Shown here piece after piece: positions 1-40,253 of a DNA stretch of 40,253 nt. The notes beneath the pieces are model-generated. The model did no database searches. It worked only from the letters and a program-made list of their open reading frames with translations, and was not told where the DNA came from. How positions within the stretch are numbered: position 1 is the first letter of the stretch; each line of letters opens with the position of its first letter. Location of the stretch: NCBI GenBank assembly GCA_024277855.1, contig JAJRUJ010000062.1, positions 1 through 40,253 of the forward strand. Reading direction: 5' to 3'. This DNA is from Candidatus Zixiibacteriota bacterium. Its GTDB lineage: Bacteria; Zixibacteria; MSB-5A5; WJJR01; JAJRUJ01. The position numbers were made by a program, and so were the translations under genes.

Positions 1-1
1 C

Positions 2-946
2 CTGCTCGATTTGCAGGCGGAGGTGGCGACAGCTTTTTTCAATGCGATCCTCGCCGATCAGAGTGTCGAGGTTTCCCGGCAGTCCCTGACTCTTGCCTCG
101 GAAAACCGCGACATTGTCAAACAGAAGTTTGCGCAGGGTGAAAGCTCCGAATACGATTTACTTCGCGCAGAGGTCCAGATCGCCAATGTCCGGCCGCAGG
201 TCCTGCAGGCCGAGAACGGCCGGGAACTGGCATTAACCAACTTGCGCAATCTGCTCGGAATCGAGGCCGGTGTCCCGCTGGCTTTGCAGAGCAGCGCGCC
301 CGATTCGGCGGGCTGGGAAAACGAATCTCTGTCTCAACTAATTGAACGCGCCCGGCGGCAGCGGCCTGAGCCGCTGCAGGCGCAACTCGAGGTGCAGATG
401 CGCAAAAAGGCGGTCACCGTGGCGCGTGCCGACCATTACCCGTCGCTCGATCTTTCTGCCGATTATTCGGTCACCGCATACCGGCGGACGCTCGGATTTA
501 ACGAATGGCAGCGCACACCGTCCTGGTCGGCGACTTTGTCTCTGAGTGTCCCAATTTTCGAAGGCGGGCGGATTGCCTCGGGAGTCAACAAAGCCAAAGT
601 CAACCTGGTCCAGGCGGAGCTGGGTGAGCGGTCGGTGAATAAAAAAGTTGCGCTCGGTGTCGAGGCGGCTTTCAACGCGTTTGTGGAGGCGCGAGAACGG
701 TTGGCCTCCCAGGGTGAGACCGTGGTGCAGGCCGGGCGTGGATCGGAAATCGCCCGACTGCGCTACCAGGAGGGAATCGGCACACAATTGGAAGTCACCG
801 ATGCCGATTTGGCGCTGACCACCGCACGGCTTAACCACAATTATGCCCTGCGAGACTATCAAGTGGCGCGCGCCAATTTACGCCGCGCCGTCGGTGAGCC
901 GGTGCTCGACGCGCTTAGTTGGGAAGCCATCAATAACAAAAAGTAG
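2..946 (+). CDS. TolC-family outer-membrane efflux protein (5' end outside window)
   Basis: This is the C-terminal part of an outer-membrane channel protein of the TolC/OEP family; the reading frame is open to the window edge, so the start and signal peptide are missing. The visible ~314 residues are mostly long amphipathic helices rich in Ala, Glu, Gln and Arg, with the family pattern of a QxFAQGE.S..DLLRAE segment followed by LxNLRNLLG, and a second copy of the same helix-hairpin pattern later (RLRYQEGIGTQLEVTDADLAL, then ARANLRRAVGEP). A strand segment near LSLSVPIFEGGRI matches the barrel insertion. It is followed 49 bases later by a membrane-fusion lipoprotein and then an RND pump, so it should be the outer-membrane exit duct of that tripartite pump. 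Substrate cannot be told. Confidence 0.9.
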   Translation: MLDLQAEVATAFFNAILADQSVEVSRQSLTLASENRDIVKQKFAQGESSEYDLLRAEVQIANVRPQVLQAENGRELALTNLRNLLGIEAGVPLALQSSAPDSAGWENESLSQLIERARRQRPEPLQAQLEVQMRKKAVTVARADHYPSLDLSADYSVTAYRRTLGFNEWQRTPSWSATLSLSVPIFEGGRIASGVNKAKVNLVQAELGERSVNKKVALGVEAAFNAFVEARERLASQGETVVQAGRGSEIARLRYQEGIGTQLEVTDADLALTTARLNHNYALRDYQVARANLRRAVGEPVLDALSWEAINNKK

Positions 947-995
947 GAACGATGAGCCGATATTTTTTGAAGATCGTGAAAGTTGGGGTTTGCTG

Positions 996-2030
996 ATGAG
1001 TATGAGAAACAAAATATGGACCGCGTTGCTGCTTTTTTTATTACCGGCGAGTTTAGCCGGTTGCGGCGGTAGCGAACCGGCTACCGAGGAAAACTTCGCG
1101 GTGCCGGTGATCGTGGCGGTGGCTGATTCTACCGACCTGACCTGGTCGCGCACTTACAACGGTTCCGTTGAGGGGATCCGGCAGGCCTCGCCGGCGGCCA
1201 AGCTCTCGGAAGCGGTCACCAGTTTGTTGGTGAGCGAGGGTGAGCGGGTGAAAGCCGGGCAGGCCATTATTGAATTCGACAAGTATGGCCCGACCTCCCG
1301 GTTCCGTCAGGCCGAGGCCTCGTACGAAGAGGCCAAGCGTAATTTTGATAAATATCAGCGGCTGTTTGCGGGCGGTGCGGTTTCCGAGGCACAACGTGAC
1401 TTCTATGAAACCCAATTTAAAATCGCCCGGGCCAACTATGAATCCGCCCGTGATCAGGTTCGGGTCAAAACGCCGATCGACGGCACGGTCACCGATATCT
1501 ACGTCAAGGTCGGCCAGCAGGTAAGGCTGGGCCAGATGCTGGCAACTATCGCCGCCACCGATACGATGCGGCTCACGTTTGACGTGCCGTATTTTGATAC
1601 CCGGCCGATCGCCAGACGGACGCCGGTGCTGGTGCGTTCGGAACTGGACTCGTCGATTACTATGGAGGGATGGGTGCAGGAGATTTCGGAATCGGCCGAC
1701 CCGGTGACTCGTACGGTTTCTGTCGAAGTCTTAATTGCCAATCCGGACGGCCTTCTGGAGCCGGGGATGTATGTCACCGGCGAGGTAATCCTCGAAACCC
1801 ATAAAGGGGCGTTGGTGATTCCTGCCGATGCCCTCATTGACCGGGGCGGCGTGCGCGGCGTATTTGTCGCGGCCGATTCGACTGCGCATTTTACGGCGGT
1901 CAGTGAGGGGCTGGTCGTCGGGGATTTGATCGAGATCACCGCCGGTTTGTCCCGGGGTGATCGGGTGGTGTCATTCGGCCAGCAGTCACTGCAGGATGGC
2001 TCGGTCATCAGCATCGAATCGACCGAATAG
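996..2030 (+). CDS. RND efflux membrane-fusion lipoprotein (HlyD/AcrA family)
   Basis: Periplasmic adaptor joining an RND pump to a TolC-type channel. The N-terminus is a lipoprotein signal peptide: a basic start (MSMRNK), a hydrophobic run and the lipobox LAGC, so the mature protein (about 320 residues of the 344) would be lipid-anchored. Next come the first half of the lipoyl-like domain (VSEGERVKAGQAIIEFD), an alpha-hairpin containing YEEAKRNFDKYQRLFAGGAVSEAQRD, the second lipoyl half (VKTPIDGTVTDIYVKVGQQV), and the beta-barrel region ending in PGMYVTGEVIL. The frame is open far upstream, but the signal peptide fixes the start at this ATG or the one six bases later. The Shine-Dalgarno sequence is poor; a 14-codon ORF ending on the start (TGATG) may couple translation. 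The RND gene follows after 10 bases. Confidence 0.92.
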   Translation: MSMRNKIWTALLLFLLPASLAGCGGSEPATEENFAVPVIVAVADSTDLTWSRTYNGSVEGIRQASPAAKLSEAVTSLLVSEGERVKAGQAIIEFDKYGPTSRFRQAEASYEEAKRNFDKYQRLFAGGAVSEAQRDFYETQFKIARANYESARDQVRVKTPIDGTVTDIYVKVGQQVRLGQMLATIAATDTMRLTFDVPYFDTRPIARRTPVLVRSELDSSITMEGWVQEISESADPVTRTVSVEVLIANPDGLLEPGMYVTGEVILETHKGALVIPADALIDRGGVRGVFVAADSTAHFTAVSEGLVVGDLIEITAGLSRGDRVVSFGQQSLQDGSVISIESTE

Positions 2031-2040
2031 GGGATACTCC

Positions 2041-5000
2041 ATGTTTCTGGCTGATACAGCGATAAAGCGCCCGGTCTTCACCACGATGGTGATCATGGCG
2101 TTGATGGTTCTCGGCGTCTTCGGGTATAACACGATGTCGATCGATTTATTCCCTGACGTCGAATTCCCTTTTGTGGTCGTCTCGACCACTTATCCCGGCG
2201 CGGGGCCGGAGACTGTCGAATCGGAATTGACCGTTCCGCTGGAAGACGCGGTTAATACCATTTCCTCGATTGACAACCTCTCGAGCACTTCCTACGAGGG
2301 ATATTCGGTCATCCTGATCCAGTTCGATATGGGCACCGACGCGATGGACAAAGCCGCCGAGGTGCGCGAAAAAGTTGCGGCGATCCGCTCGTCCCTTCCC
2401 ACCGGAGTGGACGAACCGGTTGTGCAGCGCTGGGACCCCGAGTCGCAGCCGATTATGTCGTTGACCGTTTCGGCGCCCCGTTCGCCCAAGGAAGTTACGA
2501 CCCTGACCAAAGACATCGTGGTCAAGCGGCTCGAATCGATTGACGGTGTGGGTGCAGTGCGGTTAGTCGGTGGTGCCGAACGCGAAATCCAGATTGTCCT
2601 CGACCGGCGCAAAATGGAGGCGTTCGAGGTTTCCGTGCAGGAAATCGCGCGGGAGGTCCAGGCCGCCAACCTGGAAATTCCCGGTGGCCGGTTGGAACGG
2701 GGACGCACGGAGTTGACTCTGCGCACCCTGGGCAAGATCAAGGATTGGCGTAAATTTGCCGACCTGGTCATTGCTCACCGCCAGGGACACCCGGTCCATA
2801 TCAGAGATATTGCCACCGTTGTCGATGGTGTAGCCGAACGTCGCTCACTGGCGTATTTTGATGGTAATGAAGCGGTCGGGGTTGACATTATTCGGCAGGT
2901 TGGCGCGAATACGGTCAAGGTTGCTGAGAATGTCAGAAAAAAGTTGGATGACCTGCGCGCTGAACTGCCGTCGGATGTTCATGTTTCCATGGTCACGGAT
3001 AATTCGACCTTTATTCAGGAAGCCGTTGACGATGTAATTATGAACATCGAAATCGGCGGCACGCTGGCTGTGCTGGTCATCTTCTTATTTTTGGCCTCGT
3101 GGCGGACGACGTTAATCTCCGGGCTGGCGATTCCCACCTCAATTGTTGCGACATTTTTGGGAATGAAGTTACTGGGGTATTCAGTCAATTTCATGAGTTT
3201 GCTGGGGTTGTCGCTGGCGGTGGGGTTGCTTATCGACGATGCCATTGTCGTGGTCGAAAATATTTACCGCCATTTCAAGATGGGCGAACCGGCCGATATC
3301 GCCGCTTCGCGCGCGACATCCGAAATCGGTATGGCCGTAATTGCCACGACCCTTTCGATCATCGTAGTCTTCGTGCCGATTTCGTTTATGGGTGGGATTG
3401 TCGGCCAGTATTTTCACCAATTCGGCATGACCGTTACCCTGGCAATTGCTTTTAGTCTGTTCGTTGCTTTTACCCTGACTCCGATGATGTTCGCCTTGTT
3501 GGCGCGCAACGCCCGGCCGGAGGATTTTGCCGCCGGTGAAGAAAACATCGGCAAGAAAAAGAAAGGGCTGTTTGTCCGGTTTGAGGCCGCTTACGAACGG
3601 CTGGTCGGTGTCTATAGCCGGTTGCTGGCCCTCGCCCTTCGCCATCGGTTCCTGACGATGGCAGTGGCCACGGCCGTTTTTATCTCCAGTTTGTTTTTGA
3701 GCGGTATGACCGGTGTGGAGTTTATGCCCCAGACCGACAAAGGGAAAATTTACGTTGCATTTGAAGCGCCGCCGGGGACCTCGCTGGCAGAGACTCGTCT
3801 GGCCTCCGAAAAAATCGAGGAGATTGCCCGGCGGCAGGAAGGCATGACGCACACTTACACCACGATCGGGGCTGGTTCCCGGACTGTCTCGCAAGGGATG
3901 GTGGTGGTTAAGTTCGTCCCCCACAGCAAGCGGAAAAAACATGTCAATGAGATCATCAGCGACATGCGGCTTGAGCTGGCTCACCTCCCGGGAATATATA
4001 CGTCCCTGACCACCGAGGGCGGCAATGGACATGGCGCCGAGGTCCAGATTTCGGTTTCCGGTGACGACCTCGAGGTCATCGCCAGGCTGGCCGCGATGGT
4101 CACCGATTCAATTCGCACGGTTCCCGGCGCGGTCGATATTAAAAATTCACTCGAGGGGGGTCGGCCGGAAATCCAGTTACAGGTTGATCGGGCGCGGGCC
4201 TCCGAACTGGGGGTTAGTGTCCTCGGGCTGGCCCAGACTTTGCAATACTTGGTCGGCGGCGAGGAGATTACCACCTACAAAGAAGGCAATGATGAGTTTG
4301 ATGTAATCGTCCGGCTGGCCGAGGATGATCGTGCCGATCAATGGGACATCGCGTCGCTGAAAATCGAAAGTCATAAAGACATTCCGGGTAAAGACCAGTT
4401 TTTTGTGCCGCTTAATCAGGTCACTCGGCCGGTTGAACGGAAAGGCCCGACCGAGATCAACCGCTATGATCGTAAACGTCAGGTGCTGGTTTCGGCCAAT
4501 ACCTCCGGCGCTTTTGCCGGTGATGTGCGCGCGGCAGTCGATGCCAAAGTCGCCAATATTAAATATCCACCGGGATATAAAATCGGGGCGATCGGGGTGG
4601 CCGAATGGCAGGCCGACTCCTTTAACCGGATTTTCCTCGCCTTGATGGCGTCGATTCTATTTATCTATATGGTGCTGGCGTCCCAATACGAAAGTCTGAT
4701 CGACCCGCTATCCATTATGATCTCTTTGCCTTTGGCGCTGGTCGGCGCGATGATCGGTCTGTTGATCGGCGGCTCGAGTATCTCGTTGATTTCGCTGATT
4801 GGTGTGGTGCTCCTGATGGGGTTAGTGACCAAGAACGCGATCTTGCTGATCGACTTTGTCAAGCAGGCGCGCAAAGCCGGCGCCGACCGTACTGCCGCAA
4901 TCCTCAAGGCCGGACCGATCCGGCTGCGCCCGATTTTGATGACCGCCTCGGCAACGATTCTGGGCCTCCTGCCGCTGGCGGTTGGCTTGGGTGAAGGGTC

Positions 5001-5181
5001 GGAGATGCGCAAACCGATGGCTCACGCCGTAATCGGCGGTATGATTTCGTCAACTCTGCTCACACTGGTTGTGGTTCCCGTCGTATATACCCTAATCGAA
5101 GATTTCTTCGGACTATTCCGGAGAAAGAAAAAGCGGGCAGCGGATCAAGCGAGCGAGGCCGGAACAAACACCGTGATTTAA
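2041..5181 (+). CDS. RND-family inner-membrane efflux transporter (AcrB/HAE1 type)
   Basis: Proton-driven efflux pump of 1046 residues, the usual length for the AcrB/HAE1 family. The family hallmarks are in order: a first membrane segment after FLADTAIKRPVFTTMV, the porter-domain sequence TTYPGAGPETVESELTVPLE, the TM4 motif GLLIDDAIVVVENI with two adjacent aspartates at residues 399-400, a second porter half after the central TM7, and TM10 LMGLVTKNAILLIDF with lysine 931. The Asp-Asp-Lys set is the known proton relay of AcrB. The frame extends upstream into the preceding gene, but the ATG chosen has a GGGGAT ribosome site and starts on the conserved N-terminal helix. It completes a tripartite pump with the two genes before it. 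Substrate is unknown; the HAE1-like sequence fits amphiphilic drugs or metabolites better than metals. Confidence 0.95.
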   Translation: MFLADTAIKRPVFTTMVIMALMVLGVFGYNTMSIDLFPDVEFPFVVVSTTYPGAGPETVESELTVPLEDAVNTISSIDNLSSTSYEGYSVILIQFDMGTDAMDKAAEVREKVAAIRSSLPTGVDEPVVQRWDPESQPIMSLTVSAPRSPKEVTTLTKDIVVKRLESIDGVGAVRLVGGAEREIQIVLDRRKMEAFEVSVQEIAREVQAANLEIPGGRLERGRTELTLRTLGKIKDWRKFADLVIAHRQGHPVHIRDIATVVDGVAERRSLAYFDGNEAVGVDIIRQVGANTVKVAENVRKKLDDLRAELPSDVHVSMVTDNSTFIQEAVDDVIMNIEIGGTLAVLVIFLFLASWRTTLISGLAIPTSIVATFLGMKLLGYSVNFMSLLGLSLAVGLLIDDAIVVVENIYRHFKMGEPADIAASRATSEIGMAVIATTLSIIVVFVPISFMGGIVGQYFHQFGMTVTLAIAFSLFVAFTLTPMMFALLARNARPEDFAAGEENIGKKKKGLFVRFEAAYERLVGVYSRLLALALRHRFLTMAVATAVFISSLFLSGMTGVEFMPQTDKGKIYVAFEAPPGTSLAETRLASEKIEEIARRQEGMTHTYTTIGAGSRTVSQGMVVVKFVPHSKRKKHVNEIISDMRLELAHLPGIYTSLTTEGGNGHGAEVQISVSGDDLEVIARLAAMVTDSIRTVPGAVDIKNSLEGGRPEIQLQVDRARASELGVSVLGLAQTLQYLVGGEEITTYKEGNDEFDVIVRLAEDDRADQWDIASLKIESHKDIPGKDQFFVPLNQVTRPVERKGPTEINRYDRKRQVLVSANTSGAFAGDVRAAVDAKVANIKYPPGYKIGAIGVAEWQADSFNRIFLALMASILFIYMVLASQYESLIDPLSIMISLPLALVGAMIGLLIGGSSISLISLIGVVLLMGLVTKNAILLIDFVKQARKAGADRTAAILKAGPIRLRPILMTASATILGLLPLAVGLGEGSEMRKPMAHAVIGGMISSTLLTLVVVPVVYTLIEDFFGLFRRKKKRAADQASEAGTNTVI

Positions 5182-5210
5182 TTACCAACGACCTGAAACA
5201 GGCAGAGTTT

Positions 5211-6839
5211 ATGACGACGCATATTCCGTTCACCCGGCTGCCCGGACGCAGTCGATTATTTCTGGATTACCTTTACGATACCCAGCATATTGGGGCATTT
5301 TTTGCCTGGCCCTTTCGCACCGGGCGAGAGTTTGAATCCTGCGCGCGGCTGCTCGACAACCACACGATGGACCGGGAGGCCATTGGAGCAATCCTCCGAC
5401 GGCAAAATACATCGTTCGGCGCCGACAAGGCGACAATGCGCAACATCGACCGCCTGACAGCACCCAATGCGCTGACGGTTTTTACCGGCCAGCAAGTCGG
5501 GTTGTTTGGCGGACCGCTCTATACAATCTACAAAGCCCTCGGTGCCATTGGCTGGGCTGGGCGGCTGGAAAAACAACTCGGCCGTCCGGTAATACCGGTA
5601 TTTTGGCTGGCCGCCGATGACCACGATTTTACCGAGGTTGGCTGGACGGCATTTCCCAATACCGAAAATCGACCCCAACGGATAACGTACGAACCTGATA
5701 AAATCCCCGAGCGTATCCCGACTACGCAGATCATTCTCGACGACAACATCGAAAAAGTCCATGCCCGCCGTCGCGACATGCGGATGGAAACCGAGTTTTC
5801 CGCCGAAGTCGACGCCGCACTGGCCGATTGTTATCGACCCGGCGTGTCGTTGGCCGATGCCTTCGGCAAGTGGATGACCCGGGTCTTGGCCGGGAAGGGA
5901 TTAGTATTGTTCTCGCCCGCAGACGCTGAAGCCAAACGGCTGGGGGCCGGATTATTCGAACGTGAACTCCGCTCACCTGAATGTACGGCCCAGGCGTTGG
6001 ACCTGGTCAATTTACGGGTGGTCGAATCGGGATATCATTTACAGGTTTCTCATCCGCCAAAAAACACTCATCTTTTTTACTTTAACGGCAAGCGAGTGCC
6101 GCTGGTGCGCACCACTGACGGCCGGTTGACCGACGGTGAGACCGAACAATCCACCGACGATTGGATCGAAATCCTGCGTGCCCATCCCGACCGATTCTCG
6201 CCGGGAGTTTTGTTCCGGCCGGTGTTGCAAAACTTTTTGTTTCCCAACATCGCCTATGTTGGCGGTCCCTCGGAGGTAACCTACTGGGCGCAGGCGCGGG
6301 CGTTGTTCGAGGTTTTCGGTGTGGTTCAACCGGTGGTTCTGCCTCGGCCGTTTGTCACCCTGGTCGAAAACAATAATCGCAAAGTCGTCGAGAGGCTGGA
6401 ACTGACGTTGCCTGATGTCCTTACCGATCCGGAGACGGTGGTCAACGTGGTGGCCCGCCGGACATTCAGCGCCGATTTGCAGGAGCTGTTCGCCAAATCG
6501 CGCGAGTGTTTGACCGAGCGTCTCGGCGAATTGGAAGACGCAGTCAAGGCCTTCGAGCCGACGTTGGAGAAGATATTCAAACAGGGCGCGGGTAAAATAT
6601 CCGCCGAACTGACAACATTGGAGAAGAAAGCCTTCCAGGCCCATAAACGCAAAAACGAGATCATCCGCCAACAGGTCTATAAAATCTCCGGACATCTGTT
6701 TCCGGAGAATAGTTTGCAGGAACGCGTTTTTGGTTTGCCGTATTATCTCAACAAATATGGCTTCCGGCTGGTCGATTATCTGGCCGAAAATCTTGAACTC
6801 GACGTGAACGATCACCAGTTATTGGAGATTGATCTCTAA
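5211..6839 (+). CDS. bshC: Bacillithiol biosynthesis cysteine-adding enzyme BshC
   Basis: Putative last enzyme of bacillithiol synthesis, joining cysteine to glucosaminyl-malate. The 542-residue length is typical. Conserved blocks seen are FTGQQVGLFGGPLYTIYKAL near residue 90, PVIPVFWLAADDHDFTEV near 125, a YVGGPSEVTYWAQ block near 350, and a C-terminal helical part (residues about 420-500) rich in Leu, Glu and Lys that fits the coiled coil of the B. subtilis BshC structure. The gene starts 29 bases after the RND pump and ends 6 bases before bshA, so it is in the same run of genes. Neighbouring bshA and bshB1 make the assignment firm. That BshC itself catalyses the cysteine ligation is accepted mainly from genetics in Bacillus. 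Confidence 0.95.
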   Translation: MTTHIPFTRLPGRSRLFLDYLYDTQHIGAFFAWPFRTGREFESCARLLDNHTMDREAIGAILRRQNTSFGADKATMRNIDRLTAPNALTVFTGQQVGLFGGPLYTIYKALGAIGWAGRLEKQLGRPVIPVFWLAADDHDFTEVGWTAFPNTENRPQRITYEPDKIPERIPTTQIILDDNIEKVHARRRDMRMETEFSAEVDAALADCYRPGVSLADAFGKWMTRVLAGKGLVLFSPADAEAKRLGAGLFERELRSPECTAQALDLVNLRVVESGYHLQVSHPPKNTHLFYFNGKRVPLVRTTDGRLTDGETEQSTDDWIEILRAHPDRFSPGVLFRPVLQNFLFPNIAYVGGPSEVTYWAQARALFEVFGVVQPVVLPRPFVTLVENNNRKVVERLELTLPDVLTDPETVVNVVARRTFSADLQELFAKSRECLTERLGELEDAVKAFEPTLEKIFKQGAGKISAELTTLEKKAFQAHKRKNEIIRQQVYKISGHLFPENSLQERVFGLPYYLNKYGFRLVDYLAENLELDVNDHQLLEIDL

Positions 6840-6845
6840 ACTGTC

Positions 6846-7958
6846 ATGAAAATCGGGATTACTTGTTATCCGGTGCCGGGCGGTTCCGGCGTTCTGGCCA
6901 CGGAGCTGGGCCACCAGTTGGCCAAACGCGGGCACGAGGTGCATTTTATCAGTCACGCACTGCCGTATCGGCTCGACGAGTTCGCGACAAATATTTACTA
7001 CCATGAAGTCCAGGTTTCGACATATCCTTTGTTCGATTATCCGCCCTACACGCTCTCGCTGGCCTCGCGAATGTGCGAAGTAGCGCGGCAGGTCGGGCTG
7101 GATGTGCTGCATGTCCATTATGCCATTCCCTTCGCCGTTGCCGGGCATCTGGCACAGGGGATGATGGGCGACCGGGCGCCAAAACTGGTGACAACTTTGC
7201 ACGGCACCGATATCACGCTGGTCGGCGCGGATAAATCTTTTTTTGAAATCACCAAATATTCGATTGATATTTCCGACCGGGTGACCGCGGTCTCCAATTA
7301 TCTCGCAACAAAGACCAGGGTGGAGTTCGGTACCCAACGGCCGATTGATGTCGTGCATAATTTCGTCGACACGACGCGGTTTTACCCGCAAGAGGCCCAC
7401 GCCTGCCGCAGTGACCTCGCGCCGAATGGTGAGAAGATCGTGATGCACCTTTCGAATTTCCGGCCGGTAAAAAATATCACCGGCGTGATCCAGATGTTTC
7501 ACCGGCTCACCGAAGATGTCCCGGCGACACTACTCCTGGTCGGTGACGGACCGGAGAGCGGCGCGGCGATGACCCTGGCCCAAAAACTCGGGATCGGCGA
7601 GCGGGTGCGATTCATGGGTAATCAACAGCGGGTGGAAAATCTGTTTTCCTGTGCCGATGTGTTCCTGCTGCCGTCATATTATGAAAGTTTCGGGTTGGCG
7701 GCGCTGGAGGCGATGGCCTGCGGGGTGCCGGTGGTAGCGGCCGACGTCGGTGGGGTTTCCGAAGTGATCGAAAACGGGGTGAACGGGTATTTGGTCGGGC
7801 CGGACGATTATGACGGCGGCGGTGAAAAACTCAAAATGCTGGCCACCGATGATTCCTTGCATGAATCGTTTAAGAATGCGGCCCTGGCAACGGTCAAAAA
7901 TAAATTCACCGCTGAACATATTGTCCCATTGTATGAGAAGGTTTATTTGGCCGGATAG
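6846..7958 (+). CDS. bshA: N-acetyl-alpha-D-glucosaminyl L-malate synthase BshA
   Basis: First enzyme of bacillithiol synthesis: a GT-B fold, family GT4 glycosyltransferase that moves GlcNAc from UDP-GlcNAc to L-malate. The N-terminus MKIGITCYPVPGGSGVLATELG is diagnostic for BshA, as is the HALPYRL segment. The acceptor-side sequence DVLHVHYAIPFAVAG and TTLHGTDITLVG lie in the N-terminal domain. The C-terminal donor-binding domain contains the GT4 E-x7-E region ESFGLAALEAMACGVPVVA with GGVSEVIENG after it. Length (370 residues) is normal. It is preceded by bshC (6-base gap) and followed by bshB1 (18-base gap), which supports co-transcription of all three. Confidence 0.96.
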   Translation: MKIGITCYPVPGGSGVLATELGHQLAKRGHEVHFISHALPYRLDEFATNIYYHEVQVSTYPLFDYPPYTLSLASRMCEVARQVGLDVLHVHYAIPFAVAGHLAQGMMGDRAPKLVTTLHGTDITLVGADKSFFEITKYSIDISDRVTAVSNYLATKTRVEFGTQRPIDVVHNFVDTTRFYPQEAHACRSDLAPNGEKIVMHLSNFRPVKNITGVIQMFHRLTEDVPATLLLVGDGPESGAAMTLAQKLGIGERVRFMGNQQRVENLFSCADVFLLPSYYESFGLAALEAMACGVPVVAADVGGVSEVIENGVNGYLVGPDDYDGGGEKLKMLATDDSLHESFKNAALATVKNKFTAEHIVPLYEKVYLAG

Positions 7959-7976
7959 GATGCAGACGAGTTAATC

Positions 7977-8693
7977 ATGGCCGAACAACTTGATGCATTA
8001 TTCATCGCCGCCCATCGCGACGACACCGAGATCGTTTGCGGCGGAACGGTAATTAAAATGACCGACGCCGGTCATCGCGTGGGGTTGCTCGACTTGACTG
8101 CCGGGGAACTGGGTACGCGCGGCACGGCGGCCAACCGGGAAGCCGAGGCGGCGGCGGCGGCGAAGATCATGGGGTTGTCCGCGCGAATCAATCTCGGCTT
8201 ACCGGATGCCGGTTTACGCAATATTCCGGAATATCAAAATAAGATTGTCAGAATCATTCGCGAATATAAACCGACAATGATTGTCCTGCCTTACTGGCAA
8301 CAGCGGCATCCCGACCATCGCGAGGCAGGCAAACTGGGGTATGACGCCTGCTACCTGGCCGGGCTGCAAAAATACGACGCTCCCGGCGAACCGCACCGCC
8401 CGCGCAAGATTTTGTATTCCTCCAATCTGCGCGATGTCCGGCACAGTTTTGTCGTCGATGTCACCGACCAGTTCGAGCGCAAACTCGAGGCCGTCGCGGC
8501 CTACAAATCGCAATTCGGCACCCGGGACGGCGCGCGGGAGATATTCAACCCCGGCGTGGATATTTATGAATTCATGAAGACCTCGGCCAACTATCTGGGT
8601 AACCAGATCGGGGTTAAATATGCCGAGGGATTCACAGTCAAGGACTACCTGATCATCGACGATCCGCTTGGGCTTGCCGGACAATCGATTTGA
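7977..8693 (+). CDS. bshB1: Bacillithiol biosynthesis deacetylase BshB1 (LmbE/PIG-L family)
   Basis: Zinc-dependent deacetylase that should remove the acetyl group from GlcNAc-malate, the second step of bacillithiol synthesis. The 238-residue protein has the LmbE/PIG-L fold motifs: AHRDDTEIVCGGT at residues 12-24 with the metal/catalytic His13, Asp15 and Asp16, the LTAGELGTRGT segment near 40 that is typical of the BshB1 subgroup, and the second metal motif RHPDHREA near residue 110. Proline of the usual HPDD motif is replaced by arginine (HRDD), which is unusual. The gene lies 18 bases after bshA and ends 5 bases before the -35 box of the tRNA-Sec promoter. A related mycothiol-S-conjugate amidase role is less likely given the neighbours. 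Confidence 0.93.
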   Translation: MAEQLDALFIAAHRDDTEIVCGGTVIKMTDAGHRVGLLDLTAGELGTRGTAANREAEAAAAAKIMGLSARINLGLPDAGLRNIPEYQNKIVRIIREYKPTMIVLPYWQQRHPDHREAGKLGYDACYLAGLQKYDAPGEPHRPRKILYSSNLRDVRHSFVVDVTDQFERKLEAVAAYKSQFGTRDGAREIFNPGVDIYEFMKTSANYLGNQIGVKYAEGFTVKDYLIIDDPLGLAGQSI

Positions 8694-8698
8694 GGCGG

Positions 8699-8727
8699 TT
8701 GCCTGTTTCCTCAGGATAGACTATACT
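8699..8727 (+). promoter_or_regulatory. Sigma-70-type promoter of the selenocysteine tRNA
   Basis: A -35 box TTGCCT (8699-8704) and a -10 box TATACT (8722-8727) are separated by exactly 17 bases. The box set begins 5 bases after the bshB1 stop. Counting seven bases on from the last -10 base places the predicted start at 8734, the first G of the mature tRNA, so there may be no 5' leader. The spacing and near-consensus -10 are seen directly; activity is inferred. Confidence 0.75.
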
Positions 8728-8733
8728 ATCGCC

Positions 8734-8828
8734 GGAAGCGGATTCGGTCTGGTGGCCGGCGCGGACTTCAAATCCGTAGGCGGGCAGCCAAGGGTTGTCT
8801 GCGGAGGGTTCGATTCCCTCCCCTTCCG
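8734..8828 (+). tRNA. selC: Selenocysteine tRNA, anticodon UCA
   Basis: The 95-base gene begins GGAAG and ends CTTCC followed by discriminator G, like E. coli selC; CCA is not encoded. The anticodon TCA (8768-8770) lies in the loop CTTCAAA. The D stem has six pairs (8744-8749 with 8754-8759) and a four-base TGGT loop, a hallmark of tRNA-Sec. A long variable arm of about nine pairs (with wobbles) spans roughly 8780-8802. The T arm is GAGGG, TTCGATT, CCCTC. Oddity: the 3' acceptor strand is one base short, so the acceptor/T helix has 12 rather than 13 positions, with C8739 facing C8822 or bulged. selA starts 26 bases downstream and selB follows, which confirms identity. Confidence 0.96.
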
Positions 8829-8854
8829 CTTATTTTTCTGGACGGACAAAGACA

Positions 8855-10216
8855 ATGAACGATGCCAACGAACAATTGCGCCGGCTTCCCTCGGTGGAAA
8901 TTTTGACCAGCCATCCGGCGTTACGCGCCGCCGCCGAGGCATTCTCCAAACCACTCTTAGTTGATGCCGCCCGGGAAATCCTCGACGGCGTGCGGGCTGC
9001 CGTAGTTGGTGGGGGAGAAGTCCCTCCCGACAACGAATTGATTGGTTTGATTACCGCGTTGCTCCCCGTGAAATTCGGCGAAAACCTTCAGCACGTGATC
9101 AATGCCACCGGCGTTTTGGTGCATACCAATCTTGGCCGCGCGCCGCTGGCCGACGAGGCGGTGACCCCGCCGGGATACAGCAACCTGGAGTTCGATCTTC
9201 CCGCCGGCAAGCGCGGAAAACGGGGACGGCTCGTCGATGCGATGATCGCCCGGTTGGCCGGGGCCGAGGGGGCGCTGGTTGTCAACAACAATGCCGCGGC
9301 GGTTTATCTGGTCCTGACCTCATTGGCAGCAGGTAAAGAGGTCATCATCTCGCGCGGTGAGTTGGTGCAAATCGGCGGCGGGTTCCGCATTCCCGATATC
9401 CTCGAACGCTCCAGTGCGAAACTCAAAGAAGTCGGCGCGACCAATAAGACCACCCCCGACGATTACCGCAACGCGATCAACGAAAACACCGCCTTGATCC
9501 TCAAGGTCCATCGCAGCAATTTCAAGATGACCGGCTTTGTTGCCGAGGCGGGCCTGGCCGATCTGGCCCCGATTGCCAAAGAACATAATCTCCCGCTGGT
9601 GATGGACCTCGGCTCGGGCGCGGTTTCTGATGTTCGCCCATACGGTTTGCCAAAAGAACCAATGATGGCCGATTGCATCAGAGACGGTGCCGAGTTAGTA
9701 ACCGCCTCGGGCGACAAGCTTTTCGGCGGGCCGCAAGCCGGGATGATCGCCGGGAAGAAGGACCTGGTCGAAAAGCTGCGTTCCGACCCGTTTTATCGCG
9801 CATTGCGGCCCGACAAAACCACGCTGGCGGCGCTGGCTTATACCGCACGGGCGCATTTGGACGGCACTGCCGAACAACAGCTGCCGATGTACCGCATGTT
9901 GGCCTTTGGGCTGGACAAGCTGCGGATTCGAGCCGAGGCGATGATGAAAACGCTGTACGAGGCGGATGTTAGTTGCCGAGTGATTCAGACCGGGGCCAAA
10001 GTCGGCGGTGGTTCGTTGCCCGAGGAGGAGTTCCCGTCGGTTGGGCTGGAGATTACCTCGGAGATGAAAGCCGGTGAGCTTGCCGCAAAACTGCGGGCGA
10101 ACAACCCGCCGATAATCGGAATGATTGTCGAGGACCGGTTCCGCCTCGATCTGCGGACAGTCACGCCCGAACAAGACGCGACGATAACCATGGCGCTGGC
10201 CAACGCCCACGCCTGA
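8855..10216 (+). CDS. selA: L-seryl-tRNA(Sec) selenium transferase SelA
   Basis: PLP enzyme that converts Ser-tRNA(Sec) to Sec-tRNA(Sec) using selenophosphate. The 453-residue protein has the family order: an N-terminal helical domain beginning LRRLPSVEILT, then VINATGVLVHTNLGRAPL near residue 85-100, the cofactor region VVNNNAAAVYLVL, EVGATNKT, MDLGSGA, and SGDKLFGGPQAG where Lys288 should bind PLP. The frame is open further upstream into the tRNA gene, but the ATG chosen aligns with the usual SelA N-terminus and avoids that overlap. It follows tRNA-Sec by 26 bases and precedes selB by 31, a standard selC-selA-selB order. Translation probably uses the GGACGGACAA region, a weak ribosome site. 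Confidence 0.97.
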   Translation: MNDANEQLRRLPSVEILTSHPALRAAAEAFSKPLLVDAAREILDGVRAAVVGGGEVPPDNELIGLITALLPVKFGENLQHVINATGVLVHTNLGRAPLADEAVTPPGYSNLEFDLPAGKRGKRGRLVDAMIARLAGAEGALVVNNNAAAVYLVLTSLAAGKEVIISRGELVQIGGGFRIPDILERSSAKLKEVGATNKTTPDDYRNAINENTALILKVHRSNFKMTGFVAEAGLADLAPIAKEHNLPLVMDLGSGAVSDVRPYGLPKEPMMADCIRDGAELVTASGDKLFGGPQAGMIAGKKDLVEKLRSDPFYRALRPDKTTLAALAYTARAHLDGTAEQQLPMYRMLAFGLDKLRIRAEAMMKTLYEADVSCRVIQTGAKVGGGSLPEEEFPSVGLEITSEMKAGELAAKLRANNPPIIGMIVEDRFRLDLRTVTPEQDATITMALANAHA

Positions 10217-10247
10217 GATACCCAACGCGAAAGATCCTCACGCAATC

Positions 10248-12125
10248 ATGTTTGTACTGGGCACAGCCGGACATGTCGACCACGGGAAATCGGCGCTGGT
10301 CAAATCGCTGACCGGAATCGATCCCGACCGGCTGCCCGAGGAAAAGGCGCGCGGCCTGACGATTGACCTCGGATTTGCCTGGTACACGATGGCTGATGGC
10401 ACTTCGGTTGGAATTGTTGACGTTCCCGGCCACGAACGCTTTGTGAAAAACATGATCGCCGGAGTCGGCGCGATTGATTTTGTGATCTTCGTTATCGCCG
10501 CCGATGACGGCTGGATGCCGCAGTCGGCCGAACATCTGGATATCCTTCGCTTTCTCGGTGTGCAACACGGAATCATTGCCATCACCAAGACCGACCTGGT
10601 CGATCAGGACTGGCTCGAGTTGGTCATCGCTGACGTGCAGGAGAAAACCTCGGGCACATTTTTGGAAGGTGCCCCTGTCGTCCGCTTTTCGGCGATTACC
10701 GGTGACGGTCTGGACGACCTGAAAACCGCCATCGACACAATGGTAACCGATCTGCCGCAGCGTGAGGATATCGGGCGGCCGCGGCTTTATATCGACCGCG
10801 CGTTTACCATCGCAGGACGCGGGAGTGTGGTCACCGGAACACTCAGCGAAGGGCCGTTGAAAATCGGGCAGGAAATTTCGGTGGTGCCGTCGGGGCTGAA
10901 AGGCCGCGTCCGTGAATTGCAGTCGCACAAACAAAAAGTCGAATCGGTCGGTCCCGGGCGGCGGGTGGCGGTGAATATTTCCGGTATTGAACGCAGCGAC
11001 CTCTCACGCGGTGAATGCCTGGTCGAAACCTCCGATGCGCAGACATACTCATTTGTGCTGGTCCAACTCACCTTGCTGGAAGAATCACATTGGTCGATTA
11101 AAACCGGCCGGTCGTTGCTTGCGCTTTTGGGCACCGCCGAGCCGGAGGCGGTCTGCCGGTTGCTCGATTCCGATGAAATTAAACCCGGCGAGTCGGGGAT
11201 TTGCGAACTGCGGCTCGAAACACCGGTCAAGGCGCGGCTGGGTGACCGGTTCGTCCTGCGCCTGCCGACCCCGGGAGTGACCATTGGTGGGGGGCGGGTG
11301 CTCGATTTTCCGACCCATCGCGTGACTCGCTCTGATGTCGACTATCTCACACTGTTGAATAAGCGACGTGAGGATTTCACCCTGTCGACTGTCCTCGGTA
11401 CCGAGATAATTAAACTGGGCTGGCTGCCCAAATCGGCCAAACTGCCCGACCTTCCGTTCTCCGATAAGGCAATCAAAACCCAGATCGCCGCATTCATCGA
11501 TTCGGGGAAATGGACCAAACTGCCCGACGGGTATCTCGACACCACGCAAGCTGAAACGTATCGCGAACGCGCGCTGGCCTTGCTTGCAAAACGTCACACC
11601 GACCTCCCGTTTGAATATGGCTATAACGAGGCCGAGTGGCGGGGCAAGCTGAAGATTTCAGAATCTTTGTTTAAGACCCTCCTGAATTCTTGGCTGAGAG
11701 ACAAGATTGTTTCCGTTCGTGGCGGGCGCTATCAACTCCCCGATTTTGAGCCGGGTGTACCCCAGGAGTGGCAGGCCGAGGCCGATGTCCTCGAAAAAAT
11801 GATCGCCCACGGCAAGATGCTGCCGCCCGTACGTTCGGAGTTGGAAAGCAAAAGTAAAAATGCCCCGAAAATCATCAACCTCTGGCTCTCGATGAACAAA
11901 CTGGTGGGGTTACCCGAGGGCATCGTTTATCCCCAAGAGACCTTCGGTCAGATCGTTGAGAAAATCAAAGCGCACTGCAAGGCCCACGAGACCATCACCG
12001 TTGCGCAGGTGCGCGATATGCTCGGCACTACCCGCAAATATACCGTTCCGATCCTCACCCACACCGATGATCTCGGCCTGACCCGGCGCGAGGGAGATTT
12101 CCGCCGCTGGATCGGTGAGGACTAA
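10248..12125 (+). CDS. selB: Selenocysteine-specific elongation factor SelB
   Basis: GTPase that brings Sec-tRNA(Sec) to UGA codons marked by a SECIS hairpin. The N-terminal G domain has GTAGHVDHGKSALVKSLTG (P-loop), DVPGHERFVKNM (G3) and the TKTD motif (G4). The region around residues 180-270 is the EF-Tu-like domain 2 (RAFTIAGRGSVVTGTL), followed by domain 3. From about residue 370 the protein carries winged-helix repeats of the bacterial SelB C-terminus; the last one ends TTRKYTVPILTHTDDLGLTRREGDFR, which fits the SECIS-binding fourth winged helix. Length of 625 residues is normal. The protein being complete suggests that true selenoproteins exist elsewhere in the genome; none is visible here. 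Confidence 0.97.
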   Translation: MFVLGTAGHVDHGKSALVKSLTGIDPDRLPEEKARGLTIDLGFAWYTMADGTSVGIVDVPGHERFVKNMIAGVGAIDFVIFVIAADDGWMPQSAEHLDILRFLGVQHGIIAITKTDLVDQDWLELVIADVQEKTSGTFLEGAPVVRFSAITGDGLDDLKTAIDTMVTDLPQREDIGRPRLYIDRAFTIAGRGSVVTGTLSEGPLKIGQEISVVPSGLKGRVRELQSHKQKVESVGPGRRVAVNISGIERSDLSRGECLVETSDAQTYSFVLVQLTLLEESHWSIKTGRSLLALLGTAEPEAVCRLLDSDEIKPGESGICELRLETPVKARLGDRFVLRLPTPGVTIGGGRVLDFPTHRVTRSDVDYLTLLNKRREDFTLSTVLGTEIIKLGWLPKSAKLPDLPFSDKAIKTQIAAFIDSGKWTKLPDGYLDTTQAETYRERALALLAKRHTDLPFEYGYNEAEWRGKLKISESLFKTLLNSWLRDKIVSVRGGRYQLPDFEPGVPQEWQAEADVLEKMIAHGKMLPPVRSELESKSKNAPKIINLWLSMNKLVGLPEGIVYPQETFGQIVEKIKAHCKAHETITVAQVRDMLGTTRKYTVPILTHTDDLGLTRREGDFRRWIGED

Positions 12126-12213
12126 AACGCAATCTGCATTGTCCGGCAGGCGTTTCAACCGGGGAGTCCGACCCCCATCTTCCGACCCGTCAGCCCATTG
12201 TTCCATAATTGCA

Positions 12214-12241
12214 TTGCTTTCCCCGCGTGTCTCTCTATATA
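12214..12241 (+). promoter_or_regulatory. Possible promoter upstream of the amidohydrolase gene
   Basis: A weak -35 (TTGCTT, 12214-12219) and a -10-like TATATA (12236-12241) are separated by 16 bases in the 169-base gap between selB and the amidohydrolase. The gap contains no convincing terminator or RNA. The match is modest, so this is only a candidate. Confidence 0.3.
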
Positions 12242-12294
12242 GCAAGGGGGATGGCACGGTAACTACCCAGGTTTTTTGACGGGAAATAGCGGCG

Positions 12295-13905
12295 ATGACA
12301 CGAAAGCACGGTTCCAGTCTGCCTGCCCTAATTATCAGCGGTGGACCAATCGTCACAATGGATCCGGCCTGCCCACAGGCCGAAGCAGTTCTTTGCCGGA
12401 ATGGCCGAATCGTCTGGACCGGTAAAAAAGTCGATATTCCCCGTCTGCCGGGAGTCCGGACAAAACACATAGATCTAAACGGTCGGTTGTTGCTACCGGC
12501 GTTTTGCGACGGCCACACCCACTTTCTCTATATGGCACTCGACGAGACTCGCATCGCGCTCAACGATGCTCACAACCTGCAGGAAGCCCTGAAAACAATT
12601 CGTCGCGGTCTGGCCAAAGTTCCGCGCAGCGGCTGGGTGCAGGGAGCCGGATTTAACAAGAATATCTGGCCGAACAGAGACCGGTTGCGCAAAGAAGACC
12701 TCGACAAAATCATTCCCGACCGTCCGGCGGCGTTTTTCTCCAAAGATGAACACACCCTCTGGGTTAATTCGAAAGCGCTGGCCATCGCCGGAATCACTGC
12801 CGACACTCCCGATCCCGAGGGCGGGCAGATCGAACGGGATTCGCGTACCGGGGAACCAACCGGCCGTCTAACTGAAAATGCCTACCGCTTGGTTTGGGCG
12901 CATGTGCCCCCGGCAGCACAAGCGTACGGTGAACGAGTCGTGCAGAGGGCCTTTGACCGTGCCTATGCCGTGGGCGTAACCCAGGTTCACGATGTTGGCT
13001 CCGAAAACTCATTTGAGATTTTCCAATCCCTGTACTCAAAAAATAAATTGCGCCTGCGGGTCTTGCATGCCCGGCCGGTTGGTGCGCTCGACGATCTGGC
13101 GCGAACCGGGTTTCGTTCCGGCTTGGGTGATGAAATGCTGCGCCTGGGGCCGATCAAAGTCTTTCTCGATGGCGCGCTCGGTTCCCAGACCGCCCATCTC
13201 AAGCGGCCCTATACGAGCGACCGTTCAACCTCCGGTGTGTCGATCTACACCGCTGATGAGTTCAATGCCGTCATTGGCAAAGCTTTCCGCGCCGGTTGGG
13301 CCGTCGCAGTGCATGCCATTGGCGATGCCGCCGTCCGTCGGGCACTGGATGGTTTTCTGAAACACCGCCGAAAAATGCCTCGGGCGATTGCCTCCCGGAT
13401 CGAACACGCCCAATTGCTCGATCCCGCCGACATTTCCGATTTTGCGAAAGCGGGAATCGCCGCCTCAATGCAGCCCTCACATCTGCTTGCCGATCGCGCA
13501 ACCGCTGAAAAGCACTGGGGGAGACGTGCGCGCTGGTCGTTTGCCTTCAAGACATTGCAGAAAGCAGGAATACCGCTGGTCTTCGGTTCCGATACGCCCA
13601 TTGAATTATTATCCCCGCTCGAGGGCATTTATGCGGCAGTATGTCGGCGGCCCGACGATCCGCGGCGAGTCTGGACACCGGCAGAGCGGTTGTCGGTCTA
13701 TGATGCAGTCTTCGGTTTCACTCAGGCGACGGCCGTTGCCTCGGGAGAGAGTGCGCTCAAAGGGTCGATTACCCCGGGAAAAGTCGCCGATTTCACGGTC
13801 CTCTCCGAGAATATATTTACGATCCCACCCGATGAGATCACGAACGTGGCAGTGGACTTGACCGTATTCAATGGGGACATGGTATATTTGCGGAAGGAAG
13901 GATAG
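12295..13905 (+). CDS. YtcJ-like metal-dependent amidohydrolase (amidohydrolase 3 family)
   Basis: Cytoplasmic hydrolase of the amidohydrolase superfamily, 536 residues, the usual size for the YtcJ/exoenzyme-regulatory-like group. An N-terminal beta-sandwich part (ALIISGGPIVTMD) leads to the metal motif FCDGHTHF. The bridging, normally carboxylated lysine is in GPIKVFLDGALGSQT, metal histidines are in AVHAIGDAAVRRAL and RIEHAQLL, and the catalytic Asp is in VFGSDTPIE; the protein ends in the composite sandwich (GSITPGKVADFTVL). No signal peptide. The substrate is not predictable: characterised relatives act on N-acyl amines and aryl amides. There is no good ribosome site before this ATG. It is followed after 61 bases by the NfeD protease gene. 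Confidence 0.85.
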   Translation: MTRKHGSSLPALIISGGPIVTMDPACPQAEAVLCRNGRIVWTGKKVDIPRLPGVRTKHIDLNGRLLLPAFCDGHTHFLYMALDETRIALNDAHNLQEALKTIRRGLAKVPRSGWVQGAGFNKNIWPNRDRLRKEDLDKIIPDRPAAFFSKDEHTLWVNSKALAIAGITADTPDPEGGQIERDSRTGEPTGRLTENAYRLVWAHVPPAAQAYGERVVQRAFDRAYAVGVTQVHDVGSENSFEIFQSLYSKNKLRLRVLHARPVGALDDLARTGFRSGLGDEMLRLGPIKVFLDGALGSQTAHLKRPYTSDRSTSGVSIYTADEFNAVIGKAFRAGWAVAVHAIGDAAVRRALDGFLKHRRKMPRAIASRIEHAQLLDPADISDFAKAGIAASMQPSHLLADRATAEKHWGRRARWSFAFKTLQKAGIPLVFGSDTPIELLSPLEGIYAAVCRRPDDPRRVWTPAERLSVYDAVFGFTQATAVASGESALKGSITPGKVADFTVLSENIFTIPPDEITNVAVDLTVFNGDMVYLRKEG

Positions 13906-13966
13906 CTTTGGTCAGAATGTCATTGACAGTGGACAGACATGGGGCGAGTTTACCGGGGTAGGTGCG

Positions 13967-15253
13967 ATGATGAAAACAAAATATTTATTGGGTGCGGTAC
14001 TGGTGGTGACAGTACTGGCTGTCTTTTCCTCCGGGGCGTTGGCCTCTGTCGATGTGTTGACCTGGAAAGGCGCAATCGGGCCGACCACCAGCCGCGTGAT
14101 TGCGGATGCTGTCGCCGAGGCCGAATTGCAGGGCCGCGAGGCGTTTATCTTGCGACTGGACACACCCGGCGGACTGGTCAGTTCGACGCGGGATATCGTT
14201 CAGGCATTTCTTAATGCCGATGTGCCGACGGTGGTCTATGTCTCTCCATCGGGAGCGGGGGCGGCGTCGGCCGGGATGTATATCACGATTTCCGCACAGA
14301 TTGCGGCGATGGCGCCGGGGACGAATATCGGCGCGGCGCATACGGTCGGTCCGCAGGGTGGAATCGCCGATTCGGTGATGAACGAAAAAATCGAGCAGGA
14401 TGCTGCCAGCTATGTCCGGGCGATTGCGGGCCGGCGCGACCGCAATATCGAATGGGTGCAGAATGCTGTTCTGCATTCGGTCTCAATCACCGCCACCGAG
14501 GCGGTCGATTCCAATGTCGTCGATCTGGTCGCCGAATCGCTGGATGATTTGCTCGCGCAATTGGACGGCATGGTTGTCAACCTCCCTTCCGGGATCGATA
14601 CACTGCATACTGCCGGTGCGGACATAAACGAAATCGAACTCAGTTGGCGGGACCGATTTCTCAAGGTTATCACTTCGCCTGAAATCGCCTATATCCTGCT
14701 TTCACTCGGCGGTTTCGGTATCATGATGGAGTTATATAACCCGGGGACATTTGTGCCGGGGACCATTGGTGCGATCTCGCTGATTATCGGTTTCTACGGC
14801 CTGCAGCGACTGCCGCTTAATTATGCCGGACTGGCTTTGATCGGGCTGGCTTTTGTCCTCTTCGCCCTGGAGATCAAAGTCCTCAGCCATGGTGTTCTGA
14901 CTATCGGGGGAGTGGTCTCGATGTTGATGGGATCATTGATGTTAATCGACTCCAGTGAGCCGTATATGCGGATTTCGTTATCGGTCATTTTCGCCGTAGT
15001 GGGGACTACTGCCGCCTTTTTCATCTTTGCCATTGGTTTTGCCATGCGTATCCACAAGAAAAAACCAACGACCGGGGATGTCGGGCTGGTCGGACAGATC
15101 GGCACAGTCAAAGAGAAGATCGACCCGGAGGGACTGATCTATGTTGCCGGTGAATATTGGCGGGCGCGGGCCGAAAGTCCGTTAACCCCCGGCATGAGCG
15201 TGAAAGTTACGGCTGTAGAAAATATGATTTTGCGAGTGGATAAAATCGAATAG
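13967..15253 (+). CDS. NfeD-type membrane-bound ClpP-class serine protease
   Basis: Stomatin-operon-partner protein of the long NfeD type, 428 residues. A signal peptide (residues 1-27, cleavage after ASA-like GALA) precedes a ClpP-fold protease domain containing LDTPGGLV, the nucleophile Ser101 in GAASAGMYI, and the general-base Lys141 about 40 residues later; this Ser-Lys dyad matches the Pyrococcus PH1510 protease. Four membrane segments lie between about residues 230 and 360, then a C-terminal OB-fold NfeD domain ([17 protein letters not shown] to the end). The start is the first of two adjacent ATGs, 8 bases after GGGGTAGG. The slipin gene begins 11 bases after the stop, the usual partner arrangement. 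Known PH1510 cleaves the C-terminal hydrophobic part of its stomatin partner. Confidence 0.92.
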
Positions 15254-15264
15254 GAGGAGTGACC

Positions 15265-16044
15265 ATGGGAGGATTCCAGCCCGGTATCATTACGATCGTC
15301 GTAATCGGCCTGTTTATTCTGGCCAATGCGGTACGCATTCTCAAGGAGTATGAACGCGGTGTTATCTTCCGGCTGGGGCGGTTGGTCGGTTCCAAAGGTC
15401 CCGGGCTGATCCTGCTTATCCCGCTGATCGATAAAATGGTGCGTGTCGATTTGCGGGTGGTCACGATGGATGTGCCGCCGCAGGATGTGATCACCCGGGA
15501 CAATGTGACCGTCAAAGTCAACGCGGTCGTCTATTTTCGGGTAATGGATGCGAACAAGGCGATTGTCAATGTCGAAAACTACCTCCTGGCGACCTCACAG
15601 ATCTCGCAGACCACCCTGCGTTCGGTGTTGGGCCAGGTGGATCTCGACGATCTACTGTCCAACCGGGAGCATATCAACCAGCAATTACAGAAAATCATTG
15701 ATGATCAGACCGAACCCTGGGGGATCAAGGTTTCGGTCGTCGAGGTCAAGAATGTGGATCTGCCGACCGAGATGCAGCGGGCGATCGCCCGTCAGGCCGA
15801 GGCCGAGCGGGAACGCCGGGCCAAGGTCATCCATGCCGCTGGTGAATTACATGCCTCGGAAAAACTGTCCGAAGCGGCAGGTGTACTCAATGTACAGGCC
15901 GGCGCGCTACAACTGCGATTCTTGCAGACGCTGACTGAAATAGCGACCGAGAAGAATTCGACCATCATTTTCCCGTTGCCGATGGATCTGATCGCGCCAT
16001 TCATGGAGCAGCCCAAAAAAGGGATTCCACCTTCTGATAATTAG
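15265..16044 (+). CDS. Slipin / SPFH-domain stomatin-like protein
   Basis: Membrane-associated scaffold of the stomatin/prohibitin (SPFH) family, 259 residues. An N-terminal hydrophobic segment ([15 protein letters not shown]) is followed by the slipin signature [21 protein letters not shown], then [22 protein letters not shown], the helical [17 protein letters not shown] region and the C-terminal FPLPMDLI block. The start is an ATG 7 bases after a strong GGAGGAG ribosome site; an in-frame GTG two codons earlier overlaps that site and is unlikely. It is paired with the NfeD protease immediately upstream and a strong terminator follows 23 bases after the stop, so the two genes form the end of a transcription unit. 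Confidence 0.95.
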
Positions 16045-16067
16045 CAGTATCGTTCCAACAATCGCCG

Positions 16068-16092
16068 GGCCCCGGGAAACCGGGGCCTTTTT
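16068..16092 (+). terminator. Rho-independent terminator after the slipin gene
   Basis: A perfect eight-pair GC stem (GGCCCCGG / CCGGGGCC) with a GAAA tetraloop is followed directly by five T residues. It begins 23 bases after the slipin stop codon. Confidence 0.95.
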
Positions 16093-16333
16093 ATTACAAA
16101 TCCCGACTACGGCCTGAAATAATTGTAAACAGTGTGAAGTGGCCCCGCGTAATATTAACTTTCTGGCGCTCCTCACCTGGTTGTCGGTGGGTCAGATGTT
16201 TTTTTCTTTTTGGGCTTGCTTGTTGGCGTGGTTTCAATGTATCGAGATAACCGCTGGTGGGTAAATAGCATATAGGGCGGTTGGGAGTATGTCTCGCGGT
16301 ATGTTTAAATTTGAAATTTTCAACATGATCAAA
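16093..16333. other. Non-coding stretch between slipin terminator and glnA control region
   Basis: This part of the 364-base gap has no supported gene. It is more AT-rich than the flanks. The only structure I see is a 13-base palindrome, TTGAAA-T-TTTCAA (16311-16323), about 18 bases upstream of the glnA -35 box, which could be a protein-binding site. An 84-codon minus-strand frame here has a low-complexity, basic composition and no recognisable family. Confidence 0.5.
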
Positions 16334-16344
16334 CAAACTGTTTG
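16334..16344. promoter_or_regulatory. Palindrome overlapping the glnA -35 box, possible operator
   Basis: The perfect 11-base inverted repeat CAAAC-T-GTTTG overlaps the first three bases of the -35 hexamer of the glnA promoter. The position is one where a bound protein would block RNA polymerase. No known regulator consensus is recognised. Confidence 0.4.
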
Positions 16345-16370
16345 ACAAAGAGATATCAGTCAGGCATAAT
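16342..16370 (+). promoter_or_regulatory. Sigma-70-type promoter of glnA
   Basis: A perfect -35 box TTGACA (16342-16347) and a -10 box CATAAT (16365-16370) are separated by 17 bases. The predicted start near 16377 gives a leader of about 32 bases before the chosen glnA ATG. Confidence 0.8.
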
Positions 16371-16408
16371 CACGGCGTACCGGCAGGAAATTACCTGGAG
16401 CAATGGCA

Positions 16409-17734
16409 ATGAGCAAGAGTAAAAAAGATGTTCTCACAATGATGGATTCGGCCGGCGTGAAGTACGTCCGGCTCTGGTTTACCGACATCCTCGGTCGCCT
16501 CAAGGGGATGTCGATTACCCGGTCCGAAATCGAGGAAGTTCTCGAGATGGGACAGGGGTTCGACGGCAGTTCGATTGAGGGATTTGTCCGGATCGAGGAA
16601 TCCGACTTGATGGCGATCCCCGATCTGGACTCGTTCCGGGTGATCCCCTGGGAAATTTCAGGCGAACGAGTGGCTTGTATATTCTGCGACGTGCAGACTC
16701 CGGACGGGACCCCGTATGAAGGCGATCCTCGTCAGGTATTGCGCCGGATGCTCGAAAAAGCCAAGGATCTGGGCTTCACATTTTATTGCGGCCCCGAAAT
16801 CGAGTATTTCTACTTTCGCAATTCACAAAAACCCGAACCGATCGATCACGGCGGATATTTCGATTATGGTACAATTGACGAAGGCACGCGGGTGCGCAAA
16901 AAAACCGTCAATTCGCTCGAACGTCTCGGTGTGATTGTGGAATGCTCCCATCACGAAGTCGCGCCCTCGCAGCATGAAATCGACCTGAAATATCAGAAAG
17001 CGTTAAAAATGGCCGATTTCACTATGCTCTATCGGTTGGTGGTTAAGGAAGTCGCCGCCGACAACAACCTTTATGCCACTTTCATGCCCAAACCGATCCA
17101 TGGCGAAAACGGCTCGGGGATGCATACGCATATGTCGTTATTCCAGGGCGATAAGAACGCCTTTTTCGATAAAGACGATCCTTATCATCTGTCGCAGACT
17201 GCGCGCTGGTTTGTCGCCGGAGTACTCAACCATGTCTGTGAGATCAACCTTGTACTGAACCAATGGGTCAATTCTTACAAACGGCTGGTTAGTGGCTATG
17301 AGGCGCCGGTCTACCTGTCCTGGGGGCGGCGGAACCGCTCATCACTGGTGCGGGTGCCGATGTACCGTGTCGGCAAGGAAAAAGCCACCCGGATTGAACT
17401 GCGGTCGCCCGATCCGGCCTGTAATCCGTATCTCGCTTTTGCAGTTATGCTGGCCGCTGGATTGAAAGGGATTGAGCAGAAGTATGATTTGCCTGCTCCA
17501 ACCGAAGAGAATATTTTCGACATGAATTCTGATGTTCGTCGAAAGAACAACATCAAATCTCTCCCCGATTCGCTCGAAAACGCCATTCAGGTTTTCGCCG
17601 AATCGGAACTTGCGCGAGAGACCTTGGGGGGTCATATATTCGAGTCGTTAATTGCCAACAAACGGGTCGAATGGGACCGCTATCGGACGGCGGTAACCTC
17701 GTACGAGTGGGAGAAATATTTACCTGTGCTGTAA
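16409..17734 (+). CDS. glnA: Glutamine synthetase, type I
   Basis: Makes glutamine from glutamate, ammonia and ATP; acts as a cytoplasmic dodecamer. The 441 residues match the GSI-alpha length. Seen in order: the N-terminal beta-grasp domain (YVRLWFTDILGRLKG), the latch GQGFDGSSIEGF, the metal-site GPEIEYF, EVAPSQHEID, the ATP/glutamate region KPIHGENGSGMHTHMSL, NRSSLVRVP and the metal-binding RIELRSPDPACNPYL. The part following LPAPTEENIFDM lacks the adenylylation-loop tyrosine context of GSI-beta enzymes, so control by feedback or repressor rather than GlnE is likely. Two ATGs are possible; the second is 8 bases after GGAG, while the first is only 2 bases after it, so the second is preferred. 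It is a single-gene unit with its own promoter and terminator. Confidence 0.97.
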   Translation: MSKSKKDVLTMMDSAGVKYVRLWFTDILGRLKGMSITRSEIEEVLEMGQGFDGSSIEGFVRIEESDLMAIPDLDSFRVIPWEISGERVACIFCDVQTPDGTPYEGDPRQVLRRMLEKAKDLGFTFYCGPEIEYFYFRNSQKPEPIDHGGYFDYGTIDEGTRVRKKTVNSLERLGVIVECSHHEVAPSQHEIDLKYQKALKMADFTMLYRLVVKEVAADNNLYATFMPKPIHGENGSGMHTHMSLFQGDKNAFFDKDDPYHLSQTARWFVAGVLNHVCEINLVLNQWVNSYKRLVSGYEAPVYLSWGRRNRSSLVRVPMYRVGKEKATRIELRSPDPACNPYLAFAVMLAAGLKGIEQKYDLPAPTEENIFDMNSDVRRKNNIKSLPDSLENAIQVFAESELARETLGGHIFESLIANKRVEWDRYRTAVTSYEWEKYLPVL

Positions 17735-17748
17735 GCTGGTAGCCCGAT

Positions 17749-17785
17749 GGCCCGTCACGACAATAATCGTGGCGGGCCGTTTTTA
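17749..17785 (+). terminator. Rho-independent terminator after glnA
   Basis: A twelve-pair stem (GGCCCGTCACGA with TCGTGGCGGGCC, one T-G wobble) with a six-base loop is followed by GTTTTT. It starts 14 bases after the glnA stop. Confidence 0.95.
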
Positions 17786-17794
17786 TTGGGGTGG

Positions 17795-17823
17795 TTGCCG
17801 TTGGCAGCATACGCTTATATCTT
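17795..17823 (+). promoter_or_regulatory. Possible promoter of the gatA operon
   Basis: TTGCCG (17795-17800) and TATCTT (17818-17823) are 17 bases apart, just after the glnA terminator; overlapping TTATAT or TATATC hexamers could serve instead. Any of these would start transcription at about 17827-17830, essentially on the gatA start codons, so the mRNA may be leaderless. The hexamers are only partial matches. Confidence 0.4.
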
Positions 17824-17825
17824 CG

Positions 17826-19277
17826 ATGATAATGGACCTCTGCCGGGAAAATCTGGCCGGGATGCGCGACCTGCTCAAGGACGGGGAAGTTTCTGCCGTA
17901 GACCTCTGCCGGGCGCATCTAAACCGCATTGCCGAGCGAAAATCGCTGAATGCTTTTATTACTATCGATGGGGAAAGGGCCATTGACGCCGCCCGGACTG
18001 CTGATAAACGCAAACAGGCCGGGGAGGAAACCGGGTTGTTGGCCGGGTTGCCGCTGGCGGTTAAAGACAATATCTGTATCGATGGTCAACCGACGACTTG
18101 TGCTTCGAAAATACTCGACAAATTTATTCCCCCATATACCGCCACCGCCGTTTTTAACCTGCTCAATGCCGGTGCTGTCATTGTCGGCAAGACCAATCTC
18201 GACGAATTTGGCATGGGCTCATCCGATGAACACAGCCATTTTGGCCCGGTAAAAAATCCCCACGACCTGTCACGCACCCCGGGGGGGTCTTCCGGCGGTT
18301 CGGCGGCGGCGGTCGCCGATTTCCAGGTTACTGCCGCCCTGGGGTCGGACACCGGCGGGAGTGTCCGGCAGCCCGCGTCGTTCTGTGGGATCGTGGGACT
18401 TAAACCGACCTACGGGGCGGTCTCACGTTATGGCCTGACCGCCTTTGCCTCGTCATTCGACCAGATCGGTGTGCTCACCCGCTCGGTCACCGATTGTGAA
18501 ATGGTCTTTCGGGTGATTTGCGGCCGTGACGAACACGACGCGACATCGGTGAGATCGATCTACCCGGATGACTATTCGGGAGATTTGAAATCGGCCGGGC
18601 GGATGCGTATCGGTATCCCGACAGAGTATTTCGGGGAAGGTCTGGCCCCCGAAGTGGGCGCGATTGTCGAAAAGACAATTGAGGAATTGGCCCGGGACGG
18701 TCGCGCGATCAGAAAAATATCACTGCCCCATACCAAATATGCCGTAGCGGCATATTATATCATCGCCAACGCTGAGGCCTCGGCGAACCTCGCGCGCTTT
18801 GACGGTGTCCGCTATGGCACCCGTGTTGACAGCGGCCAATTGTCCGCGCTGTACCGGGAATCCCGCTCACAGGGATTCGGCGTGGAGGTCAAGCGGCGAA
18901 TCCTCCTCGGTACTTATGTCCTTTCCGCTGGTTATCGCGATGAATACTATGACCGGGCACAACGGGTAAGGACGAAAATCATCGGGGATTTCGAGGATGT
19001 CTTCAGCAGTGTCGACTTGTTGGTTTGCCCGACAACGCCGACAACGGCATTCAAACTCGGCGAAAAACTTGACGACCCGCTCGCGATGTATCTTTCCGAT
19101 ATTTACACGGTACCGGCCTCGCTGGCGGGGTTGCCTGCGCTGTCGGTACCCTGTGGCACGGCCAACGGCCTCCCGGTCGGTCTGCAAATTATTGGGCCGC
19201 GATTTGCCGAGTCTCGGCTTTTCTCTCTGGCGACGGAAATCGAGCGACTCGCCGGTCATCGACGGACGGGGGTCTGA
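17826..19277 (+). CDS. gatA: Asp-tRNA(Asn)/Glu-tRNA(Gln) amidotransferase subunit A
   Basis: Glutaminase subunit of GatCAB, which amidates misacylated Glu-tRNA(Gln) and/or Asp-tRNA(Asn). The 483-residue length and the amidase-signature triad are typical: Lys80 in PLAVKDN, cis-Ser155 in TPGGSSGGS and nucleophile Ser179 in GSDTGGSVRQPA. The CGIVGLKPTYGAVSRYGL block follows. The start is either this ATG or the one six bases on; no Shine-Dalgarno sequence precedes either, unlike other genes here, and a promoter lies immediately upstream. Its TGA overlaps the gatB ATG by one base (TGATG). gatC is not next to it and must lie elsewhere. Confidence 0.97.
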   Translation: MIMDLCRENLAGMRDLLKDGEVSAVDLCRAHLNRIAERKSLNAFITIDGERAIDAARTADKRKQAGEETGLLAGLPLAVKDNICIDGQPTTCASKILDKFIPPYTATAVFNLLNAGAVIVGKTNLDEFGMGSSDEHSHFGPVKNPHDLSRTPGGSSGGSAAAVADFQVTAALGSDTGGSVRQPASFCGIVGLKPTYGAVSRYGLTAFASSFDQIGVLTRSVTDCEMVFRVICGRDEHDATSVRSIYPDDYSGDLKSAGRMRIGIPTEYFGEGLAPEVGAIVEKTIEELARDGRAIRKISLPHTKYAVAAYYIIANAEASANLARFDGVRYGTRVDSGQLSALYRESRSQGFGVEVKRRILLGTYVLSAGYRDEYYDRAQRVRTKIIGDFEDVFSSVDLLVCPTTPTTAFKLGEKLDDPLAMYLSDIYTVPASLAGLPALSVPCGTANGLPVGLQIIGPRFAESRLFSLATEIERLAGHRRTGV

Positions 19278-20740
19278 TGACCGGTTGGGACAGAAACCAT
19301 GCTGACTTTGAGGCGGTCATCGGTCTGGAAATTCACGCTCAATTGTTGACCGAATCGAAAATGTTTTGTGGTTGTTCGACGGCATACGGTGCGCCACCGA
19401 ATACGCAGACCTGTCCGGTGTGTCTGGGGTTGCCGGGAGCGCTCCCGGTGGCCAATCGGCAGGCAATTGAATACGCGTTACGGTTTGTCCTTGCCGTCGG
19501 CGGGACGGTCAACCGGCGAAATGTCTTCGCGCGAAAAAACTATTACTACCCGGACCTGCCAAAGGGCTACCAGATATCGCAATACGATCAGCCGCTTGGC
19601 GAGGGCGGGACAATTATAATCATCGAAGACAACACCGCGAAATCGATCGGCCTGATGCGGGCGCATCTCGAAGAAGACGCGGGCAAGTCATTCCATGTTG
19701 ATGCCCGGGCGGGCGGCCCGGCGACACTGGTCGACCTCAATCGCTGCGGTGTGCCGCTTCTGGAGATTGTCAGCCAACCGGAGATTCGTTCACCTTATCA
19801 GGCATATCTCTTTGTCACCAAAATCCGACAACTGGTGAGATATCTTGACATCTGTAGCGGCGACATGGAAAAAGGCGCCTTGCGTTGTGACGCGAACATT
19901 TCGGTTCGTCGGCAACGGAAAAAAACGCTCGGCACGCGTACCGAGATTAAAAATATCAACTCAATCCGTGGAGTGGAGCGAGCGTTGACGCGCGAAATCG
20001 ACCGACAAATCGATATTCTCGGATCCGGTGGACAAATCGAACAGACAACGCTGTTTTGGGACGATGATGCCCAGGATGTGCGGCCGATGCGTGGCAAGGA
20101 GGAATCTGCCGATTATCGGTATTTCCCGGACCCCGACCTGCCGGAAGTGGTGATCGACGATGACTGGCTGCGGCGGGCGGCCAAGGCGATACCCGAACTA
20201 CCCAATCAGCGGCGCGACCGATTGGTTCACGAATTTCATATCCCGCCGTACGATGCCGGAGTTTTGACTGCCGAACGGCCGCTCGCGGAGTATTTTGAGG
20301 CAGTGGCCTCGTTGGTTGATCGGCCTAAATCGGCGGCCAACTGGGTCCTGACCGAAGTTTTGGGAGCGCTGAGGGAAGTTTCCGGCAATATTGAGGAATT
20401 TCCGGTCCAGCCGCCGCAATTGGCAGAATTGTTGAGAGAAATCGAGGTCGGGAACATATCGGGGAAGATTGCCAAGGAAGTTTTTCGTATTATGCAAAGT
20501 GAGGGAGGGTCGGCCCGTGAGATCATCGAACGGCGGGGATTGCAGCAAATCTCCGACGGCGATACGATCCAGCTGGTGATTGGACAGGTACTCCGGGCCT
20601 ATCCCACAGAATGTAAGGCATACCGTGGCGGTAAGAAGAAATTATTTGGGTTTTTTGTCGGTGAGGTCATGGCCCGGACTAACGGGAAAGCCAATCCGCA
20701 GAAAGTGAACGAACTTTTGCGAAAAATGCTGGAAGACTGA
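19277..20740 (+). CDS. gatB: Asp-tRNA(Asn)/Glu-tRNA(Gln) amidotransferase subunit B
   Basis: Kinase/tRNA-binding subunit of GatCAB, 487 residues as usual. The N-terminal sequence FEAVIGLEIHAQLLTESKMF is diagnostic. Zinc ligands are in CGCS and CPVCLG near residues 30-48, and the catalytic cradle includes KNYYYPDLPKGYQISQYDQP and LEEDAGKS. The C-terminal YqeY-like tail (GKANPQKVNELLRKML) that contacts the tRNA is intact. Start and stop both overlap neighbours by a single base (TGATG with gatA and with purN), so translation of three genes is probably coupled. The presence of GatAB implies that Gln-tRNA and/or Asn-tRNA is made indirectly. Confidence 0.98.
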   Translation: MTGWDRNHADFEAVIGLEIHAQLLTESKMFCGCSTAYGAPPNTQTCPVCLGLPGALPVANRQAIEYALRFVLAVGGTVNRRNVFARKNYYYPDLPKGYQISQYDQPLGEGGTIIIIEDNTAKSIGLMRAHLEEDAGKSFHVDARAGGPATLVDLNRCGVPLLEIVSQPEIRSPYQAYLFVTKIRQLVRYLDICSGDMEKGALRCDANISVRRQRKKTLGTRTEIKNINSIRGVERALTREIDRQIDILGSGGQIEQTTLFWDDDAQDVRPMRGKEESADYRYFPDPDLPEVVIDDDWLRRAAKAIPELPNQRRDRLVHEFHIPPYDAGVLTAERPLAEYFEAVASLVDRPKSAANWVLTEVLGALREVSGNIEEFPVQPPQLAELLREIEVGNISGKIAKEVFRIMQSEGGSAREIIERRGLQQISDGDTIQLVIGQVLRAYPTECKAYRGGKKKLFGFFVGEVMARTNGKANPQKVNELLRKMLED

Positions 20741-21342
20741 TGGGTTGTCGTGTCGCAGTTTTGGTCTCGGGTTCAGGGAGCAACCTGCAATCGATCCTGG
20801 ATGCCGAACATGCCGGTAAGCTTGGCGGAGCGACGGTGAAAGTCGTGATTGCCAACAAGGCCGACGTCTACGGCCTCGAACGGGCCAGAAAAGCCGGTGT
20901 CCGCACCGAGCACGTTTCGGTTCGCACCGAGGGCTCGCCGGAGGGGGTCGCCGAGAGAATGCTGGCCTTGTTTGCCGAGGAACAGATCGAGTTGATTGTC
21001 CTGGCCGGATATCTCAAATTGATCGACACCGGAGTGGTGCGGAAATTTCATCGGCGGATTATTAATATCCATCCGGCATTGCTGCCAAAATTCGGCGGCA
21101 AAGGAATGTACGGCATGAAAGTGCATCGCGCCGTGCTGGCTGCCGGGGAGAAAGAGTCCGGGCCGAGCGTGCATTTTGTTGATGAGCTATTCGATCACGG
21201 GCCGGTGATTGCCCAGCGCAGGGTGCCGGTTTTGGCCGATGATACTCCGGAGGCATTACAGGCACGGGTGCTGGCGGTCGAACATCAGCTGCTTCCGGAG
21301 ACGATCCGTGCACTGGCTGAAGGTAAAATTCCACTGGGTTAA
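20740..21342 (+). CDS. purN: Phosphoribosylglycinamide formyltransferase
   Basis: Third step of purine synthesis: transfers the formyl group of 10-formyl-tetrahydrofolate to GAR. The protein is 200 residues, close to other PurN enzymes. Visible motifs are VLVSGSGSNLQSIL at the N-terminus (phosphate loop), and the catalytic residues Asn109 and His111 in INIHPALLPKFGGKGMYG, with Asp152 in DELFDHGPVI. No ribosome site is needed if translation is coupled to gatB through the overlapping TGATG. purC and purH follow directly, giving a purine block of non-consecutive pathway steps. Confidence 0.97.
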   Translation: MGCRVAVLVSGSGSNLQSILDAEHAGKLGGATVKVVIANKADVYGLERARKAGVRTEHVSVRTEGSPEGVAERMLALFAEEQIELIVLAGYLKLIDTGVVRKFHRRIINIHPALLPKFGGKGMYGMKVHRAVLAAGEKESGPSVHFVDELFDHGPVIAQRRVPVLADDTPEALQARVLAVEHQLLPETIRALAEGKIPLG

Positions 21343-21362
21343 TCCAACATAAAGGTGAATGC

Positions 21363-22283
21363 ATGGAACTGATTACCAGCAAATATCCGCCGGTATGGCA
21401 AAGTGAGATCCCCGAATACCCGCTGTATGCTCGGGGCAAAGTGCGCGATATCTATGACCTCGACGACAAATTGCTGATTGTTACCTCCGATCGGCTTTCC
21501 GCCTTTGATGTTGTCCTGGACGACCCGATCCCGGGAAAGGGTGAGGTGTTAAACCGCATTTCGGTATTTTGGTTTTCGCAAATCAAAGACATTATTCCTC
21601 ACCATTTGATTACCGCTGAAGTCGATGAGTATCCGGAGAATCTGCACCACTATCGCTCGCTGTTGGCCGGGCGCTCGATGCTGGTCAAAAAATTCGAGCG
21701 CATCGATGTCGAGTGTATTGCACGCGCCTATATTTCCGGATCGCTCTGGAAAGAATACAAACAGGCGCTTGCCGCGACACCCCAAGGGCCGGTGAAATTG
21801 TTGGGATTCGAATTCCCCCGTGATCTGCAGCTTTCACAACGGCTCCCGGAAGTGATTTTCACGCCATCGACCAAGCCGGAAGTCGGTCATGATGAGAATA
21901 TTTCATTTACGCAAATGACAGAAATGGTCGGTGAAAATCTGGCCAACAAGATGAAACAGGCCACACTGGATGTATTCACCAAATGTGTCAAACACGCGGA
22001 GAGTCGCGGTATCATCTTGGCGGACACTAAGTTCGAGTTTGGTCTCGACGGCGATCAACTCGTACTGATCGACGAAGTCTGCTCTCCGGACTCGTCGCGG
22101 TTCTGGCCGATGGACAAATACACGATTGGACGGGCGCAGGAGAGCTTCGACAAACAGCCGGTACGTGATTATCTTGAACAGACGGGCTGGGACAAAAACC
22201 CGCCCCCGCCAAAGCTGCCGCCCGAGGTGATTGCCTCGACCAGTGCGCGGTATGCCGAGGCGTTGAATAGACTGGCCGGCTAA
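21363..22283 (+). CDS. purC: Phosphoribosylaminoimidazole-succinocarboxamide synthase
   Basis: ATP-dependent ligase joining aspartate to CAIR in purine synthesis. The 306-residue length is that of the longer SAICAR synthetase subgroup (yeast Ade1-like) rather than the ~240-residue Bacillus/E. coli form. Diagnostic stretches are YARGKVRDIYDLDDKLLIVTSDR, SAFDVVLDDPIPGKGEVLN, ECIARAYISGSLWKEY, LILAD-like IILADTKFEFG and DEVCSPDSSRFWP. A start ATG lies 9 bases after AAAGGTG. It sits 20 bases after purN and 63 bases before purH. Confidence 0.97.
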   Translation: MELITSKYPPVWQSEIPEYPLYARGKVRDIYDLDDKLLIVTSDRLSAFDVVLDDPIPGKGEVLNRISVFWFSQIKDIIPHHLITAEVDEYPENLHHYRSLLAGRSMLVKKFERIDVECIARAYISGSLWKEYKQALAATPQGPVKLLGFEFPRDLQLSQRLPEVIFTPSTKPEVGHDENISFTQMTEMVGENLANKMKQATLDVFTKCVKHAESRGIILADTKFEFGLDGDQLVLIDEVCSPDSSRFWPMDKYTIGRAQESFDKQPVRDYLEQTGWDKNPPPPKLPPEVIASTSARYAEALNRLAG

Positions 22284-22346
22284 AATTCGGCCTTCGGGAA
22301 ACGATCGGGCCCGATTGCCCGGTCCGGATGAAACACAGGCGAAAAT

Positions 22347-23957
22347 ATGAACATATCGACAAAAACACAGGCGGTCGCGCAGAAAGTCGCGACGGCGTTG
22401 CCGATCAGACGGGCAATCCTGTCGGTCAGCGACAAGACTGACCTGGACAAACTGGCCGGGTTTCTTCATCAACATCAAGTTGAACTGATTGCTACCGGCG
22501 GGACTTTGCAATACCTGAAAGATCATGAGATTCCCGCGGTGCCGGTGGCCTCGCTGACCGGTTCGCCGGAAATCTTCGGCGGGCGGGTAAAAACACTGCA
22601 TCCCAAAATCCATGGCGGTATCCTGTTTCGGCGGGGCAATGAGGAACACGAACAACAGCGGGCCGAACAGGGAATCAAGGCCATCGACCTGGTGGTGGTC
22701 AATCTCTATCCATTTGAAAAAGTTATTGCCGAACCCGATTGTTCGCTGACCGATGCAATCGAGAATATTGATATCGGGGGGCCGTCGATGATTCGCTCGG
22801 CGGCAAAAAACTCAGCGGATGTCGCGGTTCTCACCGATCCGGCCGATTATGCTGAATTTTTCGAGAAATTCGAGCGGGGTCACGGGTCGATTGATGATCT
22901 TACCCGCCGGACCTGGGCGGTGCGCGCTTTCGCCCGGACGGCCGCATATGATGCCGCCATCGCCGGTTATCTCGAAGAACAATCGCGCGCACCGGGCGAA
23001 GTCCCTGAAGTCCGAATTTCCTCATTTCGCCGCGAGCGGAATCTCCGTTACGGTGAAAACCCGCACCAACGTGCCGCGCTGTATAAAAAAGTCGGCGATC
23101 ATGGTCTCTCAGTCGCCGATGCCGAAGTACTCAGCGGGAAGGAGCTTTCCTACAACAATTATTGGGATCTCGAATGTACGCTTTCTATTCTCGCCGATTT
23201 TACCGAGAGACCGTTTGCCGTGGTCATTAAACATGCCACACCCTGCGGCGCGGCCGAAGCCGTCACCCTTGCCGAGGCGTATCAGAATGCACATGACACC
23301 GACCCGATGTCGGCGTTCGGGGGAATCATCGGGCTAAACCGTGTCGTCGACCGGGCAACGGCTGAGAAGATCGCCGGGACGTTGTTTGTTGAGTGTGTAC
23401 TGGCTCCGGGTTATGATGACGACGCCTGGACACTGCTCAAGAAGAAAAAAATGCGCCGGTTCCTCAAATTACCGGCAATCGAAAATCCGCCCGCCCCGGA
23501 GGATTGGACGTATCGGGCGATCTCCGGCGGACTGTTGGCCCAGTCGCCGGATGTGGCCGTTCTGACGGCCGATGATTTGAAAGTTGTCACGAAAGCCGCG
23601 CCGACCGAGAAACAAATCGCGTCGCTCCTCTTCGGCCGACATTTGGTCAAACACGTCAAGTCCAATGCCATCGTATTAATCAAAGGGACGGCGGCGGTTG
23701 GGATCGGCGGTGGGCAGACCGCGCGAGTTGACGCAGTCAAAATGGCGATTGAGAAAGCCGGTGACCGCGCCGCCGGGTCGGTGTTGGCCTCGGATGCGTT
23801 CTTCCCCATGCCGGACAATATCGAGGTTGCCGCCGCTGCGAAAATTGCGGCAATTATCGAACCGGGCGGATCAAAAAAAGACCCCGAAGTGATCGCCGCC
23901 GCCGATGAATGCGGGATTGCGATGGTCTTTTCCGGAATGAGGAACTTCCGCCACTAG
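22347..23957 (+). CDS. purH: Bifunctional AICAR formyltransferase / IMP cyclohydrolase
   Basis: Carries out the last two steps to IMP. The 536-residue protein has the N-terminal MGS-like IMP cyclohydrolase domain (RRAILSVSDKTDLDKLA, IATGGTLQYLK, GSPEIFGGRVKTLHPKIHGGILFRR, and DIGGPSMIRSAAKN) and the C-terminal transformylase domain (RYGENPHQRAALY, GKELSYNNYWDLE, VVIKHATPCGAA, DPMSAFGGIIG, GIGGGQTARVDAV and SDAFFPMPDNIEVAA). Both use folate chemistry or ring closure in the cytoplasm. It is 41 bases upstream of coaBC. Like PurN it needs 10-formyl-tetrahydrofolate. Confidence 0.98.
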   Translation: MNISTKTQAVAQKVATALPIRRAILSVSDKTDLDKLAGFLHQHQVELIATGGTLQYLKDHEIPAVPVASLTGSPEIFGGRVKTLHPKIHGGILFRRGNEEHEQQRAEQGIKAIDLVVVNLYPFEKVIAEPDCSLTDAIENIDIGGPSMIRSAAKNSADVAVLTDPADYAEFFEKFERGHGSIDDLTRRTWAVRAFARTAAYDAAIAGYLEEQSRAPGEVPEVRISSFRRERNLRYGENPHQRAALYKKVGDHGLSVADAEVLSGKELSYNNYWDLECTLSILADFTERPFAVVIKHATPCGAAEAVTLAEAYQNAHDTDPMSAFGGIIGLNRVVDRATAEKIAGTLFVECVLAPGYDDDAWTLLKKKKMRRFLKLPAIENPPAPEDWTYRAISGGLLAQSPDVAVLTADDLKVVTKAAPTEKQIASLLFGRHLVKHVKSNAIVLIKGTAAVGIGGGQTARVDAVKMAIEKAGDRAAGSVLASDAFFPMPDNIEVAAAAKIAAIIEPGGSKKDPEVIAAADECGIAMVFSGMRNFRH

Positions 23958-23998
23958 GCGGACGTACGACCAAAGAGATGATAAATCGAGGTGAGGTC

Positions 23999-25225
23999 AT
24001 GGGATCGTCGCTGGCGCAAAAAAATATATTGCTGGGCATTAGCGGAGGAATTGCCGCCTATAAGGCGGCCTATTTGACGCGGATATTCAAAGTCGAGGGC
24101 GCCGATGTTTGGGTCTGCATGACCGAGGCGGGGACGAAATTCATCACCCCCCTCACGATGGAAACCCTGTCAGAGCGAGAAGTATTACTTCGGACATTTC
24201 CGGAGAACCGCACCGTGGGCACCCGGCATATTACAGTTGCCGAATGGGCCGATGCGGTCGTGATCGCGCCGGCAACCGCGGACATCCTCGCCAGGATGGC
24301 CGGGGGGATCGCCGATGATCTGCTGACGACATTGCTGATTTCTACCGTTGCACCGGTCTTTGTGGCCCCGGCGATGAATACCCGGATGTACAACCATCCG
24401 GCCACCCGGGAAAACATGGCAATCCTGCGGGACCGTGGAGTCCGGTTTATCGACCCGGGTGTCGGCGACCTGGCCTGCAACACAATCGGAGTCGGGCGTA
24501 TGGCGGAACCCCGCCAAATTGCGTCGGTCCTGCAACAATACTTTAGCACCGCCGGACAATTGAAATCCCGGAAAATCATCGTTACCGCCGGACCGACGCA
24601 GGAACCGATTGATCCGGTTCGCTATCTCGGCAACCGATCATCCGGGAAAATGGGCTATCGCCTTGCCCAGGCGGCTGCCGATCGGGGCGCGGCCGTTGTG
24701 CTGATTTCCGGGCCGTCCGCCGAGCCCGAACCCGCCGGTGTCGAAATTGTCCGGGTAAAAACAGCGGCCGAGATGAAGGCGGCTGTCGATGAACAATTCG
24801 ACGGTGCCGACGCGGTGGTGATGGCCGCGGCGGTCGCCGACTACCGGCCGACCAAGCCGGCCGACCGGAAAATCAAGAAAAAAACAACGACACTGCAAAT
24901 AGACCTTGAGCCGACGGACGACATTCTGCGCGGACTGGGGTCGCGCAAAAAATCACAGGTTCTGGTTGGGTTCGCGCTGGAAACCGAAAAGGTGGTCGAA
25001 CAGGCACAACGGAAACTAAAAGAGAAAAATCTCGATTTGATTGTGGCCAACGACCCGGGACTCCCGGGCGCGGGTTTTGGCTCCGAAACCAATATCGCCA
25101 CGATTATCGATCGCGAGGGTCAGACCGAAGAAACCGGGAAATTGAGCAAAAGAGCATTGGCCGAAATGATCATCGACCGTATCGTAGCGTTATTGCCGCC
25201 GCGACAGGGATCGTCGGGGGCGTGA
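23999..25225 (+). CDS. coaBC: Phosphopantothenoylcysteine decarboxylase / phosphopantothenate-cysteine ligase
   Basis: Bifunctional CoA-synthesis enzyme (Dfp). The N-terminal flavin-dependent decarboxylase half has ILLGISGGIAAYKA, the catalytic histidine in RHITVAEWADAVVIAPATA, PAMNTRMYNHPATRENM and the substrate-clamp cysteine in GDLACNTIGVGRM. The C-terminal ligase half opens with IIVTAGPTQEPIDPVRYLGNRSSGKMG and contains AAAVADYRP and KIKK. The frame is open upstream into purH, but the chosen ATG follows a good GAGGTGAG ribosome site and gives the normal 408 residues. The uracil-DNA glycosylase gene starts 10 bases after its stop. Confidence 0.97.
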   Translation: MGSSLAQKNILLGISGGIAAYKAAYLTRIFKVEGADVWVCMTEAGTKFITPLTMETLSEREVLLRTFPENRTVGTRHITVAEWADAVVIAPATADILARMAGGIADDLLTTLLISTVAPVFVAPAMNTRMYNHPATRENMAILRDRGVRFIDPGVGDLACNTIGVGRMAEPRQIASVLQQYFSTAGQLKSRKIIVTAGPTQEPIDPVRYLGNRSSGKMGYRLAQAAADRGAAVVLISGPSAEPEPAGVEIVRVKTAAEMKAAVDEQFDGADAVVMAAAVADYRPTKPADRKIKKKTTTLQIDLEPTDDILRGLGSRKKSQVLVGFALETEKVVEQAQRKLKEKNLDLIVANDPGLPGAGFGSETNIATIIDREGQTEETGKLSKRALAEMIIDRIVALLPPRQGSSGA

Positions 25226-25235
25226 GGATTATCAC

Positions 25236-25943
25236 GTGACGCAGAAATCGACCGAAATACAGAACGTATTGGAATTGGCCGGTCGGGCATTCAGCCAACG
25301 ACTGGAGTCGGAGCCGGGACTTTCTTTTTTTGATATCGAGGCGCCGGATTTCAAACTGCCAGGCACCAGGTATAGTGATCTCGCGTCATTTAACAAATCG
25401 ATCTGTGAGTGTCAGCGCTGCTCCCTGGGCAAGACCCGGACAAAGTTCGTCTTTGGCGTCGGCAGTCCGCAGGCGGATATCCTCTTTGTCGGTGAGGCGC
25501 CGGGACGGGACGAAGACCTCAAGGGCGAACCGTTTGTCGGTCGGGCCGGACAATTGCTCGACAAAATCCTGGCGGCGATCAAGCTTTCCCGGCAGGAGGT
25601 CTTTATCGCCAATATTCTCAAATGCCGTCCACCGAATAATCGCGACCCGCTGCCTGAGGAGGCGGAGGCGTGTATCCCATACCTGTTGGAACAGATCAAA
25701 CTAATCCAACCGAAATTGATTTGTTGTTTGGGACGGATCGCCGCACAAATATTGATGGAGACTAAAACTCCCCTGGGGAAGATGCGGGGACGGTTCATGG
25801 ATTACCATGGCACGAAATTACTGGTTACCTATCATCCGGCGGCATTGCTTCGTTTTCCGAAATACAAAGTCGATGTCTGGGAGGATGTCAAACTGCTGCG
25901 CCGGGAGTACGACCGGATGATGGGACGGAAACCCGTAGTCTGA
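25236..25943 (+). CDS. Uracil-DNA glycosylase, family 4 (iron-sulfur)
   Basis: Removes uracil from DNA. The 235-residue protein carries the [4Fe-4S] ligand set of family 4 enzymes: Cys59 and Cys62 (CQRC), Cys130 in ILKCRPPNNRDP and Cys146, with sixteen... fifteen residues between the last two as expected for the class. The active-site motif is GEAPGRDEDLKGEPFVGRAGQLLD and the second motif is TYHPAALLR. An N-terminal 45-residue extension precedes the core. The start is GTG, with TGAGGA 8 bases before it. It lies in the run coaBC-udg-manC; being next to coaBC or other household genes is common and gives no special hint. Confidence 0.93.
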   Translation: MTQKSTEIQNVLELAGRAFSQRLESEPGLSFFDIEAPDFKLPGTRYSDLASFNKSICECQRCSLGKTRTKFVFGVGSPQADILFVGEAPGRDEDLKGEPFVGRAGQLLDKILAAIKLSRQEVFIANILKCRPPNNRDPLPEEAEACIPYLLEQIKLIQPKLICCLGRIAAQILMETKTPLGKMRGRFMDYHGTKLLVTYHPAALLRFPKYKVDVWEDVKLLRREYDRMMGRKPVV

Positions 25944-25986
25944 CCGGCGGGGCAATTTTACGCCGACGAATTTTCGATGGGGGAAG

Positions 25987-27069
25987 ATGATGGAATATGC
26001 AGTGATCATGGCCGGAGGACGGGGCGAGCGGTTTTGGCCGTTGTCGCGGCGTGCCAAGCCGAAACAATTGATCCCAATCATCTCCGAGAAGACGATGCTG
26101 GAGGAAACAATTGACCGGATTGCTCCATTGGTGCCGGCCGAACAGATCATCGTCGTAACCGACCGCGAATTACAACAGCCAATCCTCGACATGGTCGACT
26201 CTTTGAGCGCCGAACAAATCATCGCGGAACCGCACGGGAAAAACACCTGCCTGGCGATCGGCCTCGCCGCCGCCGAACTGCTCTATCGCGACCGCGATGC
26301 GGTGATGATTGTGCTGTCGTCTGACCACCTGATCAAACCCGCCGAAAAACTACACGAAATTTTGCGCGAGGGCCTGCTGATCGCCCGCGCCGGCGACCAT
26401 CTGGTAACAATTGGGATCAACCCGACCCGGCCGGATATCGACTACGGATATATCGAAATCGGGTCGCAGTTTGCCGCCGAAGCCGGGATTTTATCATACC
26501 AAGTTGCGGCTTTTCGTGAAAAACCCGACCGAGTGACGGCTCAGCAGTATTATCTTGGCCGCCGCCATTTATGGAATTCAGGGATGTTTGTCTGGTCGGC
26601 TCGCTCGATCCTCGACGCGATCGGCCGCTGTCGTCCCCGGGTTCGTGAGGCGCTTGACGAATACAGTGAGACTATGGGGACACCCGCTCAAACCGGAGCT
26701 TTGGAAAAACTCTATACCGAGGCCGAGGGGGTGTCGATCGATGTTGCCGTTCTCGAATCGGCCGAAAATGTCGTGGTAATTCGCGGCGATGTTATTTGGG
26801 ACGATGTCGGTTCCTGGCTTGCCCTGCAGCGCATCAAAAAGACCGGTGTAGATGGAAATGTGAAAATCGGCAATGTCCTGCCGGTCGATTCCTTCGAAAT
26901 GACAATGGTCAACGACGGCGACGGCATCGTCGCCTGTTTCGGCGTTTCTGATTTGGTCGTGGTCAAGACCGACGGGATTGTTCTGGTGGCCCACAAAGCC
27001 CATGTGCCGCAAATCAAGAAATTGTTGGCCGAGATTGGGAAAGATGAGAAGTATGCGGAATTTCTCTAA
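25987..27069 (+). CDS. manC: Mannose-1-phosphate guanylyltransferase
   Basis: Makes GDP-mannose from mannose-1-phosphate and GTP, the precursor for mannosylated or fucosylated surface glycans. The 360-residue length is that of the single-domain enzyme without the C-terminal phosphomannose isomerase cupin. Family motifs: VIMAGGRGERFWPLSRRAKPKQLIPI (nucleotide loop), TLEET-like MLEETIDRI, VLSSDHLI, AAFREKPD, WNSGMFVWSA and WDDVGSWLAL. The start ATG is one codon before a second ATG and follows GGGGGAAG. The next gene overlaps its end, so their translation is probably linked. Confidence 0.94.
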   Translation: MMEYAVIMAGGRGERFWPLSRRAKPKQLIPIISEKTMLEETIDRIAPLVPAEQIIVVTDRELQQPILDMVDSLSAEQIIAEPHGKNTCLAIGLAAAELLYRDRDAVMIVLSSDHLIKPAEKLHEILREGLLIARAGDHLVTIGINPTRPDIDYGYIEIGSQFAAEAGILSYQVAAFREKPDRVTAQQYYLGRRHLWNSGMFVWSARSILDAIGRCRPRVREALDEYSETMGTPAQTGALEKLYTEAEGVSIDVAVLESAENVVVIRGDVIWDDVGSWLALQRIKKTGVDGNVKIGNVLPVDSFEMTMVNDGDGIVACFGVSDLVVVKTDGIVLVAHKAHVPQIKKLLAEIGKDEKYAEFL

Positions 27070-27574
27070 CCGAATCGTTCTCCCGGTGGTTTGCCTGTTG
27101 GCGCTGGTCATCTTTGCCGGTGGTTGTGCGGGTAAATTCGGCCGGAAACGAAAAACGGATCGGCTGGGCAGTGAAATCCAGCGCTCCGACCGTTCCGATC
27201 CCCTCGCTTTTGCCGGTGACGATCAGATCGTTACCGAGCAGGATATCGGTCTGCGCGATTATTCTATCGTCGAGCCCGATTCGGTGGATGTCGCAAGTCC
27301 GATTGCTGACCACAGCGATTCGACCGCCGTGGGGGCGGGTTATGATGTCCGTTTTTTTGCTACCCTGAATATTTACGAAGCCCGGCGGGTACAGCAGCAG
27401 CTCGATACCTTGACGCAGATGCCGGTGCGGGTCGTTTTTGAAGAACCATATTATAAACTCAAGGCCGGACCGTATCGCAGTTTTGCGGAGGCGGAAAGAG
27501 TTCTCCGCGTGGTGACCCGGTTGGGATATTCGTCGGCCTGGATCGTGGGACACCAGGGGAATAAAGGAGAGTGA
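27044..27574 (+). CDS. SPOR-domain lipoprotein
   Basis: Small lipoprotein of about 176 residues. A signal peptide with basic start and the run VLPVVCLLALVIFAGGC carries the lipobox AGGC. A low-complexity acidic linker of about 65 residues follows, then a C-terminal SPOR domain (residues about 105-170) with the usual pattern VRFFATLNIYEARRVQQQLDTL ... PYYKLKAGPYRSFAEAERVLRVV. SPOR domains bind denuded peptidoglycan glycan strands, often at division sites. The start overlaps manC by 26 bases; a second in-frame ATG nine bases later is possible. tsaC begins 3 bases after the stop. Its role next to manC and tsaC is not clear. Confidence 0.85.
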   Translation: MRSMRNFSNRIVLPVVCLLALVIFAGGCAGKFGRKRKTDRLGSEIQRSDRSDPLAFAGDDQIVTEQDIGLRDYSIVEPDSVDVASPIADHSDSTAVGAGYDVRFFATLNIYEARRVQQQLDTLTQMPVRVVFEEPYYKLKAGPYRSFAEAERVLRVVTRLGYSSAWIVGHQGNKGE

Positions 27575-27577
27575 GCG

Positions 27578-28237
27578 ATGGCCGCGCTGGAAATCATTAA
27601 ATTCGACCGGGCAAGACCGGAGCCTGATATTGTTGACCGGGTTGCCGAGCATATTCTCCTGGGCGGCGTCGCCATTTTGCCCACCGACACTGTCTACGGT
27701 CTCATCGGCGACGCTACTGCCGACCCGGCCGCGGAGATGATGTATACGCTCAAGGAACGTGACGCCCAAAACCCTCTCCCGGTATTTGTCGATACCGCCG
27801 AGGGGCTTTATCGCTGGTATATTCGCTTCAACCCGGATTATCAAAAATTGACCGACGAGTTCTGGCCGGGACCGTTGACTCTCGTTTTGCCGGTCTGGCC
27901 GGGGTTTTATCTCCGGGTCGGCGGGGATGGCCGTTCGGTCGGTGTGCGCGCCACCGGAGAGCCGGTAGTCTTCTCCCTGATGCGCAAAACGAATCGCTAC
28001 CTGTTGGCCACCTCGGCAAACCCCTCGGGGGTTGCCGCAGAGAATACCGATATCAAGGCCTGGCTGGATAAATTCCCCGGCGTGCGCGTAATCTGGTTGC
28101 AGCCCGGGGATTTCACGCCACAGCCGGTGTCCTCCGTTATTGATTTAACCGGGGACATGCCGGTACTCCTGCGCGAAGGGGCGATCGACGAAAAAACATT
28201 AAAAAAAGTCGTCCCCGATCTGACCGTTCGTCGGTAA
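27578..28237 (+). CDS. tsaC: L-threonylcarbamoyladenylate synthase (Sua5/YciO/YrdC family)
   Basis: Makes threonylcarbamoyl-AMP for the t6A modification of ANN-decoding tRNAs. A single YrdC domain of 219 residues, without the extra Sua5 C-terminal domain. Motifs: GGVAILPTDTVYGLIGDA, the Lys-x-Arg pair in TLKERDAQNPLPVF, FWPGPLTLVLP, VGVRATGEP and LLATSANPSGV. The ATG follows AAAGGAGAG by about 7 bases, a strong ribosome site. It is the last gene before a terminator. The next unit begins with a YwlE-like phosphatase; in Bacillus ywlC (the same family) and ywlE are also close, so the association may be ancient. Confidence 0.92.
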   Translation: MAALEIIKFDRARPEPDIVDRVAEHILLGGVAILPTDTVYGLIGDATADPAAEMMYTLKERDAQNPLPVFVDTAEGLYRWYIRFNPDYQKLTDEFWPGPLTLVLPVWPGFYLRVGGDGRSVGVRATGEPVVFSLMRKTNRYLLATSANPSGVAAENTDIKAWLDKFPGVRVIWLQPGDFTPQPVSSVIDLTGDMPVLLREGAIDEKTLKKVVPDLTVRR

Positions 28238-28252
28238 GACATGATGGATGTG

Positions 28253-28288
28253 GGCCGGGACGAAAGGTAATCGTCAGCCGGCCTTTTT
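28253..28288 (+). terminator. Rho-independent terminator after tsaC
   Basis: Stem GGCCGG / CCGGCC extended inward by GACGA / TCGTC across a two-base AG bulge, loop of seven bases, then TTTTT. It ends the long gatA-to-tsaC gene run. Confidence 0.8.
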
Positions 28289-28311
28289 ATTGGACGAAAC
28301 AGGGTGGAACG

Positions 28312-28812
28312 ATGGATGAGCGCGATTACATTGTGACCATAGTCTGTTCGGGGAATACCTGCCGTTCGCCGATGGCGGAGGGAATTTTGAAAAAAACGCT
28401 GGCCGAACGCGGGGTAACCGGGATTAAAGTCCGTTCTGCCGGGACGTTGGGGATTATTGATGAACCGGCGACCGCCCTGGCTGTCGAGGTTTCCCGCTCT
28501 TTCGGCGTCGATATCGGGGCGCATCGTTCGCAGGCATTCGATCGGAAGATCGCCGATTCAAGTGACTTGGTTCTCGCGCTTTCTGCCGAGCATTTCGGAA
28601 CGGCCTTGCGTTTGAATGTTTCTCCGGACAATCTTTTTATGTTGAAAACATTTCCCCGGCATACTCGAGATTTGCATTCGGCCTCGATTGCCGATCCGAT
28701 CGGCGGAGATCTGGAAAAATATAAGCGGATATTCATGGAGATCGACAAGGTGTTGCAGCAGGGGACGGCCGCAATCATCCGCCGGGCGGAAAAACAGCAG
28801 GTGAGAAAATAA
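28312..28812 (+). CDS. Low-molecular-weight phosphatase, probable protein arginine phosphatase (YwlE type)
   Basis: Phosphatase of the low-molecular-weight PTP family, 166 residues. The P-loop is CSGNTCRSPMA with nucleophile Cys12 and Arg18, and the general acid is Asp128 in IADPIGG. The residue after Asn in the loop is threonine (Thr16). In B. subtilis YwlE this threonine selects phosphoarginine, whereas tyrosine phosphatases usually have isoleucine (GNICRS), so arginine phosphatase activity is inferred. The matching kinase McsB is not in this window. The ATG follows AGGGTGGAA. It opens a unit with the DUF3108 gene (20-base gap). Confidence 0.85.
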   Translation: MDERDYIVTIVCSGNTCRSPMAEGILKKTLAERGVTGIKVRSAGTLGIIDEPATALAVEVSRSFGVDIGAHRSQAFDRKIADSSDLVLALSAEHFGTALRLNVSPDNLFMLKTFPRHTRDLHSASIADPIGGDLEKYKRIFMEIDKVLQQGTAAIIRRAEKQQVRK

Positions 28813-28832
28813 CCGTCATCGACGGGAGAAGC

Positions 28833-29756
28833 ATGACCGATAGGATACGGCGTGGAAGTCAGCGGTGGTTGTGTACCGGCAGGCGGGCGGTTGTCTTTAT
28901 CGCCGGTTGGTTGATTATTCTCCTCGGTGCAATTCCGGCCGGCGGACAGATTGGTCCGGCGCTTAATGCCCCAAATGATTCCTCCGGCGTTGTCGATACC
29001 GTAAATCCATATCCCTTTGATCCTGCGCTGCTGCCGGCATTCGACACAACCTACGCGCCGTACCAATTCCGGCCGATCGACAACCTTGCCTTCGGCGTTG
29101 GCGAGACACTCAAATTCGCGATTGGCTGGGAGAAGATCGTGGCCGGGCATGCCGATGTGACCATCCCCGAAGTCGTCGACTATCGTGGCCGGACCTGCTT
29201 CCGCGTGCGGTCGACCGCCCGCTCGACACGGTTTTTCTCGACCTTTTTCAAGGTGGAAGACTGGGCGGAGTCGCTGATCGACGCCCGCGAGATTTTTCCG
29301 TTGCATTTCGAGAAATACCTCCGCGAAGGGAAATATACCTCCGACCAGATTGTTGATTTCTACCCGGAGCTGGGAGTAGCGATGACCAGGAAAGACACGG
29401 TTGCCACGCCGCCCTATGTCCAGGACGCCCTATCGTTGATGTATTATGTCCGCACGTTGCCGCTGAAGGTCGGTGACACCGTGCGCGTCTCGAATTTTTC
29501 CAAGGACCAGACGTACGAGCTTGAAGTGCGCGTAACCAAACGCGAGCGAATCCAGGTCAAGGCGGGGACATTCAATACCATTGTGGTCGAACCGCTGTTG
29601 CAGGCCGCGGGTTTATTTAAACACAAAGGGAGGTTGAAAGTCTGGTTGACCGACGACCGGTTGAAAATGCCGGTGTTGATGAAAAGCAAAGTGATAGTTG
29701 GTTCCATTATCGCTGAACTCGAAGAATATAAACTTGGTCGTCTGGCCCGGTATTGA
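28833..29756 (+). CDS. DUF3108 domain protein, exported
   Basis: Protein of unknown function, 307 residues. A basic start (MTDRIRRGSQRW..GRR) and the hydrophobic run AVVFIAGWLIILLGAIPAGG suggest a signal peptide or anchor, with the rest in the periplasm. After a Pro/Asp-rich linker, a DUF3108 domain covers about residues 90-300: FGVGETLKFAIGWEKIVAGHADV, TARSTRFFSTFFKVEDWAESLID, FEKYLREGKYTSDQIVDFY and VKAGTFNTIVVEP are typical. The fold is a beta-rich barrel that may bind a lipid-like ligand (inference from family shape only). Its stop overlaps the next start (TGATGATG), so the two proteins are probably made together. Confidence 0.82.
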   Translation: MTDRIRRGSQRWLCTGRRAVVFIAGWLIILLGAIPAGGQIGPALNAPNDSSGVVDTVNPYPFDPALLPAFDTTYAPYQFRPIDNLAFGVGETLKFAIGWEKIVAGHADVTIPEVVDYRGRTCFRVRSTARSTRFFSTFFKVEDWAESLIDAREIFPLHFEKYLREGKYTSDQIVDFYPELGVAMTRKDTVATPPYVQDALSLMYYVRTLPLKVGDTVRVSNFSKDQTYELEVRVTKRERIQVKAGTFNTIVVEPLLQAAGLFKHKGRLKVWLTDDRLKMPVLMKSKVIVGSIIAELEEYKLGRLARY

Positions 29757-30706
29757 TGATGAAAAAACACAGACAAGTGAACCTCGAAAAAATCACCACT
29801 GTGCCGGTGCGTCGGCGCGGCGGGGCCTACAAAAACACATCGTTTGCTCGTCCGCCCCGGCGGACGGACAGTGTCGGCAAATTTCTCTCCACGCTGCCGA
29901 AGGTACTCAAGGGTAACGAATGGCGCGAATTGATTGAACGGATCGCCCTGGCCCGCCGGAAAAACAAACCGATCCTCTGGTTTGCCGGAGCGCATGTGAT
30001 TAAATGCGGATTGTCACCGGTGCTGATTGATTTAATGAACCACGGCCTGGTCGACTTGCTTGCCTTTAACGGTGCGGGTGCGATCCACGATCTGGAAGTT
30101 GCCCACCTGGGGTACACCTCCGAGGACGTGCTGGCCAATTTGCAAGCGGGAACGTTCGGCATGGCGCGGGAGACCGCGGCGTGGTTTGCCGAGGGAGTCG
30201 CCGCGGCAAAAGACAGCGACCTGGGCCTCGGTGAGGGAATGGGTCTTTCCCTTGTGCAGGCCCGGCCGCCCGGTAAAAAAGATTCGTTGATGTATACCGC
30301 GGCAAAACTGGACATTCCCCTCACGATTCATGTGGCTATCGGCACCGATATCGTCGCTCAGCATCCGAATTTCGACGCGGCGGCGGTAGGCGCGGCCAGT
30401 CATGCAGATTTCAAAATAGTTTGCGAGCAGGTCCGCAAGCTCAATGCCGGAGGCGTCGTGTTGCATTTTGGCTCGGCGGTGTTGTTGCCGGAAGTTTTCT
30501 TAAAGGCGCTCGCGGTTGCCCGCAATCTCGGTCGGGTTGAAAATTTCACGACGGCGAATTTTGATATGATCCAGCATTATCGACCGAATCAGAATGTTGT
30601 TTCACGCCCGACCGCTAAATCCGGCCGGGGGTTTACCTTCACCGGTCATCACGAGTTTATGCTGCCGTTGTTATCGGCGGCCATTAAAGACCGCTTGAAA
30701 TTGTAG
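29756..30706 (+). CDS. Deoxyhypusine-synthase-like protein of unknown function
   Basis: 316-residue cytoplasmic protein I cannot name with certainty. The stretch ILWFAGAHVIKCGLSPVLIDLMNHGLVDLLAFNGAGAIHDLE resembles the segment of deoxyhypusine synthase that has a GYTSN..SSG..D..R-like loop and TTAGG.EED, and IHVAIGTDIVAQHP plus LNAGGVVLHFGS fit a Rossmann-type NAD-binding fold. The active-site lysine region of true deoxyhypusine synthase (WGK..) is not seen, and bacteria lack eIF5A, so another substrate is likely. The N-terminal 45 residues are basic and Arg-rich. It overlaps the DUF3108 gene. It is the last gene on the plus strand before a convergent minus-strand operon. Identity as a deoxyhypusine-synthase homologue is moderately likely. 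Confidence 0.55.
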   Translation: MMKKHRQVNLEKITTVPVRRRGGAYKNTSFARPPRRTDSVGKFLSTLPKVLKGNEWRELIERIALARRKNKPILWFAGAHVIKCGLSPVLIDLMNHGLVDLLAFNGAGAIHDLEVAHLGYTSEDVLANLQAGTFGMARETAAWFAEGVAAAKDSDLGLGEGMGLSLVQARPPGKKDSLMYTAAKLDIPLTIHVAIGTDIVAQHPNFDAAAVGAASHADFKIVCEQVRKLNAGGVVLHFGSAVLLPEVFLKALAVARNLGRVENFTTANFDMIQHYRPNQNVVSRPTAKSGRGFTFTGHHEFMLPLLSAAIKDRLKL

Positions 30707-30785
30707 ATTGAAAACCGGGGGCCGAGACCGGCAAAGCGGGGTGTGCCACGTTGTTGGCCCGGCGATAAATCGGAAACAACCGCCG

Positions 30786-30956
30786 TTACTTACGGTCGAA
30801 GAGCATACCGATACCGATGATAATCAGAATAACCGGCCAGTAGGTCCAGATCGAACCGTGGAGCACACCGAGTTTTTCCAGCAAAAACCCGACGCCGATT
30901 ACGATCAGCAGAATACCCCCCAGGTAATGCGACCAGTTCTTACGGTGTGCGCTCAT
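30786..30956 (-). CDS. Small membrane protein, 56 residues, LiaI/LiaF-like (DUF5668)
   Basis: Read on the minus strand, an ATG with a strong AGGAGGG site 5 bases upstream opens 56 codons ending in TAA. The protein has a short basic start (MSAHRKNW), two hydrophobic segments (YLGGILLIVIGVGFLLEKLGVL and IWTYWPVILIIIGIGMLF) and ends DRK. The GGILLIVIGVGFLL..WPVILIIIGIGML pattern is that of the two-helix domain found in LiaI/LiaF-type membrane-stress proteins. It lies 87 bases after the MFS gene on the same strand and may end that operon. The function is unknown; a small accessory or stress membrane protein is plausible. Confidence 0.78.
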   Translation of the reverse strand: MSAHRKNWSHYLGGILLIVIGVGFLLEKLGVLHGSIWTYWPVILIIIGIGMLFDRK

Positions 30957-31043
30957 CGTACCCTCCTGCGTATGTCAGCCATTCGAAATATCATTCCCAT
31001 TCTATTCGTACCAACCAAAGAAAAGTTGCGGCCGCGTGTTCGA

Positions 31044-32384
31044 TTATTTGCGGACGTCGGGAATCTTACGGAAAATCCATAATCCGACGGCCATGATCAG
31101 CGCCAGGACGACAATTGCCAGACGGTAATTGGCGGAGGCCGCCAGTTGTGGCGAAACGATTAAGGAACTCAACCAATTGCCCGCGGCAGTGCCCGAAGCA
31201 AAGACCGTGATAATCAATCCCCAAACCAGCGGGCCGATGATCGCCGCCGCCCGGCCGGAAAGTGAATAGAGACCAAAGAACTGGCCGGTGACTTCTTTGG
31301 GCACCAACCCGACCAATAGCGCACGTGATGAGGTCCAGACGGCGCCGAGGAAAATCCCGATGCAGGAACCAAGGAACCAGAAAACGGCGACATTTGTTGT
31401 CGCGGCGGTGAAAAACAGCGTGACAATCCATCCGGTTACCGCGAGGCCGAGCGCGCGTTTGGGGCGGATGCGGTCGGTAAGCCAACCCCAACCCAACGAG
31501 CCGACAATCGCCGAAGCGGTCGAGACAATGAAAAGCAGTGTCTTGGCCCGATCGGGAAACCCCATCGCCTTTTGGGTATAAATCGCCATGAAAATGATCA
31601 CGGTGGCGATGGCGTCTTCGAAAAAGTAATCGGCGATTAAAAATCGCAGCACCCCGGGATATTTGCGCGTCTCACGCAAACCCTCCCAGACTCGGCCGAA
31701 CGACGTGCGTAATAAACCCCGACCGGTATGCCCCGGGGCGGGGGTCGCCGACCGCCGGACCCAGAAAAATGTCGGCAGGGCAAATAATAGAAAAAGCAGT
31801 GCGGTGGGAATAAATGCGCCGGGACGTCCCCAACCGTGGAGAAACGGGATATTCAAACCAAAAATATCTCCCTCGACAAACGGCAGGACCGCGATCAAGC
31901 CGAAAATCGACCCCGCGTACCCCATCGCCACACCCCAGCCGGAAACTTTGCCGATCTGGTCGGCCGGGGCGATTCCGGGGAGGAGGGCGTTGTAAAAAAC
32001 AATTCCGCCTTCATAACTGGCGTTGGCAAAGACAAAAAGTGCCAGGCAGACGATAATCAACGTCCCGCCGGGCGTGACGAAGTTGGCCAGCAGGCCGATC
32101 GCCAGCACCGCGCCGATACAGATTAAGCTAAATGTAATCAGGAACCTCTTCTGGTTGCCGAGCAAGTCGGAGACCGCACCCAAAACCGGCATGGTCAACG
32201 CGGTCAATCCCATCGAAATCGAGTAGGGAATCGCATACCACAGGTCGCCTTTAGCCAGGTCGATCACCACCCACTGGGCAAAATACATTGTCAGGATGTT
32301 CATCGAGAAAATCGTGTTCGCGAAATCGAAAACGATCCACGACCAGATTTCACGTTTGTTTGTGGCTTTACCGAAAGGGGACAT
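31044..32384 (-). CDS. UMF1/Atg22-type MFS transporter
   Basis: Major-facilitator transporter with twelve predicted membrane segments in 446 residues. The UMF1 family signature is present: IWSWIVFDFANTIFSMNILTMYFAQWV at the N-terminus, then LTMPVLGAVSDLLGNQKRFL, ANASYEGGIVFYNALLPGI and GWGVAMGYAGSIFG, and in the second half GSLGWGWLTDRIRPKRAL and LVGLVPKEVTGQFFGLYSLSGRAAAIIGP. Substrate unknown; relatives include the yeast vacuolar amino-acid effluxer Atg22. AGGA lies about 5 bases before the ATG. It starts 23 bases after the end of the barrel-protein gene, so the two are probably co-transcribed. Confidence 0.9.
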   Translation of the reverse strand: MSPFGKATNKREIWSWIVFDFANTIFSMNILTMYFAQWVVIDLAKGDLWYAIPYSISMGLTALTMPVLGAVSDLLGNQKRFLITFSLICIGAVLAIGLLANFVTPGGTLIIVCLALFVFANASYEGGIVFYNALLPGIAPADQIGKVSGWGVAMGYAGSIFGLIAVLPFVEGDIFGLNIPFLHGWGRPGAFIPTALLFLLFALPTFFWVRRSATPAPGHTGRGLLRTSFGRVWEGLRETRKYPGVLRFLIADYFFEDAIATVIIFMAIYTQKAMGFPDRAKTLLFIVSTASAIVGSLGWGWLTDRIRPKRALGLAVTGWIVTLFFTAATTNVAVFWFLGSCIGIFLGAVWTSSRALLVGLVPKEVTGQFFGLYSLSGRAAAIIGPLVWGLIITVFASGTAAGNWLSSLIVSPQLAASANYRLAIVVLALIMAVGLWIFRKIPDVRK

Positions 32385-32407
32385 CCGTGTCCTGACCCAT
32401 GAGTGAG

Positions 32408-34450
32408 CTAATTAAAAAAACGCAGATGCAAACCCCACATAATCGTCCGGCCGACAAAGTAATGATCGGGCGTCTGCCGGTAACCATAGTTGAATAGATT
32501 TTGCGCCAACCAATAGAAGGTAAAATCCTTTATCGTCGCCGAACCAAGCACGTCGGTGCGAAAAATCTCGCGAGTCCCGTAATCGTTGTATTCAGTGGTG
32601 GGCGCCCGCCACCAGAAAGACTCGACCACGCCGTTTAAGACGAGGTTATATTTTTTGATCTGCAATGATTTTTCCAGTCGGCCGGTCAGTGAGCGGTCGA
32701 TCAAATACGTCAGACGCTCTTCAGTCGTCTCCTCGGGTCTATATTCCGGATAGGCCATCGTTATCCCAGTAAGGCTATCGGTGAGACAGTATTGCAGCCG
32801 CGCATGGAATCCGGCAATAACCGGGAAATGAATATCCATTGTTGTACCGACTGTCGAAAAGGTGTTTTCGTTTTTCGGCCGATATTTGAGGGTCAACTTC
32901 GGATCGGCGCGATCCTTCCAGAGAAAATAATTCTCCTCCGCCGAAACCCAGCCGCTGATTCCCAAACCGAACCCGTTGTTCCCGCGATAAACGGCCTCCA
33001 GCTTTGCCGTATTCGACCACCACACTGCAAGGTCCTTGTTACCCTCCTCAGAGTAAACGATGACACTGTCGTTTACATCCTCCAGAGTAATTTGGTGTAG
33101 CGGCCACTCTCGATCAAATTGGTCGGGAACAATCCGATTGCGTCCGGCGGTAAGAATAAAATCGAATGCTGTGGAGGGCATGTACGAAAATCGCGCCAAA
33201 AAGCCGGGGGCCGGCGAATCATCGTCGGTGCCGTCGAGTTCAAGCGATAGATACCCTCTCAATTGCGGGATCAGTTTCCGGGAGACCTCGCCCCAGAGCC
33301 GGTATTCCGGACGGCGGAAATGCTCCGAGCCGGTATGTTGCTGGTCGACGGCAAACGACGCCCCTGCGCGAACGCCGCCGAGTGAATCGTTAACGGCCGG
33401 ACTATAGGTTGCCGAGAGTTGCGCGTGTGAATGTTTCATTTCGGTAAGATAAATACTCGGTGTGCTCGTCACCTGCTGTTTACCGGCAGAAAGGGTAAAT
33501 CGCAGGGTCAGCGTCGAGACAACCGTATCGCCTTTCCAGAGTAGGGCATCGAGATACCAATCCAGATCGTCCCGGCGGAAATTGTATCGCCAGAGGTCGA
33601 TATCTGTCTGAATATCGGCTTTTGATTTGAACTGATTAAAAGACGCTGCAACATTGTATTCAGCAACAACCGGCGTAATGAATTTCCCGTATAAATAGCG
33701 ATTGTCTCCAGAGTCAAAAAGACTGCGGCCGTCATTTTGCGCAAAGGCAAAGCCGAAATTCACCGTGCGACGGTCGGGGAGAGGACGATACAGCCGTCCC
33801 TGGGTTACCGACATCCCATAATCGCCGCGCCGCACGAAAAAATCCGAATACGGTTGCGGCATCAATGTATCGGCAGTCCGCAGGGCCATTGCCGGGCCGT
33901 TCAAGATCATGGAGGCGAACAGGTAAGGCGGAACGACCATCAGGTCGGGGGCCATCGTCTGGGGAAAACTCAACCGTCGCAGGTTAAGCGGGACACCGTC
34001 AAATAATACCTCCACGCCCAACGGGTACAGGCCGTGATAGGTAAACGGTCGTGAGGTGCCGAATTCCGTGACTGCCGGTGCCGTATATTCGCCGTCGAAA
34101 AGGAGGTGGTCGGAAAATGCCGTATGCGGTAATCCGGCCAGCGTGGTGAAAGTCGACCGCACTCCTCCGGCAAAGGGCAACGGGGCAAAAGCCGGGGCCA
34201 TGATCGGTGTTAAGTGAGTCGCGGCCGAATCGGCAACCATCGCGCTGTCGGTCTGGTCGCGGTCAGTCAGCCATTGCAGGATTTCCCGGACATCTTCCGG
34301 CGGCTGGGCAGTACTGTCTGCCGGTGTGGTTTGAGTTGAATCGGCAGTTTGTGAATCGTCAATTTGGGCGATGACCGGCACCGAAAAAACGAGCAACACA
34401 CAAATAACGGCAATCGAGCATAAGCCCCGTCGTGTCGCCTCGTCGCTCAT
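32408..34450 (-). CDS. Outer-membrane beta-barrel protein with TonB-receptor-like plug
   Basis: 680-residue exported protein. A signal peptide (MSDEATRRGLCSIAVICVLLVFSVPVIAQ) precedes a Thr/Asp-rich linker of about 70 residues. Residues about 95-200 resemble a TonB-receptor plug: GVEVLFDGVPLNLRR, MILNGPAMALRTAD and FFVRRGDYG. The remaining ~480 residues alternate hydrophobic and polar amino acids with many aromatic ends, as in a large beta-barrel, and the last residues are GLHLRFFN, with a near-terminal Phe as in outer-membrane proteins. No clear TonB box is visible. It overlaps the ECF S-component gene by four bases (ATGA). Nutrient uptake across the outer membrane is inferred; substrate unknown. 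Confidence 0.75.
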   Translation of the reverse strand: MSDEATRRGLCSIAVICVLLVFSVPVIAQIDDSQTADSTQTTPADSTAQPPEDVREILQWLTDRDQTDSAMVADSAATHLTPIMAPAFAPLPFAGGVRSTFTTLAGLPHTAFSDHLLFDGEYTAPAVTEFGTSRPFTYHGLYPLGVEVLFDGVPLNLRRLSFPQTMAPDLMVVPPYLFASMILNGPAMALRTADTLMPQPYSDFFVRRGDYGMSVTQGRLYRPLPDRRTVNFGFAFAQNDGRSLFDSGDNRYLYGKFITPVVAEYNVAASFNQFKSKADIQTDIDLWRYNFRRDDLDWYLDALLWKGDTVVSTLTLRFTLSAGKQQVTSTPSIYLTEMKHSHAQLSATYSPAVNDSLGGVRAGASFAVDQQHTGSEHFRRPEYRLWGEVSRKLIPQLRGYLSLELDGTDDDSPAPGFLARFSYMPSTAFDFILTAGRNRIVPDQFDREWPLHQITLEDVNDSVIVYSEEGNKDLAVWWSNTAKLEAVYRGNNGFGLGISGWVSAEENYFLWKDRADPKLTLKYRPKNENTFSTVGTTMDIHFPVIAGFHARLQYCLTDSLTGITMAYPEYRPEETTEERLTYLIDRSLTGRLEKSLQIKKYNLVLNGVVESFWWRAPTTEYNDYGTREIFRTDVLGSATIKDFTFYWLAQNLFNYGYRQTPDHYFVGRTIMWGLHLRFFN

Positions 34451-34986
34451 CGATATCTCTCAGCCGTTTCCGTTGCGTCCGGCATGAGTTTTTGTAAAAC
34501 CGGAAACGCGAAAACAAATAAGACAGAATTGGCGGCGATGTGCAATGCCGAAAATGGAATTGCCGCATAGAGCCATTCGACCAGGTTGCCGAGTGTCCAG
34601 ACCATCGCCAGGTTGGTCAGTAAGTCGAAAACCAGCGTCAGGCAGATGGCAACGGCCAGCAGACCCCAACGCCGGGAATGCGAACAGACGCGCCACGAAT
34701 CGTAGTGGCCGAATAGTCCGCCGCAGAGGCCGACTATGCCCATCCCCACAACCTGGGCGACCATAACCGGCGGCAGGGCCGCGCCAAAGGGGTTGAATGC
34801 CGAATAGAGGAACTCGCCCAAGCCCGCGATGACGATACCCCAGACGAGGCCATAGCGATATCCGATGAAAAAGTAGACCAGGGTGAATGGTTCGATATTG
34901 GGCAGGCCGAGAATCGGCAGTTTCAAAACAAAAGCGGCGGCCAGCAGGCCGCCCACTCTTGCCAGGTCACGAATACTCAAATTCAC
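34447..34986 (-). CDS. ECF-transporter S component (substrate-binding membrane protein)
   Basis: 179-residue integral membrane protein with about five or six hydrophobic segments. The order LARVGGLLAAAFVLKLPILGLPNIEPFTLVYFF, GLVWGIVIAGLGEFLYSAFNPFG and PVMVAQVVGMGIVGLCGGLFG matches S components of energy-coupling-factor importers, which bind a vitamin or similar nutrient and dock with a shared EcfA-EcfA'-EcfT module. That module is not in the window. The start is GTG and overlaps the upstream metalloprotease gene by one base; the end overlaps the barrel gene by four. The substrate cannot be predicted from sequence alone; the pairing with an outer-membrane receptor hints at a large or scarce one. 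Confidence 0.75.
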   Translation of the reverse strand: MNLSIRDLARVGGLLAAAFVLKLPILGLPNIEPFTLVYFFIGYRYGLVWGIVIAGLGEFLYSAFNPFGAALPPVMVAQVVGMGIVGLCGGLFGHYDSWRVCSHSRRWGLLAVAICLTLVFDLLTNLAMVWTLGNLVEWLYAAIPFSALHIAANSVLFVFAFPVLQKLMPDATETAERYR

Positions 34987-36830
34987 TATCTAATCACCGC
35001 CACTTTTTGTACCGAGGTATTATCGCCCAGCCGGATCATACAGAGATACACACCGGCGGCGACATCCTTACCGGCGGCATTCTTCCCGTCCCAGGTAAAT
35101 ATCTCCGGATCGCCGCCCTCGCCGGCCCCAACATAGAACTCGGGCTCGTCGCGCCCGCCCCGGACCAGTTCGCCTGCGGCGGTATAGATCGAAACGAGGA
35201 CTTCGTCGGCGACATTTCTCAAAACGATGATTTGTAATCCGCGATCTTGAGACTCCGGGTAGAAAGGATTGGGCCGGACCAGCAGAATTTTTTCACCTTC
35301 ATTGGGTTGTAATGTATCCGATACTGCGTAAGAGAATTTTTTCCCCGAGATATTATGCTGTTCTGCATAATTCACAGCATATGGCATAACCGTCACCATC
35401 ACCCGGTCATAATTCTGCCAGTTATCCAGGGTCAGCGGATCATTGATTCCGAGGGTTGGAGAAATATCCGAGATGTTCGAACCGGACAGCCCGGCAGCGC
35501 CGAGTGACCACAGAGTGTAGTCCCCCGGATCGATTTTTAACTTGAACTGAATCGCCGAATCCGTTGGTGGCGTGTTAAATTGCAGGTATGATACGCCAAG
35601 GTATTCCGGCGCGATCAGGATGCTGATCGAATCCTCCAGCGGGTAACTGCTATGAACGGCGAGGAACATTTCGGCATCGATACCGGGATAATTCATGCCT
35701 TCGCTGAAACTGAACGAGCGATAATTGTCACCGGTGTAATAACACCAGAGGCGGAAGCGGGACAATTCTTCATTCAGCGTCGAACCGCGCGCCTCGATCT
35801 GGTCCACCCAGGCCGTGAGGACATTAAAATAGTTCACCTGCCCACACTCGGTCCAAATATCATGCATTATCTGATTGCCGTACCGTTCGGTGAGATAGCG
35901 GGGCCAGACAGCCGCCGCATATTTATAAAAATCCTGCTGGCCGGTCCCGTCGGTCGTCAATGCCCAGTTGGGATGATCAAAAAAGTAACGCAGGTATCCG
36001 TAGTAGTCGTTCACATCGTCGAAGACAATGTCCTCCATCCAGACCGACGACATCTCGTGCCAGAAAACATGGGCGTTATTCGGATCGTCCGGGATGAAGA
36101 ACTCTGAAAAATCGAGGCCGTACTGAATCGCGTGGAAGAATTCATGCGCGGCGGTAACCGCCATAATCTCATCCCATTCCTCGGGGTCGTACCCATAGTA
36201 TCCCTGGTAGTCGTTGTCGAGAATAAAAAACGAGGTTGCCCTGATTCGCCCGGTAGATTGGTCGGTAAAGACGCTGTAGTTCCAGGCCAGGCAGAGATAA
36301 CCGCTGGCCAGTGCGTCAAAATAGACGTCGTAACGGTTCCCGTCTCCCGCAGGATAAAAACCATCCGACGGCGGCGCGTCATAGCCCAGGTCGACGATTT
36401 CTTTTTGCCAGACCTCGTGAAGAATACCCGCGCCCATTAACACATACTCGGGCACACCGCCCTCACCCCAGCCATACCGGAGGTCGACTGAATCCGCCCC
36501 GCTGGTATCGTAGTGGATGCGAAAATTTCCGTCCGGTGTGTCATAGGTCTTTTGACGGACCGGTCGGCTCGAAAGCAAGGGCTTGAGGAGGGCCTGAGAT
36601 TCTGCCGAGAGATCGTCCCAAAAATGCTTGGCTTCCAAAATCGCCGAGCTGCCGCACTTTTGCGGCTGGACCAGCGCACCGGCCGCCAATGTGGGATCAT
36701 CCCTAAAAATGGACAGCGCCTTTTGTACGATCTCCTGTTCTCTTTCCACCGAAAGCTGTGCGGCAGTTGCCAGATTGCCGAGAATAACCGTCAAAAAACC
36801 TGTAAGAATTATCTTGCCGAGTCTGTGCAT
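34986..36830 (-). CDS. Secreted HExxH metalloprotease-like protein with FlgD-Ig-type C-terminal domain (MXAN_6640-like)
   Basis: Exported protein of 614 residues. A signal peptide (MHRLGKIILTGFLTVILGNLATAAQ) fixes the start; a longer frame exists upstream but lacks this context. The zinc motif is HEFFH at residues 229-233 (AAHEFFHAIQYG), and a downstream WHEMSSVWMEDIV offers glutamates for the third ligand, as in the putative metalloprotease family called MXAN_6640. The last ~85 residues (PNPFYPE, VSIYTAAGELVR, FTWDGKNAAGKDVAAGVYL) form a FlgD-Ig/type-A-sorting-like domain that often marks cell-surface or secreted proteins of FCB bacteria. It follows ftcD by 37 bases on the same strand and overlaps the S-component gene. 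Substrate unknown. Confidence 0.82.
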   Translation of the reverse strand: MHRLGKIILTGFLTVILGNLATAAQLSVEREQEIVQKALSIFRDDPTLAAGALVQPQKCGSSAILEAKHFWDDLSAESQALLKPLLSSRPVRQKTYDTPDGNFRIHYDTSGADSVDLRYGWGEGGVPEYVLMGAGILHEVWQKEIVDLGYDAPPSDGFYPAGDGNRYDVYFDALASGYLCLAWNYSVFTDQSTGRIRATSFFILDNDYQGYYGYDPEEWDEIMAVTAAHEFFHAIQYGLDFSEFFIPDDPNNAHVFWHEMSSVWMEDIVFDDVNDYYGYLRYFFDHPNWALTTDGTGQQDFYKYAAAVWPRYLTERYGNQIMHDIWTECGQVNYFNVLTAWVDQIEARGSTLNEELSRFRLWCYYTGDNYRSFSFSEGMNYPGIDAEMFLAVHSSYPLEDSISILIAPEYLGVSYLQFNTPPTDSAIQFKLKIDPGDYTLWSLGAAGLSGSNISDISPTLGINDPLTLDNWQNYDRVMVTVMPYAVNYAEQHNISGKKFSYAVSDTLQPNEGEKILLVRPNPFYPESQDRGLQIIVLRNVADEVLVSIYTAAGELVRGGRDEPEFYVGAGEGGDPEIFTWDGKNAAGKDVAAGVYLCMIRLGDNTSVQKVAVIR

Positions 36831-36867
36831 TTGTACCCCGTCGTCTGTCCCATGTTGGAGGGAACTG

Positions 36868-38400
36868 TTATATTTTGGCATTAACCGAGTCGACGCACTC
36901 CTTAAGTACACCGTCGGCACGCGCTTCCAGTTCCCCAATTCTTTGCTGCATTTCGGTTACAAAGGCCTCGTCATCGAGGCCCCCCAGGTTGATTTTGACG
37001 TTCCATCCGGCAGAATGGACCGCCGCCTGGGCCATTCGCGCGCCGACGCCCCCATCGGTCACCGAGTTCACGTTGCCGTGTTCGATGACTTCGCGCGCCA
37101 GCTCGAGGACCTCGGCGGCCTTTCGGGCGACCGTCAGCGGCACCCGGCAGGCATTTTTGGTTGCTTCGGCAATCGCGTGTAAGCGGGCCTGTTTTTCTTC
37201 ATCGGTGTCCTTAGCCAGCTTGCGCGCGGCCATAATTGCATTAAATGCATCGGCATCCTCGGCGATTAGTTTGCTCAGCTCGCCGGCCAAGCCGTCGGCC
37301 TGTTTGATGATCGTCTCCATTTTATCCCGGACTTCGACGTATTTTTTCTTGCCGACAGTCAACCGGCCGACCATTGCCACCAACGAGGCCGCCAGCATCG
37401 CCGAAGCCGCCGCCACCGAGCCACCGCCCGGGGCCGGTGAACTGGAGGCGACCTCACCGGCAAATCCATTCCAGCCGGTTTCGGTGGTCTGCCGGGCTGT
37501 GGCCTGGGCCAGTTTCTCTTCGAGAATATGATCGGTAGAAAAGTTTTCCAATTTCAAATAATGAGCCGCACAGTCGATCAACGACTTTTGCGGGGTAAGC
37601 CCCACGATCTCGGTTGAGGTCACCTTCGTACCCCAGCGTTTGGCCTCGGAGTCGATCATATTCAACACGCGGAAAATCGGCGACTTGGTGTAATTGACCA
37701 AATTCATCGAAACTTGTGCCTGCTTGCGGTCGGTAATATCGAAGCCCATCGCCTTGACGTAGCGCATCCCGCCTCCGCCGAAACGAATCGCCTTGGCGAT
37801 CTTTTTGGCGATGGAAACGCGCGGGGTCTCCAGGTAGGCATTGAAAGCCACCAGCGGAAACCGAACGCCGACTGCCGTCGCGCCGGCTTTGATATTCATC
37901 CTGGCCGGACCGAAATCGGGCTTGCGCACCGGATCGGTTTCGATCGAGTCACGGATGCCCTCATATTGTCCTTTACGGACATCGGCAAGGTTGACCCGTT
38001 CGGGTGTGGCCGCGGCATTTTCATACATGTAGATCGGAATTTGCAACTCTTCGCCAGCCCGCCGGCCCAGATCTTTGGCCAGGGCCACGGTTTCTGCGGT
38101 GGAAATACCGGAAATCGGGATAAATGGGACGACATCGGTGGCGCCCATACGCGGATGTTCGCCGGTATGGGTCGACATATCGATCAACTCGGCCGCCTTG
38201 GCCATCGCTTTGAAGACGCCGTCGGCGACGGCCTGTGGCTCGCCGACAAAGGTCACCACCGCACGGTTGTGGTCGGCATCCATTTCCTTGTCCAACAACG
38301 TCACGCCGGCCACGGTAAGCGCCTCGGCAACAATTGCCTCGAGGACTTCGGGCCGCCGGCCCTCTGAGAAATTGGGTACGCATTCCACTATCGCAGGCAT
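36868..38400 (-). CDS. ftcD: Glutamate formiminotransferase / formiminotetrahydrofolate cyclodeaminase
   Basis: Bifunctional folate enzyme of 510 residues. The N-terminal ~300 residues are the formiminotransferase: VECVPNFSEGRRPEV, DKEMDADHNRAVVTFVG and STHTGEHPRMGATDVVPF, whose histidine is the catalytic one in mammalian FTCD. The C-terminal ~200 residues are the helical cyclodeaminase: SSSPAPGGGSVAAASAMLAASL, with MVGRLTVGKKKY and the VTDGGVGARMAQAAVHSA segment. It passes a formimino group from formiminoglutamate to tetrahydrofolate, giving methenyl-tetrahydrofolate. No other histidine-degradation gene is near. Some bacterial homologues also remove 5-formyl-tetrahydrofolate. AAAGGAG sits 6 bases before the ATG. 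It seems to open a minus-strand operon. Confidence 0.95.
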   Translation of the reverse strand: MPAIVECVPNFSEGRRPEVLEAIVAEALTVAGVTLLDKEMDADHNRAVVTFVGEPQAVADGVFKAMAKAAELIDMSTHTGEHPRMGATDVVPFIPISGISTAETVALAKDLGRRAGEELQIPIYMYENAAATPERVNLADVRKGQYEGIRDSIETDPVRKPDFGPARMNIKAGATAVGVRFPLVAFNAYLETPRVSIAKKIAKAIRFGGGGMRYVKAMGFDITDRKQAQVSMNLVNYTKSPIFRVLNMIDSEAKRWGTKVTSTEIVGLTPQKSLIDCAAHYLKLENFSTDHILEEKLAQATARQTTETGWNGFAGEVASSSPAPGGGSVAAASAMLAASLVAMVGRLTVGKKKYVEVRDKMETIIKQADGLAGELSKLIAEDADAFNAIMAARKLAKDTDEEKQARLHAIAEATKNACRVPLTVARKAAEVLELAREVIEHGNVNSVTDGGVGARMAQAAVHSAGWNVKINLGGLDDEAFVTEMQQRIGELEARADGVLKECVDSVNAKI

Positions 38401-38447
38401 CTCCGCTCCTTTACGTCGTCATCATTCACAGTACTCATCGGACAGCA

Positions 38448-38476
38448 ATGATACCCATTTACCCCCCAAAAGGCAA
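38448..38476 (-). promoter_or_regulatory. Possible promoter of the ftcD operon
   Basis: On the minus strand, TTGCCT (38476-38471) and TATCAT (38453-38448) are separated by 17 bases, about 48 bases upstream of the ftcD ATG. This is a fair sigma-70 match. The rest of the 265-base gap shows nothing else except the terminator near its right end. Confidence 0.5.
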
Positions 38477-38600
38477 GATTGCCCCTGCCGAGGATCCCGC
38501 GATAGCCAAGACGAACTGACAAAATACCTCGCGCCTCCATTCTCTACTAATACGGACCGGAATTATTCCTTGCCTGAGGGGAGTTGTCATTGTTCTTGCC

Positions 38601-38634
38601 ACACAAGAAAGCCCCGGAACGCCTGTTCCGGGGC
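38601..38634 (-). terminator. Rho-independent terminator of the sigma/anti-sigma unit
   Basis: A perfect ten-pair stem (GCCCCGGAAC / GTTCCGGGGC) with a four-base loop is followed, reading leftwards on the minus strand, by the T-rich TTTCTTGTGT. It lies 32 bases after the stop of the exported protein. Confidence 0.85.
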
Positions 38635-38665
38635 GGGATCAATGTCTCACCTACAATCCCGCCGG

Positions 38666-39706
38666 TCACCAATCGGCCGTGATTTCGATCGTCTCCTCGG
38701 CATCAAAAGGGAATTGGTTGTCATCCTCCGGGGCGATTACAATTGCCAGTGTCTTTCCTTTGGCCAGCCGGATCTCTCTCTCAAAATTATCAAGTTTAAT
38801 CATATCGCAGGAATAACGTTTGGCGTCGATCGGCGAGTCAGAGCCGTAGACTGTGCTTCGGTCGATTTTCATTGTGCCGCGTAGTCGGTTGCCGCTGGGG
38901 GAGAGGCGCAGGTCGGTCAGGGTGATTGTCACATAATGGTAGCACGAATCCGCCTGTTCGGGATAGACGACCACGGCGATCTCGGCCTTGGCGACACCAT
39001 CATCGTCGACGTCCATATAGGTGCTTTTAGTGGCCCGGGTGCGCGCCGGACCGCCCTTGTCCGTCAGGTCATAGAGAATCAATTCTGCGTAAAATTCCGC
39101 CTCGAGAGCGCGTTCCTGATTGTAATAATCTACGGCCCGGGAGTATGTCGACCGGGAAACATTTTTCGGAGCGGCCAGACTCAGAGACATCCGGTAAGTC
39201 TCGTGTGACAACGGGTCCTCGACGACGAAATCGTAATTTTCTCCACGTTGAATGGTCACTTCATTATCGAGACGCTCGAATCTCCAATCGTCGCGGGATT
39301 TCAAACCCGCGTCGTTGCGTGAACCAACCTGGATGATGAGTTTGAGAACGACGTTGCCGTCGTGTTGTTCCAACGGGCAGGCCGAAATGCTGATGACCGA
39401 GTGTGGTTCATCCCCACCCACGTCGCGGGGAATTACCGGCCGGGCTTCGGGATCGCGTTCCTGGCCAACCTGGATGGCCGAAGTCTTGTGGCCGAAGGCC
39501 ATATCGAAACGAGCGCATTCCCGGTGGCCGACGGTCTGTGAAGCGGACATCGACAACGACGAACTGTTTACCTGTAGGTATGCCGTCCAGTTCATCCCGA
39601 AATCGGCGCCTGCCGGGACCTCACCGAAAGTTGGGATCACGCCGATAACACAGAGCACAACAAGCGCTAAAAATCCGACAAGTATCTTTTTCGCCATAAA
39701 TTGCAT
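38666..39706 (-). CDS. Unrecognised exported protein in a sigma/anti-sigma operon
   Basis: 346 residues; I do not recognise the family. A signal peptide (MQFMAKKILVGFLALVVLCVIGVIPTFGE) indicates export. The mature part is hydrophilic with repeated beta-rich stretches and no clear motif; it has an internal helix (YSRAVDYYNQERALEAEFYAELILYDL) in the middle and a segment resembling an EF-hand-like Asp cluster (DVDDDG), which may just be a loop. The ATG chosen follows GGAGGG by four bases, and GGAGGG overlaps the stop of the anti-sigma gene; a second ATG nine bases downstream is possible. The operon ends in the terminator after it. The context suggests an extracytoplasmic-stress target or sensor, which is inference. 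Confidence 0.7.
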   Translation of the reverse strand: MQFMAKKILVGFLALVVLCVIGVIPTFGEVPAGADFGMNWTAYLQVNSSSLSMSASQTVGHRECARFDMAFGHKTSAIQVGQERDPEARPVIPRDVGGDEPHSVISISACPLEQHDGNVVLKLIIQVGSRNDAGLKSRDDWRFERLDNEVTIQRGENYDFVVEDPLSHETYRMSLSLAAPKNVSRSTYSRAVDYYNQERALEAEFYAELILYDLTDKGGPARTRATKSTYMDVDDDGVAKAEIAVVVYPEQADSCYHYVTITLTDLRLSPSGNRLRGTMKIDRSTVYGSDSPIDAKRYSCDMIKLDNFEREIRLAKGKTLAIVIAPEDDNQFPFDAEETIEITADW

Positions 39707-39707
39707 C

Positions 39708-40166
39708 TTACCCTCCATTTTGTTCGCGATGTTGGCGGTCGCCGTTTTCGCGTTGGTTTTCGACAATCATCTTTGAGGAAGTCCGGTCAACATTGGTCAA
39801 CACAATGCGGGCCGGGATTTCCGCTTCCCAACCATCTTGACCCGGAACTCGCAGGAGATTAAAAGACGTCCAGCCCAATTGCAGCACAATCGCCGCCGCC
39901 GCCGCCCAGGCGAGCGGCCGGGAGATCCGGTATACTCGACGATTCCGTGGGGAGGGGGTCTGTTCCCGCAGACGGCTGGTCACTGCTTCGGGAACGGGTG
40001 AATCGCCCCACTCGCCGAAGTTGTGTTCGATAATTAACATTTCCCGCCGCCAGACGCGGCAGTAGGTGCAGCCACCCAGATGCCGATAGGCCTCGGTAAG
40101 TTGGCTGTCTCCGGCCTCGCCGTCAATCTCGTCGGAGAGGATTTCGCGGATATGTTCGCAGTTCAT
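39708..40166 (-). CDS. Anti-sigma factor with zinc-finger (zf-HC2) domain
   Basis: 152 residues. The N-terminus has the ZAS/zf-HC2 ligand pattern: Cys3, then His29, Cys33 and Cys36 in HLGGCTYC, which binds zinc and holds the sigma factor. A hydrophobic segment LAWAAAAAIVLQLGW near residue 90-105 would anchor it in the inner membrane, with a periplasmic tail of about 45 residues. The ATG follows AGGAGTGACC; an in-frame GTG nine bases upstream lies in that site. The upstream gene is a sigma factor and the downstream gene starts right after the stop. Such proteins usually release the sigma factor after a signal across the membrane. Confidence 0.85.
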   Translation of the reverse strand: MNCEHIREILSDEIDGEAGDSQLTEAYRHLGGCTYCRVWRREMLIIEHNFGEWGDSPVPEAVTSRLREQTPSPRNRRVYRISRPLAWAAAAAIVLQLGWTSFNLLRVPGQDGWEAEIPARIVLTNVDRTSSKMIVENQRENGDRQHREQNGG

Positions 40167-40177
40167 CGCGGTCACTC

Positions 40178-40252
40178 CTATCGGAAGTATGCTTCTTTGA
40201 GATGTTGTCGCGCCCGAAACAGGCGCGATTTGATCGCCGGGACCGTGCCGCC
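40178..40252 (-). CDS. ECF sigma factor, C-terminal end (truncated by window edge)
   Basis: Only the last ~24 residues are in the window: GGTVPAIKSRLFRARQHLKEAYFR then a stop. The GT...KSRLFRARQ.LKE pattern is the recognition helix end of region 4 in ECF-type sigma-70 factors. The stop lies 11 bases before the anti-sigma ATG, so the two are in one operon. Its target promoters cannot be seen here. Confidence 0.8.
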   Translation of the reverse strand, partial: GGTVPAIKSRLFRARQHLKEAYFR

Positions 40253-40253
40253 A

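Follow-up and report, generated by a model that had tools for sequence, protein, structure and literature searches.

The window, the whole stretch of 40,253 nucleotides that was analysed, carries bshC-bshA-bshB1, selC, selA and selB in this order on the same strand, so that a full bacillithiol gene set (5211-8693) adjoins the selenocysteine genes. The last bsh gene, bshB1 (7977-8693, plus strand; TIGR04001, 255.5 bits), ends 5 nt upstream of a -35 box TTGCCT (8699-8704, plus strand), which is followed after a 17 bp spacer by a -10 box TATACT (8722-8727, plus strand) and a 6-nt discriminator ATCGCC (8728-8733, plus strand), whose final CC would serve as initiator pyrimidines. The tRNA-Sec gene selC (8734-8828, plus strand) then begins at G1 (8734), the predicted transcription start, and ends at the discriminator base G73 (8828) with no encoded CCA. 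A T-rich trailer, CTTATTTTTC (8829-8838, plus strand), lies immediately 3′ of G73, selA (8855-10216, plus strand; TIGR00474, 524.6 bits) begins 26 nt past the tRNA, and selB (10248-12125, plus strand; TIGR00475, 335.3 bits) follows.

The identity of selC was established by a match to Rfam RF01852 at 8734-8827 (66.9 bits against a gathering score of 47) and by ARAGORN, which recovered a UCA anticodon (tca). ARAGORN places the 5′ end at 8733, one base before the Rfam start, as a pair between C8733 and the discriminator G is possible; in relatives the tRNA invariably begins GGAAG, which favours 8734 as G1. The original prediction of the two boxes, their 17-base spacing and a tRNA start at 8734 is thus upheld by the sequence, the Rfam match and the relatives.

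All 83 tRNA-Sec genes of the phylum that were compared have an 8-nt 5′ strand facing a 12-nt 3′ strand, and seven acceptor pairs form only when nucleotide 6, which is never G in the 83 genes, is bulged. The acceptor/T stem is therefore not the canonical bacterial 8/5 (13-bp) stem; in 83/83 genes it is a bulged 12-bp stem of the 7/5 type, a minor bacterial type already known from other bacteria (Secmarker study, PMC5330540). Nucleotide -1 is able to pair with G73 in 79/83 genes. A different pairing preferred by an RNA folding program uses the trailer and was set aside, as it requires a C at the variable position 6 and is not conserved. Downstream, T makes up 54-73% at +2 to +8 past G73 in relatives. 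Many other tRNA genes (in genomes G000, G073 and G060) likewise have no encoded CCA and a T-run right after the discriminator, with no separate hairpin; the acceptor stem of such CCA-less tRNAs could perhaps itself serve as a terminator.

Conservation of the selC promoter across the phylum

The selC promoter site scored 11.3 bits under a standard sigma70 weight matrix, a value reached at 2 of the ~80,000 positions on both strands of the window, and its hexamers lie within the 16-18 bp separation of sigma70-type promoters and are conserved. A pattern scanner over 6 kb returned 5 promoter sites versus 2.5 expected, which is weak evidence alone; the decisive evidence for the promoter is its conservation in relatives. 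An RF01852 search of these relatives, all of the same class or nearer, covered a phylum of 132 genomes, 105 of them with tRNA-Sec. One further 56-bit RF01852 match, in genome G012, was left out, as it lacks a UCA anticodon and the gene downstream of it encodes a TonB receptor. At L092 (2501-2592, minus strand), the 56-bit RF01852 match has GCA at the anticodon position and precedes a BtuB-like TonB receptor gene; ARAGORN found no tRNA within these coordinates, and the match is probably another leader RNA.

When 84 tRNA-Sec genes with their flanks were stacked on G1 without gaps, the only strong upstream signals were TTG at -35 to -33 and TATAAT at -12 to -7. Position -1 was C or T, and positions -60 to -36 were almost without information. 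Since conservation does not extend to the spacer or to the flanks of the boxes, it is selection rather than recent descent that keeps the boxes. A promoter matrix untrained on these genes placed the best site exactly 6 nt from G1 in 54 of 82 genes, and scores of at least 7 at -12 occurred in 63% of tRNA-Sec genes versus 0.28% at random upstream positions.

Sigma-dependent initiation favours a position 7 bp downstream of the -10 box and a purine that follows a pyrimidine and precedes a G (PMC5730371), and the C-1 G1 G2 of selC satisfies all of these preferences. We predicted starts from the same rules (7 bp from the -10 box, purine start, preceding pyrimidine; PMC5730371), with rule weights that were a simple choice of our own. 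The predicted start was G1 in 60 of the 71 tRNA-Sec genes with a clear promoter, including all strong genes of families f1, f2, f3, f4, f6, f8, f10, f11, f12, f15, f17 and f19 and 8 of 9 strong genes of f18. In families with a near promoter, 57/68 genes (84%) have pyrimidines at both -2 and -1, versus only 2/15 tRNA-Sec genes with a moved or lost promoter and 39/147 other tRNAs. This pair was used in place of the -1 pyrimidine alone, which 78% of other tRNAs also have. The 5′ ends of RNase P RNA genes proved unusable for calibrating start positions, as the start of the Rfam match does not coincide with that of transcription.

The original prediction implied a constant -10-to-G1 distance in relatives. 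This holds within both the family and the order of the organism, as well as in 13 of the 17 families with a clear promoter, and it fails in others: the promoter lies 9-11 nt from G1 in f9, f14 and f16, for which leaders of 2-5 nt are predicted (for one f16 member, the -10 box alone gave a distance of 14 nt), and the near promoter is absent in f5, f7 and f13. In f5, the predicted start is 16 nt upstream of G1, or there is none. In f13, the tRNA-Sec gene abuts bshB1 and has no promoter of its own, and the bsh transcript is the probable source of its tRNA-Sec. On sequence comparison, these exceptional families act as controls, with the initiator pyrimidines disappearing together with the spacing. 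The -10 box is 11 nt away in all four f14 genes (L072, L049, L079 and L076); the sequence directly before GGAAG is GGAA, a duplication of the tRNA start, in L072, L079 and L076, and GGAT in L049.

Other tRNAs and RNase P RNA in the same genomes

For comparison, we collected 147 other tRNAs from four genomes (33 from the organism itself, 44 from G060, 37 of 44 from G073 and 33 of 45 from G003), of which 85 have a strong promoter. Strong promoters lie at exactly 6 nt in 52 of 70 tRNA-Sec genes versus 1 of these 85 (p=1.7e-24), and in the organism's own genome the start was predicted on the first base in 0/20 other tRNAs. The possibility that all tRNAs of the phylum are leaderless was rejected, as other tRNAs have variable promoter distances. 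In a set of 58 tRNA-Leu and tRNA-Ser genes drawn from numerous relatives, 40 have strong promoters, and for 9 of these the predicted start is the first base or the next one; the inspected genes of this kind were tRNA-Ser of f2, f5 and their near kin, which are a candidate second leaderless tRNA. In the tRNA-Ser(cga/tga) genes at L123, L127, L131, L141, L145, L164, L172, L178 and L180, TATATT precedes the first base by 5-7 nt. A layout predicting a G1 start is typical of tRNA-Sec and common to some tRNA-Ser, and is not a property of tRNAs generally.

RNase P RNA was found in the organism's own genome (311 bits) and in 50 of 58 relatives, so a leaderless tRNA-Sec would be a one-tRNA exception. 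The Nanoarchaeum equitans pattern, with every tRNA leaderless and no RNase P, is not what these genomes contain.

Comparison with other bacteria gave no fixed position of the -10 box relative to G1 in 31 tRNA-Sec genes of the Acidobacteriota group, in which single genes have a near box. A SelA scan of genome contigs returned only three loci, of Acidobacteriota type. None of the plasmid selC genes was usable as a promoter comparison, and in two annotated records selC lies just after or overlaps selB.

Alternative origins of the tRNA-Sec 5′ end

In one alternative, which we consider improbable, tRNA-Sec would mostly be cut from a bsh-selC-selA readthrough transcript, with the near promoter playing a minor part. 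It gains from the closeness of bshB1 to the -35 box with no strong terminator, from the promoterless f13 gene abutting bshB1, and from the widespread bsh-selC synteny. Against this, the promoter is kept at its fixed spacing whichever gene lies upstream, also where the bsh genes are distant or on the opposite strand, and a promoter so maintained without bsh neighbours is under selection. The original claim that tRNA-Sec supply is uncoupled from the bsh genes nevertheless does not follow, given that there is no convincing terminator, that the order bshA-bshB1-selC is kept in many relatives and that f13 has no selC promoter. Any readthrough from bsh would add leader-bearing copies of tRNA-Sec that require RNase P.

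It is quite improbable that the promoter is real and transcription starts a few bases upstream of G1, leaving a very short leader for RNase P to trim. The displaced families do predict leaders of this kind (2-5 nt), and the genome has the RNase P RNA for it. However, -1 is never G, pyrimidines prevail at -2/-1 in genes with the near promoter, positions -6 to -3 show no preference for a purine, and any start upstream of the 7-bp position would miss the modal distance (PMC5730371). Although 9/12 consensus matches alone are common, a chance match of the boxes in an AT-rich gap is refuted, with next to no probability left, by the rarity of the matrix score in the window, by its excess at -12 over random upstream positions and by a box fixed in dozens of genomes.

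Discussion

The above analyses make it very likely that selC is transcribed from its own housekeeping sigma promoter starting on G1, yielding a leaderless tRNA-Sec. The original prediction that +1 is G1 is strongly supported by the comparison of relatives, through the fixed spacing, the specificity for tRNA-Sec and the initiator pyrimidines. The start on G1 is a well-supported prediction that extends to most of the phylum. Behind it stand findings from sequence comparison: a promoter, a spacing held constant in most families, an occurrence limited to tRNA-Sec and some tRNA-Ser, matching pyrimidines at the initiator, and RNase P RNA encoded in these genomes. A -10 box held 6 nt before G1 would make RNA polymerase begin on G1, and the primary product would be pppGGAAG..., a tRNA-Sec with a 5′ triphosphate and no 5′ leader. 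Its 5′ end would be independent of RNase P, so that tRNA-Sec would need no 5′ processing, and the 3′ end would be freed by ordinary 3′ processing and completed by CCA addition. In some tRNA-Sec molecules, the start could be at G2.

As to the cause, accurate removal of a leader by RNase P would possibly be hindered by the bulge in the 12-bp acceptor/T stem and by the potential of -1 to pair with G73, and such inaccurate cleavage, arising from the bulge and the extendable stem, might favour starting on G1. Every member shares the bulge, whether or not its promoter is displaced, so the phylum offers no contrast by which to judge this cause. We advance only tentatively the wider reading that, phylum-wide, the positioning of the promoter has taken over the role of RNase P for one tRNA because RNase P acts poorly on the bulged stem, with its -1 able to pair with G73, and that this tRNA functions while bearing a 5′ triphosphate.

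Textbook accounts treat bacterial tRNAs as products of RNase P. In animals, tRNA-Sec is transcribed by RNA polymerase III from G1 and undergoes no 5′ trimming. The same tRNA and a predicted start on G1 without 5′ trimming recur here, with another polymerase and promoter, and the similarity would be convergent at most. Escherichia coli selC also has its own promoter-like TATAAT and a tRNA that begins GGAAG, but 31 nt separate the -10 box from G1, which leaves a leader to remove, and its tRNA is of the unbulged 8/5 type. Some Streptomyces tRNA genes reportedly start at the mature 5′ end, which limits any claim of novelty; the accessible portions of transcription maps of Streptomyces and Propionibacterium do not mention such starts. 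In the literature searched, leaderless tRNAs were found for Nanoarchaeum equitans alone, in which RNase P is missing (PMC10100707, PMC10941002), and the Secmarker study, in its available part, does not discuss leaders or bacterial promoters of tRNA-Sec (PMC5330540). Strict promoter placement in N. equitans causes transcription from tRNA position 1 and gives triphosphate tRNAs (PMC10100707), and the same determination of the start by promoter placement is predicted for this tRNA-Sec. In contrast to that archaeon, with archaeal promoters, all tRNAs leaderless and no RNase P, the phylum studied here is bacterial, with sigma70-type boxes, a single tRNA (and some tRNA-Ser) affected and RNase P RNA present.

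If the prediction is true, leaderless tRNA genes can evolve gene by gene while RNase P persists, in a manner that mirrors the reported mode of transcription of animal tRNA-Sec, and this phylum would offer a naturally occurring test of the substrates with which RNase P copes poorly.
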